Shown one piece after another: positions 1 through 64,000 of a stretch of 64,000 nucleotides of DNA. This stretch comes from Sulfurimonas sp. HSL1-2. Lineage in GTDB: Bacteria > Campylobacterota > Campylobacteria > Campylobacterales > Sulfurimonadaceae. A program made the position numbers and the translations under genes. The first letter of the stretch is position 1. Each line of letters begins with the position of its first letter. The stretch is taken from positions 2,415,573 through 2,479,572 of the forward strand of contig NZ_CP147914.1 in the NCBI RefSeq assembly GCF_039645565.1, read 5' to 3'. Below the pieces are notes generated by a model. That model did not search any database. It saw only the letters and a list, made by a program, of their open reading frames with translations, and was not told where the DNA came from.

Positions 1-2
1 CC

Positions 3-566
3 ATCAAGGTGCCCGCCAGCCAGAGTGACGCCTTCGAAGGCGCCCACGTCGTCGTCGGCCTCTCGCGCCCGGGCACCTTCAGCACAGACGATGTCAAGCG
101 CATGGCCGAAAACCCGGTGGTCTTCACCCTTGCCAACCCCACCCCGGAGATTATGCCGGAACTGGTGCGCGAGGCCCGTCCCGACGCCATCGTCGCCACC
201 GGGCGCAGCGACTTCCCCAACCAGGTCAACAACGTCCTGGGCTTCCCCTTCATCTTCCGCGGGGCCGTCGACGTACGCGCCAAAGCGATCAATACGGAGA
301 TGAAGATCGCCGCCGCCGAAGCGCTGGCGCGCCTGGCCCGGACGGAAGTCCCCGCCTACCTGAACGAACTCTACGGTACCGAACTTACCTTCGGCCGTGA
401 CTACCTCATCCCCAAACCCTTCGACAGGCGTCTGATCGTCGAGGTCTCCAGCGCCGTCGCCGCGGCGGCGCTCCACACGGGCGTCGCCCGTATCGGTGAC
501 TTCGATATCGATGCCTACCGCAAAGCACTCGCCGAGCGTATCTGCGTCGACTGCCAGCCCGAATAG
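3..566 (+). CDS. Malic enzyme, C-terminal part (5' truncated by window edge)
   Basis: This is the NAD(P)-binding half of a malic enzyme, which converts malate to pyruvate and CO2 and links the C4 pool to pyruvate. The frame is open from the window edge, and 187 residues are visible. The stretches TLANPTPEI and ATGRSDFPNQVNNVLGF are family hallmarks of the cofactor-binding domain. The protein ends at DCQPE without a phosphotransacetylase-like extension, so it is the short single-unit type rather than the MaeB-Pta fusion. The cofactor cannot be told from this fragment. The gene converges on the glutamate dehydrogenase gene, with only 3 bases between the two stop codons. Family confidence is high; the N-terminal half is unseen. 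Confidence 0.9.
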   Translation: MKVPASQSDAFEGAHVVVGLSRPGTFSTDDVKRMAENPVVFTLANPTPEIMPELVREARPDAIVATGRSDFPNQVNNVLGFPFIFRGAVDVRAKAINTEMKIAAAEALARLARTEVPAYLNELYGTELTFGRDYLIPKPFDRRLIVEVSSAVAAAALHTGVARIGDFDIDAYRKALAERICVDCQPE

Positions 567-569
567 GCG

Positions 570-3500
570 CTAGATCACCGACGTCATCAACAGGTTGACC
601 AGGAGGGTCACGTCCCGCAGGGACGGCTTCTGGTTCGCCTCCAGCGCCGCGATCGATTCCAGAATATCGGCAAAGGCTTCCCGGTCGTTGGTCAGGAAGT
701 TCTCGAACGCTTCCAGCGGCGGTTCGTTGATGCGCTGGAACGCGAGAATGCGGTTCGTATAGTGCACGGCGATATACTCGACGAACTGCAGCAGCTGCCG
801 CCGGAGACTGAGGTCCCGTTCGTCTTTGAGATCGAGGGCATTGAGGATGGTGATGATCCGCAGAATCGCAAACCGTTCGATGACCAGGTAGAAAAGCGTC
901 GCGACATCGCTGAATGAGTGTTTGCTCTGCTCTTTGGTAATGATGACCGCGACCGCGAAGCGGAGGTAATCCAGTACGTCGAAGAATCGGTTGAAGGTGT
1001 CGTTCCCCTCGATCAGCATCCGCGGCTGTTTCGGTTTGATCTTCGAGAGCATGTCGAAGAGCTCCTCCCTGTGCTCGATGAAATGGAGGCTGTCGATCGA
1101 TTCGACATCGACATATTTGACCATCCAGCGTGTCGCGAAGTTGAGGACGTGTTCGATCTGGTCCAGCAGGGCATACTGCTGCCGTACCGGCATGGTGTAG
1201 TCGGAACGGAAGATCGTGTGGCGGATGTCGTTCGCCCCGAAGAGGGCGTTACAGATCAGGTAGGCGCGGATCTTCGTCAGGAAACGCGCTTTCCCCAGCC
1301 GCCGGAAGTCACTGACGAAAGAGACCCCCTGGTTGTTGATGACCATGTCGGCGATCATCGTCGCGATGATCTGGCGGCGCAGCGGGTGGTGGCGGATCTC
1401 CTCCTCGTACGCACTGACAAAGGCCTTGGGAAAATATTTGTACAGATAGCGATGGGCGAACTGCTCGTCGATCAATTCCGTATCGATGATCAGCTGCTTG
1501 ATAAAGATCTTCGCGTAGGAGAGCAGCGAGCCCAGGATCGGCCGTACGATCCCCCCCTCGGCGGAGAGCACCTCGAAGATATTCTCTTTTTTCGGGATAA
1601 AGAAGTCACGGCGGTTGAAGACCGGGTTCTCCTCGGCGATGACGTCGATCGCCTCCTGGAAATCCTCCAGGTAGATCCGGCTGAGCTGTTCGTCGCGGGA
1701 GATCGCCAGCGCCTGGCGGTAGCAGCTCCACAGAACGCTGTTCTCCACCTGCTCGCCGTGGCGCCCGAGCACTTCGGTGCGGCTCTGCTGATCGAGCAGC
1801 CCTTTCCGGCTCAGTGCCTCGAGCAGGATCTTGATATTGACCTCGTGGTCGGAGGTGTCCACCCCGCCGGCATTGTCGATGCCGTCAAGGTTGATTTTGC
1901 CGCCGCCCAGGGCATATTCGATGCGGGCGCGCTGGGTGAAGCCGAGGTTCCCCCCTTCGCTGACGGCGAAACAGCGCAGCTGCGCGGCGTTGATCCGCAC
2001 CGATTCGTTCTGCTTGTCCCCCAGTTCGAAGTCGCTCTCCTCAGAGTGTTTCACATAGGTGCCGACCCCGCCGTTGAACAGCAGGTCGACCTTCATGCAC
2101 AGCAGCGCCCGGGCCAGCTCCTCCCCGCTCATGTAACGCGCCTGGGTCTGGAGCATCCGGCGTATCTCTTCGCTGAGCGGGATCGCCTTGTCGCTTCGGT
2201 TCCAGACCCCGCCCCCCGCGGAGATCAGCTCCCTGTTATAGGCCCCCCAGCTGCCGTCCTTGGACCCGAAGAGACGCTTGCGCTCCTCGTACGCCTCCTG
2301 CGGCGAGGGGTTCGGATCGACGAAGATCTCCCGGTGTGAGATCGCGCCGAGCAGTTTGAACGCCCGTGAGAGGAGTACCCCGTTGCCAAAGACGTCGCCG
2401 TTCATCGACCCGATGCCGACGACGGTGATGGGGTCGTTGTAGAGGTCGATGCCGCGCTCGAGGAAGAAGCGCTGTGTCGAGCGCATGGCCCCCTTGGCCG
2501 TGATCCCGATGGCCTTGTGGTCGTACCCGTTGCTTCCGCCGCTGGCAAAAGCATCCCCCAGCCAGAACCCCCGTCTGAGTGCGATGGCATTTGCCGTATC
2601 GCTCATCGCCGCCGTGCCCTTGTCCGCCGCGACGACGAAGTAGCTGTCCTCCCCGTCGTAGGCGACGATCCGGTCGTCATGCACGGCTTCGCCTTCCACG
2701 ACGTTGTCGACGAGATCCAGCAGGTTCTCGATAAAGGTGCTGTAGATCTCGCTGAAGAGCTCCTTGGTGATCTCGCTGCGCGGCCGGTCGATGACGAAGC
2801 CGCCTTTGGCGCCGTCGGGGATGATGATCGCGTTCTTCCCCTCCTGGGTTACCATCAAGGAGCGTACCTCGCTGCGGTAGTCGTCGTACCGTTCGCTCCA
2901 GCGTAACCCCCCGCGGCTGACGGGACCCATCCGCAGGTGTACGCCACGGAAATCCTGGTGGTAGACGAAGGCCTCGATGCGCGGCTGGATGCCGTGGAGA
3001 TGTTCGGCAAACTTCGACATATCGAGCTTGAACGCGATCGCGCTGCGGTCCAGATAAAAGTTGGTCCGGCTCATGGCGCCGAGCATTGCGAAGAGGAGCT
3101 TGAGGATCCTGTCATCCATGATGTCCGGGACGGCTTTGATCGCCTCGGCGATGATCCCCTCTATTTCCGTACTTTTCTGCGCCCGCGTCTTGGCCTCCGG
3201 GTTGAAACGCGCGGCGAAATAGTGCAGCAGCATGGCCGAAAGTTCGTCGTGCCGCGTTACCGTGTGGAGGATCGTCTCGAAATTGATCGACGGCACGGCC
3301 TGGTTGATGTACTCGATAAAGGAGCGCAGCAGCGTCACCTGGCGCAGGCTCAGGTTCTGCTTGTAGACCAGCGAATAGATGCGGCAGCTGCTGAAGGTCC
3401 GCCCCAGCAGCGAATCGGTGATGACCGACTCGATATTCGTTTTGGCCCGGGAGAAGGCCTCCGTGTCATCGACCTGCAGGTTGAAGCGGCAGACATGGAC

Positions 3501-3758
3501 CGGCTTCTTCTCCGGTTCAACCGTATAGGTCACCTCGTCCACCACCACGAAGGCGAAATCATGCAGGATCGGGGTGATGTCGGAGAGCAGCAGCTGCTCT
3601 CGGGAATAGAGCCGTACCGCGGCCTTGCCTTCGGCCTGCGTGATCTGTGTGACGATGGGGGACTGCCGCAGCGCGTTCAGCAGTTCCTCCCCGATCTCCA
3701 GGTCCTGGGGATGCAGCAGCTGCGAACAGACCGCGCCGAGCTGGTTTTCAGGGCTCAT
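570..3758 (-). CDS. Large NAD-type glutamate dehydrogenase
   Basis: Predicted to interconvert glutamate and 2-oxoglutarate plus ammonium in the cytoplasm. The protein has 1062 residues. The catalytic core signature lies at roughly residues 275-320 (RGGLRWSERYDDYRSEV, then IIIPDGAKGGF), which is the substrate-binding lysine region of the large NAD-GDH family. Further family stretches are GGGVWNRSDKAIPLSEE and LLFNGGVGTYVK. Bacterial members of this family are often near 1600 residues, so this is a shorter form that lacks much of the N-terminal regulatory region. The ATG at 3756-3758 is preceded by an AAGGAGTTA-type ribosome binding site on the minus strand. It follows the GGDEF-EAL gene with a one-base gap, so the two are probably co-transcribed. 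Confidence 0.9.
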   Translation of the reverse strand: MSPENQLGAVCSQLLHPQDLEIGEELLNALRQSPIVTQITQAEGKAAVRLYSREQLLLSDITPILHDFAFVVVDEVTYTVEPEKKPVHVCRFNLQVDDTEAFSRAKTNIESVITDSLLGRTFSSCRIYSLVYKQNLSLRQVTLLRSFIEYINQAVPSINFETILHTVTRHDELSAMLLHYFAARFNPEAKTRAQKSTEIEGIIAEAIKAVPDIMDDRILKLLFAMLGAMSRTNFYLDRSAIAFKLDMSKFAEHLHGIQPRIEAFVYHQDFRGVHLRMGPVSRGGLRWSERYDDYRSEVRSLMVTQEGKNAIIIPDGAKGGFVIDRPRSEITKELFSEIYSTFIENLLDLVDNVVEGEAVHDDRIVAYDGEDSYFVVAADKGTAAMSDTANAIALRRGFWLGDAFASGGSNGYDHKAIGITAKGAMRSTQRFFLERGIDLYNDPITVVGIGSMNGDVFGNGVLLSRAFKLLGAISHREIFVDPNPSPQEAYEERKRLFGSKDGSWGAYNRELISAGGGVWNRSDKAIPLSEEIRRMLQTQARYMSGEELARALLCMKVDLLFNGGVGTYVKHSEESDFELGDKQNESVRINAAQLRCFAVSEGGNLGFTQRARIEYALGGGKINLDGIDNAGGVDTSDHEVNIKILLEALSRKGLLDQQSRTEVLGRHGEQVENSVLWSCYRQALAISRDEQLSRIYLEDFQEAIDVIAEENPVFNRRDFFIPKKENIFEVLSAEGGIVRPILGSLLSYAKIFIKQLIIDTELIDEQFAHRYLYKYFPKAFVSAYEEEIRHHPLRRQIIATMIADMVINNQGVSFVSDFRRLGKARFLTKIRAYLICNALFGANDIRHTIFRSDYTMPVRQQYALLDQIEHVLNFATRWMVKYVDVESIDSLHFIEHREELFDMLSKIKPKQPRMLIEGNDTFNRFFDVLDYLRFAVAVIITKEQSKHSFSDVATLFYLVIERFAILRIITILNALDLKDERDLSLRRQLLQFVEYIAVHYTNRILAFQRINEPPLEAFENFLTNDREAFADILESIAALEANQKPSLRDVTLLVNLLMTSVI

Positions 3759-3759
3759 G

Positions 3760-5874
3760 TTAACTCCTTGTATTGCATGTCACTCCCTCCGGCGACGGTG
3801 CGGGATGGCCGTAGTAGTACCCCTGTCCGTACTCGACGCCCATCGTTTCCAGCACGGCAATCGTCGCTTCATCCTCGACGAATTCCGCGACGATCTCGAA
3901 ACCGAGCTGCTTGGCGAAACGGACGATGGTCTTGACGGTATGCTTGGTCATCTCGTCCCCGACCACCTTCGAGATCAGCGAACCGTCGATCTTCAGAATG
4001 TCGATATCCAGCTCCATCAGGTAGGCGAAGTTGGAGTAGCCGACGCCGAAATCGTCAATGGCGACCCGGCAGCCGTACGCCTTGACCCGTTTGATAAACG
4101 CTTTGACCGATTCGAGGTCGTCAAGCTCTTCGCTTTCGAGCAGTTCGATATCCAAACGGCCGGCACGCTCTTTGTAGGTCTCCAGCACGGAGAGCAGCAT
4201 CGAGACCATCTTTTCGTCGGCCAGGTCGCGCATCCCGAGGTTGATGGCGAAACGGGTATCGTACCCCGCCATCGCCTCGAAAACCTTCTGCACCATGACC
4301 GCGGTGATCCGGCGGTAATAGGGGGTCTGCATCGCCGTTTTCAAAAAGGCCGCCGGACCGCTGACGGCGCCGTCGCTCCCCACCATCCGCACCAGGGCTT
4401 CATACTTGGCGACCTCGCCGCTTTTCAGCCGCACGATAGGCTGGAACCACGGCACGATGGCGTCGCGGTCGAGGGCTCTTTTGAGCTCATGGGCCGTGGC
4501 AATGTTCCTGGCCGCCTGTTCTTTGAGATGCAGCTCCTCCGAGAAGACCAGCACCCCTTCGCTGTGACGCGCTTTGTCGTACTTGAGGATCAGGTCCGCA
4601 TTCTCCAGCAGCGGCGCCACGCTGTTGACTGCGACGGAAACGGTCAGGTAGACCTCGATATCGTCCACGAAGAAGGTGTACCCCTCGATGCTTTTTTTCA
4701 GCATTACGGCCATCTGACGAGCACGCTCGGCGTCAATCCCCTGGAGCACCACGCCGAATTCATCCCCTCCCAGACGGAAGTAGTGGGGGCGGTACGGCTC
4801 CAGGACCGGCTGGCGGATCAGCAGGCCGATCTCTTTGAGGATCGCATTGCCGGCGGCACTGCCGTAAAAGTCGTTGACATGCTTGAAACGGTCCAGGTTG
4901 AGCAGCAGCAAATACGGAGATTCGAACTGCGTCTGTAGCTGTTCGAAGCGGCTGCGGCTGAGCAGTCCCGTCAGCTGGTCATGGCTGATCGCATGGCGCA
5001 GTTCCCCTTCAAGCTTACGCAGACGGCGGTTCTCATTCCCGGCATGGACCAGCAGGCCGATAACCAGGATCAGGGCCGTCAGGAAAAGCGCCGCCAGGAT
5101 GACGACGAAACGGTCGAGCATCTCGTAATCCCGCTTCGCCTCATCGAGGAAGTTCGTTTCCAGTTCGACGATCCGCCGGTCGAGGTCGAAGGTTTCGATG
5201 CGGTTGACGTTCTGCACGAATCCCGGATAGTTTGCGGCGATATAATGCACGTGCAGCATGAAACTCCGGATCAGGGCCGCCTGCTCTTTGGACATGCCCG
5301 AAAGAAACCCCAGCGGTTCCACCTCTTCATTGAGATCGCCGAGGAAAGTGGCATCGAAAAGTATCCGGGCCTGGGAGACCTCCGCGATGATGGAGAGGAT
5401 ACGGGCATAGGTCACCGGATCGTCTTCGAACAGTTTCACTTTCTGCGCCGAAAGCGAGGTGATGTAGACAAAGGAGTTCTTGATCCCGGCGTTAAGCATC
5501 ATAAAGTCGCCGATCATCGTTTCGTATCGGTTCAGCGCTTCACCGAGACGCACCAGAGAGCGGTAGCTCTGCCGGTAGGCATCGCGCTGCAAAAACGCGT
5601 TTTTGCGCAGCGCCTCGAACTCATGCTTCAGCGTATCGAGATCCCCCGTGATTTCGTCCTGGTTGGAATAGGCGAAGAGGGAACTGCGAAGGATCTCGTA
5701 GTTGAGCCGGTGGTAGTTGCGGTCGATCGTATGAAAATGACCCCGCACCTCCCGGAAGTTGTACTCGACATGGCGCTGCGACAGGTAGAAATAGAGCAGG
5801 AGCGAAAACGACCCCACCCCGGCCGCAAGCGCCAGGAAGGGTTTCCAGCCGATCTGCCGGAGCAGCGCACTCAT
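3760..5874 (-). CDS. Membrane sensor with GGDEF and EAL domains (cyclic-di-GMP turnover)
   Basis: A 704-residue signalling protein. One membrane segment at about 12-30 and another at about 256-277 bracket an all-helical periplasmic domain of about 220 residues, resembling DAHL-type helical sensor domains. The GGDEF motif is intact at 369-373 (RLGGDEFGVV), so diguanylate cyclase activity is possible. The EAL motif is at 492-494 (KYEALVRM), followed by the metal-site stretch AIDDFGVGYSNF, so phosphodiesterase activity is also possible. Both active sites look complete, and the net direction cannot be told from sequence. The start overlaps the stop of the upstream cytochrome c peroxidase gene (ATGA at 5871-5874), which implies translational coupling and suggests a link to oxidant sensing. 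That link is an inference. Confidence 0.9.
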   Translation of the reverse strand: MSALLRQIGWKPFLALAAGVGSFSLLLYFYLSQRHVEYNFREVRGHFHTIDRNYHRLNYEILRSSLFAYSNQDEITGDLDTLKHEFEALRKNAFLQRDAYRQSYRSLVRLGEALNRYETMIGDFMMLNAGIKNSFVYITSLSAQKVKLFEDDPVTYARILSIIAEVSQARILFDATFLGDLNEEVEPLGFLSGMSKEQAALIRSFMLHVHYIAANYPGFVQNVNRIETFDLDRRIVELETNFLDEAKRDYEMLDRFVVILAALFLTALILVIGLLVHAGNENRRLRKLEGELRHAISHDQLTGLLSRSRFEQLQTQFESPYLLLLNLDRFKHVNDFYGSAAGNAILKEIGLLIRQPVLEPYRPHYFRLGGDEFGVVLQGIDAERARQMAVMLKKSIEGYTFFVDDIEVYLTVSVAVNSVAPLLENADLILKYDKARHSEGVLVFSEELHLKEQAARNIATAHELKRALDRDAIVPWFQPIVRLKSGEVAKYEALVRMVGSDGAVSGPAAFLKTAMQTPYYRRITAVMVQKVFEAMAGYDTRFAINLGMRDLADEKMVSMLLSVLETYKERAGRLDIELLESEELDDLESVKAFIKRVKAYGCRVAIDDFGVGYSNFAYLMELDIDILKIDGSLISKVVGDEMTKHTVKTIVRFAKQLGFEIVAEFVEDEATIAVLETMGVEYGQGYYYGHPAPSPEGVTCNTRS

Positions 5875-6797
5875 CGCAGCACTTCCGGACGCTCGCCGGT
5901 CAGCGTTTTGAGGAACGCCACGATCGCCTTGACGTCCTTGTCGCTCAATTCGACCCCGAGGTTGTGGTAGCTCATCTTCTGCACCGCGTCGGTCAGGGTC
6001 TTGGAGGAGGCGTCGTGGAAATAGGGCGCCGTCAGGGCGATGTTGCGCAGGGTCGGAACCTTGTAGACATTCACATGACTGCGTTTGTTCGTAATGGCAT
6101 GCAGGTCCGGAGCCGCTTCGTCGTGTTCATAGGGGACGAAGAGCCCCATCTTCTGGAAAGAGTTCCCCCCGATGTTGATCCCGTTGTGGCAGGTGATGCA
6201 GCCGTAGGCCTTGAACCGCTGGTATCCCTCCTGCTCCAGCGGGGAGAGGGTGGTTTCCCCCCGCAGGAAGCGGTCGAAGGGGCTGTCGGGCGTCACCAGC
6301 GCCTTTTCGAACTCGACGATCGCATCGATCACCTGCTCATAGGTGACCCCCTTTTCCCCGTAGACGGCGGCAAAGGCGTTAACGTAGGCGGGGTCCGCGT
6401 TGAGGCGCTGGGTAACCGTGGCACTCTCCATTCCCATTTCGACGGGGTTGTGGATCGGCCCGCTGGCCTGCTCCGTGAGCGATTCCGCGCGCCCGTTCCA
6501 GAACTGCTTGAAGTTGTAGCGGGCGTTGTACACGGTCGGCGACTGGACGTTGCCCGTTTTCCCCCCGACCCCGATGGAGACCGGGCGGGGGTCGGCGCCG
6601 CCGTAATTGAAGCTGTGACAGGTGGCACAGGCCACCGTTTTGTCGCTGGAAAGCAGGGTTTCGCTGAAGAGCTTCTTCCCCAGCGCCGCCTTGGCCGGAT
6701 CATACGCCACATGCCGGGGAAGCGGCTCGATGGGTTCCTGCCCCATCGCAAGCGTTGAAAAGGCCGATAAAACGATCGCAGCGAACCAGTATTTCAT
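5871..6797 (-). CDS. ccpA: Di-heme cytochrome c peroxidase
   Basis: Periplasmic enzyme that reduces hydrogen peroxide with electrons from cytochrome c. The 308-residue protein begins with a Sec signal peptide (MKYWFAAIVLSAFSTLAMG). It has two CXXCH heme sites, CATCH at 57-61 and CITCH at 200-204, at the spacing expected for the CcpA/MauG family. PHNP-like stretches such as GPIHNPVEMG and the C-terminal APYFHDAS region also fit. Length is typical of bacterial CcpA. The ATG at 6795-6797 lies only 7 bases downstream of a TATACT box and has no clear Shine-Dalgarno site, so the transcript may be leaderless. It heads a two- or three-gene unit with the GGDEF-EAL protein and glutamate dehydrogenase. 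Confidence 0.93.
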   Translation of the reverse strand: MKYWFAAIVLSAFSTLAMGQEPIEPLPRHVAYDPAKAALGKKLFSETLLSSDKTVACATCHSFNYGGADPRPVSIGVGGKTGNVQSPTVYNARYNFKQFWNGRAESLTEQASGPIHNPVEMGMESATVTQRLNADPAYVNAFAAVYGEKGVTYEQVIDAIVEFEKALVTPDSPFDRFLRGETTLSPLEQEGYQRFKAYGCITCHNGINIGGNSFQKMGLFVPYEHDEAAPDLHAITNKRSHVNVYKVPTLRNIALTAPYFHDASSKTLTDAVQKMSYHNLGVELSDKDVKAIVAFLKTLTGERPEVLR

Positions 6798-6810
6798 GAG
6801 GTCGAGTATA
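6798..6810 (-). promoter_or_regulatory. -10 box immediately before ccpA (leaderless candidate)
   Basis: On the minus strand TATACT occupies 6810-6805, and 7 bases (6804-6798) separate it from the ATG at 6797. A start site at the usual distance would fall on or next to the start codon. No purine-rich ribosome binding site is present upstream. This was not tested experimentally. Confidence 0.45.
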
Positions 6811-6847
6811 GCATAAGCGTCCCCCGCTTATTAAACGAAACCCAGGT

Positions 6848-7501
6848 TCAGCGCCCCTTTTCCGTCAGGCGCCAGAAAAGGCGGAGACTGCGGCGGGCAC
6901 GGTGGTCCAAACGGTAGTGGATCCCCTCCAGGTAGGCGAGGATATCCTGCGGCCGGACGCCGGTACGCGCGGAAGCGCGCTTGAGCAGGTACTGCGGGAT
7001 CTTCTGGCGGCGGCGGGCAAAGGCACGGCCGAGCCGCTGCATCTGTTTTTCGTTCGCCTGGTACGACAGCAGTCCGAAAACAAAAGGGAGGCCGTAGCGT
7101 TTGTGCCACTCTTCGGCTAGGTCCAGGGCCTCGACGCCCTCCAGGTAGGCCCGCAAAGCGGGATCGCCGATGAGAACCCTCCCTTCATGCCCCAGCACCC
7201 GGACCAGGGCGTTTGAGGTTTCCGAGGCCGTGTCCGTCTGAGGCGTTTCGGACGGCAGCAGCAGCACGCTCTGCACAGGGCCGTCGGCGATGATCCCCAG
7301 GTTCAGGTGCTTCTGCCCCTTGGCACGGATGCTGGAGATGAACGCGGCATCGATCTTGCGCATCCGGTAGGCGCGGTTGATGGCGGAAGGCACGTTCGAA
7401 CCGTGGCGCAGCATCATCTGCGACTGCGACGAACGTACATAGCGTTTCATAAAGACGTGAAACGGCAGCAGATTCAGGTATTCGATCCGGCCAAAACGCA
7501 T
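6848..7501 (-). CDS. mqnA: Chorismate dehydratase, futalosine menaquinone pathway
   Basis: MqnA converts chorismate to 3-enolpyruvyl-benzoate, the first step of the futalosine route to menaquinone used by Campylobacterota. The 217-residue protein has the periplasmic-binding-protein-like fold signature of the MqnA/MqnD family. It opens with RFGRIEYLNLLPFHVF, and NVPSAINRAYRMRKIDAAFIS matches the region where substrate contacts lie. Length is slightly below the roughly 230-280 residues common elsewhere, as is normal for the epsilon-type. The ATG at 7499-7501 is preceded by an AGGAGG site on the minus strand and by a TATAAT box at 7532-7527. It is divergently transcribed from moaD. MqnD is the main alternative, but the N-terminus favours MqnA. 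Confidence 0.85.
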   Translation of the reverse strand: MRFGRIEYLNLLPFHVFMKRYVRSSQSQMMLRHGSNVPSAINRAYRMRKIDAAFISSIRAKGQKHLNLGIIADGPVQSVLLLPSETPQTDTASETSNALVRVLGHEGRVLIGDPALRAYLEGVEALDLAEEWHKRYGLPFVFGLLSYQANEKQMQRLGRAFARRRQKIPQYLLKRASARTGVRPQDILAYLEGIHYRLDHRARRSLRLFWRLTEKGR

Positions 7502-7610
7502 ATTGCCTCCTGAAATAAAGCTAACAATTATACGGCGCCTCCTCTGAAATAACCCGCCCTCAACTCCGCTTTGTTATAATCACGGACTTGTTTTCATAAG
7601 GATTGTGAAT
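7502..7610. promoter_or_regulatory. Divergent promoter region between mqnA and moaD
   Basis: A minus-strand TATAAT lies at 7532-7527 with a leader of about 20 bases and an AGGAGG site before mqnA. A plus-strand TATAAT lies at 7575-7580, followed by a leader of about 25 bases with an AAGGA site before moaD at 7611. Neither has a convincing -35 box, which is common in Campylobacterota. Confidence 0.6.
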
Positions 7611-7832
7611 ATGGTTCGTATCGAATTCCTGGGGCCGATCAGCAAACCGGCCATCGAGATGGAAGCCGCCACCCTGGCCGACGTCGCCAAGGCCCTGCGC
7701 GAGGACGCGGAACTCGCCCCCTGGCTGGAGAACAGCGCCGTCGCCGTCAACGACACCCTCGTCTCCGGCCTCGAGACCCCGCTGAAATCCGGGGACAAAG
7801 TCTCCCTGCTTCCGCCGGTCTGCGGAGGCTGA
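7611..7832 (+). CDS. moaD: Molybdopterin synthase small subunit
   Basis: Ubiquitin-like sulfur carrier of molybdopterin synthase. It ends in the diagnostic C-terminal Gly-Gly (PPVCGG), which is adenylated and thiocarboxylated to donate sulfur to precursor Z. The protein has 73 residues and the beta-grasp pattern typical of MoaD. I chose the ATG at 7611 rather than the in-frame GTG at 7605, because the AAGGA site at 7597-7601 is properly spaced only for the ATG. moaE starts 3 bases after the stop and moeA overlaps moaE, forming a tight Moco operon. Confidence 0.9.
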   Translation: MVRIEFLGPISKPAIEMEAATLADVAKALREDAELAPWLENSAVAVNDTLVSGLETPLKSGDKVSLLPPVCGG

Positions 7833-7835
7833 GGG

Positions 7836-8285
7836 GTGCTGAAGCTCTATGACGGGGCACTCGACGTGCCCGCACTGCTGACACGCTGGTATGAAGAGGA
7901 GGCGCAGAGCAACTACGGCGCCTACATCCCCTTCGTCGGGACCGTCCGCGACGAGAACGGCATCGAAGGGCTGAGCTTCGACATCTACGAACCGATCCTA
8001 AACAGCTGGTTCGACGCCTGGCAGGAGAAAGCCGCCGAGCGGGGTGCCGTACTGAAGATGGCCCACAGCCGGGGCGACGTCCTGCTGCACGAGTCCTCCT
8101 ATATCGCTGCCGTCTTCTCCCCGAAACGCCGCGTCGCGCTGGAGATGATCGAGGAGTTCGTCGAGGATTTCAAAGCCAGCGCTCCCATCTGGAAATATGA
8201 CCTCGTAAACGGTGAACGCATCTATGCCGACGACCGCTCCACGGCCATCAAAGGCAGCGGGCTGTTGGCCGGGGGTGACGCGTGA
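7836..8285 (+). CDS. moaE: Molybdopterin synthase catalytic subunit
   Basis: Large subunit of molybdopterin synthase, which inserts two sulfurs carried by MoaD into cyclic pyranopterin monophosphate. The protein has 149 residues with the family stretches FVGTVRDENG and HESSYIAAVFSPKRR. The lysine-bearing APIWKYD segment matches the active-site region. The start is GTG at 7836, right after the moaD stop. The gene overlaps moeA by 4 bases. The GGAGG sequence at the end of moaD serves as its ribosome binding site. Confidence 0.92.
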   Translation: MLKLYDGALDVPALLTRWYEEEAQSNYGAYIPFVGTVRDENGIEGLSFDIYEPILNSWFDAWQEKAAERGAVLKMAHSRGDVLLHESSYIAAVFSPKRRVALEMIEEFVEDFKASAPIWKYDLVNGERIYADDRSTAIKGSGLLAGGDA

Positions 8286-9496
8286 GTTTCCTCTCCTATT
8301 CTGAATCCGTCGACCGCCTGCTCTCCCTCGACACCGGCCGCGTCCGTGTCGAAAAGGTCGCCCTGCCCGACGCACTGGGGCGTATTCTCGCCGAGCACAT
8401 CGTCGCCGACGAAGATTACCCCCGCCATCCGACGGCCTCCATGGACGGCTACGCCATCGTGGCCGCCGACCAGACGCAAGGCACGATCGCCCTGGCCCAC
8501 AGTGACAACCCCGCGGGCAGCGACGGCCGCGAAGCCGTCCGCAGCGGCATTGCCGTCAAGACCTTTACGGGCGCCAAGATGCCCGAGGGTGCCGACACCC
8601 TCATCCCCATCGAGAACGTCACGGTCGAAAACGGTGCCATCCGAATCGACACCGCCGTACGCGAAGGGTTCAGCGTCCGTCCCGTCGGCGAGAGCTATTT
8701 CAAAGACGAGATCCTCATCCCCGCCGGCACGGCCATCGGCTATGCCGAGATCGGGGTGATGGCGGGACTGAACCGTGTCATGATCCCCGTCGCCCGCCGC
8801 CCCCGCGTCGGCGTCCTCTCGACCGGCAGCGAGATCCTCGACCTCGGCGAACCCGAACGCACCGATTCGCAGATCCGCAGCTCCAACAACTATACCCTCG
8901 CCGCACTGGCGCAAAGCGCGGGTGCGGAAGTCGTCCAGCTCGGGACCGCCGAGGATGACCGCGACAGCATTACGGCCGCCTTCGAGAATGCGCTCGCGTG
9001 CAGCGATATCGTCGTCAGTACCGGCGGGGTCAGCGTCGGCGACTACGACTTCGTCAAGGATGTCGTCCCCGCCCTCGGGGCCACCGTCATCTTCAAAGGG
9101 GTACGGATGAAGCCGGGGCAGCATGTCATGGTCGCCCAGCGCGGCAGCCAGTTCATCCTGGCCCTGCCGGGCTTCGCCTACTCCTCCACGGTCACCTTCA
9201 TCCTTTACGCGCTGCCGCTCATCCGCAAAATGCTCGGGCGCGACCCCGGCCACGCCATCGTCGAAGCGACCCTGGCCGAACCGTTCAACAAGCGCTCGAA
9301 CAAAAGCGAATTCACGACCTGCAACCTCCGCCTGAGCGAAGGACGCTACCTCGTCGATTTCGAAGAGAAGAAAACCGCCTCCTCCGCGGTGCTGACCAAT
9401 ATGCTCGGCAACGCCGCCCTGATGATCACCGACGAGAGTGACGGCCCGCTGGAAGCGGGGACCGTCGTCCGGGTCATCCGGCTCGACCGGCTGTAA
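8282..9496 (+). CDS. moeA: Molybdopterin molybdenumtransferase
   Basis: MoeA inserts molybdate into adenylated molybdopterin to complete the molybdenum cofactor. The 404-residue protein shows the family pattern: [15 protein letters not shown] near residue 45, [15 protein letters not shown] near residue 96, then [11 protein letters not shown] and the [16 protein letters not shown] motif of the MoaB-like domain. A conserved LPGFAYSS stretch and a C-terminal domain IV follow. The start is GTG overlapping the moaE stop. The stop is 12 bases before the rdgB start. In this window the cofactor would be needed by SoxC. Confidence 0.95.
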
Positions 9497-9510
9497 CGAT
9501 GGGAGAGAAG

Positions 9511-10113
9511 ATGCAACTCGTACTCGCCACATCCAATAAGGGCAAGATCCGGGAGATCGCCCAGCTCTGCGACAGCTTCGAGGTCGTCGCTTTCAGCGAC
9601 CTCATCAACCTCGGAGAGATCGTCGAGGACGGCGATACCTTCGCCGCCAACGCGATGATCAAGGCGCGCACCGTCTATGACGCCCTGAACGACCCCGACG
9701 CCATCGTCCTCTCCGACGACAGCGGCATCAGCGTCGAGGCCCTGGACAACGCCCCGGGCATCTACAGTGCCCGCTACGCCGGCAAAGGCGCGACGGACAA
9801 GGACAACCTGAACAAGCTCGTCGATGCGCTCAAGGCGAAGGGGCTCACCGAATCCCCCGCCTTCTACACCGCCGCCATCAGCATCGTCTGCCGCGAAGGT
9901 GAATACACCGTCCACGGCTGGATGCACGGGAAGGTCATCGACACCCCCCGCGGCGACGGCGGGTTCGGCTACGACCCGATGTTCATCCCCCAGGGGTATG
10001 ATCAGACCCTCGGTGAACTGGACGGCGAGATCAAGAAACGCATCTCCCACCGCTCCAAGGCCCTCGGCCTCGCCAAGGTCGTCCTGGCCACCATCCGCAA
10101 GGCGCGCCACTAG
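9511..10113 (+). CDS. rdgB: XTP/dITP pyrophosphatase (HAM1 family)
   Basis: House-cleaning nucleotide pyrophosphatase that hydrolyses XTP and dITP so that they are not built into nucleic acids. The 200-residue protein carries the N-terminal signature [14 protein letters not shown], the catalytic stretch [17 protein letters not shown], and [12 protein letters not shown] chose the ATG at 9511 because GGGAGAGA lies directly upstream. The ATG at 9499 would add four residues and has no site of its own. It is the last gene of the moaD-moaE-moeA run. Confidence 0.94.
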
Positions 10114-10151
10114 CGCCTGCCACATCATCCCAGCCTTAACGACATTTCAGT

Positions 10152-10163
10152 TATAATCCCTCT
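10152..10163 (+). promoter_or_regulatory. -10 box directly before kdsD (leaderless candidate)
   Basis: TATAAT at 10152-10157 is followed by only 6 bases (CCCTCT) before the ATG at 10164. No Shine-Dalgarno sequence is present. At normal spacing, transcription would begin at or next to the A of the start codon. Confidence 0.55.
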
Positions 10164-11132
10164 ATGAAACAAAACTATATTCCCGTAGCACGCGAGGTGC
10201 TTGTCATCGAAGCCGAGACCCTGCAAAAGGCCTCGGAAGCCCTTGATGAAAGCATCAACCTCGCCGTCGACCTTATCCTCGGAACCCGCGGCAAACTGAT
10301 CGTGACGGGGGTGGGAAAATCGGGCCTGATCGGCGCCAAAATCGCCGCCACGATGGCCTCGACGGGAACCCCGAGCTTCTTCCTCCACCCCACCGAAGCG
10401 CTGCACGGTGATCTGGGGATGATCGGCAAGGAGGATGCCGTTCTTGCCATCAGCTACAGCGGCGAAAGCGAGGAGCTCAGCTCCATCCTGCCGCACATCA
10501 AACGGTTCGATATTCCGCTCATCGGCCTGACGCGCAGCGCCGAATCGACGCTGGGGCGCTACAGCGACGTCCTCGTGCCCATCCGCGTCGAACGCGAAGC
10601 CTGCCCCCTCGGCGTCGCCCCGACAAGCTCGACGACCCTGACCCTCGCCGTCGGCGACGCCCTGGCGGTCTGCCTGATGAAAGCCCGGGACTTCCGGAAG
10701 GAGGATTTCGCCTCCTTCCATCCCGGCGGCAGCCTCGGCCGGAAACTCTTCGTCAAGGTCGCGGATATCATGCGTAAGAAGCAGCTGCCCGTCACCGACG
10801 AGAACACCCCGCTCAAAGAGGCCATCGTCACCATGAGCGAGGGGCGCCTGGGCGCCGTGCTGCTCACCGGCAGCGACGGCACGCTTCACGGCCTGCTGAC
10901 CGACGGGGACCTGCGCCGCGCCCTGATGCTGCCCGGCTTTGACATCAATGCCCCGGCGAAAACCTATGCCACCCCCGAACCACGGACCGTCAGAGAGAGC
11001 GAGATGCTCGCCAGCGATGCCCTCGTGCTGATGGAAGAAAAGAAGATCCAGCTGCTCATCGTCACCGATGAAGCCGGGCATATCCACGGCGTGCTCCACC
11101 TGCACGACCTCGTTGAAAAGGGGATTGCATGA
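10164..11132 (+). CDS. kdsD: D-arabinose 5-phosphate isomerase (SIS plus CBS domains)
   Basis: Converts ribulose 5-phosphate to arabinose 5-phosphate, the first step toward the Kdo of lipopolysaccharide. The protein has 322 residues. An N-terminal SIS domain contains IVTGVGKSGLIGAKIAATMA and FFLHPTEALHGDLGMI, and a glycine-rich FHPGGSLGRKL segment follows near residue 190. Two CBS repeats make up the C-terminal third. This order is that of KdsD/KpsF. It overlaps rluB by 4 bases and leads a plus-strand run through rluB, the YjbQ-like gene and rarA. Confidence 0.95.
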   Translation: MKQNYIPVAREVLVIEAETLQKASEALDESINLAVDLILGTRGKLIVTGVGKSGLIGAKIAATMASTGTPSFFLHPTEALHGDLGMIGKEDAVLAISYSGESEELSSILPHIKRFDIPLIGLTRSAESTLGRYSDVLVPIRVEREACPLGVAPTSSTTLTLAVGDALAVCLMKARDFRKEDFASFHPGGSLGRKLFVKVADIMRKKQLPVTDENTPLKEAIVTMSEGRLGAVLLTGSDGTLHGLLTDGDLRRALMLPGFDINAPAKTYATPEPRTVRESEMLASDALVLMEEKKIQLLIVTDEAGHIHGVLHLHDLVEKGIA

Positions 11133-11899
11133 CGCGTCTCAACAAATTTATCTCCCACCACTCCACCTATTCGCGCCGCGAGGCCGACCGCGCCATCCAG
11201 GAGGGCTACGTCCGCATCAACGGCGAGGTTGTCACCAACCCCGCCACCCAGGTCGACGAAAAGAACGACGAGGTCTACATCAGCGGGAAAAAAGTCAGTA
11301 CCGTGGAGAAGATGACCGTCATCGTCTACAACAAACCCCGCGGCGAACTCGTGACCAAAAAAGACCCCCAGGGGCGCCGTACCATCTACGACACCCTGGA
11401 GAAGCCGTACAAACACTTCATTCCCGTCGGACGGCTCGACTACGCCACCGAGGGGCTGCTGCTGCTTACTGACAGCCCCCGCGTCGCTTCCGTGCTGATG
11501 CACTCCGCCCTGGAACGTGTCTACAAGGTCAAGATCAAAGGGCCTGTGACCGAAGCAATGGAGGAGGCGATGCGGGAGGGGATGCACCTTGACGATGCGT
11601 CGGCAGGTGCGCACGCCAAAAACGATATCGAGGCGATGAGCTTCGCCCCCTTTTACGCCTACCAGGTGCAGAAGAACCGCCACGACTACTCCATCCTCAA
11701 GATCGCCATCGGCGAGGGGAAAAACCGCGAGATCCGCCGTTTCTTCGCCCACTTCGGCGCCGAGGTTGCCGACCTGAAGCGCCTCTCCTACGGCGGGGTC
11801 GAGCTCAACAACCTGCCGACGGGGAAAACCCGTTTCCTTTCGCGCAACGAGTATGCCAGCCTGCGCGACTTCATCAAAGAAGAGGAGAAGAAGAAATGA
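11129..11899 (+). CDS. rluB: 23S rRNA pseudouridine synthase, RsuA/RluB family
   Basis: Predicted to form a pseudouridine in rRNA, most likely position 2605 of 23S as for RluB. The 256-residue protein begins with an S4 RNA-binding domain (RLNKFISHHSTYSRREAD). The catalytic motif GRLDYATEGLLLLTDS contains the active-site aspartate, and GKNREIRRFFAHFG is the family C-terminal signature. The tail is lysine- and glutamate-rich. It overlaps both neighbours by 4 bases. RsuA (16S) is the alternative target, which the sequence alone cannot settle. Confidence 0.9.
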   Translation: MTRLNKFISHHSTYSRREADRAIQEGYVRINGEVVTNPATQVDEKNDEVYISGKKVSTVEKMTVIVYNKPRGELVTKKDPQGRRTIYDTLEKPYKHFIPVGRLDYATEGLLLLTDSPRVASVLMHSALERVYKVKIKGPVTEAMEEAMREGMHLDDASAGAHAKNDIEAMSFAPFYAYQVQKNRHDYSILKIAIGEGKNREIRRFFAHFGAEVADLKRLSYGGVELNNLPTGKTRFLSRNEYASLRDFIKEEEKKK

Positions 11900-12294
11900 A
11901 AACATTGACGCTCACCACCAAAAGCAAAACGGAGATCACCGACATTACCGACGACGTCAGGGAAGCCGTGATCACTTCGGGGGTCAAAGAGGGGATCTGC
12001 GTCATCTTTACCCCGCACACGACGACGGGTATCCTGCTCTCCGAGAACGTCGACCCGCGGCTGCAGCGCGACCTGCTGGGATCGCTCGCGCGGATCGCGC
12101 CGGACAACGTCCGTTACGCCCACGGCGGCGGCAACGCCGCGGCCCATATCAAGTCGGCGCGCACGGGGGTCAGTGTCACCGTCCCCGTCGTCGGAGGCCG
12201 CCCGCTGCTGGGCGAATGGCAGGGGGTGCTCTTTGCCGAGTTCGACGGGCCGCGCGAAGCGCGTGAAGTCATGATCAAGATCATCGCCGGCTAG
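11896..12294 (+). CDS. YjbQ family protein (UPF0047)
   Basis: A 132-residue protein of the YjbQ/UPF0047 family. Members have been linked to a weak thiamine-phosphate-synthase activity, but the true role is unsettled. The family stretches GGGNAAAHIKSA, LGEWQGVLFAEFDGPR and the ATG-proximal beta-sheet pattern are present, and FTPHTTTGILLSENVDP is the central signature. It overlaps rluB by 4 bases and is followed by rarA after 2 bases, so it is part of the same operon. Confidence 0.88.
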   Translation: MKTLTLTTKSKTEITDITDDVREAVITSGVKEGICVIFTPHTTTGILLSENVDPRLQRDLLGSLARIAPDNVRYAHGGGNAAAHIKSARTGVSVTVPVVGGRPLLGEWQGVLFAEFDGPREAREVMIKIIAG

Positions 12295-12296
12295 GG

Positions 12297-13487
12297 ATGG
12301 ACTTCACCGCGCTGCTCCGCCCCGACTCTTTTGACGCCCTGCTGGGGCAGCCGCACCTGAGCGCCCCGGACGCGCCGCTGCGGACCCTGTGCGAAAAGAA
12401 CGCTCTGGGCCACACCTTCTTTTACGGTCCCCCCGGAACGGGAAAGACCTCGATCGCCCGCATCATCGCGAAGGTAATGGACCTTCCCTTTTACGAATTC
12501 AACGCCACCTCGCTGAAGATCGAACAGCTGCGCAAGATCTTCGACCAGTACAAAAATGCGCTCACAAGGCCGCTGCTCTTCATCGACGAGGTGCACCGCC
12601 TGGCCAAGAACCAGCAGGAGGTACTGCTGCCCGTTATGGAGACTAACAGCGTGTTAGTCATCGGTGCGTCCACGGAAAACCCCTATTTTTCGCTGACGGC
12701 GGCGATGCGCTCGCGCTCGATGCTGTTTGAACTGAAGCCCGTGGACGAAACGGCGATGGCGACGATCCTGGAGAAGGCCGTCGCCCAGTCTGGATGCACC
12801 ATTGAGGAGGATGCCCGCGACTACCTTATCCGCACCAGCGGAGGCGATGCCCGCGCGATGCTGAAGCTGCTGGAGTTCGCCCTGGCGATCCGCAGCAACG
12901 TGAACCGCGACCTGCTTCAGAGCCTTCGCCCCGCCGCCCAGAGCCGGGGCAGCGCCGAAGCGACGGAGCATTATGATCTCGCCTCGGCGCTGATCAAGTC
13001 GATCCGCGGCTCCGACCCCGACGCCGCCGTCTACTACCTCGCCCGCCTCATCGAGGGGGGCGAACCGCCCGAATTCATCGCCCGCCGCCTCGTCATCCTT
13101 GCCAGCGAGGACGTCGGCAACGCCAACCCCCAGGCGCTCACGCTCTGCACCTCCGCAATGACCTCCGTCAAGCAGATCGGCTACCCCGAAGCGCGCATCA
13201 TCCTCGCCCAGGCCGTCATCTACCTCTGCGCCTCGCCCAAGTCCAACAGCGCCTACAATGCCATCAACGCCGCCCAGCAGGCGATCAGGAACGGCGTGCT
13301 GCTCGATCCGCCGCAAACGATCCGCCAGTTCAACGAGCACTACCTCTACCCCCACGACTTCGGCGGCTGGGTGCCGCAGGAGTACCTCACCGAACCGCTG
13401 CACTTCGTCGACTTCAAACCCATCGGCTATGAGCAGAAGATGGGGGAGTGGCTGCGTAAAATACGCGGGGACGGGGAGCCAGCTTAA
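12297..13487 (+). CDS. rarA: Replication-associated recombination protein A (AAA+ ATPase)
   Basis: RarA/MgsA is an AAA+ ATPase acting at stalled replication forks. The 396-residue protein has Walker A FYGPPGTGKTSIARI near residue 43 and Walker B LLFIDEVHRL. The sensor stretch GASTENPYFSL and the C-terminal tetramerisation region with LVILASEDVGNANPQAL are characteristic of RarA and separate it from RuvB. The start is ATG 2 bases after the YjbQ-like stop, with CTAGGG upstream and no strong ribosome site. It is the last gene of the run. Confidence 0.94.
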   Translation: MDFTALLRPDSFDALLGQPHLSAPDAPLRTLCEKNALGHTFFYGPPGTGKTSIARIIAKVMDLPFYEFNATSLKIEQLRKIFDQYKNALTRPLLFIDEVHRLAKNQQEVLLPVMETNSVLVIGASTENPYFSLTAAMRSRSMLFELKPVDETAMATILEKAVAQSGCTIEEDARDYLIRTSGGDARAMLKLLEFALAIRSNVNRDLLQSLRPAAQSRGSAEATEHYDLASALIKSIRGSDPDAAVYYLARLIEGGEPPEFIARRLVILASEDVGNANPQALTLCTSAMTSVKQIGYPEARIILAQAVIYLCASPKSNSAYNAINAAQQAIRNGVLLDPPQTIRQFNEHYLYPHDFGGWVPQEYLTEPLHFVDFKPIGYEQKMGEWLRKIRGDGEPA

Positions 13488-13546
13488 ACGAACAATAAAG
13501 CTACCTTCTGTACCGAAAGTAAACATACACCCTAAGTATTTCTTCT

Positions 13547-13575
13547 TATAATACTGGGATTTTTCCGTCCAAGGA
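13547..13575 (+). promoter_or_regulatory. Promoter -10 and ribosome site for the MFS gene
   Basis: TATAAT at 13547-13552 is followed by a leader of about 22 bases with AAGGA at 13571-13575, 6 bases before the ATG at 13582. The short gap after rarA carries no convincing terminator. Confidence 0.5.
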
Positions 13576-13581
13576 TACTTG

Positions 13582-14916
13582 ATGAAAACCATCATGAAGA
13601 AAACCCTCCCCCTGAGTATGATCATCGGCCTGCGCTTTTTCGGGCTCTTTATCGTCCTCTCCGTGCTGTCGCAATATGCCCTGGAACTGCCGGGCGGTAC
13701 GCCCTTCCTTGCCGGGGTCGCCCTGGGCGGCTACGCGCTGACGCAAGCATTTCTGCAGGTCCCCTTCGGGGCCATGAGCGACAAATTCGGCCGCAAAAAG
13801 ACGATCCTCGTCGGCCTGCTGATCTTTGCCGCCGGCTCCGTGATCGCCGCACTGGCGGACAACGTCTACTGGCTCCTCTTCGGCCGCTTCCTGCAGGGTG
13901 CGGGCGCCATCGGCTCCGTCGTCACCGCGATGATCGCCGACCAGGTCCGTGAAGACGAACGCGCCCACGCCATGGCCGTCATGGGGATGGTCATCGCCAT
14001 GAGCTTCGCCGCCTCGATGATCATCGGGCCGCTCGTCGCCGGCGTCTGGTCCGTCTCCGCCCTCTTCTGGCTGACGGCGATCCTCTCCGTCACGGCACTC
14101 GTCATCCTTTTCACCGCCGTACCGGAACCGCCGCAGATCGTCCACCACTACAGTGAGGACGAAGCGCAGATCAAGCACGTCTTCAAGGACAAGGAACTGG
14201 TGCGCATGTACATCACCTTCCTCTTTCACAGCTCGACGATGGCGATCGCCTTCTTCCTTATTCCGATCATTATGAAACAGCAGTTCGAAATGAGTACGAT
14301 GGAGTTCTGGAAGGTCTACCTCCCCGCCGTTATTTTCGGGATCCTTGCGATGGGGCCGGCGGCCGTCTTCGGCGAGAAATACGCCAAGGGCAAGCAGATC
14401 TTCCTTATCTCCATCGGCTTCATTATCGCGGCCTTCGCGCTGATGGGCTTTACAACCTCTTTCTGGGCCTTCACCGTCGGTGCCGTCTTCTTCTTCATCG
14501 GCTTCAACATGTTCGAACCGCTGCTCCAGAGTTTCGTCAGCAAGTTCGCCAAGGTGCACCAGAAGGGTGCGGCGCTGGGCGTCGCCAACACCTTCGCCTA
14601 CGTCGGCATCTTCGTCGGCGGCGCCCTGGGCGGGGCGCTCTACCAGCACTACTCCAAAGAGGGGGTCGCGCTCTTCGTCATGGGTGCATCAGTGCTCTGG
14701 TTCCTCTGGATCCTCGGCATGCGCAACCCGGGGCTGCGCGCAACCGTTTTCCTCGACTTCGATGCCTATGACAAGGCCAAGGTGCCGTCGCTCAAGGGGA
14801 TGGAAGGGATCTCCGATTTCTATGTCAACGAGACCGAAAGCCTCATTATCATCAAATACGATGCCGAGCTCCTCACCGAAGAGGGACTCAAAACCCTTAT
14901 GCTCAAAGCGGCCTGA
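13582..14916 (+). CDS. MFS transporter with a C-terminal soluble domain
   Basis: A 444-residue major facilitator protein with about 12 hydrophobic segments. The loop 2-3 signature MSDKFGRKKTILVG near residue 70 is the standard MFS motif A. The last roughly 70 residues form a soluble tail (from FLDFDAYDKAKVPSL to the end) with a beta-alpha-beta pattern resembling a small ferredoxin-like or heavy-metal-associated-like fold. It has no CXXC metal motif. The substrate is unknown; homologues are often annotated as drug or sugar exporters. I chose the ATG at 13582 over the TTG at 13579 because AAGGA is correctly spaced for it. Confidence 0.85.
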   Translation: MKTIMKKTLPLSMIIGLRFFGLFIVLSVLSQYALELPGGTPFLAGVALGGYALTQAFLQVPFGAMSDKFGRKKTILVGLLIFAAGSVIAALADNVYWLLFGRFLQGAGAIGSVVTAMIADQVREDERAHAMAVMGMVIAMSFAASMIIGPLVAGVWSVSALFWLTAILSVTALVILFTAVPEPPQIVHHYSEDEAQIKHVFKDKELVRMYITFLFHSSTMAIAFFLIPIIMKQQFEMSTMEFWKVYLPAVIFGILAMGPAAVFGEKYAKGKQIFLISIGFIIAAFALMGFTTSFWAFTVGAVFFFIGFNMFEPLLQSFVSKFAKVHQKGAALGVANTFAYVGIFVGGALGGALYQHYSKEGVALFVMGASVLWFLWILGMRNPGLRATVFLDFDAYDKAKVPSLKGMEGISDFYVNETESLIIIKYDAELLTEEGLKTLMLKAA

Positions 14917-14999
14917 CGCCGCACGGGCTGCGCACTGCACTCCTGTAAAAATCTTCTGAAAAACGTGTAAGAAAAAAATGCCGCTAAAACGGCCGATGC

Positions 15000-16598
15000 C
15001 TAGCCGTAGAGGCGTTCGAGCATCATCTGGATGGAAACCCGGCCGCCCCATTCGTTGCGGGCCAGGGTATAGCTGCAGGTGAGGCGTCCGCTCTCGGGGC
15101 GCTCCAGCTTCCGCCGGAAGGCCATGAGGTCAAAGGTCTGGCGTTCATGCCTGTAAAGCCGCAGGCTGACCTTGGAGTGGTCCCCGTCGCTGCCGAGGTA
15201 ACGGATCCCGACCACTTCGGCGTCCCGCGCCAGGAAGCGCGGGCGGGGATTGCCCTCGCCGTAGGGCTCGTAGCGCTCCAGGATCTCCAGCAGTTCGAAA
15301 TCCACGCTGCCCGTATCGAGCTGCCCGACGATCTCTTCGACCGGCAGGAAATCGTCCGGATCGAGTGCAGCCGCTTCCGCGTTGACCCCTTCGCGGAAGG
15401 CGTCAACATCCTCGGCGCGCAGGGAGAGCCCCGCCGCCATCTTGTGGCCGCCGAACTTCTCGAGCAGTGTCTCCTGGGTGGCGATCAGGTCGTAGATACT
15501 GACATTGCCGAGCGAACGCGCACTCCCCTTGGCCCGCCCCTCCTCGATGCTCAGCACGATGGCCGGCCGCTCGAACCGCTGGACCAGCCGTGCGGCGACG
15601 ATGCCCACGACCCCTTCGTGCCACCCCTCGTGGGCGACGACAATCACCCGGTCGTCCGGCCTGACCAGGGCAATGGCCTCCTCCGTCGCTTCCGCCTCGA
15701 TGGCCTTGCGCATCGCGTTGAGCTGTGTCAGAAGCTCGTACTGCCTGAAGGCCGTCTTTTCATCCGGCGCGATCAGCAGCTCCAGGGCCAAAGAGGCATC
15801 TTCCAGGCGGCCGGCGGCATTGATGCGCGGCGCGACCTGGAAGCCGATATCTTCCGCCCCCAGCTTCGTTTTCCCCAGCGCCTCGCGGACGATGACGGAT
15901 ACCGGGCGGGAAGAGTGTTCCATCTGCGCAAGCCCCGCCTGCACGATCGCACGGTTGATCCCCACGAGTGGCATGACGTCGGCGATGACCGCCAGGGCAA
16001 GAAGCTCGAGGAACTGCCCCATATCGATAGTGAGCCCCAGCTCCTTCTTGATCAGCGCCATCAGCAGCCACGCCACCTGTGCCCCGCAGATCTCCGGGAA
16101 GGCGTAGTGGTCATCTTCGCGCTTGGGGTCCACGACGGCGTAGGCGTCGGGCAGCGTATCAGAAGGGGTATGGTGGTCGGTGATGATCAGGTCGATACCG
16201 CGCGCTTTGCACACCTCGGCCGCGGCGAAAGCGTTGATGCCGTTGTCGACGGTAAAAACGACGTCGGCATCGATACGTTCAAGCACGCGCTCGGAAACGC
16301 CGTAGCCGTCCGTAAAACGGTTGGGGATCGTCACGTCGAGCGGGTAGGGAATCTGCCGGAAAAAGAGGGTCGTGATCGCCGTCGCGGTCACCCCGTCGAC
16401 ATCGTAATCCCCCACGAGGGCGATGCGTTCGCCGCCTCTGATGGCATCGGCGATCCGTTTGGCGGCCTTCGCGGCATCGGTCAGACCGGCGGGGTCCGGG
16501 ATATCGGAGAGTTTGGAAAAGCCCGAGCCGAAGCGCGAACGCAGCAGAGCGTCAAGCGAGCGCTTGTCCAGCAGCGGGGCGTCAGGCGCCTTTGGCAT
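15000..16598 (-). CDS. recJ: Single-stranded-DNA exonuclease RecJ
   Basis: 5' to 3' single-strand exonuclease in recombination and mismatch repair. The DHH-family motifs are present: [14 protein letters not shown] (motif I), [21 protein letters not shown] (DHH) and VVDPKRED. The DHHA1 domain follows with [12 protein letters not shown]. From the ATG at 16598 the protein has 532 residues, which is the family size. A longer reading would start with an Arg/Ser-rich stretch that is the pyrG C-terminus in another frame. The start overlaps the pyrG stop by 17 bases, so the pair is probably translationally coupled. Confidence 0.93.
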
Positions 16599-18210
16599 GG
16601 GCCAGTGCCGCCTTGACGAAGGCGAGGATGGAAGGGTTCGGCGTCTGCAGGCGCGACGTGAATTCCGGGTGGAACTGGACACCGAGGAACCACGGGTGTG
16701 CCGGGATCTCGACGGCTTCGATCAGGCCGTTGGATTCACCGGTCACAATCATGCCGGCATCTTCAAGCGCTTTGCGGTAGGTTGGGTTCGCCTCATAGCG
16801 GTGGCGGTGGCGTTCGAAGATCGTCTTTTCACCGCGGTAGGCTTCGCGCAGCAAAGAGCCCTCTTTCGTGTCACAGGGGTATTCGCCCAGGCGCAGGGTC
16901 CCGCCCATCGGGGACTTGTGGGTGCGCAGTTCGGTCTCGCCGCTCTGGTTGATGAAATTGTCGATCAGGTAGATCATCGGGTACGGCGTCTCTTCGTCGA
17001 ACTCGACGGAGTTGGCACCCTCGTAACCCAGCACGTTGCGGGCGTATTCGACAAGAGTGAGCTGCATCCCGAGGCAGATCCCGAGATAGGGGACCTTGTT
17101 CGTACGGGCATAGGTGATCGCCTGGATTTTTCCTTCCACCCCGCGCGAACCGAAACCGCCGGCGACGAGGACCGCGTCGCAATCCTGCAGCAGTGCCTCC
17201 GCGCCGCGTTCCTCGATCTCCTCGCTGTCGACCCAGCAGAAGTCGACTTTCGTATCCAGGTGGGCACCCGAATGGATCAGCGCCTCGATCAGGGACTTGT
17301 AGGACTCCTTGAGCTCCAGGTACTTGCCGACGAAACCGATGCTGATGCGCTCCTGCGGGGAGACAATCTTCTTCACCAGCGCATCCCACTGCTCCATATC
17401 CGGGTTCAGGTCGCCCAGCTCGAGCGCCTTGGCGATCGGAGGCAGGATGTTCTGGTGCATGAAGCTGATGGGCACCGCGTAGATGCTCGGCGCGTCCAGG
17501 GCTTCGATCACGCTGTCCTGGGGAACGTCACAGGAGAACGCGAGCTTTTTCTTGAAGGTCTTCGGCAGGGCGTGCTCGCTGCGCGCGATGATCATCTGCG
17601 GCGTGATACCGATACGGCGCAGTTCCTGGACCGAGTGCTGCGTCGGCTTGCTTTTGTGCTCGCCGGCCGCTTTGATGTAGGGGATCAGGGTGACATGGAT
17701 GAAGAAGGTCCCGGAGACCTCCTCGTCGTGTTTCATCTGGCGCACGGCTTCCATGAACGGCTGCCCCTCGATGTCACCGACGGTCCCGCCGAGCTCGACA
17801 ACGAGGATATCATGCCCTTCGCCCGCCATTTTGATACGGTCGACGATCTCGCCGACGATGTGCGGGATCACCTGGATGGTCTGTCCCAGGTAGCCCCCGG
17901 CGCGCTCGCGCTCGATGACCGAGCTGTAGACCTGGCCGGTCGTAAAGTTGCTGGTCTTCAGGAACGCCGTATCGAGAAAACGTTCGTAGTTCCCGATATC
18001 GAGGTCGGTTTCCGCACCGTCTTTGGTCACGAAGACCTCGCCGTGTTCCAGGGGGCTCATCGTCCCCGGGTCGACGTTGATATAGGGGTCGATCTTGAGC
18101 ATCCCGACCTTTTTGCCGGCATGCTTCAGCAGCGCACCGATGGAAGCGGCCGTGATCCCTTTTCCGAGGGAACTCAGTACCCCGCCCGTTACAAAGATAT
18201 ATTTCGTCAT
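16582..18210 (-). CDS. pyrG: CTP synthase
   Basis: Makes CTP from UTP, ATP and glutamine. The 542-residue protein has the synthetase domain with [19 protein letters not shown] at the N-terminus and [12 protein letters not shown] near residue 40. The glutamine amidotransferase domain carries the nucleophile elbow LGICLGMQL and the C-terminal LGVQFHPEF histidine-glutamate pair. Length is typical. The upstream region holds TATAAT on the minus strand around 18250, about 35 bases before the start. It is co-transcribed with recJ. Confidence 0.97.
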
Positions 18211-18313
18211 CGCAGACCCCGTTTGAAGCTTTATTTTTTCGCAATTATATCGGGCGGCGGCTTATCGCTGTATGAGAAAGACCTGCTATACTTACCGGAA
18301 AAAAGAAACGTCA

Positions 18314-19924
18314 ATGGACCAGCCCCTGATCTACGCCGTTACGGCCCTCGCCATCTCCGTCATCCTCAACATCCTTCTCAAGAAGATCGGCGTCTCCCAG
18401 GTGATCGGCTACATCCTGACGGGCACGATCATCGTCTACGCTTTCGACCTGCGCCACTTCAGCGATTCGCATACCCTGGAGCAGATGGCGGAATTCGGGA
18501 TCGTCTTCTTGATGTTCACGATCGGACTGGAGCTCTCCCTGCCGCGGCTGGGGGCGCTGAAACAGATCGTCTTCGTCAACGGCCTGCTGCAGGTCCTGGT
18601 CACGGCGGTGACGGTTTTTGCTTTTTCCTACGGCCTCTTCGGCATCGGCCTCACCTCCTCCATCATCATCGCGAGCGCCTTTGCGCTCTCCTCCACCGCC
18701 GTCGTGCTCAGCTACCTCAAAAGCTCCAAGGAGATCCACCTCCCCTACGGGCAGCGCGCCATGGGGATCCTGATCTTCCAGGACATCGCCGTCATCCCGA
18801 TCCTGCTGCTCATCGGCTTCCTCGCCAGCGAGGGGGGAGACTGGCAGAGCACCCTGCTGCACACCGCGGAGAGTGCCGTCCTGATCCTGCTCATTCTCTT
18901 CACCGTCGGCCGGCCGCTGATGACCTGGCTGCTGCATTTCGCCGCCGACAGCGGGATCGAGGAGCTCTTCCTCGGCTCGGTCCTCGTCATCGCCGTCGGG
19001 GCCTCCCTGCTGGCCGATGCCATGGGGTTCACCTACTCTCTGGGCGCCTTCCTCGCCGGGGTCATCATCGCCGAAACCAGGTACCATCACAAGGTCGAGG
19101 CGGATATCGCCTCCTTCAAAGACCTCCTGCTGGGCGTCTTCTTCGTCACCGTCGGCATGAAAATAGACCTCGCTTTTTTCGCCGGTCACCTCGTCAATAT
19201 CCTCGGCATCCTCGCGGCCGTCATGCTGCTCAAAAGCCTGATCATCTTTGCATTGATCCGCCTGAGCAGCCCGACGCCCGTCGCCCTGAAGACGGCACTG
19301 TCGCTCTCCCAGCTCGGCGAATTCTCCTTCGCCATCTTCGCCCTCGCCGCCTCGGACGGGCTGCTCGACCCGGCGCTGGAGCAGTACCTAATCATGATGG
19401 TCGTCGTCTCCCTCGTCCTGACCCCCTTTTACCTGCCGAAGGTCCACCCCTTCGTGCTCAAGCGGTTCCAGCAGAAGGGGCTCCACGACAACCTTGCCCC
19501 CATCGCGGAGCACCGTGACCACATCATCGTCTGCGGTTTCAGTACCGTCGGGAAGTTCGTCGCAGCCGAGCTCAAGGCGCTGGGGATGGACTATGTCATT
19601 ATCGACAACTCCCTCAAACACGTCAAAGAGGGGCTTGCCTGCAATGAGGCCATCTACCTCGGCGACCTCTCCAAGCCGGCCATTGCGGAAGCGCTGCATA
19701 CGGAGAACGCCTCCGCCGTCATCGTGACGCTCGACAACCCCGAAAAGAAAAGCCTGATCTGCGAAACGGTCCTCGCCATCAATCCGCAGGCCAACCTTGT
19801 CGTGAAAATCGTGACGCTCGAAGAGAAAAAAGGGCTTGAAGCGCTGCATGTCGGCCATATCGTCGACGGGAAGCATGAAGTTGCAAAGGTCCTGGTTTCC
19901 CAGGCTATGCAATGTGAAATGTAA
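18314..19924 (+). CDS. Kef-type monovalent cation/proton antiporter (CPA2) with TrkA-N domain
   Basis: A 536-residue inner-membrane antiporter. About the first 385 residues form a CPA2 transport domain with roughly 12 hydrophobic segments, including LMFTIGLELSLPRL and GAFLAGVIIAETRY. The C-terminal part is a TrkA-N (RCK/KTN) nucleotide-binding domain starting at HIIVCGFSTVGKF. This order is that of KefB/KefC and related K+/H+ or Na+/H+ antiporters. I chose the ATG at 18314. The ATG at 18272 would add 14 polar residues before the first membrane segment and lacks a ribosome site. Ion specificity is unknown. Confidence 0.88.
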   Translation: MDQPLIYAVTALAISVILNILLKKIGVSQVIGYILTGTIIVYAFDLRHFSDSHTLEQMAEFGIVFLMFTIGLELSLPRLGALKQIVFVNGLLQVLVTAVTVFAFSYGLFGIGLTSSIIIASAFALSSTAVVLSYLKSSKEIHLPYGQRAMGILIFQDIAVIPILLLIGFLASEGGDWQSTLLHTAESAVLILLILFTVGRPLMTWLLHFAADSGIEELFLGSVLVIAVGASLLADAMGFTYSLGAFLAGVIIAETRYHHKVEADIASFKDLLLGVFFVTVGMKIDLAFFAGHLVNILGILAAVMLLKSLIIFALIRLSSPTPVALKTALSLSQLGEFSFAIFALAASDGLLDPALEQYLIMMVVVSLVLTPFYLPKVHPFVLKRFQQKGLHDNLAPIAEHRDHIIVCGFSTVGKFVAAELKALGMDYVIIDNSLKHVKEGLACNEAIYLGDLSKPAIAEALHTENASAVIVTLDNPEKKSLICETVLAINPQANLVVKIVTLEEKKGLEALHVGHIVDGKHEVAKVLVSQAMQCEM

Positions 19925-19933
19925 AGTGTGGCT

Positions 19934-19974
19934 TAAAAACATCCCGGTAAAAGGAGGGGGGGGAAACCGGGATG
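19934..19974 (-). terminator. Intrinsic terminator with pyrimidine-rich loop
   Basis: Inverted repeat CATCCCGGT (19939-19947) and ACCGGGATG (19966-19974), perfect over 9 bp, followed on the minus strand by TTTTT at 19938-19934. On the plus strand the hairpin has no T tract, so the terminator points away from the Kef gene and toward its end. Confidence 0.65.
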
Positions 19975-20003
19975 CGCTTCATAGGTATATAAGGAGTGTA
20001 TAA

Positions 20004-20036
20004 ATGAAACTCAATGACTGCTACTGTTGTCGTTGA
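20004..20036 (+). CDS. Possible 10-residue Cys-rich peptide ORF
   Basis: An ATG at 20004 has a well-spaced AAGGAG at 19991-19996 and opens an 11-codon frame encoding MKLNDCYCCR. Three of its last five residues are cysteine, which recalls cysteine-sensing leader peptides. It lies antisense to the candidate small RNA. The AAGGAG is also the complement of that RNA's CTCCTT motif, so the apparent ribosome site may be an echo of the RNA element. Nothing directly downstream is a sulfur gene. Either reading is possible; I favour the RNA. Confidence 0.25.
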   Translation: MKLNDCYCCR

Positions 20037-20162
20037 GACAGGCGAATTATAGGGAAACAGAGGTAAACTGGCCGTAAACATGCAACTATAATACAAATCT
20101 TTTATATTATGTTTAAGTATAACAAATAGTTTTATTTCCCCTCTGCCCGCCGCCCCTTTCGC

Positions 20163-20174
20163 TATAATGGCGCC
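20163..20174 (+). promoter_or_regulatory. -10 box directly before the RDD gene (leaderless candidate)
   Basis: TATAAT at 20163-20168 is followed by 6 bases (GGCGCC) and then the ATG at 20175, with no Shine-Dalgarno sequence. The start site would coincide with the start codon. Confidence 0.55.
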
Positions 20175-20684
20175 ATGCGATGGCGAGAGATCAAACACAC
20201 CAAACCGAAACCGAAACCAAAAAGCGGCCCGACAGTGACCTATGCCGACTTCCGTACTCGGGCACTGGCCTTTGTCACGGACATCTTCATGATCGGCATT
20301 CCCATCACCCTGCTCATCATGATCGTCTTCGGGCATGACCAGATGATGAACAGCGCCGGCGGAATGGACGTACTGATGAACCCGGCCGAGGCGCAGAAAC
20401 ACGCCCCCAACCCCTACGCATCTTTAACGCAGATGCTGCTCTATGCCGTCACCTTCGTCCTCTTCTGGCACAAAAGCGGGCAGACGCCCGGCAAAAAGAT
20501 GATGCACATCCGGGTCGTCGACGCAGCCACCTTCCGAACGGCCTCCTGGGGGCGGCTGGTCCTGCGCTTCGTCGGCTATTTTCTGTCCTTTATCACCCTG
20601 GTCGGTTTCTTTACCGGCCTGTTCCGCCGCGACGGCAGGGCCCTGCACGACCTGATCAGCGGCACCGCCGTCATCAACGCCTGA
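20175..20684 (+). CDS. RDD family membrane protein
   Basis: A 169-residue membrane protein of the RDD family, named for a conserved Arg-Asp-Asp set. Visible are YADFRTRALAFVTDIFMIGI at the first membrane segment, SGQTPGKKMMHIRVVD in the middle and RRDGRALHDLISGTAVI at the end, with three to four hydrophobic segments. The function of the family is unsettled; some members act as cation/proton antiporters. The N-terminus is lysine- and proline-rich (KPKPKPK). The next MFS gene begins on the base after its stop, so they form a unit. Confidence 0.87.
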   Translation: MRWREIKHTKPKPKPKSGPTVTYADFRTRALAFVTDIFMIGIPITLLIMIVFGHDQMMNSAGGMDVLMNPAEAQKHAPNPYASLTQMLLYAVTFVLFWHKSGQTPGKKMMHIRVVDAATFRTASWGRLVLRFVGYFLSFITLVGFFTGLFRRDGRALHDLISGTAVINA

Positions 20685-21773
20685 ATGCCCCTGCTCGTCT
20701 CCTTCTTTTACTTTTTCTACTTCGCGATCATCGGCGTCTACGTCATCTTTATGCCCAAGGTGCTCGAGATGGTCGGCTACACCCCCTCCGAGATCGGCAT
20801 CATCTTCGCCAGTGCGCCGCTGGTACGTTTCGCCGTCCCCTTCGCCTTTATGCGCGGCCTCCGGCTCGACCGGACGGTCTTCAACGGCGCCCTGGTGCTG
20901 ATGCTCGGCGCCGCCGCCGCGTTTTTCCCCGCCCTGCCCCACTTCTGGGCGCTGCTGGCCGCCAACATCACCCTCGGAATAGGGCTCAGCCTGATCCTCC
21001 CCTATATCGAAGTGATCGTCCTGGAGCTGATCGGCAAAGAGCGCTACGGGAAGGTGAGGCTGTTTGGTTCGGTCGGCTTCATCCTTGTCGCCCTGGCACT
21101 GGTCAAGGTACTGGACGCGCCGCAGACGGCGCTCTTTTTCCTGATGGGCACCACGCTGCTGACAGCCCTTTTCGGCTACCTCATCGCCGGGCATGATGCC
21201 AAAAAACAGACCGAAGCGCCTGCGGTAGCCGACAGCGGCGGCTTTACACTGCTGACGCACCCCGGGCTCTGGCTGGGTTTTTTACTGATGCAGATCAGCT
21301 TCGGCCCCTTCTACAACTTCTTCACCATCTACGAGACCGCCCACGGCGTCAGCCTCGACATGACCATCTACCTCTGGAGTTTCGGCGTCATCGCCGAGAT
21401 CGTCCTCTTCTATTTCCAAGGACCCCTGCTGCGCCGCAATCTGCATGCACTGCTGGAGTTCGCCGCGGGCGTGACCGTACTGCGCTGGCTGATCGTCTGG
21501 CAGTTCCCCGAGAACCTGCCGCTGCTGTTCGTGGCGCAGAGCATGCACGCCATCAGTTTCGCCCTCTTTCACACGGCGGCCATCAGCTACCTCTACACCC
21601 TCTTTACGCAGAAAAAGCTGGCGCAGCAGTTCTTCTTCGGGATCAGCTACGGGCTGGGGGGATTTATCGGGGCCGTCGGTTCGGGGTACATCTATGAGTT
21701 TCTGCCCGGGGCGCTCTTTCTCACCGCGGCGGCCGCATCGGCGCTCGCCGTCGTCGCGTTGCGGCGCGGCTAG
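20685..21773 (+). CDS. MFS transporter, LacY/HcaT-like
   Basis: A 362-residue major facilitator protein with about 12 hydrophobic segments. It resembles the MFS_1-like group that includes HcaT and nucleoside/sugar permeases. The segment PKVLEMVGYTPSEIG near residue 25 and the HTAAISYLYTLFTQKKL region near residue 287 fit this group. The ATG follows the RDD stop without a gap. Its 3' end overlaps the stop of the minus-strand DUF481-like gene by 4 bases. The substrate is unknown. Confidence 0.82.
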   Translation: MPLLVSFFYFFYFAIIGVYVIFMPKVLEMVGYTPSEIGIIFASAPLVRFAVPFAFMRGLRLDRTVFNGALVLMLGAAAAFFPALPHFWALLAANITLGIGLSLILPYIEVIVLELIGKERYGKVRLFGSVGFILVALALVKVLDAPQTALFFLMGTTLLTALFGYLIAGHDAKKQTEAPAVADSGGFTLLTHPGLWLGFLLMQISFGPFYNFFTIYETAHGVSLDMTIYLWSFGVIAEIVLFYFQGPLLRRNLHALLEFAAGVTVLRWLIVWQFPENLPLLFVAQSMHAISFALFHTAAISYLYTLFTQKKLAQQFFFGISYGLGGFIGAVGSGYIYEFLPGALFLTAAAASALAVVALRRG

Positions 21774-22522
21774 AATTTGAAGGTGAACAGGGTCCGCTGG
21801 GAGAAATCATCCTGCTTGATGCCGACAGCAGGCTTTGAATCGTGGGCGTACTCCACCGAGAAACCGAGGTAGAGCTGCCGGTAGATCTGCAGTTCGATCC
21901 GCGCCGAAGCCGTCGCATAGTAATCATTGACATCATCGCATTTTGGCTGGTAATACCCGACGGCCGTGAACAGCCCCTCACTTGAGAGCGGAAGACTGTA
22001 GGCCAGGTAGCTGTTAAAACGGAGGTTGCGCTCCAGCGGGTCGACGGCGGTCGAATAGCCGATATATTCGGCGTAGGCCCCTGCACCGATGAAGAGCCCG
22101 CCCCACTGGCCGCGCTTCTTGTTCAGCACTTTCCAGCGCATCCCCCCGCCGGCGAGGGCCCGGTCCTTGATGGACTTGAACTCGTCCTGCTCCATCTGCG
22201 CAAACCCTTCCGCCGCCACGTCGGAGCCCATCACGTTTTCGATATAACGGAGGTGCGCAAAGAGGTTGTTCGTGTTCCGTACCCCGCCCGCTTCGCCGTA
22301 TTCGCCGCGCAGGACACCCCAGACGACGTAGCTCGCATTGCTGTCATACTGCAGCTGGAGGCTCCCGGCGTAGTTGTCTTTCTCCGTGTTGCCGCGTCTG
22401 GTCTCAAAGGCGCCGGTCAGTTCACCCGAAAGACCCGGCTTCTCGCCGACCTCGCGGGGTTTGATCGCCACGATGGCAAAGAGCTGAATGGAAATGAGCA
22501 GGAGAAAAAGCGTACGTAACAA
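21770..22522 (-). CDS. DUF481-like outer-membrane beta-barrel protein
   Basis: A 250-residue secreted protein. A short hydrophobic signal (LFLLLISIQLFAIVAI) is followed by alternating beta strands, and the chain ends in phenylalanine (TLFTFKF), as outer-membrane barrels do. Content resembles DUF481 proteins, like the neighbour upstream: LQLQYDSNASYVVWGVLRGE and RNLRFNSYLAYSLPL. The only start compatible with the signal peptide is TTG at 22522, because no ATG or GTG lies before the hydrophobic segment. That suggests weak translation. The function is unknown. Confidence 0.65.
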   Translation of the reverse strand: MLRTLFLLLISIQLFAIVAIKPREVGEKPGLSGELTGAFETRRGNTEKDNYAGSLQLQYDSNASYVVWGVLRGEYGEAGGVRNTNNLFAHLRYIENVMGSDVAAEGFAQMEQDEFKSIKDRALAGGGMRWKVLNKKRGQWGGLFIGAGAYAEYIGYSTAVDPLERNLRFNSYLAYSLPLSSEGLFTAVGYYQPKCDDVNDYYATASARIELQIYRQLYLGFSVEYAHDSKPAVGIKQDDFSQRTLFTFKF

Positions 22523-22531
22523 AAAGAGGCT

Positions 22532-22551
22532 CCGTCTGAAAAATCAGACGG
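22532..22551 (-). terminator. Hairpin between the two DUF481-type genes
   Basis: Perfect 8-bp inverted repeat CCGTCTGA / TCAGACGG with an AAAA loop on the plus strand. On the minus strand it is followed after several bases by CTTTTT. It lies 12 bases after the stop of the upstream gene and 10 bases before the TTG start of the next one. It may act as a weak terminator or an attenuating hairpin. Confidence 0.5.
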
Positions 22552-22563
22552 CATTATAGTGGA

Positions 22564-23355
22564 CTAGTAGTCGATAATCAATGAAGTCATGAAGGTCGTA
22601 TCCGTGCGTTCGTTCCCTGCCGGAGGGAGGTTCGTGTAATCGACCTTGTAGCTGATCCCCATCGAAAAGGTGCTGTTGATCTTGCTCTCGAGCGCCGTTT
22701 TCGAGGCGACGAAATAGTTCTGGTCATTGTCAAAACCGCTGCGGTAGCTCGCCTCTTCGATGAACTTGAACCCCTCGACGATGATCCAGCTGAACGCCCC
22801 TTTGAGCATATAACCCCAGTAGTCGTTATAGGTGCCGTCGACTTTGGTCAGGCCGGCCGTACCGTTCGGGTAGGGGTAAGGGACCTCCGTCCCGTTGATG
22901 TCGTAATACTTGTTCATCCCCTGGTCGATGCTGTAGAGCACGTTCCCCTGGAACTCCAGAGCGTAGGGCTTTTCATCCAAAACAATCACCTTCGCACCGG
23001 GACCGGTGTAGAACTGATAGGCGAAACCGGAGAACTTGTCATCCTTATAGCCGGCCACGTAGTTCAAGGCAAGATGCCTGGCGAACTGCCAGTCGTAGTT
23101 GAGCTCGCCGAAAAGCCTGTTCTTGTTCTCCTGGCTGTTCTCCGTGCCGTAAAGCGCATCCGCGTGGAGCTTCAGGCTGTGCGCCCCCCAGCTCTTTTTC
23201 CCGTTGAAATCAAGCGAGAAGGCGGTCGTATCGGTATTCCCCTGGGTCTGGACGTAACTGAGCTCCGTGTGGGTGACAAGAGGGTTCGGTTTCGGCGCCG
23301 TCTCGGCGGCGAAAAGGGCCGAAACGGCCAGGATCGGGGTCAGAAAACGTTTCAT
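22564..23355 (-). CDS. DUF481 family outer-membrane protein
   Basis: A 263-residue protein with a Sec signal (MKRFLTPILAVSALFAAE) and a beta-rich DUF481 domain. The N-terminal strand LSYVQTQGNTDTTAFSLDF, the turn region KNRLFGELNYDWQFA and the barrel-like ending TTFMTSLIIDY are typical. Members are predicted outer-membrane barrels, often salt-stress induced, with no defined transport role. It overlaps the mscS stop by 4 bases (ATGA), so the two are coupled, which fits an osmotic theme. The fit to osmotic stress is inference. Confidence 0.82.
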   Translation of the reverse strand: MKRFLTPILAVSALFAAETAPKPNPLVTHTELSYVQTQGNTDTTAFSLDFNGKKSWGAHSLKLHADALYGTENSQENKNRLFGELNYDWQFARHLALNYVAGYKDDKFSGFAYQFYTGPGAKVIVLDEKPYALEFQGNVLYSIDQGMNKYYDINGTEVPYPYPNGTAGLTKVDGTYNDYWGYMLKGAFSWIIVEGFKFIEEASYRSGFDNDQNYFVASKTALESKINSTFSMGISYKVDYTNLPPAGNERTDTTFMTSLIIDY

Positions 23356-24194
23356 GCCTTGGGCTCCTCGTTTTCGGTGGAATCGAGATGGATGTCCATC
23401 TGCGGATAGGGGATGGTGATGCCGTTGGCGTCCAGCGCGAGCTTAACCTCCTCGATGATGCCGAAGTAGGCATCCCAGTACTCCTCGGATTTGACCCAGG
23501 CGCGGACGGTAAAGTTGACGCTGCTGTCGCCGAGTTCACTCACCGCGACCAAGGGTGCAGGCTCGTCGAGCGTGCGGGGATTATCACGGATCACGCCGTA
23601 CAGCACCTCTTTGGCTCTTTTGAGATCGTCCCCGTAACCGATGCCGACGACATGGTCGACACGGCGCACCGGCTTGTTGGAAAAGTTGACGATGTTCCCG
23701 GCCGTGATTGCGGCATTCGGAACGATGATGGTGCGGTTGTCGACCGGGCTGATGGTCGTCGTAAAGAGGCTGATGCTCTCCACCGTCCCCGTTGCGCCGC
23801 CGGCCTCGACAAAGTCGCCGACCTTGAAGGGGCGGAAGATCAGGATAATGACGGCAGCGCCGACATTGGCCAGGGTGTCTTTCAATGCCAGGCCGACCGC
23901 GAGGCCGGCGGCACCGAGGATCGCCATGAACGAGGTCGTCTCGATCCCCAGCTGTCCGAGCGCCGCCATGATGACGACGACCAGCAGGACAAAATAGACG
24001 CTGCTCGACACAAACTTCGTCAGCGTCTCGTCGACACCGTATTTCGACATCGCCTTGTTTGTCACGTTGCCCAGCGCCTTCGCCACCCTTTTCCCGATCA
24101 GGAAGATAAGCAGGGCACCCAGGAGCTGCAGCGCGTAGCCGAGGGCCAGGTCAAGATAGGGACCGTACGTTTCCGGATCCAGATAAGCTTCCAT
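23352..24194 (-). CDS. Small-conductance mechanosensitive channel (MscS family)
   Basis: A 280-residue inner-membrane channel that opens on membrane tension. Three hydrophobic segments precede the pore-lining helix, which has the Gly/Ala pattern AILGAAGLAVGLALKDTLAN. The cytoplasmic beta domain begins with IFRPFKVGDFVE, and IVPNAAITAGNIVNFS is the family signature. Size matches E. coli MscS (286). The start is the ATG at 24192-24194, which has GGAGG directly upstream on the minus strand. Longer readings run into non-coding DNA and leuC antisense. Confidence 0.93.
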   Translation of the reverse strand: MEAYLDPETYGPYLDLALGYALQLLGALLIFLIGKRVAKALGNVTNKAMSKYGVDETLTKFVSSSVYFVLLVVVIMAALGQLGIETTSFMAILGAAGLAVGLALKDTLANVGAAVIILIFRPFKVGDFVEAGGATGTVESISLFTTTISPVDNRTIIVPNAAITAGNIVNFSNKPVRRVDHVVGIGYGDDLKRAKEVLYGVIRDNPRTLDEPAPLVAVSELGDSSVNFTVRAWVKSEEYWDAYFGIIEEVKLALDANGITIPYPQMDIHLDSTENEEPKA

Positions 24195-24299
24195 TTGGAG
24201 CCTCCCGTTATAGAGTTTAGCCAGTATACCACAGCAAACAACAGCGTAAACGCTCCGCTGCCTAAAAAATGGCGTCAGGGGCCGGGGAGCGAAAAATGG

Positions 24300-24305
24300 T
24301 ATAAT
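24300..24305 (+). promoter_or_regulatory. -10 box of leuC
   Basis: TATAAT at 24300-24305 with a leader of about 48 bases before the ATG at 24360. The leader ends in ACAAGGCAAACAATT, with a weak AAGG ribosome site. Confidence 0.5.
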
Positions 24306-24359
24306 CGCGGCACTATTTTTGCGCGGAAACTCTATCTCCGCCGGACAAGGCAAACAATT

Positions 24360-25628
24360 ATGGGTCAGACTATCACCGAAAAAATCTTCTCCGAGCACGC
24401 CGGCAAAACCGTCTATGCGGGCGAGATCGTTCGGGTGCCGATCGATATGGTCATCGGTAACGACATTACGACGCCGATCTCCATCAAGGCATTCGAGGAC
24501 GCGGGCGCGACCGAACTGGCGAACCCGGACGGTTTCTCCATCGTCCTGGACCACTTCATCCCCGCAAAGGATATCGCTTCGGCCAACCAGGCACGCATCA
24601 GCCGCGACTTCGCCAAGAAGCACAAGATGAAGCACTTCTTCGACGAGAAGGATATGGGCATCGAGCACGCGCTGCTGCCGGAAAAGGGCCTCGTCGTCCC
24701 GGGTGACGTCATCATCGGCGCCGACAGCCACACCTGTACCCACGGCGCACTGGGTGCCTTCTCCACGGGGATGGGCTCCACTGACCTCGCCTTTGCCATG
24801 GTCACCGGCGGCAACTGGTTCAAAGTCCCCGAGAGCATCAAAGTCGTGCTCTCCGGAAAACCGGGTCCCTTCACGACCGGCAAGGACATCATCCTCGAAG
24901 TGATCCGCATGATCGGGGTCGACGGCGCACTTTACCGCACCCTCGAGTTCACGGGCGACACCATCGCTCACCTCAGCATGGACGACCGTTTCAGCATGTG
25001 TAACATGGCGATCGAGGCAGGCGCAAAAAGCGGGATCGTCGCCGTCGACGAGATCACCGAAGCCTTCCTGGCCGACAAAACGCTGGCACGCCCGGCGAAG
25101 ATCCACTACTCCGATCCGGATGCAACGTACGTCCAGGTCCTCGAGATCGACGTGGACAAACTCGAACCGGTTATCGCCTATCCCTTCCTGCCGTCCAACG
25201 GCCACAGCCTGAGCCAGGCCGTCAGCGACCATATCAAGGTCGACCAGGCCTTTATCGGCAGCTGTACCAACGGCCGCCTCAGTGACCTGCGTATCGCCGC
25301 GAAGATCCTGGAAGGCAAGAAAGTACACGAGGACGTCCGCCTCATCGTCACGCCGGGAACGCAGCGCATCCTGCGCGAAGCGACGAAACTGGGCTACATC
25401 GACACCATCGTCGATGCCGGCGGCGTCGTCTCCAACCCGACCTGCGGCGCCTGCCTTGGCGGATACATGGGGATCCTCGGTGACAATGAAGTCGCCATCT
25501 CCACCACGAACCGCAACTTCGTCGGCCGGATGGGTTCACGCTCTTCCAAGGTCTACCTGGCCAACTCCGCCGTCGCCGCCGCCTCGGCCATCACCGGCTA
25601 CATCACCGACCCGGCAACGATCGACTAG
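24360..25628 (+). CDS. leuC: 3-isopropylmalate dehydratase large subunit
   Basis: Isomerises 2- to 3-isopropylmalate in leucine synthesis, together with the small subunit LeuD (not adjacent here). The 422-residue protein is of the shorter LeuC class near 420 residues. Iron-sulfur cysteines are visible in FIGSCTNGRLSDL and NPTCGACLGG, and the substrate loop GADSHTCTHGALG is present. The start is the ATG at 24360. Upstream in the same frame the sequence is mscS antisense and spacer. The homoaconitase-like family is closely related, so a methanogen-type specificity cannot be excluded by eye. Confidence 0.93.
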   Translation: MGQTITEKIFSEHAGKTVYAGEIVRVPIDMVIGNDITTPISIKAFEDAGATELANPDGFSIVLDHFIPAKDIASANQARISRDFAKKHKMKHFFDEKDMGIEHALLPEKGLVVPGDVIIGADSHTCTHGALGAFSTGMGSTDLAFAMVTGGNWFKVPESIKVVLSGKPGPFTTGKDIILEVIRMIGVDGALYRTLEFTGDTIAHLSMDDRFSMCNMAIEAGAKSGIVAVDEITEAFLADKTLARPAKIHYSDPDATYVQVLEIDVDKLEPVIAYPFLPSNGHSLSQAVSDHIKVDQAFIGSCTNGRLSDLRIAAKILEGKKVHEDVRLIVTPGTQRILREATKLGYIDTIVDAGGVVSNPTCGACLGGYMGILGDNEVAISTTNRNFVGRMGSRSSKVYLANSAVAAASAITGYITDPATID

Positions 25629-25636
25629 GTCACGCC

Positions 25637-26488
25637 ATGTCCTGGAAGGCGATCACGCTCGGCACGGTTCTCGTCATCGCGGTCGCCTGGAACACGGCGG
25701 TCTATTTCGCCGACCGCCAGCTTGAAACAAAGCAGTACGACGGTGTCTACGACAGCTGCCACAAGGTCTGGTCTTCCCGCGGGCTCTACGACACCAAAGA
25801 AGAGCGCAACTCCCTGACGGCCTTCCGCCGCGCTTTTGACGCCGGTGCGCATGGCGTCGAAGTCGACTTCAGTTACGACACGGCCACCGACCGCTTCATC
25901 ATCGGGCACGGCCACCCCCGTAAAGGCCCGGACGGCAAGCCCATCTACACGGAAAAAGAGGGGGGCCTCTTCACCCTCGAGCTCCTCTTCCGGGAACTGG
26001 GTGAAGGGCACGCCTTCTGGCTGGATTACAAGAACCTCGATCATCTGAGCGTCGAAGAGACGCAAAAAGCGATCCGGCGGCTCGAGACCATCGCCGTCAA
26101 CGGCAGCGTGCACGACCGTCTCTACATCGAAGGCTCCAACCCCCTGCGCCTCTCCCTCTATACCGACGCCGGTTTCAAAACGCTCCTCGGTACCTTCCCG
26201 CTGCCTGATAGCAATCCGTTCGCTTCCATTGTCGTCAGTGCCTACAAACTGCTCTTCGCTTCGTTCAATATTACGGGCATCGCGATGAACTACGGCAGCG
26301 TTGACAAGCCGATCTACGGGGAGAATACCCAAAAACAGCTCGGGAATCTCCCGGTGTTCGTCTTTCACATTCCCGATGATCCGTCGCTGCTGCAGCAGCT
26401 GGTACATAACAGCCATGTCCGCGTCATGCTCGTCGGCCGCGACATCAGCATCGACCGCTTCGCCGTCACTGCCTGCGGCCGGAATTGA
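25637..26488 (+). CDS. GDPD-like phosphodiesterase (TIM-barrel) membrane-anchored protein
   Basis: A 283-residue protein with an N-terminal membrane anchor or signal (residues 5-25). It continues as a PLC-like/glycerophosphodiester phosphodiesterase TIM barrel. The segment NSLTAFRRAFDAGAHGVEVD is the family N-terminal signature, followed by DRFIIGHGHP, with the barrel strands FWLDYKNLD and RLYIEGSN. The usual HRG near the start is replaced by CHKVWSSRG. Activity on glycerophosphodiesters is therefore likely but not certain. It starts 8 bases after leuC and may be read through from it. Confidence 0.72.
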   Translation: MSWKAITLGTVLVIAVAWNTAVYFADRQLETKQYDGVYDSCHKVWSSRGLYDTKEERNSLTAFRRAFDAGAHGVEVDFSYDTATDRFIIGHGHPRKGPDGKPIYTEKEGGLFTLELLFRELGEGHAFWLDYKNLDHLSVEETQKAIRRLETIAVNGSVHDRLYIEGSNPLRLSLYTDAGFKTLLGTFPLPDSNPFASIVVSAYKLLFASFNITGIAMNYGSVDKPIYGENTQKQLGNLPVFVFHIPDDPSLLQQLVHNSHVRVMLVGRDISIDRFAVTACGRN

Positions 26489-26520
26489 CTGGCTGCCCGG
26501 TTCACCAAAGGAGCGCCGCC

Positions 26521-27117
26521 ATGCCTGAAAACACCTTCCCGCTTCCCTGCGTCATCTTTGCCGGCGGGAAAAGCTCGCGCATGGGCCGCAACAAAGCCCT
26601 GCTCCCCTTTGACGGTTTTGCCACCCTCGCCGAGTACCAGTACGCCCGTCTCTTTCCCCTCTTCGACGCCACCTTCATCTCCGTCAAAACAACCGAGGGC
26701 TATCCGGAAAGGCTCCCCTATCTCCCCGACGATCCGTCGATAACGGATTCCGCACCGACCGCAGGCTTTATCACCGCGTTCCGGAGTCTGGGGGCGGAAC
26801 GCATCTTTGCACTCAGCGTCGACACCCCCTTCGTCGATGCCGCCGTCATCCGTGCGTTGCTTTCCCATGACAGCGATGAACTTGATGCCGTGATCGCCAG
26901 AACAGAGGGGGGCACGCACCCGCTCTGCGGCATCTACCACCGCAGCCTGCTGGCACGCTTCGAAACGATGGCCGCGACCGGTGATCATAAACTGGGCAGG
27001 ATGCTCTCGGAGCGCCGGGTCCGCTATGTCGATTTTGACGAGGAGCAGCTTTTCAGCAATCTCAACCATCTGCACGAATACGAAGCGGCATTGAAAAGAG
27101 TGGACAAAACAACGTAG
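26521..27117 (+). CDS. mobA: Molybdenum cofactor guanylyltransferase
   Basis: Predicted to attach GMP to molybdopterin to make the guanine dinucleotide form of the cofactor. The 198-residue protein has the nucleotide-binding signature VIFAGGKSSRMGRNKALLPF at the N-terminus and LSVDTPFVDAA in the middle. I chose the ATG at 26521, which has AAGGAG 7 bases upstream; the frame upstream reaches 26485 but has no site. It is one of five Moco genes scattered through this window. Confidence 0.9.
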   Translation: MPENTFPLPCVIFAGGKSSRMGRNKALLPFDGFATLAEYQYARLFPLFDATFISVKTTEGYPERLPYLPDDPSITDSAPTAGFITAFRSLGAERIFALSVDTPFVDAAVIRALLSHDSDELDAVIARTEGGTHPLCGIYHRSLLARFETMAATGDHKLGRMLSERRVRYVDFDEEQLFSNLNHLHEYEAALKRVDKTT

Positions 27118-27134
27118 ATTACGGAAGAAAAGGC

Positions 27135-27150
27135 GCCGCCGGAAGGCGGC
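27135..27150 (+). terminator. Hairpin after mobA
   Basis: GCCGCC-GGAA-GGCGGC, a perfect 6-bp stem with a GGAA tetraloop, followed 14 bases later by TTTTTT. The gap before the T tract makes it a weak terminator candidate. Confidence 0.4.
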
Positions 27151-27210
27151 AGGAGAGGAGAAACGTTTTTTAATGATACATCAATCATGGGGCTTACCTA
27201 TAGTAGGCGG

Positions 27211-27369
27211 CTATAGTGCCCAAAGATGCGTGTTTGGCTTTGAAAACTTCGTAGGCAAAAGGTCTGGTCCCTGTTGCACTCTCAAATCATAGAACAAATT
27301 ATCCACAATTAATCCAGCATGATGATTAATTATTAAACAATCACCTGCCCATACTCTACTTTTCGCCAT
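27211..27369 (-). CDS. Small hypothetical protein, 52 residues
   Basis: I do not recognise it. An ATG at 27369-27367 has AGAAGGAA about 5 bases upstream on the minus strand and opens a 52-codon frame ending in TAG at 27213-27211. The peptide begins MAKSRVWAGDCLIINHHAG and ends PNTHLWAL. Base composition is AT-richer than mobA and moaC. Another minus frame over the same stretch encodes a protein-like run beginning FESATGTRPFAYEV and ending TIAAYYR. The real frame may therefore be different, or the region may be a broken gene with a frameshift. Confidence 0.3.
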   Translation of the reverse strand: MAKSRVWAGDCLIINHHAGLIVDNLFYDLRVQQGPDLLPTKFSKPNTHLWAL

Positions 27370-27425
27370 CAAGTTCCTTCTAATCGGCTTTACTATAAGA
27401 TAGCGTTAAAAACGGGATACAATAT

Positions 27426-27899
27426 ATGCAGCTGACCCATCTGGATGAAAAAGACCGGCCGAAGATGGTCGACGTTTCCGCCAAAGCCCCAACGGAACGC
27501 GTGGCGGTCGCCAGCGGTAAAATCACGATGAGCCCGGATGCCTACAGCGCCATCGTCGAGGAGCGGACCAAAAAGGGACCGGTGCTTCAGACGGCCGTGA
27601 TCGCCGCGATCATGGGGACCAAGAAGACCTCGGACCTCATCCCGATGTGCCACCCCCTCAACCTCAGCGGCATCAACTGCGACGTGGAAGAGCTGCCGGA
27701 GCTGCCGGGCTTCAGGCTCAGCGTCACAGCCAAGCTGACCGGGCAGACCGGGGTGGAGATGGAGGCGCTGACCGGGGTCAGCATCGGTTTGCTGACCATC
27801 TACGATATGGTCAAAGCCATCGACAAAGGGATGGTAATCTCTGACGTACAACTCGAAACGAAACGAGGAGGCAAAAGTGGTGAATATCAACGATCTTGA
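27426..27899 (+). CDS. moaC: Cyclic pyranopterin monophosphate synthase
   Basis: Acts with MoaA to make cyclic pyranopterin monophosphate from GTP, the first stage of Moco synthesis. The 157-residue protein has the N-terminal [18 protein letters not shown], the [13 protein letters not shown] region and [20 protein letters not shown], all diagnostic. There is no Shine-Dalgarno sequence before the ATG. It overlaps the ybeD-like gene by 23 bases, so the two are coupled. moaA is not in the window. Confidence 0.95.
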
Positions 27900-28146
27900 T
27901 CAAAAACTTGAACTGGAATACCCCTGTAATTGGTGTTACAAAGTCGTCGGCGAAGAGCGCGAAAAGCTGGAAAACGCCATCCGGGAAGTCATTCAGGAGC
28001 GCGAACACAAACTCGCCCACTCCAATACAAGCCGTACCGGGAAATATATCAGCCTGGATCTCGAACTGCTTGTGCACAACGAAGATGACCGTCAGTTCAT
28101 CTTCGATGCGCTCAAAGCGCACCAACACGTCAAAATCGTTTTATAG
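27877..28146 (+). CDS. ybeD: DUF493/YbeD family protein
   Basis: An 89-residue protein of the DUF493 (YbeD) family, a small ferredoxin-like fold of uncertain function. In enterics it neighbours lipB. Visible are [17 protein letters not shown] at the N-terminus and [20 protein letters not shown] in the centre. The start is GTG at 27877 (or 27880), with AGGAGG at 27865-27870 inside moaC. It carries a Cys-X2-Cys not typical of the enteric protein. Confidence 0.82.
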
Positions 28147-28155
28147 GAGCCTTTG

Positions 28156-29181
28156 ATGCTGGACCTGGAACAACTGCAGCGCGATATCCGCAACCACTAC
28201 AAGAACCAAGAACCGATGGGCCTCGAGGCTCGCATCGCCGACCTCATCGGCTACCTGGGAAGCGAATACGGGCTGGACGAAACGGATCTTACGCTTCCGG
28301 AGATCCGCTTGGTCGTCAACACGATCCTTGCGGGGCAGACGGCTGCTTTGCAGGAGGAGCTGGAAGCACTGCTGGTACAGAAAGAGCGCATCGAGCGTCA
28401 GATCGAACGCAAAAGCGAACGGATCCAGGAAGAGAAACACCAGATCTTCAATACCCTCGAGGGAATCCTCGGCGACGCCCCCGGTGAAGCCCAGGCAAAA
28501 CTGCACCAGATCAAGCTGCAGTCCATCGACCTCTTTGATATGCTCGAGGAGGTCGTCGAATCCGCCATCATCACGACCCTCGAGAAAAACCACGATATCG
28601 AAGAAACCATCGAGGAGATCTGTAAAGAGATCACCTACGAGACACTGGGAGAGGGGCCGCTGGAGACCGGGCGCATCCGCCTCGTTATCGGCAGCATTCT
28701 CCACAGTGCCGTCGAAGTCGGCGAAGCCACTCCGAACCAGGCGGAAGCGATTCTGCTCGGAACCCTCCGGGGGGTGCGCAGCGGTCTCATCAAAGCCATC
28801 CGCCGTCTCAAGAAGCAGCTCCTTTACATGCCCGAAGAGCTGAAGCTGACGGCATCGATGCAGACAGAGCTTCTGCGGACCGACATCCTCTTTACCCAGG
28901 TGCTGCAGGACGAAGCGCTGCAGTGCAGCAGTGAAAGCCGCGCCCTGCTCGAAAAACTCGCCAAAGAGATCCGCTACGACCTCGAGGAGCTCGTCGAAGT
29001 CTCCAAAGAGACGGTTGACCTGATGCGCACACAGCTCAGCCAGGCTATCTCGCGTTCGCAGGTCCTCAATTCAAAAACCGCCGCAGAGGCCAAGCGTGTC
29101 GGCATCTCCGCCTGGCGCTCGGCCAAAACGGCCCTCGAAGGCGCCCTGCAGAACGCCAAGGGAAAGATCGACAAAAAATAG
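28156..29181 (+). CDS. Coiled-coil protein of unknown function
   Basis: I do not recognise a named family. The 341-residue protein is almost entirely helical and highly charged, with a clear coiled coil near residues 50-110 (LLVQKERIERQIERKSERIQ). There is no signal peptide or membrane segment. A central repeat-like region carries EEICKEITYETLGEG, and the C-terminal part is Lys/Ala-rich (AWRSAKTALEGALQNAKGK), resembling phasin-like or amphipathic helices. The ATG at 28156 has AGGAG 6 bases upstream. It follows ybeD after 9 bases, in the same operon. Confidence 0.75.
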   Translation: MLDLEQLQRDIRNHYKNQEPMGLEARIADLIGYLGSEYGLDETDLTLPEIRLVVNTILAGQTAALQEELEALLVQKERIERQIERKSERIQEEKHQIFNTLEGILGDAPGEAQAKLHQIKLQSIDLFDMLEEVVESAIITTLEKNHDIEETIEEICKEITYETLGEGPLETGRIRLVIGSILHSAVEVGEATPNQAEAILLGTLRGVRSGLIKAIRRLKKQLLYMPEELKLTASMQTELLRTDILFTQVLQDEALQCSSESRALLEKLAKEIRYDLEELVEVSKETVDLMRTQLSQAISRSQVLNSKTAAEAKRVGISAWRSAKTALEGALQNAKGKIDKK

Positions 29182-29344
29182 TTCCTGTCTGAACTGCCTT
29201 CCCTGCACGCGTACGGCAGTGTCTACGCGTACACTCCCCCATCAAATTCAACGAAAAAATATTAGCACTCACCCATGGAGCATGCATTCCAATTGAAACA
29301 AACGAATACTTTCAAAAATTTAGAAAAAGCGAAGAATAATAACT

Positions 29345-29357
29345 TATAATGATTCGC
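29345..29357 (+). promoter_or_regulatory. -10 box directly before the haem-binding protein gene (leaderless candidate)
   Basis: TATAAT at 29345-29350 is followed by 7 bases before the ATG at 29358. An ATG at 29349 lies inside the -10 box and so cannot be the start if this promoter is used. There is no Shine-Dalgarno sequence. Confidence 0.55.
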
Positions 29358-29792
29358 ATGAAAAAGGTATTGATAATTGTATTACTGGTTGTAGTAGGGA
29401 TTCAATTCATTCCGATGAATGTTCCCGCAGAGGTGCCGACGAAGGCTGAAGATGAACTGGAGGCACCAGAAGAGGTACTCGCCATTCTCAAACGTTCCTG
29501 TTTTGACTGTCACTCGAACCATACCACTTACCCATGGTATAGCTCGGTTGCACCGGTTTCATGGTTTACCAAAATGCATGTCAAAGAGGGTAGAGAACAT
29601 ATGAACTTCTCGACATGGGCGAATTATGATGATGACAAAAAGGCTGGCTACCTTGATAAGATCCCCAAGGCGATCAAAAGCAAAATGCCGCTTCCAAGTT
29701 ATCTGATCATGCACGCAGATGCCAAACTGAGTGATGCGGATAAAAAAGTCCTCACGGATTGGGCAACCGAAGCGGCTTTTGAATTAGAATAG
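29358..29792 (+). CDS. Haem-binding domain protein, membrane-anchored, mono-heme
   Basis: A 144-residue protein with an N-terminal hydrophobic anchor (KKVLIIVLLVVVGIQFI) and one c-type heme site, CFDCH near residue 52. The following stretch, NHTTYPWYSSVAPVSWFT, is typical of the haem_bd (PF14376-type) domain. Members are periplasmic mono-heme proteins of uncertain role, often near other cytochromes. I chose the ATG at 29358 because the alternative at 29349 overlaps the -10 box. Base composition is AT-richer than that of the neighbours. Confidence 0.82.
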   Translation: MKKVLIIVLLVVVGIQFIPMNVPAEVPTKAEDELEAPEEVLAILKRSCFDCHSNHTTYPWYSSVAPVSWFTKMHVKEGREHMNFSTWANYDDDKKAGYLDKIPKAIKSKMPLPSYLIMHADAKLSDADKKVLTDWATEAAFELE

Positions 29793-30146
29793 TCAACATA
29801 GCGACGCTGCACACTTAAGCGTTCTTTCCGCTTCCATCCTCCGTGATGGAAGCGGAGCCCACCCCCATACAATCACTTCCTTCTCTCTCAACCGTTTTCA
29901 TCCTGCTTTACCCTGCTCACTGTAAAATAGTTCCTTTCCTGAACCGGACAAGCGACCTCCCGCTTCCCCCTGCCAAGGCGACACTATGGGATACAGAAGA
30001 TTATGACGGCAACTTGAGACCTGCATGGCCACTGCCTTAACCGTCGGCAGCCTTTTCGAAGCGGGTCCGGGTCATCAGCGGGTAAGCGGAAAGCGAAAGC
30101 GAGTAATTCAACTCCCCCGTGTTACAATCGTACAAAAGGAGTTGCA
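29793..30146. other. Spacer between haem-binding gene and toxin-antitoxin pair
   Basis: Apart from the 12-bp inverted repeat at 29827-29856 I see no gene. A 65-codon open frame at 29843-30040 has no ribosome site and an unlikely composition. The end of the spacer has AAAGGAG before the antitoxin start at 30147. Confidence 0.5.
29827..29856. repeat. Perfect 12-bp inverted repeat
   Basis: TCCGCTTCCATC and GATGGAAGCGGA are separated by a 6-base CTCCGT loop. It follows the haem-binding gene by 34 bases. No T tract follows on either strand, so it is a strong hairpin but not a standard intrinsic terminator. Confidence 0.6.
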
Positions 30147-30365
30147 ATGCAGACACTGCTTTTGCTCGTGGATGACAGCTATGCCGAAACACTGAAACAG
30201 TCGCTTCCAAACGACAGGGCCTGGATCCTCGATGATCGGTACGACAGCTTCCGCTGCCAGGTTCGGATCGCCCTGGAAGAGTACCGGACATCCCCCGAAG
30301 ATGTTACGATCTACCACGAAACCATCACCGACATTGATACATGGCTTGCGGAGCAGCTTTCATGA
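30147..30365 (+). CDS. Putative antitoxin of a type II module
   Basis: A 72-residue acidic protein placed directly upstream of a RelE/ParE-like toxin gene and overlapping it by 4 bases, the usual antitoxin position. It has a strong AAAGGAG site. The sequence (from MQTLLLLVDDSYAETLKQSL to DIDTWLAEQLS) has no DNA-binding motif that I can name, so the family is not assigned. Function is inferred from position and size. Confidence 0.6.
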   Translation: MQTLLLLVDDSYAETLKQSLPNDRAWILDDRYDSFRCQVRIALEEYRTSPEDVTIYHETITDIDTWLAEQLS

Positions 30366-30637
30366 AAGTCGTCGCGACTCCACGCTTTTCCGAGCAGCTA
30401 AAAGCGCTGCTGTTGACCATGACCGAAACCGATGCGGAAGAGGCGAAACGCTTCAAGCTCTACCTCGATACCATTCTGCTCAACCTGCCGAGCAAAGCAC
30501 AGAAATACAAGCCCTCTATCTATATAAATGACACGAATGTGCGGGATATCGAACACCAGGGGTGTACTATTCCATTTTATTATGACACTGCTGCGTCCGC
30601 CTGCGTGCTTTTGGGAATTATTGACAATCGTGTATAA
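30362..30637 (+). CDS. RelE/ParE-like toxin
   Basis: A 91-residue protein with the RelE/ParE fold pattern: VVATPRFSEQLKALL at the N-terminus, a middle helix pair, and a C-terminal beta stretch (NVRDIEHQGCTIPFYYD, then CVLLGIIDNRV). RelE-type toxins cleave ribosome-bound mRNA and ParE-type toxins poison gyrase. I cannot tell which applies. The ATG at 30362 overlaps the antitoxin stop (ATGA). A short AT-rich stretch follows. Confidence 0.72.
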   Translation: MKVVATPRFSEQLKALLLTMTETDAEEAKRFKLYLDTILLNLPSKAQKYKPSIYINDTNVRDIEHQGCTIPFYYDTAASACVLLGIIDNRV

Positions 30638-30988
30638 AACTTAACGGATTTTGATTTTTTATTACTAGTATGAAAGCGGCAGATATTTTAAGCTATACTT
30701 ATTTAAATTTTATACATTTGTTATAATAATATTTTTAAGTCATACACTTACCGCTATTTTTGTTTCATTTCGTAACGATATCCGGCGTAGCGGTTTGGCA
30801 TTCACTCTGAATACACGTTTCGTATTGTATACTTACGTTTGATAAGATCGTGATATTGGGTTCAGCGCCTGTAAAGACAGCACATCAACAGTCGAATAAC
30901 GTAAAGTTGCCGATGGTTGATGTGCTGTTTTGGTCTTATGACTATCGAAATAGTAATTAGTAAAGTTATTAATAAAAAGGGAGGAAGA
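30638..30988 (+). promoter_or_regulatory. AT-rich leader and promoter region of the sox operon
   Basis: Several -10-like boxes occur, including TATAAT near 30720 and TATACT near 30827. From the latter, a leader of about 155 bases reaches soxC. It contains the long hairpin described separately and ends in a strong GGGAGGA ribosome site at 30979-30985. The region is far richer in AT than the genes around it. Confidence 0.45.
30877..30930 (+). terminator. Long hairpin in the sox leader (terminator- or attenuator-like)
   Basis: ACAGCACATCAAC at 30877-30889 and GTTGATGTGCTGT at 30916-30928 form a perfect 13-bp stem with a 26-base loop, ending in TGTTTT. The left arm's ACAG can instead pair with CTGT at 30869-30872, giving a small competing hairpin. 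It could be the end of an upstream transcript or a switch in the soxC leader about 60 bases before the start codon. Confidence 0.45.
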
Positions 30989-32302
30989 ATGAGAAACGAA
31001 TATTCTCAACACGATGCTGAAAACGTGTCGGCCGAAAGAAGAAACTTCTTCAAAAAAACCGCCGCACTCTCAGCCACGGCGATCGCCGGTGCCGGAATGC
31101 TCTCCGGTACACGTGCGATGGCCGAAGATGATCCTGTCATTATGAACACACCGGACTGGGGTCACAAGATCGGCTATCCGGTCACAAAAAACCGCTACGG
31201 TATGCCTTCACCGTACGAGCACAACATCACTCGCCGCAACGCGCAGCTCCTCTCTTCAGGAAACTGGCAGGCATCTATCGCGATGTGTCCGATCCAGGAC
31301 CTCAGCGGTATCATGACGCCGAACGGCCTCTTCTTCAGCCGCTGCCACGGTGGTATCCCGACCATCAACCCGAACGAGTGGCGCCTGATGATCCACGGCC
31401 TTGTCGAAAAGCCGCTGGTTCTGACGCTTGAGCAGCTCAAGCGCTACCCGAACGTCAGCCGCATTCACTTCGTCGAGTGTCCGGCAAACGGCGGCCCGGA
31501 ATGGCGTGGACCGCAGTTCAACTCCATCCAGTTCGCCAAAGGGATGATGAGTAACGCCGAGTGGACCGGCGTCTACCTCAAAGACATCCTTAAAGACCTC
31601 GGCCTCAAGCCGAGTGCAAAATGGATGCTCGCGGAAGGTATCGACAGCTCGCACATGGGCCGTACCGTCCCGGTTGACAAAGTACTCGACGATGCGATGA
31701 TCGTTTGGGGTCAGAACGGTGAAGCCCTCCGTCCGGAGCAGGGTTATCCTGTCCGCCTCCTCCTCCCGGGATGGGAAGGCAACCTCTGTGTCAAATGGCT
31801 CGGACGCCTCGAATTCGCTGCTGAACCGTTCTACGCGAAAGAAGAAACCGCGAAATATACGGCGCTCAAGCCGTCCGGCAAAGCGATCCAGCACTTCTAT
31901 GCGAACGAAGTCAACTCCATCATCACCTCTCCGTGCCCGGAAAAACCGTGGACGGATCTGAAAGCCGGCGACATGGTCGAGATCGAAGGTCTCGCATGGA
32001 GCGGTATGGGTACGATCGAAGGTGTCGACGTCAGCTTCGACGGCGGAAACAACTGGGTCGAAGCGAAACTCAAAGGTCTTGTCCTTCCGAAGTCCTGGAC
32101 ACGCTTCAGCTTTATGTACAAATACGAAGGCAAGCCGCTGATCCTCGCGAGCCGCGCACGCGATGACGCAGGCTATATCCAGCCGACAATCGATCAAGAA
32201 ACCGCAGTGATGGGTGTCGAATCTGTTTACCACAGAAACGGTATCGCCACATGGGAAGTCACTGCAGAAGGGAAGGTAAACAATGTTCAAGTTCGATCGT
32301 AA
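30989..32302 (+). CDS. soxC: Sulfane dehydrogenase molybdopterin subunit SoxC
   Basis: SoxC with SoxD oxidises SoxY-bound sulfane sulfur in the periplasm as part of the Sox thiosulfate pathway. The 437-residue protein has a twin-arginine signal (ERRNFFKKTAALSA, residues 16-29), an oxidoreductase Moco domain and a C-terminal dimerisation domain. The cofactor-ligand cysteine is in SRIHFVECPANGG (C164). The ATG at 30989 has GGGAGGA just upstream. The gene overlaps soxD by 20 bases. A SorA-type sulfite dehydrogenase is excluded by the soxD-soxY-soxZ context. Confidence 0.95.
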   Translation: MRNEYSQHDAENVSAERRNFFKKTAALSATAIAGAGMLSGTRAMAEDDPVIMNTPDWGHKIGYPVTKNRYGMPSPYEHNITRRNAQLLSSGNWQASIAMCPIQDLSGIMTPNGLFFSRCHGGIPTINPNEWRLMIHGLVEKPLVLTLEQLKRYPNVSRIHFVECPANGGPEWRGPQFNSIQFAKGMMSNAEWTGVYLKDILKDLGLKPSAKWMLAEGIDSSHMGRTVPVDKVLDDAMIVWGQNGEALRPEQGYPVRLLLPGWEGNLCVKWLGRLEFAAEPFYAKEETAKYTALKPSGKAIQHFYANEVNSIITSPCPEKPWTDLKAGDMVEIEGLAWSGMGTIEGVDVSFDGGNNWVEAKLKGLVLPKSWTRFSFMYKYEGKPLILASRARDDAGYIQPTIDQETAVMGVESVYHRNGIATWEVTAEGKVNNVQVRS

Positions 32303-33467
32303 ATTTATTCTTGGTGCTTCCGCAGCGGCAGCGGTCGCTATGCTCGCTACGGGCTGTGTCGAGAGCGGTGACGCTGCGGCACCGTCTGCATCCAACGGCG
32401 ACAATGTCCTTACCTATGCAAACGGCAAACGCGTCATCGACGGTGGGCGTTACTATGCGACCGTCAACGGCAAAAGCGGACCGTACTATGTAAATACCGA
32501 TGCGGAAAACGGCGGTTACACTTACGGGCGCACACCGACGGCAAACGAACTCGAAGCATGGAACACGACGGTCACACCGTGGCGTCTGCCGCCGAAAGGC
32601 GAAGGTACCGCTGAAGAGGGTGAAGCTATCTACGAAGCAAAATGTGTCATGTGTCACGGTGACTTCGGTTCCGGCGGCGGCGGATACCCGGCACTCTCCA
32701 AAGGAAATGCTTACGACAACGTAAAAACCCTCAAATTCCAGCGCGTCACGCCGGATGCCGAAGGTCCGATCCGCGTCTTCGGTAACTACTGGTCGGAAGC
32801 GAGCACCCTGTGGTGGTACATCATGGAAGGTATGCCGCACCCGGATACACGCACGCTGACAGATGATGAAGTCTACGCACTCGTTGCCTATATCCTGAAC
32901 CTCAACGAGATGGAAATCGACGGCGAGGAAGTTGATTCCGAGTACGTTCTCGATCAGGAGAAATTCGCGAAGATCGTCATGCCGAACAAAGACGGTTTCG
33001 AACCGGTCATCGATGGTGAAAACGGTCTCGAAAATGTCCGTACCTATTTCGCGGACCCGGCAAACTTCGGCGCGCAGAAAATTGCTACTGCGGACGAGCG
33101 CTGTATGAGCAACTGTCAGAAAGAGACGGCCAAAGTCGTTCCGATCTCTATCGAGCAGAAAGAGTTCATCCCGCCGCTTTCCCAGGTACGTGACCTGCCG
33201 GAAGTTGAAAACACTGCAGGCGTTGACCTCGAAGCGAAAAACACTTATGAATCCAGCTGTGCCGTATGTCACGGTGCTGCGGGCATGGGTGCTCCGGTGG
33301 TCGGCGACAAGAAAGCGTGGGCCGCTGTTGTCGGCAAGGGTATGGACCAGGTCTATGCTCGCGCCATCAACGGTACCGACGCAGGCATGCCTCCGAAGGG
33401 CGGCACGGATCTGTCTGACGACAAACTCAAGGCAGTGGTCGATTACATGATCGGCCAGAGCAAGTAA
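32283..33467 (+). CDS. soxD: Sulfane dehydrogenase di-heme cytochrome subunit SoxD
   Basis: Electron-accepting partner of SoxC. The 394-residue protein has a signal ending in a lipobox-like LATGC (C25), so it may be a lipoprotein. It has two CXXCH sites, CVMCH at 121-125 and CAVCH at 326-330, each within a cytochrome c fold. A long linker between them carries a further cysteine pair in DERCMSNCQK (residues 274 and 278). The start overlaps the soxC end, which implies coupling. Length and two hemes match known SoxD. Confidence 0.94.
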   Translation: MFKFDRKFILGASAAAAVAMLATGCVESGDAAAPSASNGDNVLTYANGKRVIDGGRYYATVNGKSGPYYVNTDAENGGYTYGRTPTANELEAWNTTVTPWRLPPKGEGTAEEGEAIYEAKCVMCHGDFGSGGGGYPALSKGNAYDNVKTLKFQRVTPDAEGPIRVFGNYWSEASTLWWYIMEGMPHPDTRTLTDDEVYALVAYILNLNEMEIDGEEVDSEYVLDQEKFAKIVMPNKDGFEPVIDGENGLENVRTYFADPANFGAQKIATADERCMSNCQKETAKVVPISIEQKEFIPPLSQVRDLPEVENTAGVDLEAKNTYESSCAVCHGAAGMGAPVVGDKKAWAAVVGKGMDQVYARAINGTDAGMPPKGGTDLSDDKLKAVVDYMIGQSK

Positions 33468-33489
33468 ATCTCAACCAAAGGATAAACAT

Positions 33490-33942
33490 ATGCAAAGAAG
33501 AACATTCCTCTCTCTCGCAGCTGGCGCTTGCGCCCTGGCTGCTGTACCGGCAAGCGTCCGTGCGGAAGATTTCCGTAAATCCAAGCCGACAGTATGGACG
33601 GCAAAAACTGTTGACGATGCCCTCAAAGCAATGTACGGCACGACTGCAACTGTTGCACAGGGCGTCACTGTCGTCGCTCCGGACGTTGCAAGCAACGGCG
33701 GCGCGGTACCGGTCGATGTCAAATCCGACATCGCTGCGAAATCCATGATCATCGTCCAGAACGTCAACCCGGAAGCAGCGGTTATCGTTTACGACCTCAA
33801 CGAGTACAGCATCATCGACTTCTCCATCAAGATCAAGATGAAGGCTTCCGGTACGATCACAGCAGTCGTACAGGGTACAGACGGCAAGCTCTACAGCGGC
33901 TCCAAAACACTCGACGTTGCACTCGGTGGTTGTGAGGGCTGA
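33490..33942 (+). CDS. soxY: Sulfur carrier protein SoxY
   Basis: Carries sulfur intermediates covalently on a C-terminal cysteine in the periplasm. The 150-residue protein has a twin-arginine-type signal (QRRTFLSLAAGACALAAV) and the SoxY beta-sandwich. The usual ending is GGCGG; here the protein ends ALGGCEG, so the carrier cysteine is present but the following glycine is glutamate. It lies 22 bases after soxD, with AAGGA before the ATG. soxZ follows 41 bases later. Confidence 0.94.
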   Translation: MQRRTFLSLAAGACALAAVPASVRAEDFRKSKPTVWTAKTVDDALKAMYGTTATVAQGVTVVAPDVASNGGAVPVDVKSDIAAKSMIIVQNVNPEAAVIVYDLNEYSIIDFSIKIKMKASGTITAVVQGTDGKLYSGSKTLDVALGGCEG

Positions 33943-33983
33943 TCGCCTTCGCCTATAGAACAAAGAAATAGAAAGGTTATATC

Positions 33984-34289
33984 ATGAGAATCAAAGCAAA
34001 ACTCAAAGGTAATGTCGTTTCTGTAAAAGCGATGGCGAAGCACGACATGTGGACATACGATATCGCTGAGAAGAAAACCGGCGACCGCAACAACGCGAAC
34101 TTCATCACGCACATCGACGCAAAAGTCGGCGCTGCAACCGTTATGGACGCGTCTGTCAGCCAGTTCCTCTCCAAGAACCCGATCTTCAAGTTCGCATTCA
34201 AAGGCGACTTCAAAGCGGGTGACGAACTCGTCATGACTTGGGTTGACCTCAAGGGCAACACCAAGACTTCCAAAGCTAAAATCAAGTAA
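33984..34289 (+). CDS. soxZ: SoxY-partner protein SoxZ
   Basis: SoxZ forms the heterodimer with SoxY and positions it on the other Sox enzymes. The 101-residue protein lacks its own signal and is exported with SoxY. Visible family stretches are RIKAKLKGNVVSVKAMAKH and the final strand GDELVMTWVDLKGNTKTSKA. It is followed by a GC-rich hairpin that probably reduces read-through to the downstream genes. Confidence 0.95.
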   Translation: MRIKAKLKGNVVSVKAMAKHDMWTYDIAEKKTGDRNNANFITHIDAKVGAATVMDASVSQFLSKNPIFKFAFKGDFKAGDELVMTWVDLKGNTKTSKAKIK

Positions 34290-34295
34290 TCCCCG

Positions 34296-34323
34296 GGTGG
34301 GCGCTTCGGCGCCTCACCGTTTT
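34296..34323 (+). terminator. Terminator hairpin after soxZ
   Basis: GGTG-GGCGC, loop TTCG, then GCGCC-T-CACC (one bulged T), followed by GTTTT. The downstream thioredoxin-like gene starts at 34342, so this is probably a partial terminator that lowers its expression relative to soxCDYZ. Confidence 0.6.
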
Positions 34324-34341
34324 CTCCCCAAGGTACCAACC

Positions 34342-34821
34342 GTGTATAAACACCGCATCATCACCCTCTTACTTTTTATGTCGTTCTTTTTCTCCTTGTC
34401 CGCACGCGATATCGATCTCAACCGCATAGCACTCGACACGGCCAAGCAGAAGAAGACCCTCCTGGTATGGCTTCACAAAAAGGATTGCGGCTACTGTGAA
34501 GCAATGTATGAATTCACCCTCGGGGACGAGAAAGTCGCCGCTTTACTTGAATCATCATTTCAGCTCGTCGATATCAACATCAACGACAATGATACAGTGA
34601 CCTATAATGGCTTCAAGGGCAGCGGACACGACTTCGCCAAACATGTCGGGTACAATTTCTACCCCTCATCGCTTTTCCTGAATGCGGACGCAGCGCTCAT
34701 CTTTGCCGCCCCCGGCTATGTCGAGGAGAAGGATTTCTTCAACATGCTCGGCTATGTCAGCAGCGGTGCATACAAATCGATGAACTATGACGGCTATAAG
34801 AAGACGGGAGCAGGAAAGTGA
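34342..34821 (+). CDS. Periplasmic thioredoxin-like protein (SoxW-type)
   Basis: A 159-residue protein with a signal or anchor (HRIITLLLFMSFFFSLSA) and a thioredoxin fold with active-site CGYC (C49 and C52, in LHKKDCGYCEAMYEF). SoxW-type proteins in sox clusters keep SoxY thiols reduced, which is the likely role here. The start is GTG at 34342 with AAGG 8 bases upstream; no ATG precedes the hydrophobic segment. It overlaps the MOSC gene by 4 bases. Confidence 0.78.
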   Translation: MYKHRIITLLLFMSFFFSLSARDIDLNRIALDTAKQKKTLLVWLHKKDCGYCEAMYEFTLGDEKVAALLESSFQLVDININDNDTVTYNGFKGSGHDFAKHVGYNFYPSSLFLNADAALIFAAPGYVEEKDFFNMLGYVSSGAYKSMNYDGYKKTGAGK

Positions 34822-35258
34822 GTAAGCACGAAGGTAAGGTACTTGGCCTTTATCATGCCCTGAAAGGGGTTGAAGGGCGTCATGAATATGAAGAGATCGA
34901 AATCGACGATCAGGGTATCCTGGGCGATAAATACTACGGTAAAAACCTCAACCGTACCATTCTGATCACCTCCGAAGAGGCCAGCTATGTCATGGCGGCT
35001 GCAGAAGGTATCACCATGCCATACGGCTCCCTGGGGGAGAATATCGTCATCGATATCAACCCCTATCACCTCCAGCCGGGCCAGCAGCTGCAAATCGGCG
35101 ATACGGTAGTCGCCATTACGCAGAACTGTACCCTCTGCAGCAGCCTCGGCAAAGTTGACGAAAGACTCCCGGAGCTTCTCAAAAACGACCGGGGCATTTT
35201 CGCGAAAACCGTTCAGGGCGGTAAGATAAAAAAAGGTGATACAGTCACTATACTCTGA
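34818..35258 (+). CDS. MOSC domain protein
   Basis: A 146-residue MOSC-domain protein. MOSC domains occur in Moco sulfurase C-termini and in the YiiM/YuaD group, and act on sulfur or the molybdenum cofactor. Visible are DQGILGDKYYGKNLNRTILI and GSLGENIVIDINPYHLQPG. The cysteine-containing TQNCTLCSSLGKV replaces the usual single active cysteine and has two. The start is GTG overlapping the preceding gene. Its place beside soxC suggests a role in Moco or sulfane handling, but that is inference. Confidence 0.85.
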   Translation: MSKHEGKVLGLYHALKGVEGRHEYEEIEIDDQGILGDKYYGKNLNRTILITSEEASYVMAAAEGITMPYGSLGENIVIDINPYHLQPGQQLQIGDTVVAITQNCTLCSSLGKVDERLPELLKNDRGIFAKTVQGGKIKKGDTVTIL

Positions 35259-35311
35259 ATTAAGCGCACTGCCGCTACACTAGTCTCACGAACTTATCAC
35301 AAAGGAGTGAG

Positions 35312-36271
35312 ATGAATCCCTTCGCGAACGCCCTTCTCTGGGCTTTTCTGTCCCTGACGCTGCTCTCAAGCACCGCCGCATCGGAAACGGCTATCCAACA
35401 GGATATCCGTATCTTTACCGTCAACAACCCTGCAGGCAAAATTACCGGTGCCACCATAGAAAAAGCCTTTGAAACGGCCGGTTTCCTGATCGACGGCAAC
35501 AATGACATGAACAAGCCCTTCCAGGCCCGGTTCGGTGCAACGCACTTTCCGGTCTACCGTCTCGCCACTATCCATGATCCCGACCTCTCCGCCAAACTGA
35601 TTGCCGTTAATCCGCTGATGGGGCTGCTGACACCCCTCTCCATGTCCATCTGGCAAGACCTCGAGGGCAATATGAACGTTTCCATTCTTTCCCTCCGCGG
35701 TCTTTCGCGTATGACACGGATCCCGATGAACAATCCCGATCTCATCGCCCTGGCGGACAAAATGGGCAATGCGTTAACCACAGCACTCCCCAGCGGCCAT
35801 TTCAAGCCCCTGGCCTACCAGAAGGTTGCGGATGCTTCCATGCCGCTTTCCGTCACGTTCCAGGCCACGTTTGAGGCGCCGAAAGACGGCACCGTCCTCG
35901 ATGCCAAAGATGATTTTGAAGCGGAATTCGAAGCGGAGATGGAGCCGATAGGCTTTCTCTTTCCAGGTTTTATCGACGTCAACGAGGAACTCCAGGAGCG
36001 CGGAAATGACGGTTTTGACTTTTACGACACCTATTCCGTCTGTAAACTCGACGTCATCTTTCCCATCCACAAAGTGCATCCGGAAGTCGGAGCCTTCGCA
36101 CCCTGTACCTTCTTTCTTTACAAACAAAAAAACGACAGCGTTGTCCACATGGGCTTCCCGTCCGTACAAAACTGGATTGCATCCACGGACATCGCCGACA
36201 AGTCCTCACTCGACCCTCTGATCAAAGCGGAGAATCTTTTTATCGACACCGTCAACGGTATCACGGAATAG
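35312..36271 (+). CDS. Secreted DUF302-domain protein
   Basis: A 319-residue protein with an N-terminal signal (LLWAFLSLTLLSSTAAS). The C-terminal part (YSVCKLDVIFPIHKVHPEV, then FAPCTFFLYKQKNDS) is DUF302-like, and the N-terminal part resembles a second, diverged copy. The role is unknown; DUF302 proteins are frequent in sulfur-oxidising Campylobacterota. The start has AAAGGAG upstream. Its place downstream of sox genes suggests a periplasmic accessory role. Confidence 0.7.
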   Translation: MNPFANALLWAFLSLTLLSSTAASETAIQQDIRIFTVNNPAGKITGATIEKAFETAGFLIDGNNDMNKPFQARFGATHFPVYRLATIHDPDLSAKLIAVNPLMGLLTPLSMSIWQDLEGNMNVSILSLRGLSRMTRIPMNNPDLIALADKMGNALTTALPSGHFKPLAYQKVADASMPLSVTFQATFEAPKDGTVLDAKDDFEAEFEAEMEPIGFLFPGFIDVNEELQERGNDGFDFYDTYSVCKLDVIFPIHKVHPEVGAFAPCTFFLYKQKNDSVVHMGFPSVQNWIASTDIADKSSLDPLIKAENLFIDTVNGITE

Positions 36272-36276
36272 CATTC

Positions 36277-36295
36277 GGTACGGCATTGCCGTACC
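36277..36295. repeat. Perfect hairpin GGTACGGC-ATT-GCCGTACC
   Basis: 8-bp inverted repeat directly after the stop of the DUF302 gene. No T tract follows, so it may be a processing or stability hairpin rather than an intrinsic terminator. The convergent gene ends at 36444, and the rest of the spacer shows nothing clear. Confidence 0.5.
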
Positions 36296-36443
36296 GGTCC
36301 AGCATCCTTCTCAACTCTCGCAGCCGCTCAGGTACAGCGCTATGTAAAATGGCATAAAATCAGTAAACAGTATCGGTCCAAACGGGAAAGTCTTGTATGA
36401 AGCTGTAAGGATAATGAAGCCATACAGCCAAATGGCTGCATGG

Positions 36444-37265
36444 TTATTTGAAAGGGGTTGAAAGCTCTTTTTCGATGGCACCGGGCGTATTGACGATACG
36501 CATAAACTCACCCATCGTCAGCATCGGATAGCTGATCGCGATGTAGTATTTTGCCGCCAGGGCCGTCGCTTTACCCTCTTCGACAAGGATCGTATAGGGC
36601 AGGATCTCGGCGTTCTGCCGACCAATCGTCTCGACGAATGCCTTTGTGTCGTCGCTGAGGGCAAAACCTACAAGTGTCTTTCCCTCCCCCATGGAAAGCT
36701 TGAAGACGATATTTTTCCCGCCGTTGTAAGCGTCGAGTTTGGAGAGCAGTGCCGCCGTATCATCCTCGGCCAATTCGTAAACGTCCTCGTAATAGGGCAT
36801 ACCTATCATAAAGTGGTACCCCTCCAGTTTGTCGAAGGCGAAAGTGTCTTCCGAAACGCTCATCGTACCCAAAGCATTTGCCAGGGACTTCGTCAGCTGC
36901 TCGGCAAGGACGGGGTCATAATCTTTTTGTAAAAAAGCTTTACCGAAGTAGACCGGGTTTGTCACGGCGATGCGCTGATGCTCGCCGTCGACAAGTATCC
37001 GGAGGATCGCACCGAAACCGCGCCCGGGTTTCCCGGCAGCCGTCTGAAGCGCACTGTTCGTGATGATGAGCGTCTCGCTCTTTTCCGTAGCTGCATAGTG
37101 TCCGATGATTTCGAAACCGGCACTTTTGAGTCTGCTCTCCGCTTCTGACGGATCCAGATAGGCAGCATAATAGTACGCATTGACATCTCCGCCTGCCGGT
37201 TCTGTAGCGGCAGCGCCGTTCAACGCCAAAAACATCAATGCGAAATAGATCATTACTTTTTTCAT
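36444..37265 (-). CDS. Secreted DUF302-like hypothetical protein
   Basis: A 273-residue secreted protein (signal MKKVMIYFALMFLALNGAAA). The stretch YLDPSEAESRLKSAGFEIIG and the FEYIG-like middle resemble the N-terminal half of the DUF302 protein encoded at 35312-36271, which faces it. The relation is tentative. The ATG at 37265 has AGGAG upstream on the minus strand; the frame continues to 37289, which adds eight polar residues. The function is unknown. Confidence 0.62.
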   Translation of the reverse strand: MKKVMIYFALMFLALNGAAATEPAGGDVNAYYYAAYLDPSEAESRLKSAGFEIIGHYAATEKSETLIITNSALQTAAGKPGRGFGAILRILVDGEHQRIAVTNPVYFGKAFLQKDYDPVLAEQLTKSLANALGTMSVSEDTFAFDKLEGYHFMIGMPYYEDVYELAEDDTAALLSKLDAYNGGKNIVFKLSMGEGKTLVGFALSDDTKAFVETIGRQNAEILPYTILVEEGKATALAAKYYIAISYPMLTMGEFMRIVNTPGAIEKELSTPFK

Positions 37266-37443
37266 TGTTTCTCCTTTTTCAATCGACAAACCTCATGCGC
37301 ATTTGAGTTATTGTCTTTTCTTCCATCCGTATAGAACAAAAAATTCGGCACGGCAATATTGCATTGCTGCCGTTCTATGTCATAGCATCAAGATTGTCAG
37401 GGTCCCGCCCGGAGGCGGAAAAGTAAGCAGAAGATTTGCTTGA

Positions 37444-38652
37444 TTAGAAGTCGTAAGTCAGCTGGAATGTGGCGCCGAGCTGTGAGTGTGTCACTTCGTT
37501 GCTCGGTCCTGTCATCATACCGTCAAGTGCGGATGTATCGAATGAAACCTTCGTTTTCATTGCATAGCCGACCGCCAGGTCCACGGAAAGCTGGTCTGTC
37601 AACGGTGCAGAAGCACCGGCAGTAATATGGTTTTCTACGACTGCCGGGAAACCAAGCAGGTTGAAGACGTTGATTGCGGCACCTTCGAGTGTCGTACCGT
37701 CCGCCTCTTCGATCGGCTGTGCACCGTGGTTGAAACCGGCACGAAGGGCATACCCGTCTACCTCGAACTGGTACCCGACAGCATAAACATCCGTGTTTTT
37801 CCAGTTGAACTGTTTATACCCTTTCGCATCGCCCCATTTCACCTGCTTGTAGTCAAAAGCAATTGTGTTGTTGCGGGTCAACTTGAAAGAGAAACCGGCA
37901 CCAATTTCGGCCGGCTGCGTCAATTCATCCCCAAACGGGGCAGGCAGTATGCCCAGACCCGCGAAAGGCCCTGTTGCACCAGAAATCTGGCCCCGGTACT
38001 TCATCGGAATTTCAGCACGGTAAACGGCACCGACAGTCAAGGCTCCTACAGTATACGCGAGACCGGCGTTCCATGTCAGTTTCAGATCCTGCGCAAGGCC
38101 TTCACCGACAGTCGTTCCCATCGCATTGTAATTAATGTCCAACGCCCCGTATTGGACGATCGGTGTAAACCCGATGCTGAACCCGTTCATTTCATAAGCG
38201 AGCGGCACACCCAGCTGCATGAGCTGGAGCGCAGTGACCATATTCATAGTGCTTTGAGTATTCTCTCTGCGGTAATCCGTACCCATACCGGCAGTCCCCC
38301 AAATACCGATACCCCAGAAGAAGTGGTCACCGACCTTATTCCCTACTGAAACTTCAGGGATGACATTCAGATCCGCGGCGCTATCCTGTTTACCGTTACC
38401 GTCTTTGGCATCGTATTTGACATTCGGTGCGAAAAGCGTACCGCCGAATGAAATCTGAGTCCCCTTGACAGAACTCAACAACGCGGGGTTGTTAATCCCC
38501 GATTCGGCACCGAACGGCATCCCGATACTCACACCGCCCATCGCGCGTGATTTGGCACCCAGTCCGATCAGGTGGTCGCCGTTTGTTGCAAATGCGGATG
38601 TCGTTCCAAATGCCAATGCCGCAGCCACAGCCAATTTAATTGTACGTGTCAT
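37444..38652 (-). CDS. Outer-membrane transport protein, OmpP1/FadL/TodX family
   Basis: A 402-residue outer-membrane barrel with a signal peptide (RTIKLAVAAALAFGTTSAFA) and the FadL signature at the mature N-terminus (NGDHLIGLGAKSRAMGGVSI). The C-terminus ends with an aromatic-rich strand (GATFQLTYDF). Such proteins pass hydrophobic compounds. In sulfur oxidisers they have been proposed to take up elemental sulfur or polysulfide, which fits its place beside sox genes but is inference. The start has TAGGAG upstream on the minus strand. Confidence 0.88.
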   Translation of the reverse strand: MTRTIKLAVAAALAFGTTSAFATNGDHLIGLGAKSRAMGGVSIGMPFGAESGINNPALLSSVKGTQISFGGTLFAPNVKYDAKDGNGKQDSAADLNVIPEVSVGNKVGDHFFWGIGIWGTAGMGTDYRRENTQSTMNMVTALQLMQLGVPLAYEMNGFSIGFTPIVQYGALDINYNAMGTTVGEGLAQDLKLTWNAGLAYTVGALTVGAVYRAEIPMKYRGQISGATGPFAGLGILPAPFGDELTQPAEIGAGFSFKLTRNNTIAFDYKQVKWGDAKGYKQFNWKNTDVYAVGYQFEVDGYALRAGFNHGAQPIEEADGTTLEGAAINVFNLLGFPAVVENHITAGASAPLTDQLSVDLAVGYAMKTKVSFDTSALDGMMTGPSNEVTHSQLGATFQLTYDF

Positions 38653-39398
38653 TTATACTCCTACGAACACAGTAATTCGACAGAAAGCCTGTGCTTTCAA
38701 CTCGGATCATTATAGATAGGCAAAAATAAATTGAATCTGAATAGAAAAAATGAAATATCACAGGATCTTATCATTATTTTAAGCAGTTTGATGAAATGGA
38801 AGAAAATAAAAGATATTTATATATAAATCTTATTGAAATGGCCGTTTTTACCCCTAAATACAGTTATTTACGGCCATTTCCGTTTTTGATACAAAAGAGA
38901 GATTTTTTTGAGAATTTTATCATAATGTTACGTTTGGAAACAGTTTTTTTTACGTTTCTTGTTATTTCTTACATGTATTATTAATATTTCTACGTTCATT
39001 ACCCTACAACATCCAGCAAATACATGTGTTCAATAGTACATTAGAATTGCATGTACAATGAAGGAATGCATATATAAGACGAAGGAATAGATACAGGATC
39101 ATATATGCCGTATAATCATATGTTTTAGTGCCTCATATATACATTCTACCACCTAAACATTTGATGCTCTTCGGGCTTCTAAAAGCGTTTAAAATTGCAT
39201 ACAAGACATTGTGAAAAGCCACTTTTATTTCATAGGAATACGTAACGCACATTATTCTAAGCACAGGAATAAGATGTGACTAAAGAGAAACAGAGATCTG
39301 GAGTAGAGGCAGTAATAAGGTCATTTGGTTGATATATTGTTTTTGTTTGTAAGTAAGAATGTCAGGATTGTTTTAATAAGTAGAGGGGTAAATCCGAG
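38653..39398. other. AT-rich spacer between the FadL-type gene and 5S rRNA
   Basis: About 750 bases without a gene that I can support. Apart from the FadL-type promoter there are several TATAAT-like boxes (for example near 39115) and no open frame with a ribosome site. A 62-codon frame at 38796-38984 is AT-driven and unlikely. I see no clear terminator for the rRNA operon here. Confidence 0.5.
38683..38714 (-). promoter_or_regulatory. Promoter and 5' hairpin of the FadL-type gene
   Basis: On the minus strand TATAAT lies at 38714-38709. The transcript would begin near 38702 and almost immediately form a hairpin (GAAAGC-ACAG-GCTTTC, 38698-38683). A hairpin at the very 5' end of a leader typically protects an mRNA from decay. 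The leader then runs about 30 bases to the start. Confidence 0.5.
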
Positions 39399-39516
39399 AA
39401 CCAGGCGGCGACCTACGTTCCCAACCCTGCAAGGGTCAGTATTATCAGCGATGAGAGGCTTAGCTTCCGGGTTCGGAATGGGGCCGGGCGTTTCCCTCTC
39501 TCTATAGCCACCTGGA
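39399..39516 (-). rRNA. rrf: 5S ribosomal RNA
   Basis: Read on the minus strand, it begins CCAGGTGGCTATAG, carries CCCATTCCGAACCCGGAAG in loop B/helix III as in all bacterial 5S, and ends GTCGCCGCCTGGTTC. The terminal stem pairs CCAGG with CCTGG. Ends are set by this stem and are good to a few bases. It is the last gene of the operon. Confidence 0.93.
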
Positions 39517-39645
39517 CAATCGGATCGAAAAGCTCCGGTGAGCTCTTGGATCCGACTGCGTGTCGGTATTATGTATGTTTTATGCCAAGTGTTAGCATAA
39601 AATATGATTGTTAAAGTCAACGGTTGCAACTACGGCTATTACAGC

Positions 39646-39667
39646 TCATACTGAGTAAGGCAGTAAG
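39646..39667 (-). other. 23S rRNA processing stem, 3' arm
   Basis: 22-base sequence complementary (one mismatch) to 42557-42578 just before the 23S 5' end. Together they form the precursor stem that RNase III would cut. A second pair, GTTAAAGTCAAC near 39609-39621 with GTTGACTTTAAC near 42639-42651, may extend it. Confidence 0.65.
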
Positions 39668-39680
39668 ACACTAATTTTAG

Positions 39681-42546
<2,866 letters not shown>

Positions 42547-42556
42547 CTAATTAGCG

Positions 42557-42578
42557 CTTACTGCCTTACTCAATATGA
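42557..42578 (-). other. 23S rRNA processing stem, 5' arm
   Basis: Partner of the 39646-39667 arm, with 21 of 22 bases complementary. It lies about 11 bases upstream of the predicted 23S 5' end. Confidence 0.65.
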
Positions 42579-42735
42579 ATAAGACTGTAATATTTAATTG
42601 TAGTTGCAATACTTACGAAGTAATCTTCATAAATATTTGTTGACTTTAACAATGATAATTCAATGAACGTTTTAGACTCTTATACACTAAGAAGTCTAAT
42701 ATCAGTACTTCTAAAAGTACTCGTATTAGGCTTCG

Positions 42736-42811
42736 TGGTGGAGAATAGCGGGATCGAACCGCTGACCTCCTGCGTGCAAAGCAGGCGCTCTCCCAGCTGA
42801 GCTAATTCCCC
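42736..42811 (-). tRNA. tRNA-Ala (TGC)
   Basis: 76 bases including an encoded CCA end. Acceptor stem GGGGAAT pairs with ATTCTCC (one G-T). The anticodon loop is CTTTGCACG with anticodon TGC. It lies in the 16S-23S spacer, as expected. Confidence 0.96.
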
Positions 42812-42823
42812 ACATAGTGATCC

Positions 42824-42900
42824 TGGTGGGCCTAGGAGGACTTGAACCTCCGACCTCACCCTTATCAGGGGTGCACTCTAACCAGCTGAGCTATAGGCCC
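42824..42900 (-). tRNA. tRNA-Ile (GAT)
   Basis: 77 bases including an encoded CCA. Acceptor GGGCCTA pairs with TAGGCCC. The anticodon stem-loop CCCCTGATAAGGGG carries anticodon GAT. It lies 12 bases upstream of tRNA-Ala within the rRNA spacer. Confidence 0.96.
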
Positions 42901-42931
42901 CTTCTCGGCATTTCTAATTCAATAGAACACA

Positions 42932-42952
42932 GATCACTGAAAACTAAGCAAG
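42932..42952 (-). other. 16S rRNA processing stem, 3' arm
   Basis: The 21-base GATCACTGAAAACTAAGCAAG is complementary (20 of 21) to 44681-44701 upstream of 16S. It forms the RNase III stem of the 16S precursor. Confidence 0.7.
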
Positions 42953-43027
42953 CAAGCGGACAGACACAATCTGAAATGTGAGATTTTCTCTTCGGGCCAC
43001 CAAACGAATGGTGCCCGGTTACTCTAG

Positions 43028-44530
<1,503 letters not shown>

Positions 44531-44680
44531 TGAAAAGACACTTCATAAATGAAGCGATTACTGATCCAGCCCAAGATATAAAATCATTGGCTGTATAGTG
44601 TCTATACTTAGTTTCCCAAGTAATAGACGGTTATTGTGTCTTATCTAAGTAAGACTTCCAGACCTTGTCTGTCCATCCCA

Positions 44681-44701
44681 CTTGCTTAGTTTTCAATGAT
44701 C
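44681..44701 (-). other. 16S rRNA processing stem, 5' arm
   Basis: Partner of 42932-42952, located about 150 bases upstream of the 16S 5' end in the transcribed leader. Confidence 0.7.
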
Positions 44702-44779
44702 TCAAACTTTCGCGATCTTCAACCCGAAGTCCCGCTAGATAGGCCTCTTTTCGATGCCTCTCATCGTTTGTGGACGGGA

Positions 44780-44808
44780 ATTATAGGGGATTTCAAAAGC
44801 AATGTCAA
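44780..44808 (-). promoter_or_regulatory. rRNA operon promoter, consensus sigma-70 type
   Basis: On the minus strand TTGACA (44808-44803) and TATAAT (44785-44780) are separated by exactly 17 bases. This is a perfect consensus promoter in a genome where most promoters lack a -35 box. The start would be near 44773, giving a leader of about 240 bases before 16S. Confidence 0.85.
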
Positions 44809-45018
44809 GAGGTTTTTGAGAGGAATTGCAAAATATGTCAAATTTCTTTTTTTTGACCCTTTTTCACCCCATTTTTGTTACGAAAATATACACAAGTGGA
44901 AGTGTCGCCAGCAATAAGAACTATTTTCACGCCAAACCCTCTGAATTTATTTACTATCTGTTTGACATGGACCTTGTATAGTTCAGAAATCAAACTCCAA
45001 TATATAGAGGTATAGACT

Positions 45019-45720
45019 ATGGGACTTTATGATAGAGAATATGCACGCGGCAGGGCAGCGGATCACTACGCAGCCAACCGCAGTGAAACACAGATCGTTT
45101 CCTTTGTAAAAGAGACCTACAAACTGTTTGCCGCTTCCCTGATGGCTGCGGCTGTCGGTTCGTACGTGGGGATTCCTATCGCCGGGACCCTTCAGGCGAT
45201 GCACTGGCCGCTCTTTTTCCTGGTCATCGGTCTGCTGATCGGCCTGCACTTTGCCAAGCACAAGCAGGGGCTCAACCTGATCCTGCTTTTCGCATTCACG
45301 TTTGCAACCGGTATGATGATCGCACCGCTGCTCTCCGTCATCCTCGGTATGTCCGGCGGGGCGACCATTGTCGGTAACGCTTTTGCAATGACATCAGTCA
45401 TCTTCGGCGCCATGAGCTTCTACGCCATCCGTACGACGAAAGACTTCACCTCTTTCGGCAAGCCCCTCTTTATCGCCCTTCTGGTGATCATCGGCTTCTC
45501 GATCGTCAATATCTTCCTCGGAAGCCCGCTGATGGCCGTCATTATCTCCGCCGCAGCGGTTTTCCTGTTCAGCATCTTTGTCGTTTACGACACGCAGGCG
45601 ATCATGCGCGGGGTGTTTGAAACACCGATCGAGGGCGCCGTTGCCCTCTACCTCGACTTCTTCAATATCTTCGTCAACCTGCTCCAGCTCCTGGGCATCT
45701 TCGGTGGCAACGAAGACTGA
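45019..45720 (+). CDS. Bax inhibitor-1/YccA family membrane protein
   Basis: A 233-residue protein with seven hydrophobic segments, as in the BI-1/YccA/TMBIM family. In E. coli YccA modulates FtsH protease; other members are pH-sensitive calcium leak channels. A charged N-terminus (DREYARGRAADHYAANRSET) precedes the first segment. FVVYDTQAIM and GAVALYLDFFNIFVNLLQLL near the C-terminus are typical. The start has AGAGG upstream. It overlaps the next gene by 17 bases. Confidence 0.9.
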   Translation: MGLYDREYARGRAADHYAANRSETQIVSFVKETYKLFAASLMAAAVGSYVGIPIAGTLQAMHWPLFFLVIGLLIGLHFAKHKQGLNLILLFAFTFATGMMIAPLLSVILGMSGGATIVGNAFAMTSVIFGAMSFYAIRTTKDFTSFGKPLFIALLVIIGFSIVNIFLGSPLMAVIISAAAVFLFSIFVVYDTQAIMRGVFETPIEGAVALYLDFFNIFVNLLQLLGIFGGNED

Positions 45721-46120
45721 CGCTCTTTCACCCGATCTCTTTCGGGTGATCGACGCCAACCTGAACCGCCTCAAAGAGGGCATCCGCGTCATCGAGGATA
45801 TCGCCCGCTATCTCCAAAACGACAAAACAACCGCTTCCAGTCTCAAAGCCCTTCGCCACCGCAGCAGAATAAACGATCTGCAAAACCTGCTCTCTTCCCG
45901 GGACAGCGTCAATGACGTGCTGCGTCCGACGGTAGAGAGCGAATTGAACCGTTCCTCGATTGAGAGCATCCTCATCGCCAACTACAAACGGGCCCAGGAG
46001 TCGTCACGGGTATTGGAGGAGATGTATAAGATCGTCGACCCTGCCCTCTCTGAAACATTCAAGCAGATCCGCTACGAGCTCTATACACTGGAAAAAGAGC
46101 ACCTGCTCAGTTCTGAATAA
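45704..46120 (+). CDS. Small ThiD2-like/thiamine-phosphate-synthase N-domain protein
   Basis: About 138 residues, all helical. The stretch FRVIDANLNRLKEGIRVIED and the later SRVLEEMYKIVDP match the N-terminal accessory (ThiD2-type) domain that precedes ThiE barrels in some bacteria. The ThiE barrel itself is absent, so this is a stand-alone domain, often labelled thiamine-phosphate pyrophosphorylase in Campylobacterota. The role is not established. The start is probably GTG at 45704 inside the BI-1 gene. The longer frame upstream is BI-1 sequence in another frame. Confidence 0.65.
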   Translation: MATKTDALSPDLFRVIDANLNRLKEGIRVIEDIARYLQNDKTTASSLKALRHRSRINDLQNLLSSRDSVNDVLRPTVESELNRSSIESILIANYKRAQESSRVLEEMYKIVDPALSETFKQIRYELYTLEKEHLLSSE

Positions 46121-46790
46121 AGAGCACCTCGAACTCCAAGCGGTCTGACGGATAATTCTGCATCAGCTGTTTCGTCTCTTTATAGGTGAGGACATTGCGG
46201 TTCCCGCTGACCCCGCTGCGCTTGATATAACGGAACATGTCGCGTGTATTGTCAAAGGCGAGCGAGTAGCGGACCACTTCGCACGATGCATTGAAAAAAC
46301 GCTTTGCCAGCCGTTCCACTTCATCAGCACTCCGAAGTAGCGGTGGCAGCCCCGCCGTTTTGAACAGGGTTCCGAAGGTCCCTGCCGTGAAGATCGCAAG
46401 GGAGACCGGTGCATTCAGTGAACGGATCAATGCGAAGGTGTGCGCCAGGTCCGGCGACCACTGCAGGGCGGAGGCGGAAAAGACACGGTCGAAGTGTGCT
46501 GCTTTCAGCGAAGCGTAGAGCTTTGGATCGTCGAAGTCGCCCTGGAGACACATAATATGCTCCCCCTGGGGATGCAGCACCAGCATCCCTGGCGCAAAAT
46601 CAATGCCGACAAGTTGTTGATAAGGCCAATCGATACGTTCGGCGACAGCACCGCGCCCACAGCCGATATCAAGCAGATGCTGCGGTGCATCCTTTACTCC
46701 GGCGACCAGTCTTTGCGCCACCTTCTTCTGAATAACATTGTAGCTGCCGTAATGGTCGGCGTAACGGGAAAATTCGTTCTGAACGTTCAT
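46107..46790 (-). CDS. bioC: BioC-like SAM-dependent methyltransferase
   Basis: Predicted malonyl-ACP O-methyltransferase that starts pimelate synthesis for biotin. The 227-residue protein begins VQNEFSRYADHYGSYNVIQ, as BioC does, and has the SAM-binding motif LLDIGCGRGAVAERI followed by LVGIDFAPGML and FDRVFSASALQWSPD. I chose the ATG at 46790, which gives the BioC N-terminus; the frame continues upstream into znuB. It overlaps znuB by 4 bases and sits at the end of the znu operon, which is not an obvious functional link. Confidence 0.83.
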   Translation of the reverse strand: MNVQNEFSRYADHYGSYNVIQKKVAQRLVAGVKDAPQHLLDIGCGRGAVAERIDWPYQQLVGIDFAPGMLVLHPQGEHIMCLQGDFDDPKLYASLKAAHFDRVFSASALQWSPDLAHTFALIRSLNAPVSLAIFTAGTFGTLFKTAGLPPLLRSADEVERLAKRFFNASCEVVRYSLAFDNTRDMFRYIKRSGVSGNRNVLTYKETKQLMQNYPSDRLEFEVLFIQN

Positions 46791-47584
46791 CGGCGGTTGA
46801 TCAACAGGGAGATGACAAAGATCAGCAGTACGCACATGACGATGGTCGCGCCGCTGGGAAGTGCGAAGGCGTAGGAGAGCAGCATACCGGCGGTCACCGA
46901 AAAGAGGGCAAAAAGAACCGAAAGGCCGACCGTGACAGAGAAGCCCTGGCGGAAACGCAGGGCCGCGACGGTGGGGATAACCATCAAAGCACCGATCAGC
47001 AGGGTCCCGACGATGCGGATGGAGAGGGCGATGATGACTGCAACAATGCTCACTAGCATAAAGTTCAGCAGCGTCACCGGAATGCCGCCCGTTTTGGCAA
47101 CCTCCTCATCGAAGGCGATAAAGTAGAGCTCTTTATAGAAGTACCCCAACAGTGCCAGGGCCGGGACACCGACGGCGAAGATCGTCCAGACCTCTTCCCG
47201 CGAGACGGAGAGGATGGAGCCAAAGAGGTAGCTGAAAAGCGAGCTGTTGAATGCCCCCGCCAGGGAGACGATGATCACGGCCAGGGCAAGCGAACCCGAA
47301 AGGAAGATCGCCAGGACGGCATCGGAATAGAGGTGAAAAAAACTGCGCAGGTATTCGATGGTCCATGCACTGAGCAGTGCCGCCGCCACCGCCATCCAGA
47401 CCGGGTTGGTCTCGGTCAGGATCCCGACGGCGACCCCGACCAGCGCCGAATGCGCCAGGGTCTCCGTCAGCAGCGCGTAGCGGCGCAGGACGACGAAGGC
47501 CCCGCTGATAGAGGCCAGCAGCGCGATCATGATCCCGGCAAGAAACGCATTGACCATAAACTGGTATTGGAACAGTTCCAGCAT
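46787..47584 (-). CDS. znuB: Zinc ABC transporter permease
   Basis: Membrane subunit of a ZnuABC-type importer. The 265-residue protein has about eight hydrophobic segments and the ABC-3 family pattern: NAFLAGIMIALLASISGAFV at the start and GALMVIPTVAALRF near the C-terminus. It lies 13 bases downstream of znuC. Metal preference is inferred from the His-rich loop of ZnuA. A manganese transporter is the alternative. Confidence 0.92.
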   Translation of the reverse strand: MLELFQYQFMVNAFLAGIMIALLASISGAFVVLRRYALLTETLAHSALVGVAVGILTETNPVWMAVAAALLSAWTIEYLRSFFHLYSDAVLAIFLSGSLALAVIIVSLAGAFNSSLFSYLFGSILSVSREEVWTIFAVGVPALALLGYFYKELYFIAFDEEVAKTGGIPVTLLNFMLVSIVAVIIALSIRIVGTLLIGALMVIPTVAALRFRQGFSVTVGLSVLFALFSVTAGMLLSYAFALPSGATIVMCVLLIFVISLLINRR

Positions 47585-47597
47585 CGCCTACTCCTCG

Positions 47598-48359
47598 TCA
47601 GTGCCGGTGGTGCGCGCTGAGCAGGTGCGCATCAATGCCGTAGAGTTCGCTCATGCCCTCGCAGCTGAGCAGCGTCTTGGGGTCGTTGCAGGTTGAGAGC
47701 CGCTGGTTGACCGTAAAGACCCGCGCGATGTCGTCGGCGATGACACCGATGTCGTGGGTCACGAAAAGGATCGTCAAACGCTCGTCCCGGTTCAATTGGC
47801 GCAGCAGGGCGTAAAAACGCTGCTGCGAGGGCTGATCAACCCCGGTGTTCGGTTCATCGAGAATCAGCACCTTCGGCTCCGAAGCCAGCGCACGGGCGAT
47901 CATCACCCGCTGGCGCTGTCCGCCGGAGAGCTCGCCGATCAGCTTCCCCCGCAGGTCCGACACTTCCATCCGCTCCATGGCATGCTCGATATGGCGGCGG
48001 TCGTCATCGTGCCAGCGCTTGTCCCATCCGATCCCGGAGATGCGCCCCATGCTGACGACCTCTTCCACCGTACCGGGAAAGAGGCGGTCCGTCTGGGTCA
48101 CCTGCTGGGGAACATAGCCCACCTGTTTCCAGCGGCGGAACTGCTTTTGCGGTTCGCCGAAGAGCCGGATCGTTCCCTCGGAAGGTTTTTGCAGGCCCAG
48201 CAGCAGGCGGACCAGGGTCGTCTTCCCCCCGCCGTTGGGACCGATCACGGCGCAATACTCCCCCTGCAGTACCTTCAATGAAACGTCCGAGAGAATCGTC
48301 TGCCCGCCGACACTGTATCCCAGGTGTTCCACCTCGAACACGGCGGGCTCGAAGGTCAT
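47598..48359 (-). CDS. znuC: Zinc ABC transporter ATPase
   Basis: ATPase of the zinc importer, 253 residues from the ATG at 48359. It has Walker A (IGPNGGGKTTLVRL), signature LSGGQRQRVMIARAL, Walker B (VLILDEPNTGVD) and the switch histidine in LFVTHDIGV. The C-terminus is His-rich (LLSAHHRH). The start overlaps the znuA stop (ATGA). An in-frame ATG at 48365 is also possible. Confidence 0.94.
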   Translation of the reverse strand: MTFEPAVFEVEHLGYSVGGQTILSDVSLKVLQGEYCAVIGPNGGGKTTLVRLLLGLQKPSEGTIRLFGEPQKQFRRWKQVGYVPQQVTQTDRLFPGTVEEVVSMGRISGIGWDKRWHDDDRRHIEHAMERMEVSDLRGKLIGELSGGQRQRVMIARALASEPKVLILDEPNTGVDQPSQQRFYALLRQLNRDERLTILFVTHDIGVIADDIARVFTVNQRLSTCNDPKTLLSCEGMSELYGIDAHLLSAHHRH

Positions 48360-49282
48360 CGGCACTCCAATGCGTCATGCAGTTTCAGGAGGTTGGCATT
48401 CATCAGGCGAAAATAGTCCGCGCCGATCTCGTCGGCGGTAATATTCGCCAGCGGTTGAAGCACATCCACCCGCACGCCCGTCTCCGCAGCGAGCGACGCC
48501 ACCAGCTTGTCACTGACAAACGACTCGTAAAAGAGGGTCTTGATGCCGTGTTCGCGTACCGTATCGGTGAGTTGCGCCATCGTTTTCGCATTGGGCATCG
48601 TATCCGGAGAGAGTCCGGTAACGGCCTCTACATGGAATCCGTACCGCTCGGCAAGATAGCCGAAGGCGTTGTGGCTGACGACGATCGTGTCCAGCCCGCA
48701 GCCGCTCAGGCGTTTGCGGTAAAGGGTGTCAAGCGTCTCAAGTCGTTTGATATAGGCAGCACCGCGCTCCCGGAGTTTTCCGGCATCCAGCGCCGGAAAC
48801 GCCGAAGTGAACAGTTGTTCTGATGCTTTGACAAGCGCGATCATGTTGTCGATGTCGAGCCAGTAGTGCGGATCGGCACCGTGATGATCGTCGTCGTGCA
48901 TCTCTGCCGTTTCGTCGTGGTGCGCATGCCCCCCTTCGTGCAGCCGGACGTACCGGCTCATATCCTTCGCGTTGCCGAAAGATTCAAATGGTTCGGCCCA
49001 GGGCTCGAGGCCGGCACCGCTGTAGAGAAACAGCCGGCACTTCTCTACCCGGATCATATCCTGCGGCGTCGGTTCAAAGGTGTGGACATCCCGGCCGAAC
49101 GGGATCAGCATTGCCACCTCAGCATCCTGCTCCAGCAGGTGGCGGGCGATATCATAGAGCGCAAACGTCGTCACGACGACATCCGCTTTGCCAGCCTGCA
49201 CCTTTTTTGCGGGCACGGCGACCACCAGGGTCACCACCAAAACGATTAACAGTACCAGCAAAACAATGATCGCTTTTTTCAA
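48356..49282 (-). CDS. znuA: Zinc-binding periplasmic protein
   Basis: Solute-binding protein of the zinc importer. It has 308 residues, an N-terminal anchor or signal (residues 3-23) and the cluster A-1 fold with metal ligands in GRDVHTFEPTPQD. The acidic His-rich loop at about 115-138 (HEGGHAHHDETAEMHDDDHH) is typical of zinc-specific ZnuA. DTIVVSHNAFGYLAERYGF carries another ligand histidine. The start codon is TTG at 49282-49280, with GGAGAG upstream and a minus-strand TATAAT at 49314-49309. Confidence 0.93.
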   Translation of the reverse strand: MKKAIIVLLVLLIVLVVTLVVAVPAKKVQAGKADVVVTTFALYDIARHLLEQDAEVAMLIPFGRDVHTFEPTPQDMIRVEKCRLFLYSGAGLEPWAEPFESFGNAKDMSRYVRLHEGGHAHHDETAEMHDDDHHGADPHYWLDIDNMIALVKASEQLFTSAFPALDAGKLRERGAAYIKRLETLDTLYRKRLSGCGLDTIVVSHNAFGYLAERYGFHVEAVTGLSPDTMPNAKTMAQLTDTVREHGIKTLFYESFVSDKLVASLAAETGVRVDVLQPLANITADEIGADYFRLMNANLLKLHDALECR

Positions 49283-49308
49283 AATCTCTCCACGGCTTTC
49301 TTCCCCGA

Positions 49309-49361
49309 ATTATAGCGAAGCTTCCCGTCCCATTAAAGAATGGGGTTTTTTTCGCTATAAT
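49309..49361. promoter_or_regulatory. Divergent promoters of znuA and secG
   Basis: TATAAT on the minus strand at 49314-49309 (znuA) and on the plus strand at 49356-49361 (secG). Both lie in the same CGCTATAATTCG context. The secG leader of about 27 bases carries AAGGA. I see no Zur box that I can define with confidence. Confidence 0.6.
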
Positions 49362-49394
49362 TCGCCACTTTAAAGCGAATGATTAAGGATAACA

Positions 49395-49736
49395 ATGACT
49401 TCTTTCTTGCTGATCGTCCAGGTTGTGCTGGTGATCCTGCTGACCATCGTCGTACTGCTGCAGAAGAGCTCCAGCATCGGCCTGGGAGCCTACAGCGGTT
49501 CCAATGAATCCGTCTTCGGTGCCAAGGGTCCGGGAAGTTTCCTGGCAAAAACAACGTTCTTCTTCGGCTTCCTTTTCGTTGCCAATACGATTGCCCTGGG
49601 TTACTTCTATGCGCAGGCCGCCAACAAGTCCGTCGTCGATGAGATCGTCACACCGGTGACGGCGGCAGCTCCGGCTGCTGCGGAGAGTGCGGTTGCCCCT
49701 GCAGCCTCGGCTGCCGAAGCCAACGCCTCCAACTAA
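49395..49736 (+). CDS. secG: Preprotein translocase subunit SecG
   Basis: Small membrane subunit of the Sec translocon. The 113-residue protein has two hydrophobic segments (about 4-24 and 50-70) and the family stretch VVLLQKSSSIGLGAYSGS between them. The C-terminal tail is Ala/Pro-rich (AAPAAAESAVAPAASAAEA), which is common in Campylobacterota SecG. AAGGA precedes the ATG. It begins the secG-deacetylase-frr-pyrE run. Confidence 0.9.
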   Translation: MTSFLLIVQVVLVILLTIVVLLQKSSSIGLGAYSGSNESVFGAKGPGSFLAKTTFFFGFLFVANTIALGYFYAQAANKSVVDEIVTPVTAAAPAAAESAVAPAASAAEANASN

Positions 49737-49743
49737 TCCCGCC

Positions 49744-50685
49744 ATGCGCAGCTTCCTGCTGACTGCGCTGCTGCCGCTGGTACTCTTCGCGGACGCGCAC
49801 ATCTTTGTTTTTCACCGCTTCGGGGATGTGCGTCATGCCTCTACCAGCACCGCCATTGAGACCCTCCGTGCTGAATTCGACTATCTCAAGACGAACGGCT
49901 ACAAGGTTATCCCCCTCTCCCGCCTGGCCAAAGCCCTGAAAGAGGGTGAAGCCATTGACGACAAGTGGGTCGTCCTCACCATCGACGACAGTTACAAAAG
50001 CTTCTATGAAAACGGCCTGCCCCTCTTCAAAGAGTACGGCTACCCTTTTACCCTCTTTGTCTATGTCGCGGCGGCGGACAAGAACTACGGCGATTTCATG
50101 ACCTGGGATCAGATCCGCGATACGGCACAGTACGGCGAACTCGGCCTGCACGGCTACGGCCACAGTCATGAGTGCCACCTCGAGCCCTATAGACTCAAAG
50201 AGGACACCGACAGGGGGCTGCGTTCCTTCGCCAAGGAGCTCCGCCGCGTACCGCGCTACTACGCCTATCCCTACGGCGAATACAACCCCGAAGTCAAAGC
50301 GGGGATCGCTGATTACGGGTTCGAGCTGATCCTCAACCAGAACAGCGGCGCGGTCAACGTGGACAGCGACCCGCTTGATCTCGACCGGACGGCGCTGACC
50401 GGGGATAATCTCATCGCGCAGAAACTGAAAATCGAACGCCTGGACACCGAGTGGATCGCCCCCCTGCGGTGGCCCGAAGATGGCAGATTAAAAGAAATAC
50501 ACGCTAAAATTGCACCGACATACCGCACGGCGGAGTACTATATCAGCGGCCATGAATGGGTGCGTGTTCCCGTTGAGAACGGCGAAATTCGTGTCAAAAC
50601 CGATGTAAAGCTCGCACTGCCGCGTAGCCGGGTCTTTATCAGGGTCGGTCAGAAACAAGAAAGTATCATCTTAGTAAAGGAGTGA
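49744..50685 (+). CDS. Secreted polysaccharide deacetylase
   Basis: A 313-residue protein with a signal ([17 protein letters not shown]) and a NodB-homology deacetylase domain. Motif 1 is [10 protein letters not shown] (metal-binding Asp), motif 2 is [10 protein letters not shown] (the usual His-X3-His appears as HGYGH), and AYPYGEYN is motif 3. It should remove acetyl groups from a cell-wall or surface glycan. The ATG at 49744 is 8 bases after the secG stop; the longer frame from 49687 is secG sequence. Substrate is unknown. Confidence 0.85.
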
Positions 50686-50687
50686 GA

Positions 50688-51245
50688 ATGCTTGACGAAA
50701 TCTATCAAGAATGCGAAATGGATATGGAAGGTGCGCTCGAGCACATGCAAAACCTGTTCAAGACCCTGCGTACGGGGAAAGTAACGACGCAGGTCCTTGA
50801 CGGGATCAAGATCGATTATTACGGGGCGGCGACCCCGCTCTCCCAGGTGGCGACGGTCCTGGCAACGGATGCGACGACTATCACCGTCTCCCCGTGGGAA
50901 AAACCGCTGCTCAGCGCTATCGAATCCGCCATTGCCAAGGCGAATATCGGTGTCAACCCGAACAACGACGGCGAGCAGATCAAGCTTTTCTTCCCGCCGA
51001 TGACCGTCGAACAGCGCCAGGAAAGCGCCAAAAAGCTGAAGAAAATGGGTGAAGACGCGAAAGTCGCCGTCCGCAACGACCGCCGCAAAGCAAACGACAC
51101 GATCAAAAAGCTTGAGAAAGACAAAGAGATCACCGAGGACGACTCCAAACGCGCCCAGGACAACATCCAGAAGATCACGGACAAAATGGTGGCAAAGATT
51201 GATGATATCATCAAACAAAAAGAACAAGCCATCATGACGGTGTAA
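50688..51245 (+). CDS. frr: Ribosome recycling factor
   Basis: Splits post-termination ribosomes together with EF-G. The 185-residue length is exactly that of the family, with the [20 protein letters not shown] and [19 protein letters not shown] regions and a long three-helix bundle. The ATG at 50688 has AAGGAG at 50677-50682; the upstream GTG at 50682 lies inside that site. It is followed closely by pyrE. Confidence 0.96.
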
Positions 51246-51249
51246 CGGT

Positions 51250-51858
51250 ATGGATATCAAACAGATCTACCTCGATGCCGATGCGATGCTTGAAGGCCAC
51301 TTCAAGCTCAGCTCCGGCAACCATTCGCAGTTCTACCTCCAGTCCGCCAAAGTACTCGAGGATCCGAAAACGGCCATGAAACTGGCCAATGCCCTGGCCG
51401 AGCAGATCAAGGCCAGCGGGGTGAAGATCGATACCGTCTGCTCCCCGGCGATCGGCGGCCTCATTGCCGGCTTCGCTCTGGCACAGGCCCTGGATGCCCG
51501 CTATATCTTTACCGAGCGCGTCGGCGGTGAAATGACGCTGCGCCGCGGCTTTGACGTCAAAGAGGGTGAAACCATCCTCATCTGCGAAGATATCATTACC
51601 ACCGGAGGCTCTGCCATGGAAGCGGCCGCTGCCGTCGAAGGGCTCGGCGCGAAGGTCGTCGCTTTCGCCGCCCTGGCCAACCGCGGTTTCTGCCGCCGCG
51701 AGCACAGCAGTATCGAAGCAAAACCGAACTGCAAGCTCCCCGGCGACCTCCCTTTCTTCGCCCTGGCGGACTTCGACTTCGAGATGTACGCCCCCGAGGA
51801 GTGCCCGCTCTGTGCCGCCGGCAGCGAAGCGATCAAGCCGGGCTCGCGCGGGAACTGA
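51250..51858 (+). CDS. pyrE: Orotate phosphoribosyltransferase
   Basis: Makes orotidine 5-phosphate from orotate and PRPP in pyrimidine synthesis. The 202-residue protein has the PRPP motif [17 protein letters not shown] near residue 110, preceded by the [12 protein letters not shown] loop. It lies 4 bases after frr, and the secG-to-pyrE run is probably one operon. A hairpin at 51972-51993 followed by six T residues is its likely terminator. Confidence 0.95.
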
Positions 51859-51971
51859 CCGCCCCTCTCCCCGCCCGGAAATTTCTTTTTCCGTGCCCTT
51901 AAAAAAAAGCTTTATTTAAGTCCTTTTCTGCTCCTATATAGAATTATATATAATCAATTATTTTTATACTT

Positions 51972-51999
51972 CACACTGTGAATAACCTGTGTGTTTTTT
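51972..51999 (+). terminator. Probable terminator of the secG-pyrE run
   Basis: Short CACAC/GTGTG stem followed by TTTTTT at 51994-51999. The stem is only 5 bp with a loop of about 12 bases, so it is weak but correctly placed. Confidence 0.4.
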
Positions 52000-52195
52000 C
52001 ATCGGTCGACGACGGATAAATTTGGGGAAACGGGTTCAATGGCTGTTCAAAAAAGTATCTGCAATATAACCTCAGACCGTATTTCTTCGGTCATGAGTTG
52101 CTTATTAATTATCACGCAATTGTCTCTGGCTTGGTAAAGTAAGGGGAAAGTATACGGAGCGGTTGTTTCGTCACGATTGTTGACTGCAAGTTTTC

Positions 52196-52409
52196 GACGT
52201 TGCTTCGTAGAACGTCTATGGAGTTTTCACTATTGATTGAAAGCCTTCGGCGGTGCTTTGCACAACGGCTTTGGTTTGTGCGGAATTTCGCTTTGCTGCA
52301 TCGCACCTAAAAACACCAAGCAGCTGACTCCATCGATTGGAAGCCTTCGGCGGTCCTTCGGACATCGCCTATGGTTTCGCACCTAAAAACGCCAAGCAGT
52401 TGGCGTTTT
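52196..52409. repeat. Diverged tandem palindromic repeats
   Basis: Three related units. The first is GACGTT-loop-AACGTC (52196-52216). The second starts at GATTGAAAGCCTTCGGCGG (52234) and contains GTGC-TTT-GCAC. The third starts at GATTGGAAGCCTTCGGCGG (52335) and contains GGCG-GTCC-TTC-GGAC-AT-CGCC (52349-52369). Units two and three both continue into GCACCTAAAAACxCCAAGCAG, which in unit three forms the RNase J gene terminator and in unit two is a decayed copy of it. Confidence 0.65.
52386..52409. terminator. Bidirectional terminator downstream of the RNase J gene
   Basis: Perfect 10-bp stem AAAACGCCAA / TTGGCGTTTT with a GCAG loop. The minus strand reads TTGGCGTTTTT after the loop, giving a T5 tail 12 bases after the RNase J stop. 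The plus strand also ends in TTTTCTTT. Confidence 0.8.
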
Positions 52410-52420
52410 CTTTACGGTGC

Positions 52421-54520
52421 TCACATCACAAAGATGGTCGGTGTAATCAGCGGGTACTTTTTCATTTTGCGATAGATATGCTTTCGTACGACCTGGCGCA
52501 GATCGTTCTCCATCGCTTTGGGGTTTTCGATGATCCCCGGTTTGAGGTTGGTGAGGAAGTGTTCGAGGACGTCTTCCATCTCCTGAGCGAAAGCTTTGTC
52601 CTGCTTGTCCGGCACCAGGCCGAAACTGCTGACCTTCGGCTTGGAGATCAGGTGTGAATCCGCCTTGCTGACCTGGGCGATGATCATCACCATCCCCTCC
52701 GTCGCCATCTTCTGGCGGTCAATGACGATATCGTCTTCGATCAGGTTGTTGCTCTGGTTGTCGATGTAGGTCTTGCCGGACTTGACCGTTTTGACCTTGC
52801 GCATGTACTTCGGTGCGATTTCGACGCATTCGCCGTCGCTCATCAGGTAGATATTGCGCTCCGGTACCCCGCAGGCGATCCCCGTATCTCTGTGGCGCAT
52901 AACGTGGTTGTATTCGCCGTGGATCGGGAGGAAGAACTTCGGCTGCACCAGGCGCAGCACCAGTTTCTGCTCTTCCGCGCCGCCGTGACCGGAAACGTGG
53001 AGGTCACGGTCGCGCGCGACTTTGGCACCGGCACGCTCGAGGTGGTTGAGCATCTGCGAAATAGAACCTTCGTTCCCCGGGATCGCGCGGGAAGAGAGAA
53101 TGATCAGGTCGTTCGGCTTGATCTTGATATGGCGGTGCTCGCCGATCGCCGTGCGGAACAGTGCCGAGTTGGGCTCACCCTGTGAACCTGTCGTGACGAT
53201 CAGAACGTCCTTGTCGTTCATGCGGCTGACATCGTCGGCATCCACGAAGATGTTCTTCGGCAGCTTGATGTATTCGTACTGCATCGCCACTTCGAGGTTG
53301 CGCTCCATGGAGCGGCCGATGACACAGACCTTGCGCCCGTACTTGATCCCCGCCTGGATCGCCTGGAAGACGCGGTGAATGTTCGAACTGAACGTCGAAA
53401 GAATGATACGACCCTTCGTCTTGGAGAAGACGCGGTCGAGCGCCGGGGCGACGGAGAGCTCGCTCGGTGTCACCTCGCTGTTGTACGAGTTTGTCGAATC
53501 CGAAAGCAGTGCCAGAACACCCTGGCTGCCGTAGTGCGCCAGACGGTGCAGGTCCGCCGGGAAACCGTCAACAGGGGTATGGTCGATCTTGAAGTCACCC
53601 GTATGGATGATCGTTCCCGCTTCCGTCGTCACCGCGATCGAAGAGGAGTCGATGATGGAGTGCGTCATGTGCATCCACTCGATCTGGAAATCGTTCCCGA
53701 TCTGGTAGACGACGCGCTTTTCAATCGGGCGGAAGTAGCGGCGGAACTCTTTGAGGTGATGCTCGTCGAATTTGTTGCCGATCATCGCCAGCGGAAGCGC
53801 CGTACCGTAGAGCGGGAACTGCATCTCTTTATAGAGATAGGGTACCGCGCCGATGTGGTCTTCGTGGGCGTGGGTAATGATGACACCGACGATCTTGTCT
53901 TTGATCTCGCGGACATAGGTGAAGTCCGGGACGAGAATATCGACGCCGTGCATCTCTTCGTCCGGGAAGCTCATTCCCACGTCGATCAGGATCGCTTCGT
54001 TATCCGTTTCCATGACCATCATGTTCCCGCCGATCTCGCCGAGACCGCCCAGCGGAGTGATGCGGACCTTCGCCTTCACTTCCGTGTCGATATTCATATG
54101 CGGGTTGATACGGACGCGCTGAGACGCCTCGTTCTGGCGTGCATTTTCCAGCAGGCTCTGCTCCGTCGGTGCCGGAGCGTTGCGGCGGCGGTTGCGGCTG
54201 CCGCCGGAACGTCCGCCGCCGGTTTTACCGCGGTTTTCGCCACGGTTTTCCCCACGACTCTCTCCGCGGTTTTCGCTACGGTTCTCTCCACGGTTTTCAC
54301 CCCGGTTCTCCCCGCGGTTGCCGCCGCGGCCGCCGCGGTTGCGGTTCTGGCTCTGACCTTCGCCCTCTTTTTTCGCTTCACCCTCTTTGGGTTTCTGGCG
54401 GCTGCGGCTGCGGCTGCGGCTGGAAGAGCGGCGGCGCTGTGAGCCGTCGCGGTTCTGTGCCGGTTTGTTCTCTGTATTTTGTTTCGCTTCTGCGACAGGG
54501 GCTTGTGTTTCTTCTGACAT
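52421..54520 (-). CDS. rnj: Ribonuclease J with long RG-rich N-terminal extension
   Basis: Metallo-beta-lactamase-fold ribonuclease, the main mRNA-decay and rRNA-processing nuclease in Campylobacterota, where it pairs with the RhpA helicase in Helicobacter. The 699-residue protein has the core start VRITPLGGLGEIGGNMMVME near residue 150, the metal motif THAHEDHIGAVPYL and the beta-CASP domain with VIGRSMERNLEV. About 130 residues precede the core. They are basic, with SR-rich repeats (RRRSSSRSRSRSR) and a tandem RGEN repeat at about 68-98 (DNA 54227-54319). Such extensions in H. pylori RNase J bind RNA. It is followed by a strong terminator. Confidence 0.94.
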   Translation of the reverse strand: MSEETQAPVAEAKQNTENKPAQNRDGSQRRRSSSRSRSRSRQKPKEGEAKKEGEGQSQNRNRGGRGGNRGENRGENRGENRSENRGESRGENRGENRGKTGGGRSGGSRNRRRNAPAPTEQSLLENARQNEASQRVRINPHMNIDTEVKAKVRITPLGGLGEIGGNMMVMETDNEAILIDVGMSFPDEEMHGVDILVPDFTYVREIKDKIVGVIITHAHEDHIGAVPYLYKEMQFPLYGTALPLAMIGNKFDEHHLKEFRRYFRPIEKRVVYQIGNDFQIEWMHMTHSIIDSSSIAVTTEAGTIIHTGDFKIDHTPVDGFPADLHRLAHYGSQGVLALLSDSTNSYNSEVTPSELSVAPALDRVFSKTKGRIILSTFSSNIHRVFQAIQAGIKYGRKVCVIGRSMERNLEVAMQYEYIKLPKNIFVDADDVSRMNDKDVLIVTTGSQGEPNSALFRTAIGEHRHIKIKPNDLIILSSRAIPGNEGSISQMLNHLERAGAKVARDRDLHVSGHGGAEEQKLVLRLVQPKFFLPIHGEYNHVMRHRDTGIACGVPERNIYLMSDGECVEIAPKYMRKVKTVKSGKTYIDNQSNNLIEDDIVIDRQKMATEGMVMIIAQVSKADSHLISKPKVSSFGLVPDKQDKAFAQEMEDVLEHFLTNLKPGIIENPKAMENDLRQVVRKHIYRKMKKYPLITPTIFVM

Positions 54521-54556
54521 CCTAACTCCTTGCAGTACGCCCCTCGGGCGTCACTG

Positions 54557-55333
54557 TTAATGTAATTGTGTATAGAGTTGGTGATAGTCTGCTGTCGAGA
54601 TCTGGTGAGGACGAACGGTAGAGGGATAACCGCGAGAGGATAGTGCGGCCAGGACCTCATCTTTACCGTAGCGCGTGGAGAGATTTTTGAGCAACGTCTT
54701 GCGCGGCTGGGCAAATGCGGTTTTGAGCATCTGTTCAAACGCGTCTGACGCCCGATTCGCCGTTTTTTTCATGAGCAGGACGGCGGAATCGACTTTGGGC
54801 GGCGGGGTGAACGCTTCGGGCGGGACATGGACGAGGATACTGACCTCTGCCACGCTCTGGGCTATCACACTCAGTGCACCAAAGTTTTTCTCTCCAGGTG
54901 AAGCGGAGAACTTCTCCGCGACTTCACGCTGTACCATAACAAGCAGAAATTCGCACTTCGTATCGGCGAGGGCTTTGAGGATAATGTTCGTCGCGATGTA
55001 GTATGGCAGGTTGGCCACCAACTCGTAAGGAACATCAAGCAGCTCACTCTTCCAGTGCTCGAGGACGTCGCCGCAGTGCAGCGTCAGTCGACCGGTAGTG
55101 ATCTCATCCGTGAAAACTTCATTCAGGTGCTTGCATAGATCGGTATCGACCTCAAAAGCATCGACGCTTTTGACATCAACTAAAAACTTAGTTAAATCAC
55201 CTAAGCCAGGCCCGATCTCCGCGACGTGTCTGTCGCTCTTGGGCATCGCTTCGATGATCTTGCGCAAAACGCTCTGATCTTTCAGAAAATTCTGGCCGAA
55301 CTGTTTTTTGGCCACAATCTTTGTGTTATTCAT
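54557..55333 (-). CDS. rsmA: 16S rRNA dimethyladenosine transferase
   Basis: KsgA/RsmA dimethylates two adenines near the 16S 3' end. The 258-residue protein has FGQNFLKDQSVLRKI at the N-terminus, the SAM site VAEIGPGLGDLTKFL and the catalytic ELVANLPYYIATNI. The minus-strand TATAAT at 55344-55339 is only 5 bases before the ATG at 55333, and no ribosome site is present, so the mRNA is probably leaderless. It precedes the RNase J gene by 36 bases and may be co-transcribed, which would group two rRNA-maturation genes. Confidence 0.95.
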   Translation of the reverse strand: MNNTKIVAKKQFGQNFLKDQSVLRKIIEAMPKSDRHVAEIGPGLGDLTKFLVDVKSVDAFEVDTDLCKHLNEVFTDEITTGRLTLHCGDVLEHWKSELLDVPYELVANLPYYIATNIILKALADTKCEFLLVMVQREVAEKFSASPGEKNFGALSVIAQSVAEVSILVHVPPEAFTPPPKVDSAVLLMKKTANRASDAFEQMLKTAFAQPRKTLLKNLSTRYGKDEVLAALSSRGYPSTVRPHQISTADYHQLYTQLH

Positions 55334-55344
55334 GGCACATTATA
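55334..55344 (-). promoter_or_regulatory. -10 box directly before rsmA (leaderless candidate)
   Basis: On the minus strand TATAAT at 55344-55339 is followed by GTGCC and then ATG at 55333-55331. The expected start lies on the start codon. Confidence 0.55.
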
Positions 55345-55386
55345 CATCAATTTCCATTAACTTTGCATGGGTGCCGGGGGCAGCGG

Positions 55387-56814
55387 CTACATAAGCCCCC
55401 TCAGCATCAGGTACCAGTACATTGGTTTGAGCATGTACACGTCGAAATACCACCAGAGCATGCGCGGTTTTTCCGGCGCCAGGAACGGGATCGTCGGTGC
55501 GAATCCTTCGTAATTGAACTCGGCCATAATGATTTCGCCGTACTGGGTTTTGAGCGGACAGACCGTATAGCCGTCGAACTTCTCTTTGGGCGTTTTGCCC
55601 TGCATGACCGCCAGCAGGTTGTCCTGCAGCACCGGACCGTGGTGGCGTGCCGAACCTCCGGTTTTCCCCATCGGGATGCCGCAGACGTCACCGATACCGA
55701 AGACGTTCGGGAACCGGGGATGCTGCAGCGTATATTTGTCCACTTCGAGCCAGCCGTCGCCGCCGGCCAGCGGGGAATTGACGACGGCATCCGGCGGGCT
55801 CATCGGCGGTACGATATGGATAAAGTCGTACGGCATCTCGATGCGGTCGGATTTGCTCACCGTCTCGTACTCTTCGAGATCCTCGTCATACACCTGCTCG
55901 TCATACGCATGGACATAGGTGGCGACCTTGCCCTTTACGTCGATCGATTCGAGGTGGTGGCTGAAGTAGTTGGTGATACTGTCGTAACGCTGCTGCGCCT
56001 CACCCAGCGCATCGGCGATCGGCTTCAGGAAGAAGAGGTTCGGGAACGATGTCGTAAAAGCGTAATCGGCGGAGAGCCCCTCCTTCTTCAGGTAGTCGGC
56101 GCTGAGATAGAGGATCTTCTGCGGTGCGCCGCCGCATTTGATCGGCGTGTTGGGCTGGGTGTAGATGACCTTCGGTTTCCCGTTTTTCGCCGCCTCTTTG
56201 AGATCGTTGAACCACTCCCAGGTAATCTCCCCGCCCTTTGCAGTCCCCGCTTCGGGGTTGTTCAGGTAGACGCTGGAGATACCGTTGGTACCGATATCCG
56301 CCTCGGTGAGCCCTTTGATGGCGTCGTAGTGGCAGACGATACCCGTCGCGACAACGAGGTAATCATACGCGACCTCTTCGCCCCCGCGGGTCGTTACCCG
56401 GTTGTTATCCGGATCGAATACGGCCACTTCATCCTTGATCCACGTCACGTCGTCAGGGATGAAGTCGCTGTTGGGCTTGACAATATCCTCATGCGTATAG
56501 AGCCCCGCAGCCATAAAGATCTGTCCCGGCTGGTAGAGGTGGACCTCGTTGGGGGCGATAATCGTGATATCCGGGTCCGAAATGGCACGGTGCAGCCGTA
56601 CCAGGGCCATGATCGCACCCGATCCGCCGCCGACGATGACAATCTTCCCCTTCACATCGACGGCTTCTGCAGAGGCCGCAGGTGCGGTCGATGCAAGTAC
56701 GGACGCCGCTACCGGGGAGATCCCCATCAATTTGAGCGCATCACGTCGGCTCATACCTGTTTTTGTCAGCAGCGCATTGTCTTCGCGCTGTTCAAACAAC
56801 TCTTCGCGTTCCAT
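55387..56814 (-). CDS. Sulfide:quinone oxidoreductase / FccB-like flavoprotein with Tat signal
   Basis: A 475-residue FAD-dependent sulfide-oxidising protein. The FAD site IVIVGGGSGAIMALVRL lies at 58-74. Cysteines lie at 161 (TGIVCHYD), 227 (PIKCGGAP), 378 (GIGDVCGIP) and 419. The 161 and 378 pair is placed as in the redox-active disulfide of SQR and FccB. A twin-arginine-type signal (SRRDALKLMG, 22-31) precedes the FAD domain, which is usual for FccB but not for most SQRs. The C-terminus (WYFDVYMLKPMYWYLMLRG) is amphipathic, as in membrane-bound SQRs. No fccA cytochrome gene is adjacent, so SQR is favoured. Confidence 0.82.
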   Translation of the reverse strand: MEREELFEQREDNALLTKTGMSRRDALKLMGISPVAASVLASTAPAASAEAVDVKGKIVIVGGGSGAIMALVRLHRAISDPDITIIAPNEVHLYQPGQIFMAAGLYTHEDIVKPNSDFIPDDVTWIKDEVAVFDPDNNRVTTRGGEEVAYDYLVVATGIVCHYDAIKGLTEADIGTNGISSVYLNNPEAGTAKGGEITWEWFNDLKEAAKNGKPKVIYTQPNTPIKCGGAPQKILYLSADYLKKEGLSADYAFTTSFPNLFFLKPIADALGEAQQRYDSITNYFSHHLESIDVKGKVATYVHAYDEQVYDEDLEEYETVSKSDRIEMPYDFIHIVPPMSPPDAVVNSPLAGGDGWLEVDKYTLQHPRFPNVFGIGDVCGIPMGKTGGSARHHGPVLQDNLLAVMQGKTPKEKFDGYTVCPLKTQYGEIIMAEFNYEGFAPTIPFLAPEKPRMLWWYFDVYMLKPMYWYLMLRGLM

Positions 56815-56871
56815 CGTAGCTCCTTCTTTTTGTCCTATTGTATGACATTTCCGTCTATTCGACGAAATAAT

Positions 56872-57621
56872 TTACTGTTTTACCAGACTGGTTTCCCATC
56901 CGTCATATTGCCCCTCGAAGGCTTCGGCCCAGGCAATAATCTGCAGCGTTACGGCATCGATGTCGTAGTAATACGGCGCGTCGATGCGGTAAAACTGGAC
57001 CCCGAACGGCGGGCTGACCTCCTCCGGCGGAGCGTCAGCCTGCACTTTGAAGCCCTCGGCACTGATACGCTCGACAAAGCGCTCGCGCCCCTCATGTTTC
57101 GAAAAAAAGGCCCGGTGTTCGATCGCCCGCCGGATCTGCAGGTTGTCGCCGGCGGCTTTGAGCCGGTCGCAGGTATGGTGGTTCTGGATCAGCTGCCACT
57201 CGCGGTCCGTCGGGAAGAGCAGCTTGCGGTACACCTCCCACTCCGGGTCCAGACGGGAGCCGTACTCATAGGTGTAGTCCGGGAAAGCCGCCATCGTGAC
57301 GGCAACCACGTCGGGCCACTCGAAGTCGAATTTGAGATAGTAGATGAAATGAACCTCGCCCCCTGTCACGATCCGGCCGATATACTTCCCCACGCGGTAG
57401 CGCAGGGCCTCCATCTCCAGCCGGTCCTCGATCTCCTTGATCATGTCCGCTTCGCTTTCGGCGACGAACCCCTCTTCCGTCGCCGAACGCAGCCGCAGCT
57501 TGATAAAACTTACAACCCCCAGCGTATCGTTGGGAAGGGCATCCGCCGCTTCGGCATTGAAGGCGATGGTCGCCGGGCGTCCGTCAACCGGTTTCATATA
57601 GTTTTCCCAGATCTCCTGCAT
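56872..57621 (-). CDS. DUF695 plus RraB-like domain protein
   Basis: A 249-residue cytoplasmic protein from the ATG at 57621. The N-terminal part (QEIWENYMKPVDGRPATIAF and the following) is DUF695-like. The last roughly 100 residues (RAIEHRAFFSKHEGRERF and FGVQFYRIDAP) resemble the RraB fold, a regulator of RNase E activity. Since RNase E is absent and RNase J is used in this group, a role in inhibiting RNase E is unlikely. It sits 2 bases after hypA, at the end of the hyp unit, with GGAGTG upstream. Function is unknown. Confidence 0.72.
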   Translation of the reverse strand: MQEIWENYMKPVDGRPATIAFNAEAADALPNDTLGVVSFIKLRLRSATEEGFVAESEADMIKEIEDRLEMEALRYRVGKYIGRIVTGGEVHFIYYLKFDFEWPDVVAVTMAAFPDYTYEYGSRLDPEWEVYRKLLFPTDREWQLIQNHHTCDRLKAAGDNLQIRRAIEHRAFFSKHEGRERFVERISAEGFKVQADAPPEEVSPPFGVQFYRIDAPYYYDIDAVTLQIIAWAEAFEGQYDGWETSLVKQ

Positions 57622-57623
57622 GG

Positions 57624-57965
57624 TCACTCCATTTCCAAACTCATCAGATACATCTCTTCGCCGTCGACGACGTCGACTTCCAGACTTTCGCATTCAGGGC
57701 AGCGGTACCAGACCTTCTCCAGCTCGCTCCGGCTGCCGCATTGGCGGCAGGTCAGGGTGACGGGCTGTATATTCATCACGAAGTCCGCCCCGTCGCACAC
57801 GGTCCGCTCTTTGAAAGTATTAAAGGCAATCTCCAGCAGATGCGGCTCCACGCCGCTCATGACCCCGATCTTGACGACCACCTTCGTCACCCGCTCCGCT
57901 TCGTTCTCGGCGGCATGCTTCTCCACCTGTTCCAATAAAGCCTGTACAACGGAATACTCATGCAT
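57624..57965 (-). CDS. hypA: Hydrogenase maturation nickel chaperone HypA
   Basis: Delivers nickel to [NiFe]-hydrogenase together with HypB. The 113-residue protein begins MHEYSVVQALLEQVEKHA, with the nickel-binding His2 present. It has a structural zinc site in CRQCGS and CPECES (two Cys-X2-Cys pairs about 20 residues apart). It lies 9 bases downstream of hypE. Confidence 0.95.
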   Translation of the reverse strand: MHEYSVVQALLEQVEKHAAENEAERVTKVVVKIGVMSGVEPHLLEIAFNTFKERTVCDGADFVMNIQPVTLTCRQCGSRSELEKVWYRCPECESLEVDVVDGEEMYLMSLEME

Positions 57966-57974
57966 AGCAATCTC

Positions 57975-58973
57975 CTAACAGATCCTCGGCAACAGTTCGC
58001 CTTTGGGCAGGTCGAGGAAACGGCGGCTGCCGAACGCGGAGTGCAGTACCACTTTGCCCGGGTACTGCTGCGTCACGCGGCCGATGACCGCCGCCTCGCC
58101 GCAGAAACCGAACCGCTGCAGCGTGCTCACGGCGAAAGCGGCGTGCATCGGGGCGACGGCGGCAACGAAGGTGCCTTCGTTGGCCAGGTCCGTTGCCTCG
58201 AAACCGAACATTTCGCAGATCCCCTGCACCTCATCGCTCACCCTGATCGCGGACTCCTCGATCTCCAGGCAGACGCCGCTGTTCTCCGCCCACTCGTTCA
58301 GTACGGCGGCCAGGCCGCCCCGTGTCGCGTCGCGTAGCGCACTGATGGAGATCTTGTCATCGATCAGTGCCTCGACGGCGGGCCAGAGCGTTTCGCAGTC
58401 GCTGCCGAGATCGGCGCTGACCTCCAGCCCCTCGCGGGCCATCAAGACCGTCGCCCCGTGGCGCCCGATATCGCGCGACGCGATGATGACGTCGCCTTCG
58501 CGGATCGTCTGCGAGGAGATCCCTTCGCGCATGATCTGGCCGATGCCCGCCGTGTTGATAAAGAGCTTGTCAACGCTCCCCCGCGGTACGACCTTCGTAT
58601 CCCCGCAGACGATCTTCGCCCCGGATTTCTCCAGCTCAGCGGCCATGCTCCCGACGATACGCTCAAGCTCCTCGAACGGGAAGCCTTCTTCGATCATAAA
58701 CGCCGAACTGAGGTAGAGCGGTTTCGCGCCCATCATCGCCAGGTCGTTCACGGTGCCGGCGACCGCCAGTTTCCCGATGTCGCCCCCCTCGAAAAAGAGC
58801 GGGCTGACCGTGAAGCTGTCCGTCGTAAACGCGATCTTCCCCTCGGTCTGCAGCACCGCCGCATCCTCGGCCTTGATCAGGATGTCGTTTTTGAAATGGC
58901 GGTAGAACAGGTCGTGGATGAGCTTGTTCGTCTCCTCCCCGCCCCCGCCGTGGCTCAGCTGTACCTGTTTCAT
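57975..58973 (-). CDS. hypE: Hydrogenase maturation protein HypE
   Basis: Dehydrates a carbamoyl group on its C-terminal cysteine to a thiocyanate, for the cyanide ligands of the [NiFe] site. The 332-residue protein has the start KQVQLSHGGGGEETN, the AIR-synthase-like fold with TTDSFTVSPLFFEGGDIGKL, and the diagnostic C-terminal PRIC. The ATG at 58973 overlaps the hypD stop (ATGA). The longer frame is hypD sequence in another phase. Confidence 0.96.
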   Translation of the reverse strand: MKQVQLSHGGGGEETNKLIHDLFYRHFKNDILIKAEDAAVLQTEGKIAFTTDSFTVSPLFFEGGDIGKLAVAGTVNDLAMMGAKPLYLSSAFMIEEGFPFEELERIVGSMAAELEKSGAKIVCGDTKVVPRGSVDKLFINTAGIGQIMREGISSQTIREGDVIIASRDIGRHGATVLMAREGLEVSADLGSDCETLWPAVEALIDDKISISALRDATRGGLAAVLNEWAENSGVCLEIEESAIRVSDEVQGICEMFGFEATDLANEGTFVAAVAPMHAAFAVSTLQRFGFCGEAAVIGRVTQQYPGKVVLHSAFGSRRFLDLPKGELLPRIC

Positions 58974-60097
58974 CCGAGCACCCCCGCATAGCGGTAGTAG
59001 GCGTTGCACGCCCCCTCTGAGCTGACCATACAGCTGCCCAGCGGCGTATTCGGCGTACAGGCCGTCCCGAAGACCTTGCACTCCATCGGCTTGGCGAGCC
59101 CCTTGAGGATCGTACCGCAGATACAGAGTTTATGGTCATCGATGGGTTCCGTCGGCAGCACCTCAGCAAATACTTTTTCCGCATCCAGATGCGCGAATTC
59201 AGGTTTCAGTTCCAGCGCACTATCGGGGATATCCCCGATCCCGCGCCAGCGGAAATGGCTGCGCGCACGCAGATACGTGTCGATGAGCTGCTGGGCTTTG
59301 ACGTTGCCCTCCATCGTCACCGAACGGGAGTATTCGATCTCCAGTTCGGCCCGGCCTTCCGCCTGCTGCCGTACGGCCATCAAAATCCCCTGCATGACGT
59401 CGACCGGCTCGAAACCGCAGACGACGACGGGGGTGCCATACTTTTCCGGCAACGGGGCGTAGATCTTCGCCCCGGTGATGACGCTGACGTGCGACGGCCC
59501 GATAAAAGCGTTGATCTTCGCCCGCCCGTCGCTCATGATCGCATCGATCGCCGGCGGAACGAGGACGTGGTTGATATGAAAATAGAGGTTCGTGACCTTC
59601 TGGGCGATCGCCGCATGCAGCAGCGCCGCCGTCATCGGTGTCGTCGTCTCGAACCCGATCGCAAAGAAGATCACCCGCTTATCGGGATGCTCTTTCGCGA
59701 TCTTAAGCGCGTCCATCGGCGTATAGAGCGGGCGGATATCCCGCCCCGCAGCCCGTTCAACGGCTAGGGAGCTCTGCGATCCCGGCACGCGGATCATATC
59801 CCCCAGGGTCACGAGGATCGTATCGTCCATCCGTGCAAGCGCAATGGCGTGGTCGATCCGCTCTTTGGGCATGATGCAGACCGGGCAGCCGGGGCCGTGG
59901 ATAAAGTCGATGTTGTCCGGCAGCAGCTGGGGCAGACCGTACTTCATAATCGTATGCGTATGCCCCCCGCACACTTCCATGATCCGCAGCGGTTCGTGCA
60001 GCGCTTTCGCGGCCTCGCCGATCTGGGCGGACAGCATCCGGATCGTCGCGGGGTCTCTGAAGCCGTCGTAGAGGTCTTTGAGTTTCAGTTCGCTCAT
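58970..60097 (-). CDS. hypD: Hydrogenase maturation protein HypD
   Basis: Iron-sulfur scaffold that holds Fe(CN)2CO with HypC. The 375-residue protein has the signatures EVCGGHTHTIMKYGLPQLL and IHGPGCPVCIMP, and the C-terminal cysteine-rich cluster CICGTILKGLAKPMECKVFG followed by TACTPNTPLGSC for the [4Fe-4S] site. It overlaps both hypC (4 bases) and hypE (4 bases). Confidence 0.97.
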   Translation of the reverse strand: MSELKLKDLYDGFRDPATIRMLSAQIGEAAKALHEPLRIMEVCGGHTHTIMKYGLPQLLPDNIDFIHGPGCPVCIMPKERIDHAIALARMDDTILVTLGDMIRVPGSQSSLAVERAAGRDIRPLYTPMDALKIAKEHPDKRVIFFAIGFETTTPMTAALLHAAIAQKVTNLYFHINHVLVPPAIDAIMSDGRAKINAFIGPSHVSVITGAKIYAPLPEKYGTPVVVCGFEPVDVMQGILMAVRQQAEGRAELEIEYSRSVTMEGNVKAQQLIDTYLRARSHFRWRGIGDIPDSALELKPEFAHLDAEKVFAEVLPTEPIDDHKLCICGTILKGLAKPMECKVFGTACTPNTPLGSCMVSSEGACNAYYRYAGVLG

Positions 60098-60387
60098 GGT
60101 GTACCCCTGTTCTCGCAGTTGTCATCCTCCAGGACGACACGCGAGCGCTCCTCTTCGTCCATCTTCGCCAGGATCTCGTGGTAGACCTTGAGCGATTCGA
60201 GGGCATCCTCCTCATCGATCTTGTTCATGACGAATCCGATATGGATCAGGACATAGTCGTCGACGTTGACGCTGCCCTCTTCCATCAGATCCAGACCCGC
60301 TTCGCGCTTGACACCCATCGTATCGACCACGGCGGTATTTTTCTCACGGTCGACGGAAACGACCTTTGAAGGGATAGAGAGACACAT
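60094..60387 (-). CDS. hypC: Hydrogenase maturation chaperone HypC
   Basis: Carries the iron centre between HypD and the hydrogenase large subunit. The 97-residue protein begins MCLSIPSKVVSVD with the essential Cys2, and VNVDDYVLIHIGFVMNKIDE is the family pattern. It starts 1 base after the hypB stop and overlaps hypD by 4 bases. Confidence 0.95.
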   Translation of the reverse strand: MCLSIPSKVVSVDREKNTAVVDTMGVKREAGLDLMEEGSVNVDDYVLIHIGFVMNKIDEEDALESLKVYHEILAKMDEEERSRVVLEDDNCENRGTP

Positions 60388-60388
60388 A

Positions 60389-61198
60389 TCAGCTCCTCAT
60401 CCTGCGTTTGAATTCGATCCACTCGATGACACGCTGCACGGACGCTTCGTCTTTGGTGCTGACTTCCAGGATATCGACCCCCGGTTTGATCTTGCGCGCC
60501 TCCGCTTTTTCATGTTCGATGTCATAGTCGAAATAGGGAAGCAGGTCGGTTTTGGTGATCAGCACGAGGTCCGCCTGGCGGAACATGACAGGGTACTTTT
60601 CGATCTTGTCGCTCCCCTCGGGGACGGAGACAAGCACGATGTTCAGATGCGAACCGACGTCATAGCTGGCCGGACAGACAAGATTGCCGACGTTTTCGAT
60701 GAAACAGATATCCAGGTCGTTCAGCGGCATATCGTGCAGCCCTTCGTGTACCATAAAGGCATCGAGGTGGCAGGCGCTGCCCGTCTGGATCTGGTAGGCG
60801 GGGATGCCCTTGGCCTTGATGCGCTCGGCGTCGCGGCTCGTCTCCAGGTCCCCCTCGATGACGCCGAACCGGAAGGGGGCACGCTCCGCCATCTGCTCCA
60901 GCAGAGTCGTTTTCCCGCTGCCGGGACTGCTCATCAGGTTGATCGCCAGCACCCCGTGGTCATCGAAATGGGCACGGTTGTGGCCCGCTTCGTGGTCATT
61001 CTTGTCCAGGATCTTTGTAATGACATCGATCGTCTTCTTGTCATTGAGCTGCGGATTGTGGTGCAGCGTCTCGTGCGCCGCCTGATGGGCGTGCGAGTGT
61101 CCATGATGATCATGGTGGTGGTCGTGGTCGTGGTCGTGATCATGATGATGGTGTCCGTGTGAATGTTCCGTCACACTGCAGCCGCAATCTTTGCACAT
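60389..61198 (-). CDS. hypB: Hydrogenase nickel-incorporation GTPase HypB
   Basis: GTPase that drives nickel insertion. From the ATG at 61198 the protein has 269 residues. The N-terminal CXXCGC metal motif (MCKDCGCS) is followed by a histidine-rich stretch (HSHGHHHHDHDHDHDHHHD) for nickel storage. The GTPase domain has LMSSPGSGKTTLLEQM (P-loop) and ENVGNLVCPASYDVG with metal-binding cysteine. GAAGGAG precedes the ATG on the minus strand. It is the first gene of the hypBCDEA run. Confidence 0.96.
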   Translation of the reverse strand: MCKDCGCSVTEHSHGHHHHDHDHDHDHHHDHHGHSHAHQAAHETLHHNPQLNDKKTIDVITKILDKNDHEAGHNRAHFDDHGVLAINLMSSPGSGKTTLLEQMAERAPFRFGVIEGDLETSRDAERIKAKGIPAYQIQTGSACHLDAFMVHEGLHDMPLNDLDICFIENVGNLVCPASYDVGSHLNIVLVSVPEGSDKIEKYPVMFRQADLVLITKTDLLPYFDYDIEHEKAEARKIKPGVDILEVSTKDEASVQRVIEWIEFKRRMRS

Positions 61199-61480
61199 AA
61201 TTTCTCCTTCGTGCCCGGGAATACCGGGTCTAAAACATCTGTATTCCGCGGAAACCGGAAAAAATGCATGAGAGCGTCTCCCCGCATACACCGTTTCACT
61301 GCCGACGTTGAGTGTCGTACCGACAGACGCTCCGGAGTTCGGAGGTCTTGGCCGTTTATTGTCTCTCGCTTTCTACAAATGAATAACTATTCAGTTTTAG
61401 ATAAATTATAGTCTTGTTATGTAAAATTAACCTAAAAAGTCGTCACTCTTATATACCTTTGGAACCGGGAAAGGAAAAGG
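61199..61480. promoter_or_regulatory. Divergent control region of hypB and the transposase-like gene
   Basis: About 280 bases. A minus-strand TATAAT at 61410-61405 would give hypB a long leader of about 200 bases. The leader holds a CCCGG-GAATA-CCGGG hairpin (61214-61228) just upstream of the ribosome site, and a small TGTCG-TAC-CGACA hairpin near 61313-61325. The plus-strand promoter is unclear. Confidence 0.4.
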
Positions 61481-62164
61481 ATGTCTTCGCTGCAACAATG
61501 TCCCTACTGTCAAGGAAGCGTCTACCGTCTCGGGGACGGCAGGTACAAGTGCGGACGCTGCCGAAAAAAGGTCAGTCCCGAACGTGTCGCAAAGATACGC
61601 GCGCTCATCGCCGACTTTGCCCGGGATGAAAACGCCAGTGTCTCCGCCGATACAAAGGGACTCTCTTATGTCTCCGTCCACCGCTATTTCGGGCAGTTCA
61701 GACAGCTGTGCGCCCGCATCTGCGAGGATGAGTATGAGGCAAGGCGGCACCTTTCGTGCGAATACGAAGAGTACTTCTACCTCGAACGGGCCAAAAAGCG
61801 GCGTAAAAATGCCGTTTTCGACGCGCAGAACTTCCTGACCTTCGATTACGAGGGGCATCTCTACACCATCGTCATGCCCTCCCTGCAGCAGTTCCGCAAC
61901 CAGTTCATCGAAGATGACCTCGAGTCCGTCTACGCGGAGGAGTTCGCCCGCTTCCGGCGCCAGAGCCGCCTGATCAAGATCTCGTCACGGCATAACAACA
62001 TCGTCCGCTTCTGGGAGTATTTCGAAGTGAGTATCCTGCGCTACCGCGGGGTCAGCAGTGAAAGCTTCCCCCTCTATCTCAAAGAGATGGAGTTCAAATT
62101 CAACCACGCCGTCCCCGAGCGGGAACGGCTGTTAGCCGACTATTACTTCAAGGAACTTGCATGA
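61481..62164 (+). CDS. Domesticated IS1595/ISXO2-type transposase-like protein
   Basis: A 227-residue protein. An N-terminal zinc ribbon (CPYCQGSVYRLGDGRYKCGRC, residues 7-27) is followed by a region resembling the ISXO2 transposase core. EEYFYLERAKKRRKNAVFD aligns with the DE-YFGGRRKGKRGR block, VYAEEFARFRRQ with the second acidic site, and NNIVRFWEYFEVSILRYRG through MEFKFNH with the C-terminal block. The catalytic acidic residues appear changed (Y-E-E in place of D-E) and no terminal inverted repeats are seen. This looks like an exapted, inactive transposase, perhaps a DNA-binding regulator. It overlaps the next protease gene by 4 bases, so it belongs to the hydrogenase operon. Confidence 0.72.
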   Translation: MSSLQQCPYCQGSVYRLGDGRYKCGRCRKKVSPERVAKIRALIADFARDENASVSADTKGLSYVSVHRYFGQFRQLCARICEDEYEARRHLSCEYEEYFYLERAKKRRKNAVFDAQNFLTFDYEGHLYTIVMPSLQQFRNQFIEDDLESVYAEEFARFRRQSRLIKISSRHNNIVRFWEYFEVSILRYRGVSSESFPLYLKEMEFKFNHAVPERERLLADYYFKELA

Positions 62165-62703
62165 TTCAACCTACTACCGCCGTCCTGGGGGTCGGCAACA
62201 TTCTCGAAAATGACGACGGCATCGCCGTTTACGCCGCGGCCTACCTTGACGCCAACTACGCTTTCGAGCCGCCGGTGCGGATCATCAACGGCGGCGTCGA
62301 GGGGATCAATCTCCTCGACGTCTTCATCGAGCACGAGCGCGTCCTGATCCTTGATGCGATCGATATCGAGGATGAGGCGGGAAGCATCTACCATATCCCC
62401 GCCTGCGAACTGACCGGCTACGGCCTGGGCAACGGGGGGGCGCATGAAGTGGGGGTGATCCAGTGCCTCGATATGCTTGAACTGATGGGAAAACCCCAGC
62501 CCGAATCGAGTGTACTGGGGATCGTTCCCGAACGCGTGGAGGTGCGTATCGGGCTTTCAGAACCCCTCGAGGGGGCCTTTGAACGCTATGTGGAGAGCGC
62601 GCTCAACATATTACAGGGCGCGGGCATCCGGACCAGCCGGCGTGAGCCGGGGCGTACACTGCAGGAGGTTATCGGCGCCTTTCAGGCCCCGGGCATCTCC
62701 TAG
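62161..62703 (+). CDS. Hydrogenase maturation protease (HyaD/HupD-like)
   Basis: Endopeptidase of family M52 that cleaves the C-terminus of a [NiFe]-hydrogenase large subunit after nickel insertion. The 180-residue protein begins AVLGVGNILENDDGIAVYAA with the metal-binding acidic site, then INGGVEGINLLDVF and LDAIDI. The conserved histidine is in GAHEVGVIQCLDML. It overlaps the transposase-like gene (ATGA). Its stop shares a CTAG with the convergent protease gene. Confidence 0.92.
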   Translation: MIQPTTAVLGVGNILENDDGIAVYAAAYLDANYAFEPPVRIINGGVEGINLLDVFIEHERVLILDAIDIEDEAGSIYHIPACELTGYGLGNGGAHEVGVIQCLDMLELMGKPQPESSVLGIVPERVEVRIGLSEPLEGAFERYVESALNILQGAGIRTSRREPGRTLQEVIGAFQAPGIS

Positions 62704-63254
62704 AAACCGCGTCCGAGCGCCATGCTGGGTGCCGCGAAGTTCTCGAGGATCGTCTCCAGCGTCATGCCGTTTTCGCGCCTTTGGCAGACGACCCCAGCAG
62801 CGGCCAGACGTGCCGTGATCGTCTCGATAAAACGGTCCCAGCCGGCTTGCAGCGGGGCTGAAATCCCGACCTCGACGGAGATGATGTCTTCGGGAACGAT
62901 ACTGATGACGGCCGTTTCGGCCATATTCCCCGTCAGCGAACAGATCTGCAGCATCTCCGCGATTTCCACCTCGTTGGCCGTTTTTTTGATGAGCGACCCC
63001 TCCAGGAAGGTGTCGCAGTCACGCACGGTGACCGTGCCGGCAGGAAGATCGTCGTCCGAAGCGGTATTGACGATCAGCACCTCATCATACTCCTGAAGCA
63101 GCGGCATCAGGCCGAACCCCAGCGTCCCGCCGTCGACGATGTCGACGCCCGGTTCGAACGTAAAGTTCTCTTTGAGGTATTTGGCGGCATAAAGCCCGAT
63201 CCCCTCATCTTTGAAAAACGCGTTCCCCGAGCCGATCAGTGCAATTCGGTTCAT
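62700..63254 (-). CDS. Second hydrogenase maturation protease, divergent type
   Basis: A 184-residue M52 protease on the opposite strand. The N-terminal motif is GSGNAFFKDEGIGLYAAKYL, with DEG instead of the usual DDG. DIVDGGTLGFGLMPLL and IVNTASDDD follow; the normal LDAID is changed to VNTAS. The histidine equivalent (EVEIAEMLQICSL) appears to be glutamate. It therefore probably serves a different hydrogenase than the first protease, or has altered activity. It overlaps hypF by 4 bases. Confidence 0.85.
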   Translation of the reverse strand: MNRIALIGSGNAFFKDEGIGLYAAKYLKENFTFEPGVDIVDGGTLGFGLMPLLQEYDEVLIVNTASDDDLPAGTVTVRDCDTFLEGSLIKKTANEVEIAEMLQICSLTGNMAETAVISIVPEDIISVEVGISAPLQAGWDRFIETITARLAAAGVVCQRRENGMTLETILENFAAPSMALGRGF

Positions 63255-64000
63255 TTTCTCCCTCCTTGTCGGTACAATGCATGGTAAAGCTGACCCAGCG
63301 CGACACTGCCGTCGTTGACGGGTGTTTCACGCTGGACATAATAGCGGATTCCCCGGCGTTCAAAGGCCGCACAGGCCATGGCCGTCAATGTCCTGTTTTG
63401 AAAGACCCCGCCGCTGAGCACCACCGGCACGCCGGGATGACGGGCGGCGATCGTCACGATAAGCTCCGTGAGCGCCGCGTGGAACCCGGCCGCCGCGCCA
63501 GTGGGCGCCTCCAACATCCGGCGCAGCAGCGGTTCCCAGTCGATCACCCCGTCGTGCAGGTCAAACGCAAACGGCTCCGGCGTCTGTGCTGCCGCAGCCG
63601 CCTCCAGCAGCAGCCCGCTCTCCCCTTCGTATCCCAGCATCTGCGCCGTGTCCGTCAGCGAAGCCACCGCGTCAAAGAGCCGGCCGACGGAACTGCTCAC
63701 GGGCGCATTCAGCTCGCGCTGCCACATGGTGTGAAGCGTTTTAAGCTCCGCGGCGCTGAAGCTTTGGACGGCGGGATGCGCCATGGAAAGCACCTCGTCA
63801 AAGCTATAACATTCGAATAACAGTGATAACGCAACCCGCCGCGGCTCCCTCACAGCCTGCTCCCCGCCGAGCAACCGGAAAGGGCGGAGATGGTAGGCCC
63901 GCTCATACGACTGCGGATCGGCCAGGAGCACCTCCCCGCCCCACAGTGTCCCGTCGCTCCCGTAACCGGTGCCGTCAAAACAGAACGCCAGCACCTGCTC
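63251..64000 (-). CDS. hypF: Carbamoyltransferase HypF, C-terminal part (truncated by window edge)
   Basis: HypF makes the carbamoyl group that becomes the cyanide ligands. About 249 residues of the C-terminal Kae1-like/YrdC-linked region are visible: FCFDGTGYGSDGTLWGGEV, PVVLSGGVFQNRTLTAMA and TPVNDGSVALGQLYHALY. The frame continues past the window end, so the acylphosphatase and zinc-finger parts lie outside. The stop overlaps the protease start (ATGA), so the two are coupled. Confidence 0.93.
   Translation of the reverse strand, partial: EQVLAFCFDGTGYGSDGTLWGGEVLLADPQSYERAYHLRPFRLLGGEQAVREPRRVALSLLFECYSFDEVLSMAHPAVQSFSAAELKTLHTMWQRELNAPVSSSVGRLFDAVASLTDTAQMLGYEGESGLLLEAAAAAQTPEPFAFDLHDGVIDWEPLLRRMLEAPTGAAAGFHAALTELIVTIAARHPGVPVVLSGGVFQNRTLTAMACAAFERRGIRYYVQRETPVNDGSVALGQLYHALYRQGGRK

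What the first reader, a model, noticed from the sequence alone, without database searches (positions are those of the whole stretch)
19934..20051. Candidate small RNA whose terminator loop is an anti-Shine-Dalgarno pyrimidine run
On the minus strand a TATAAT box (20051-20046) is followed about 65 bases later by a perfect 9-bp terminator stem with a T5 tail. The stem encloses an 18-base loop of nine C residues, then TCC and TTTT. A second CTCCTT lies in the unpaired part. No minus-strand gene ends here, so the terminator needs its own transcript. In Helicobacter, RepG RNA uses a C/U-rich terminator loop to pair with a G-repeat in a target leader; this has the same design, but with a much longer C run. 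The nine-base homopolymer could also vary in length and tune target choice. The sequence signals are direct; the small-RNA reading is inference.
Basis: partly seen in the sequence, partly recalled or inferred. Interest (0 to 1): 0.72.

Follow-up and report, generated by a model that had tools for sequence, protein, structure and literature searches.

The report
Envelope-stress small RNA in sulfur bacteria
The window holds what looks like a real small-RNA gene, shared by dozens of related sulfur bacteria, whose promoter resembles envelope-stress promoters and whose exposed parts mirror ribosome-binding sites, so it probably turns down production of exported proteins under stress.

Summary
The element is very probably a genuine minus-strand small-RNA gene, about 105 nt (about 20039 to 19935). 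I compiled 73 homologues in 11 genera of the window's family (consistent with Sulfurimonadaceae), 9 more in a twelfth genus and 2 in another family, in several gene neighbourhoods. Conserved parts: promoter box, -10, a covarying 5' hairpin, a linker complementary to a ribosome-binding site (in the window's genus, to a whole SD-to-ATGAAA start), and a terminator hairpin, pyrimidine-rich in its loop in 49 of 73. The box matches the published CpxR motif GTAAA-N6-GTAAA and ends 10-11 nt before the -10. In relatives, similar promoters lie before bamA, htrA, periplasmic HSP20 and CpxP/Spy-like genes, and also before non-envelope genes. Best reading: an envelope-stress small RNA that blocks translation of exported and outer-membrane proteins, working like MicA/RybB/CpxQ but unrelated to them. 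Best-pairing leaders found: a TonB receptor, a secreted protein and an OMPP1/FadL protein in the window's genome, an OprD porin in another genus. Transcription, regulator and targets are inferred, not shown. RepG is an analogy for the loop only. No Rfam family matches.

The parts
20063..20078 (-). Direct repeat TTTAC-N5-GTTTAC (plus strand GTAAA-N6-GTAAA), presumed activator site in place of a -35
   Evidence: Only match in the window, 0 mismatches (at up to 1 mismatch chance expects about 1, so not significant alone); conserved at fixed spacing to the -10 in relatives
20046..20051 (-). -10 element TATAAT
   Evidence: Read; TATAAT or TATACT at the same place in relatives, with TTAAAAT in G002
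19935..20039 (-). Predicted small RNA, about 105 nt
   Evidence: Predicted start about 7 nt after the -10, end at the T run; folds at z -4.6; ends not mapped experimentally
20010..20037 (-). 5' hairpin (CTCAACGAC ... GTCATTGAG)
   Evidence: Position conserved; covariation in a related genus
19988..20009 (-). Linker TTTCATTTATACACTCCTTATA, complement of TATAAGGAGTGTATAAATGAAA (SD to start codon); predicted to show CACUCCUU in a weak central hairpin
   Evidence: CTCCTT in 69 of 73 members at this place (members were anchored on CTCC)
19940..19974 (-). Terminator hairpin; loop 19949-19965 holds C8 (19956-19963) then TCC and TTTT
   Evidence: terminator loop pyrimidine-rich in 49 of 73 members
19935..19939 (-). 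T5 tail of the terminator

Best explanation
A trans-acting small regulatory RNA belonging to an envelope-stress regulon. An OmpR/PhoB-type response regulator, CpxR-like, binds the 11-bp direct repeat and activates the promoter. The RNA has a 5' hairpin, a linker antisense to a consensus translation start (SD through ATGAAA in the window's genus) and a terminator hairpin with a C/U-rich anti-SD loop. It pairs with translation starts of mRNAs for outer-membrane and other exported proteins, many of which start ATGAAA, and blocks ribosome binding while the same regulon raises BamA, HtrA and periplasmic chaperones. Supported by comparison: gene, promoter layout, 5' hairpin, linker. Inferred from motif and shared promoters: the regulator and the stress. 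Inferred from complementarity only: targets and repression.
For: 73 members in 11 genera plus 9 genomes of genus g2 and 2 of family f22, in different neighbourhoods. Promoter box at 10-11 nt from the -10 in 31 of 73 by a strict script and at 10 nt in 36 of 37 genus-g14 rows. 5' hairpin: 95.1% of cells paired, 13 double-change cells, 0 of 500 shuffles as high; 3 G-U cells are on this strand. Strict box plus -10 once per genome in 7 of 8 genus genomes, always here, reversed control 0. Relaxed promoter in 22 genomes: 25 hits, reversed control 2; 16 are the small RNA, 4 of the other 9 are bamA (2), htrA and a Bax1-I gene. bamA also in G000 and G004. Motif equals the CpxR motif (PMC9600279 passage). 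Target leaders: TonB receptor in G000, G004, G006 and OprD porin in G115; secreted protein in 4 genus genomes.
Against: No transcript, regulator or target has been measured. The box without a -10 is not clearly enriched (15 hits, reversed control 10). Promoter-type hits also lie before moxR, alaS, GGDEF, AhpC, MFS and unknown genes. In genus g14 the porin leader matches in 6 of 10 genomes, not in 4, and the genus-g1 porins do not match. Candidate targets were picked by a pattern derived from the linker. Two other measures of the covariation count are unremarkable (132 and 471 of 500 shuffles as high). In the window genus the 5' hairpin has a C-A mismatch on this strand that would be a G-U pair on the plus strand. 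The plus strand folds better. Genus g2 and f22 copies score too low for the models.
Confidence: 0.62

Rival explanations
1. The small RNA is real and under the same promoter, but serves one or a few lineage-specific mRNAs rather than exported proteins in general.
For: Only 1-2 leaders per genome match the long linker pattern apart from the RNA itself, none in G034; the matched gene differs between genera.
Against: Short pairings to SD and the loops would not be seen with that pattern; several exported proteins pair in one genome (preselected).
Confidence: 0.2
2. [quoted passage not shown]
For: C run varies from 4 to 9 in the genus; terminator loop pyrimidine-rich in 49 of 73; C run of 4 to 9 in the 5' hairpin loop of genus g2.
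Against: The C run is poorly conserved outside the genus while the linker is kept; among 53 window leaders the loop ranks no outer-membrane protein on top; no G-repeat leader was sought genome-wide.
Confidence: 0.1
3. A plus-strand feature: a short leader ORF (SD, ATG, MKLNDCYCCR) or the 3' end of the kefB-type mRNA.
For: SD and ATG with good spacing on plus; plus strand folds better.
Against: The ORF is not kept: two bases shorter in G001, other peptides in G018 and G002; T run, promoter box and -10 are on minus; the kefB neighbour is missing in other genera.
Confidence: 0.04
4. Only a transcription terminator, without a small RNA.
For: Terminator-like hairpin between genes.
Against: Conserved promoter, 5' hairpin and linker.
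Confidence: 0.03

Closest known systems
RepG (HPnc5490), Helicobacter pylori
   Same: Small RNA with two stem-loops whose C/U-rich terminator loop is the pairing site (passages of PMC8295292)
   Different: Lies between hp1043 and hp1044 and targets a G-repeat in tlpB; authors found no homologue outside Helicobacter; here the linker is the conserved part and the promoter box differs
CJnc230, Campylobacter jejuni
   Different: RpoN-dependent and encoded downstream of flgE; this one has a TATAAT promoter with a CpxR-like box
CncR1, Helicobacter pylori
   Same: Small RNA whose promoter is bound by an OmpR-family regulator (HP1043) at two half-sites 11 bp apart (passages of PMC5253667)
   Different: HP1043 half-site is TTTAAG (PMC8345958 passages), here TTTAC; listed target fliK (PMC8322730 passage)
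MicA, RybB and CpxQ of enterobacteria (recalled, no call)
   Same: Envelope-stress small RNAs that lower outer-membrane or inner-membrane protein synthesis
   Different: No sequence relation seen; different phylum; sigma-E or 3'-UTR origin, recalled
FoxJ of Fusobacterium nucleatum (title and abstract start only)
   Same: Sigma-E-dependent small RNA outside the enterobacteria
   Different: Other phylum and control

Membership tests
RepG family | C/U-rich terminator loop | tested here: met
   Loop TTCCCCCCCCTCCTTTT in the window
RepG family | Sequence homology and hp1043/hp1044 locus | tested here: not met
   Neighbours are kefB-type and RDD genes; authors report no homologue outside Helicobacter (PMC8295292 passage); no direct alignment to RepG was made
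RepG family | Pairs with a G-repeat in a leader | not tested
   No genome-wide search for G-repeat leaders
CpxR-type regulon | GTAAA-N5-6-GTAAA box | tested here: met
   GTAAACTGGCCGTAAA at 20063-20078 on plus; motif from PMC9600279
CpxR-type regulon | Box shared with envelope-folding genes | tested here: met
   bamA in 4 genomes, htrA in 3, HSP20 in 2, LTXXQ in 2; bamA of G004 by eye, LTXXQ of L379 has a degenerate box; non-envelope genes occur too
CpxR-type regulon | A CpxR protein that binds the box | not tested
HP1043/HsrA regulon | TTTAAG-N5-TTTAAG with the first AAG essential | tested here: not met
   First half-site is TTTAC or TTAC; consensus from PMC5253667 and PMC8345958
Outer-membrane-repressing envelope-stress small RNAs | Repression of outer-membrane protein mRNAs by pairing | tested here: inconclusive
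   Complementary leaders in some genomes, absent in others; repression needs experiments
Any Rfam family | Match to a covariance model | tested here: not met
   No match at the element in the window nor in 7 loci at E up to 2 (two weak archaeal snoRNA matches lie elsewhere in L001)

The most novel reading that the evidence does not exclude
Sulfur-oxidising Campylobacterota have an independently evolved counterpart of the sigma-E/Cpx small RNAs: a CpxR-like regulon (bamA, htrA, periplasmic HSP20, CpxP/Spy) that includes one family-wide small RNA built as a generic antisense of the translation start, SD through ATGAAA, with extra anti-SD hairpin loops resembling the 16S rRNA tail, to curb synthesis of exported proteins.
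Probability: 0.5. Interest if true: 0.75.

Novelty: new member of a known kind. Interest (0 to 1): 0.62.

Why it matters
The known small RNAs of this order that I met in print are from Helicobacter and Campylobacter; my searches (licensed PMC papers only, listings read) showed none in Sulfurimonadaceae and no envelope-stress small RNA in the phylum. A family with a defined promoter opens the envelope-stress response of environmental Campylobacterota to direct tests. It also asks how an RNA made of generic anti-ribosome-binding-site sequence chooses targets, and gives a candidate regulon (bamA, moxR, htrA, HSP20, LTXXQ) with one shared box.

Tried and rejected
Plus-strand leader peptide: frame not conserved. 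HP1043 site: half-site differs. Automatic consensus folding of the whole RNA found only the 5' hairpin, because terminator stems differ between genera. Weak hits of model R1 are largely opposite-strand translation starts, not homologues, so its tally of 99 of 228 genomes, and that of R2 of 115 of 228, must not be read as family size. Both models missed the genus-g2 copies, found through the promoter pattern. Seven of seven promoter-only R2 hits fetched from genus g14 are tRNA-Leu promoters with TTTAAG as second half-site. Target energies with the full RNA were dominated by long gapped duplexes and not used. The naming scan gave 51 stretches, 11 with titles of this order or its families; the other 40 were not examined and are probably chance.

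First I took an MMPL gene for the neighbour of the box in G000 and G004 (a fallback of my script, Pfam); one search shows that the gene after the box is a MoxR-like ATPase, as in G200 and G152.

The 73 members were chosen by me from near full-length R1/R2 hits; G095, G087, G016, G012, G029, G009 and G026 are weak. The strict promoter script parsed 31 of 73; of the other 42, 37 are genus-g14 rows re-read (one, G107, mis-anchored), 5 were read by eye.

Full report
WHAT IS THERE. On the minus strand TATAAT lies at 20051-20046 and a perfect 9-bp stem at 19940-19948/19966-19974, followed by T5 (19939-19935). The loop is 17 nt and holds C8, one less than reported in each case. The stem-loop pattern occurs once in the window and in 0 of 100 shuffles. 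The predicted 105-nt RNA folds at -25.5 kcal/mol, z -4.6, into three stem-loops: the 5' hairpin, a weak central hairpin showing CACUCCUU, and the terminator. The plus strand folds at -34.3, so strand choice rests on other evidence.

CONSERVATION. A DNA search of 60 relatives gave strong matches in 4 other genus genomes and partial ones in 2 more (G001, G005) and in G018; reading the loci added G002 and G031. A model of the 5' part and a sequence model of promoter plus 5' part were run on 228 family genomes, the second also on 398 order genomes. Reading the loci led to 73 members in 11 genera: g14 39, g1 8, g16 8, g8 4, g5 4, g12 2, g9 2, g3 2, g6 2, g13 1, g10 1. The promoter pattern added genus g2: G120 and G008, and with them G147 and six of the 20 regions fetched, nine genomes in all; and G057 and G263 of family f22. 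Neighbours differ: kefB-type/RDD, RDD/other, GGDEF-like and radical-SAM-like, ksgA-like, flagellar-hook-like (by eye, except the window's kefB-type, RDD and MFS genes, Pfam). So the element is its own gene.

ANATOMY. The promoter is TTTAC-N5-GTTTAC or GTTAAC, 10-11 nt, then TATAAT or TATACT in 31 of 73 by a strict script; genus g14 has mostly TTAC-N5-GTTTAC, 10 nt, CATAAT. The geometry is that of OmpR/PhoB-family activators. The 5' hairpin keeps its place while its sequence changes. On 36 of the 39 genus-g14 members its inner five pairs are paired in 95.1% of cells (shuffles 85.4), with 13 double-change cells (shuffles 2.6; 0 of 500 as high) and covariation score 0.273 (0.142; 0 of 500). The numbers of pairs with a double change (132 of 500 as high) and of pair types (471 of 500) are unremarkable. 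Three G-U cells favour this strand; the C-A mismatch in the window's genus does not. The linker is the complement of SD to ATGAAA in genus g1; the distance from CAT to CTCCTT varies elsewhere. CTCCTT is present in 69 and TCAT upstream of it in 63 of 73 (rows were anchored on CTCC). The terminator loop has five or more pyrimidines in a row with at least two C in 49 of 73. In the genus the C run is 8, 9, 6, 6, 5, 4, 4 and 4+3, always followed by TCC. In genus g2 the loop of the 5' hairpin holds a C run of 4 to 9. The window's 16S rRNA ends GGATCACCTCCTTTCT, so the loop shares CCTCCTTT with the anti-SD tail.

REGULON. In 7 of 8 genus genomes the strict box plus -10 occurs once, at the small RNA, reversed control 0. 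A relaxed form in 22 genomes gave 25 hits, reversed control 2. Sixteen are the small RNA. The other nine are bamA (G120, G008), htrA (G031), a Bax1-I gene (G067), and by eye alaS, an integrase, an aldo/keto reductase, one site inside a coding region and one short ORF. The box without a -10 in 4 genomes gave 15 hits against 10 in the reversed control, so it is weak alone. Three of the 15 are the small RNA; the other 12 are bamA (G000, G004), a MoxR-like ATPase (G000, G004), htrA, a cyclophilin, an outer-membrane efflux protein, a dCache sensor and an integrase-like gene (G031), and three without a gene in position. From 40 regions of weaker model hits I picked by eye 16 with a promoter-like match and followed them to a gene: HSP20 with a signal peptide (2), LTXXQ, the CpxP/Spy family (2, one with a degenerate box), htrA (2), OprD porin (1), MoxR (2), GGDEF, AhpC, ABC1 (over 400 nt away), three unknown, one without ORF. 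The choice was not blind. In the window a Bax1-I gene (45019 on) has a degenerate box, TTTAC-N5-GTTTGA-N11-TATAGT. The motif equals the published CpxR motif (PMC9600279 passage). CprR of C. jejuni, an essential OmpR-like regulator linked to the cell envelope (PMC9449129 passages), could be a relative; the paper with its motif is not held.

TARGETS. TTAAGGAGTGN{2,12}ATGAA in 8 genomes gave 10 hits, reversed control 0: 3 at the small RNA, 3 at one TonB-receptor orthologue (G000, G004, G006), 1 at an OprD porin (G115; 19 of 20 bases complementary to its own small RNA), 2 in G015 (a lipoprotein-like and a PAS-like protein, by eye), 1 small ORF in G031; G034 none. A secreted protein of unknown family has AGGAGTGTATATATGAAA in G000, G004, G006 and G007. 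In genus g14 the porin leader shares 11 to 14 bases around the SD with the local small-RNA complement in 6 of 10 genomes (G115, G082, G020, G105, G080, G102) and not in G034, G110, G112 and G091; the genus-g1 porins do not match. Linker pairing energies are -26.7 (TonB) and -26.0 (secreted protein) against -9.5 +/- 3.4 for 53 window leaders, but these two were preselected by the pattern; in the window itself the best are 7836 (moaE-like by eye) and then OMPP1/FadL at -16.7. This suggests, but does not show, exported and outer-membrane targets.

LITERATURE AND NOVELTY. No Rfam family matches the element. Nearest small RNAs of the order are RepG (PMC8295292), CJnc230 (PMC11187230) and CncR1 (PMC5253667, PMC8322730), seen as passages. 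MicA, RybB and CpxQ are recalled. Searches listed no small RNA of Sulfurimonadaceae; the library holds licensed PMC papers only.

VERDICT. A new small-RNA family by all comparative evidence. Confidence that the gene is real: about 0.93; that it belongs to an envelope-stress regulon: about 0.7; that it represses exported-protein mRNAs: about 0.65.

Noticed in passing
window 44949-44982, gene from 45019 on +: A Bax1-I (YccA-like) gene has a degenerate copy of the box at the same spacing; its relative in G067 has an exact box (L334).
   Followed up: partly
window 37447-38652 -: OMPP1/FadL outer-membrane protein whose leader TAGGAGTATAAATGA pairs second best of 53 window leaders with the linker.
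   Followed up: partly
L031 1513-1845 (G000 444176 region): Secreted Gly/Leu-rich protein without Pfam family, conserved leader in four genus genomes, next to a second similar gene (L022).
   Followed up: no
L124-L130 (genus g14): tRNA-Leu promoters with TTTAC-N5-TTTAAG before the -10, close to the HP1043 consensus.
   Followed up: no
L364, L367, L370 (other families of the order): Box and -10 followed by a CTCAA...TTGAG hairpin and no close gene start: possible further small RNAs.
   Followed up: no
L340 (G226, genus g2): C9 run in the loop of the 5' hairpin rather than the terminator, so homopolymer loops occur in either hairpin.
   Followed up: no
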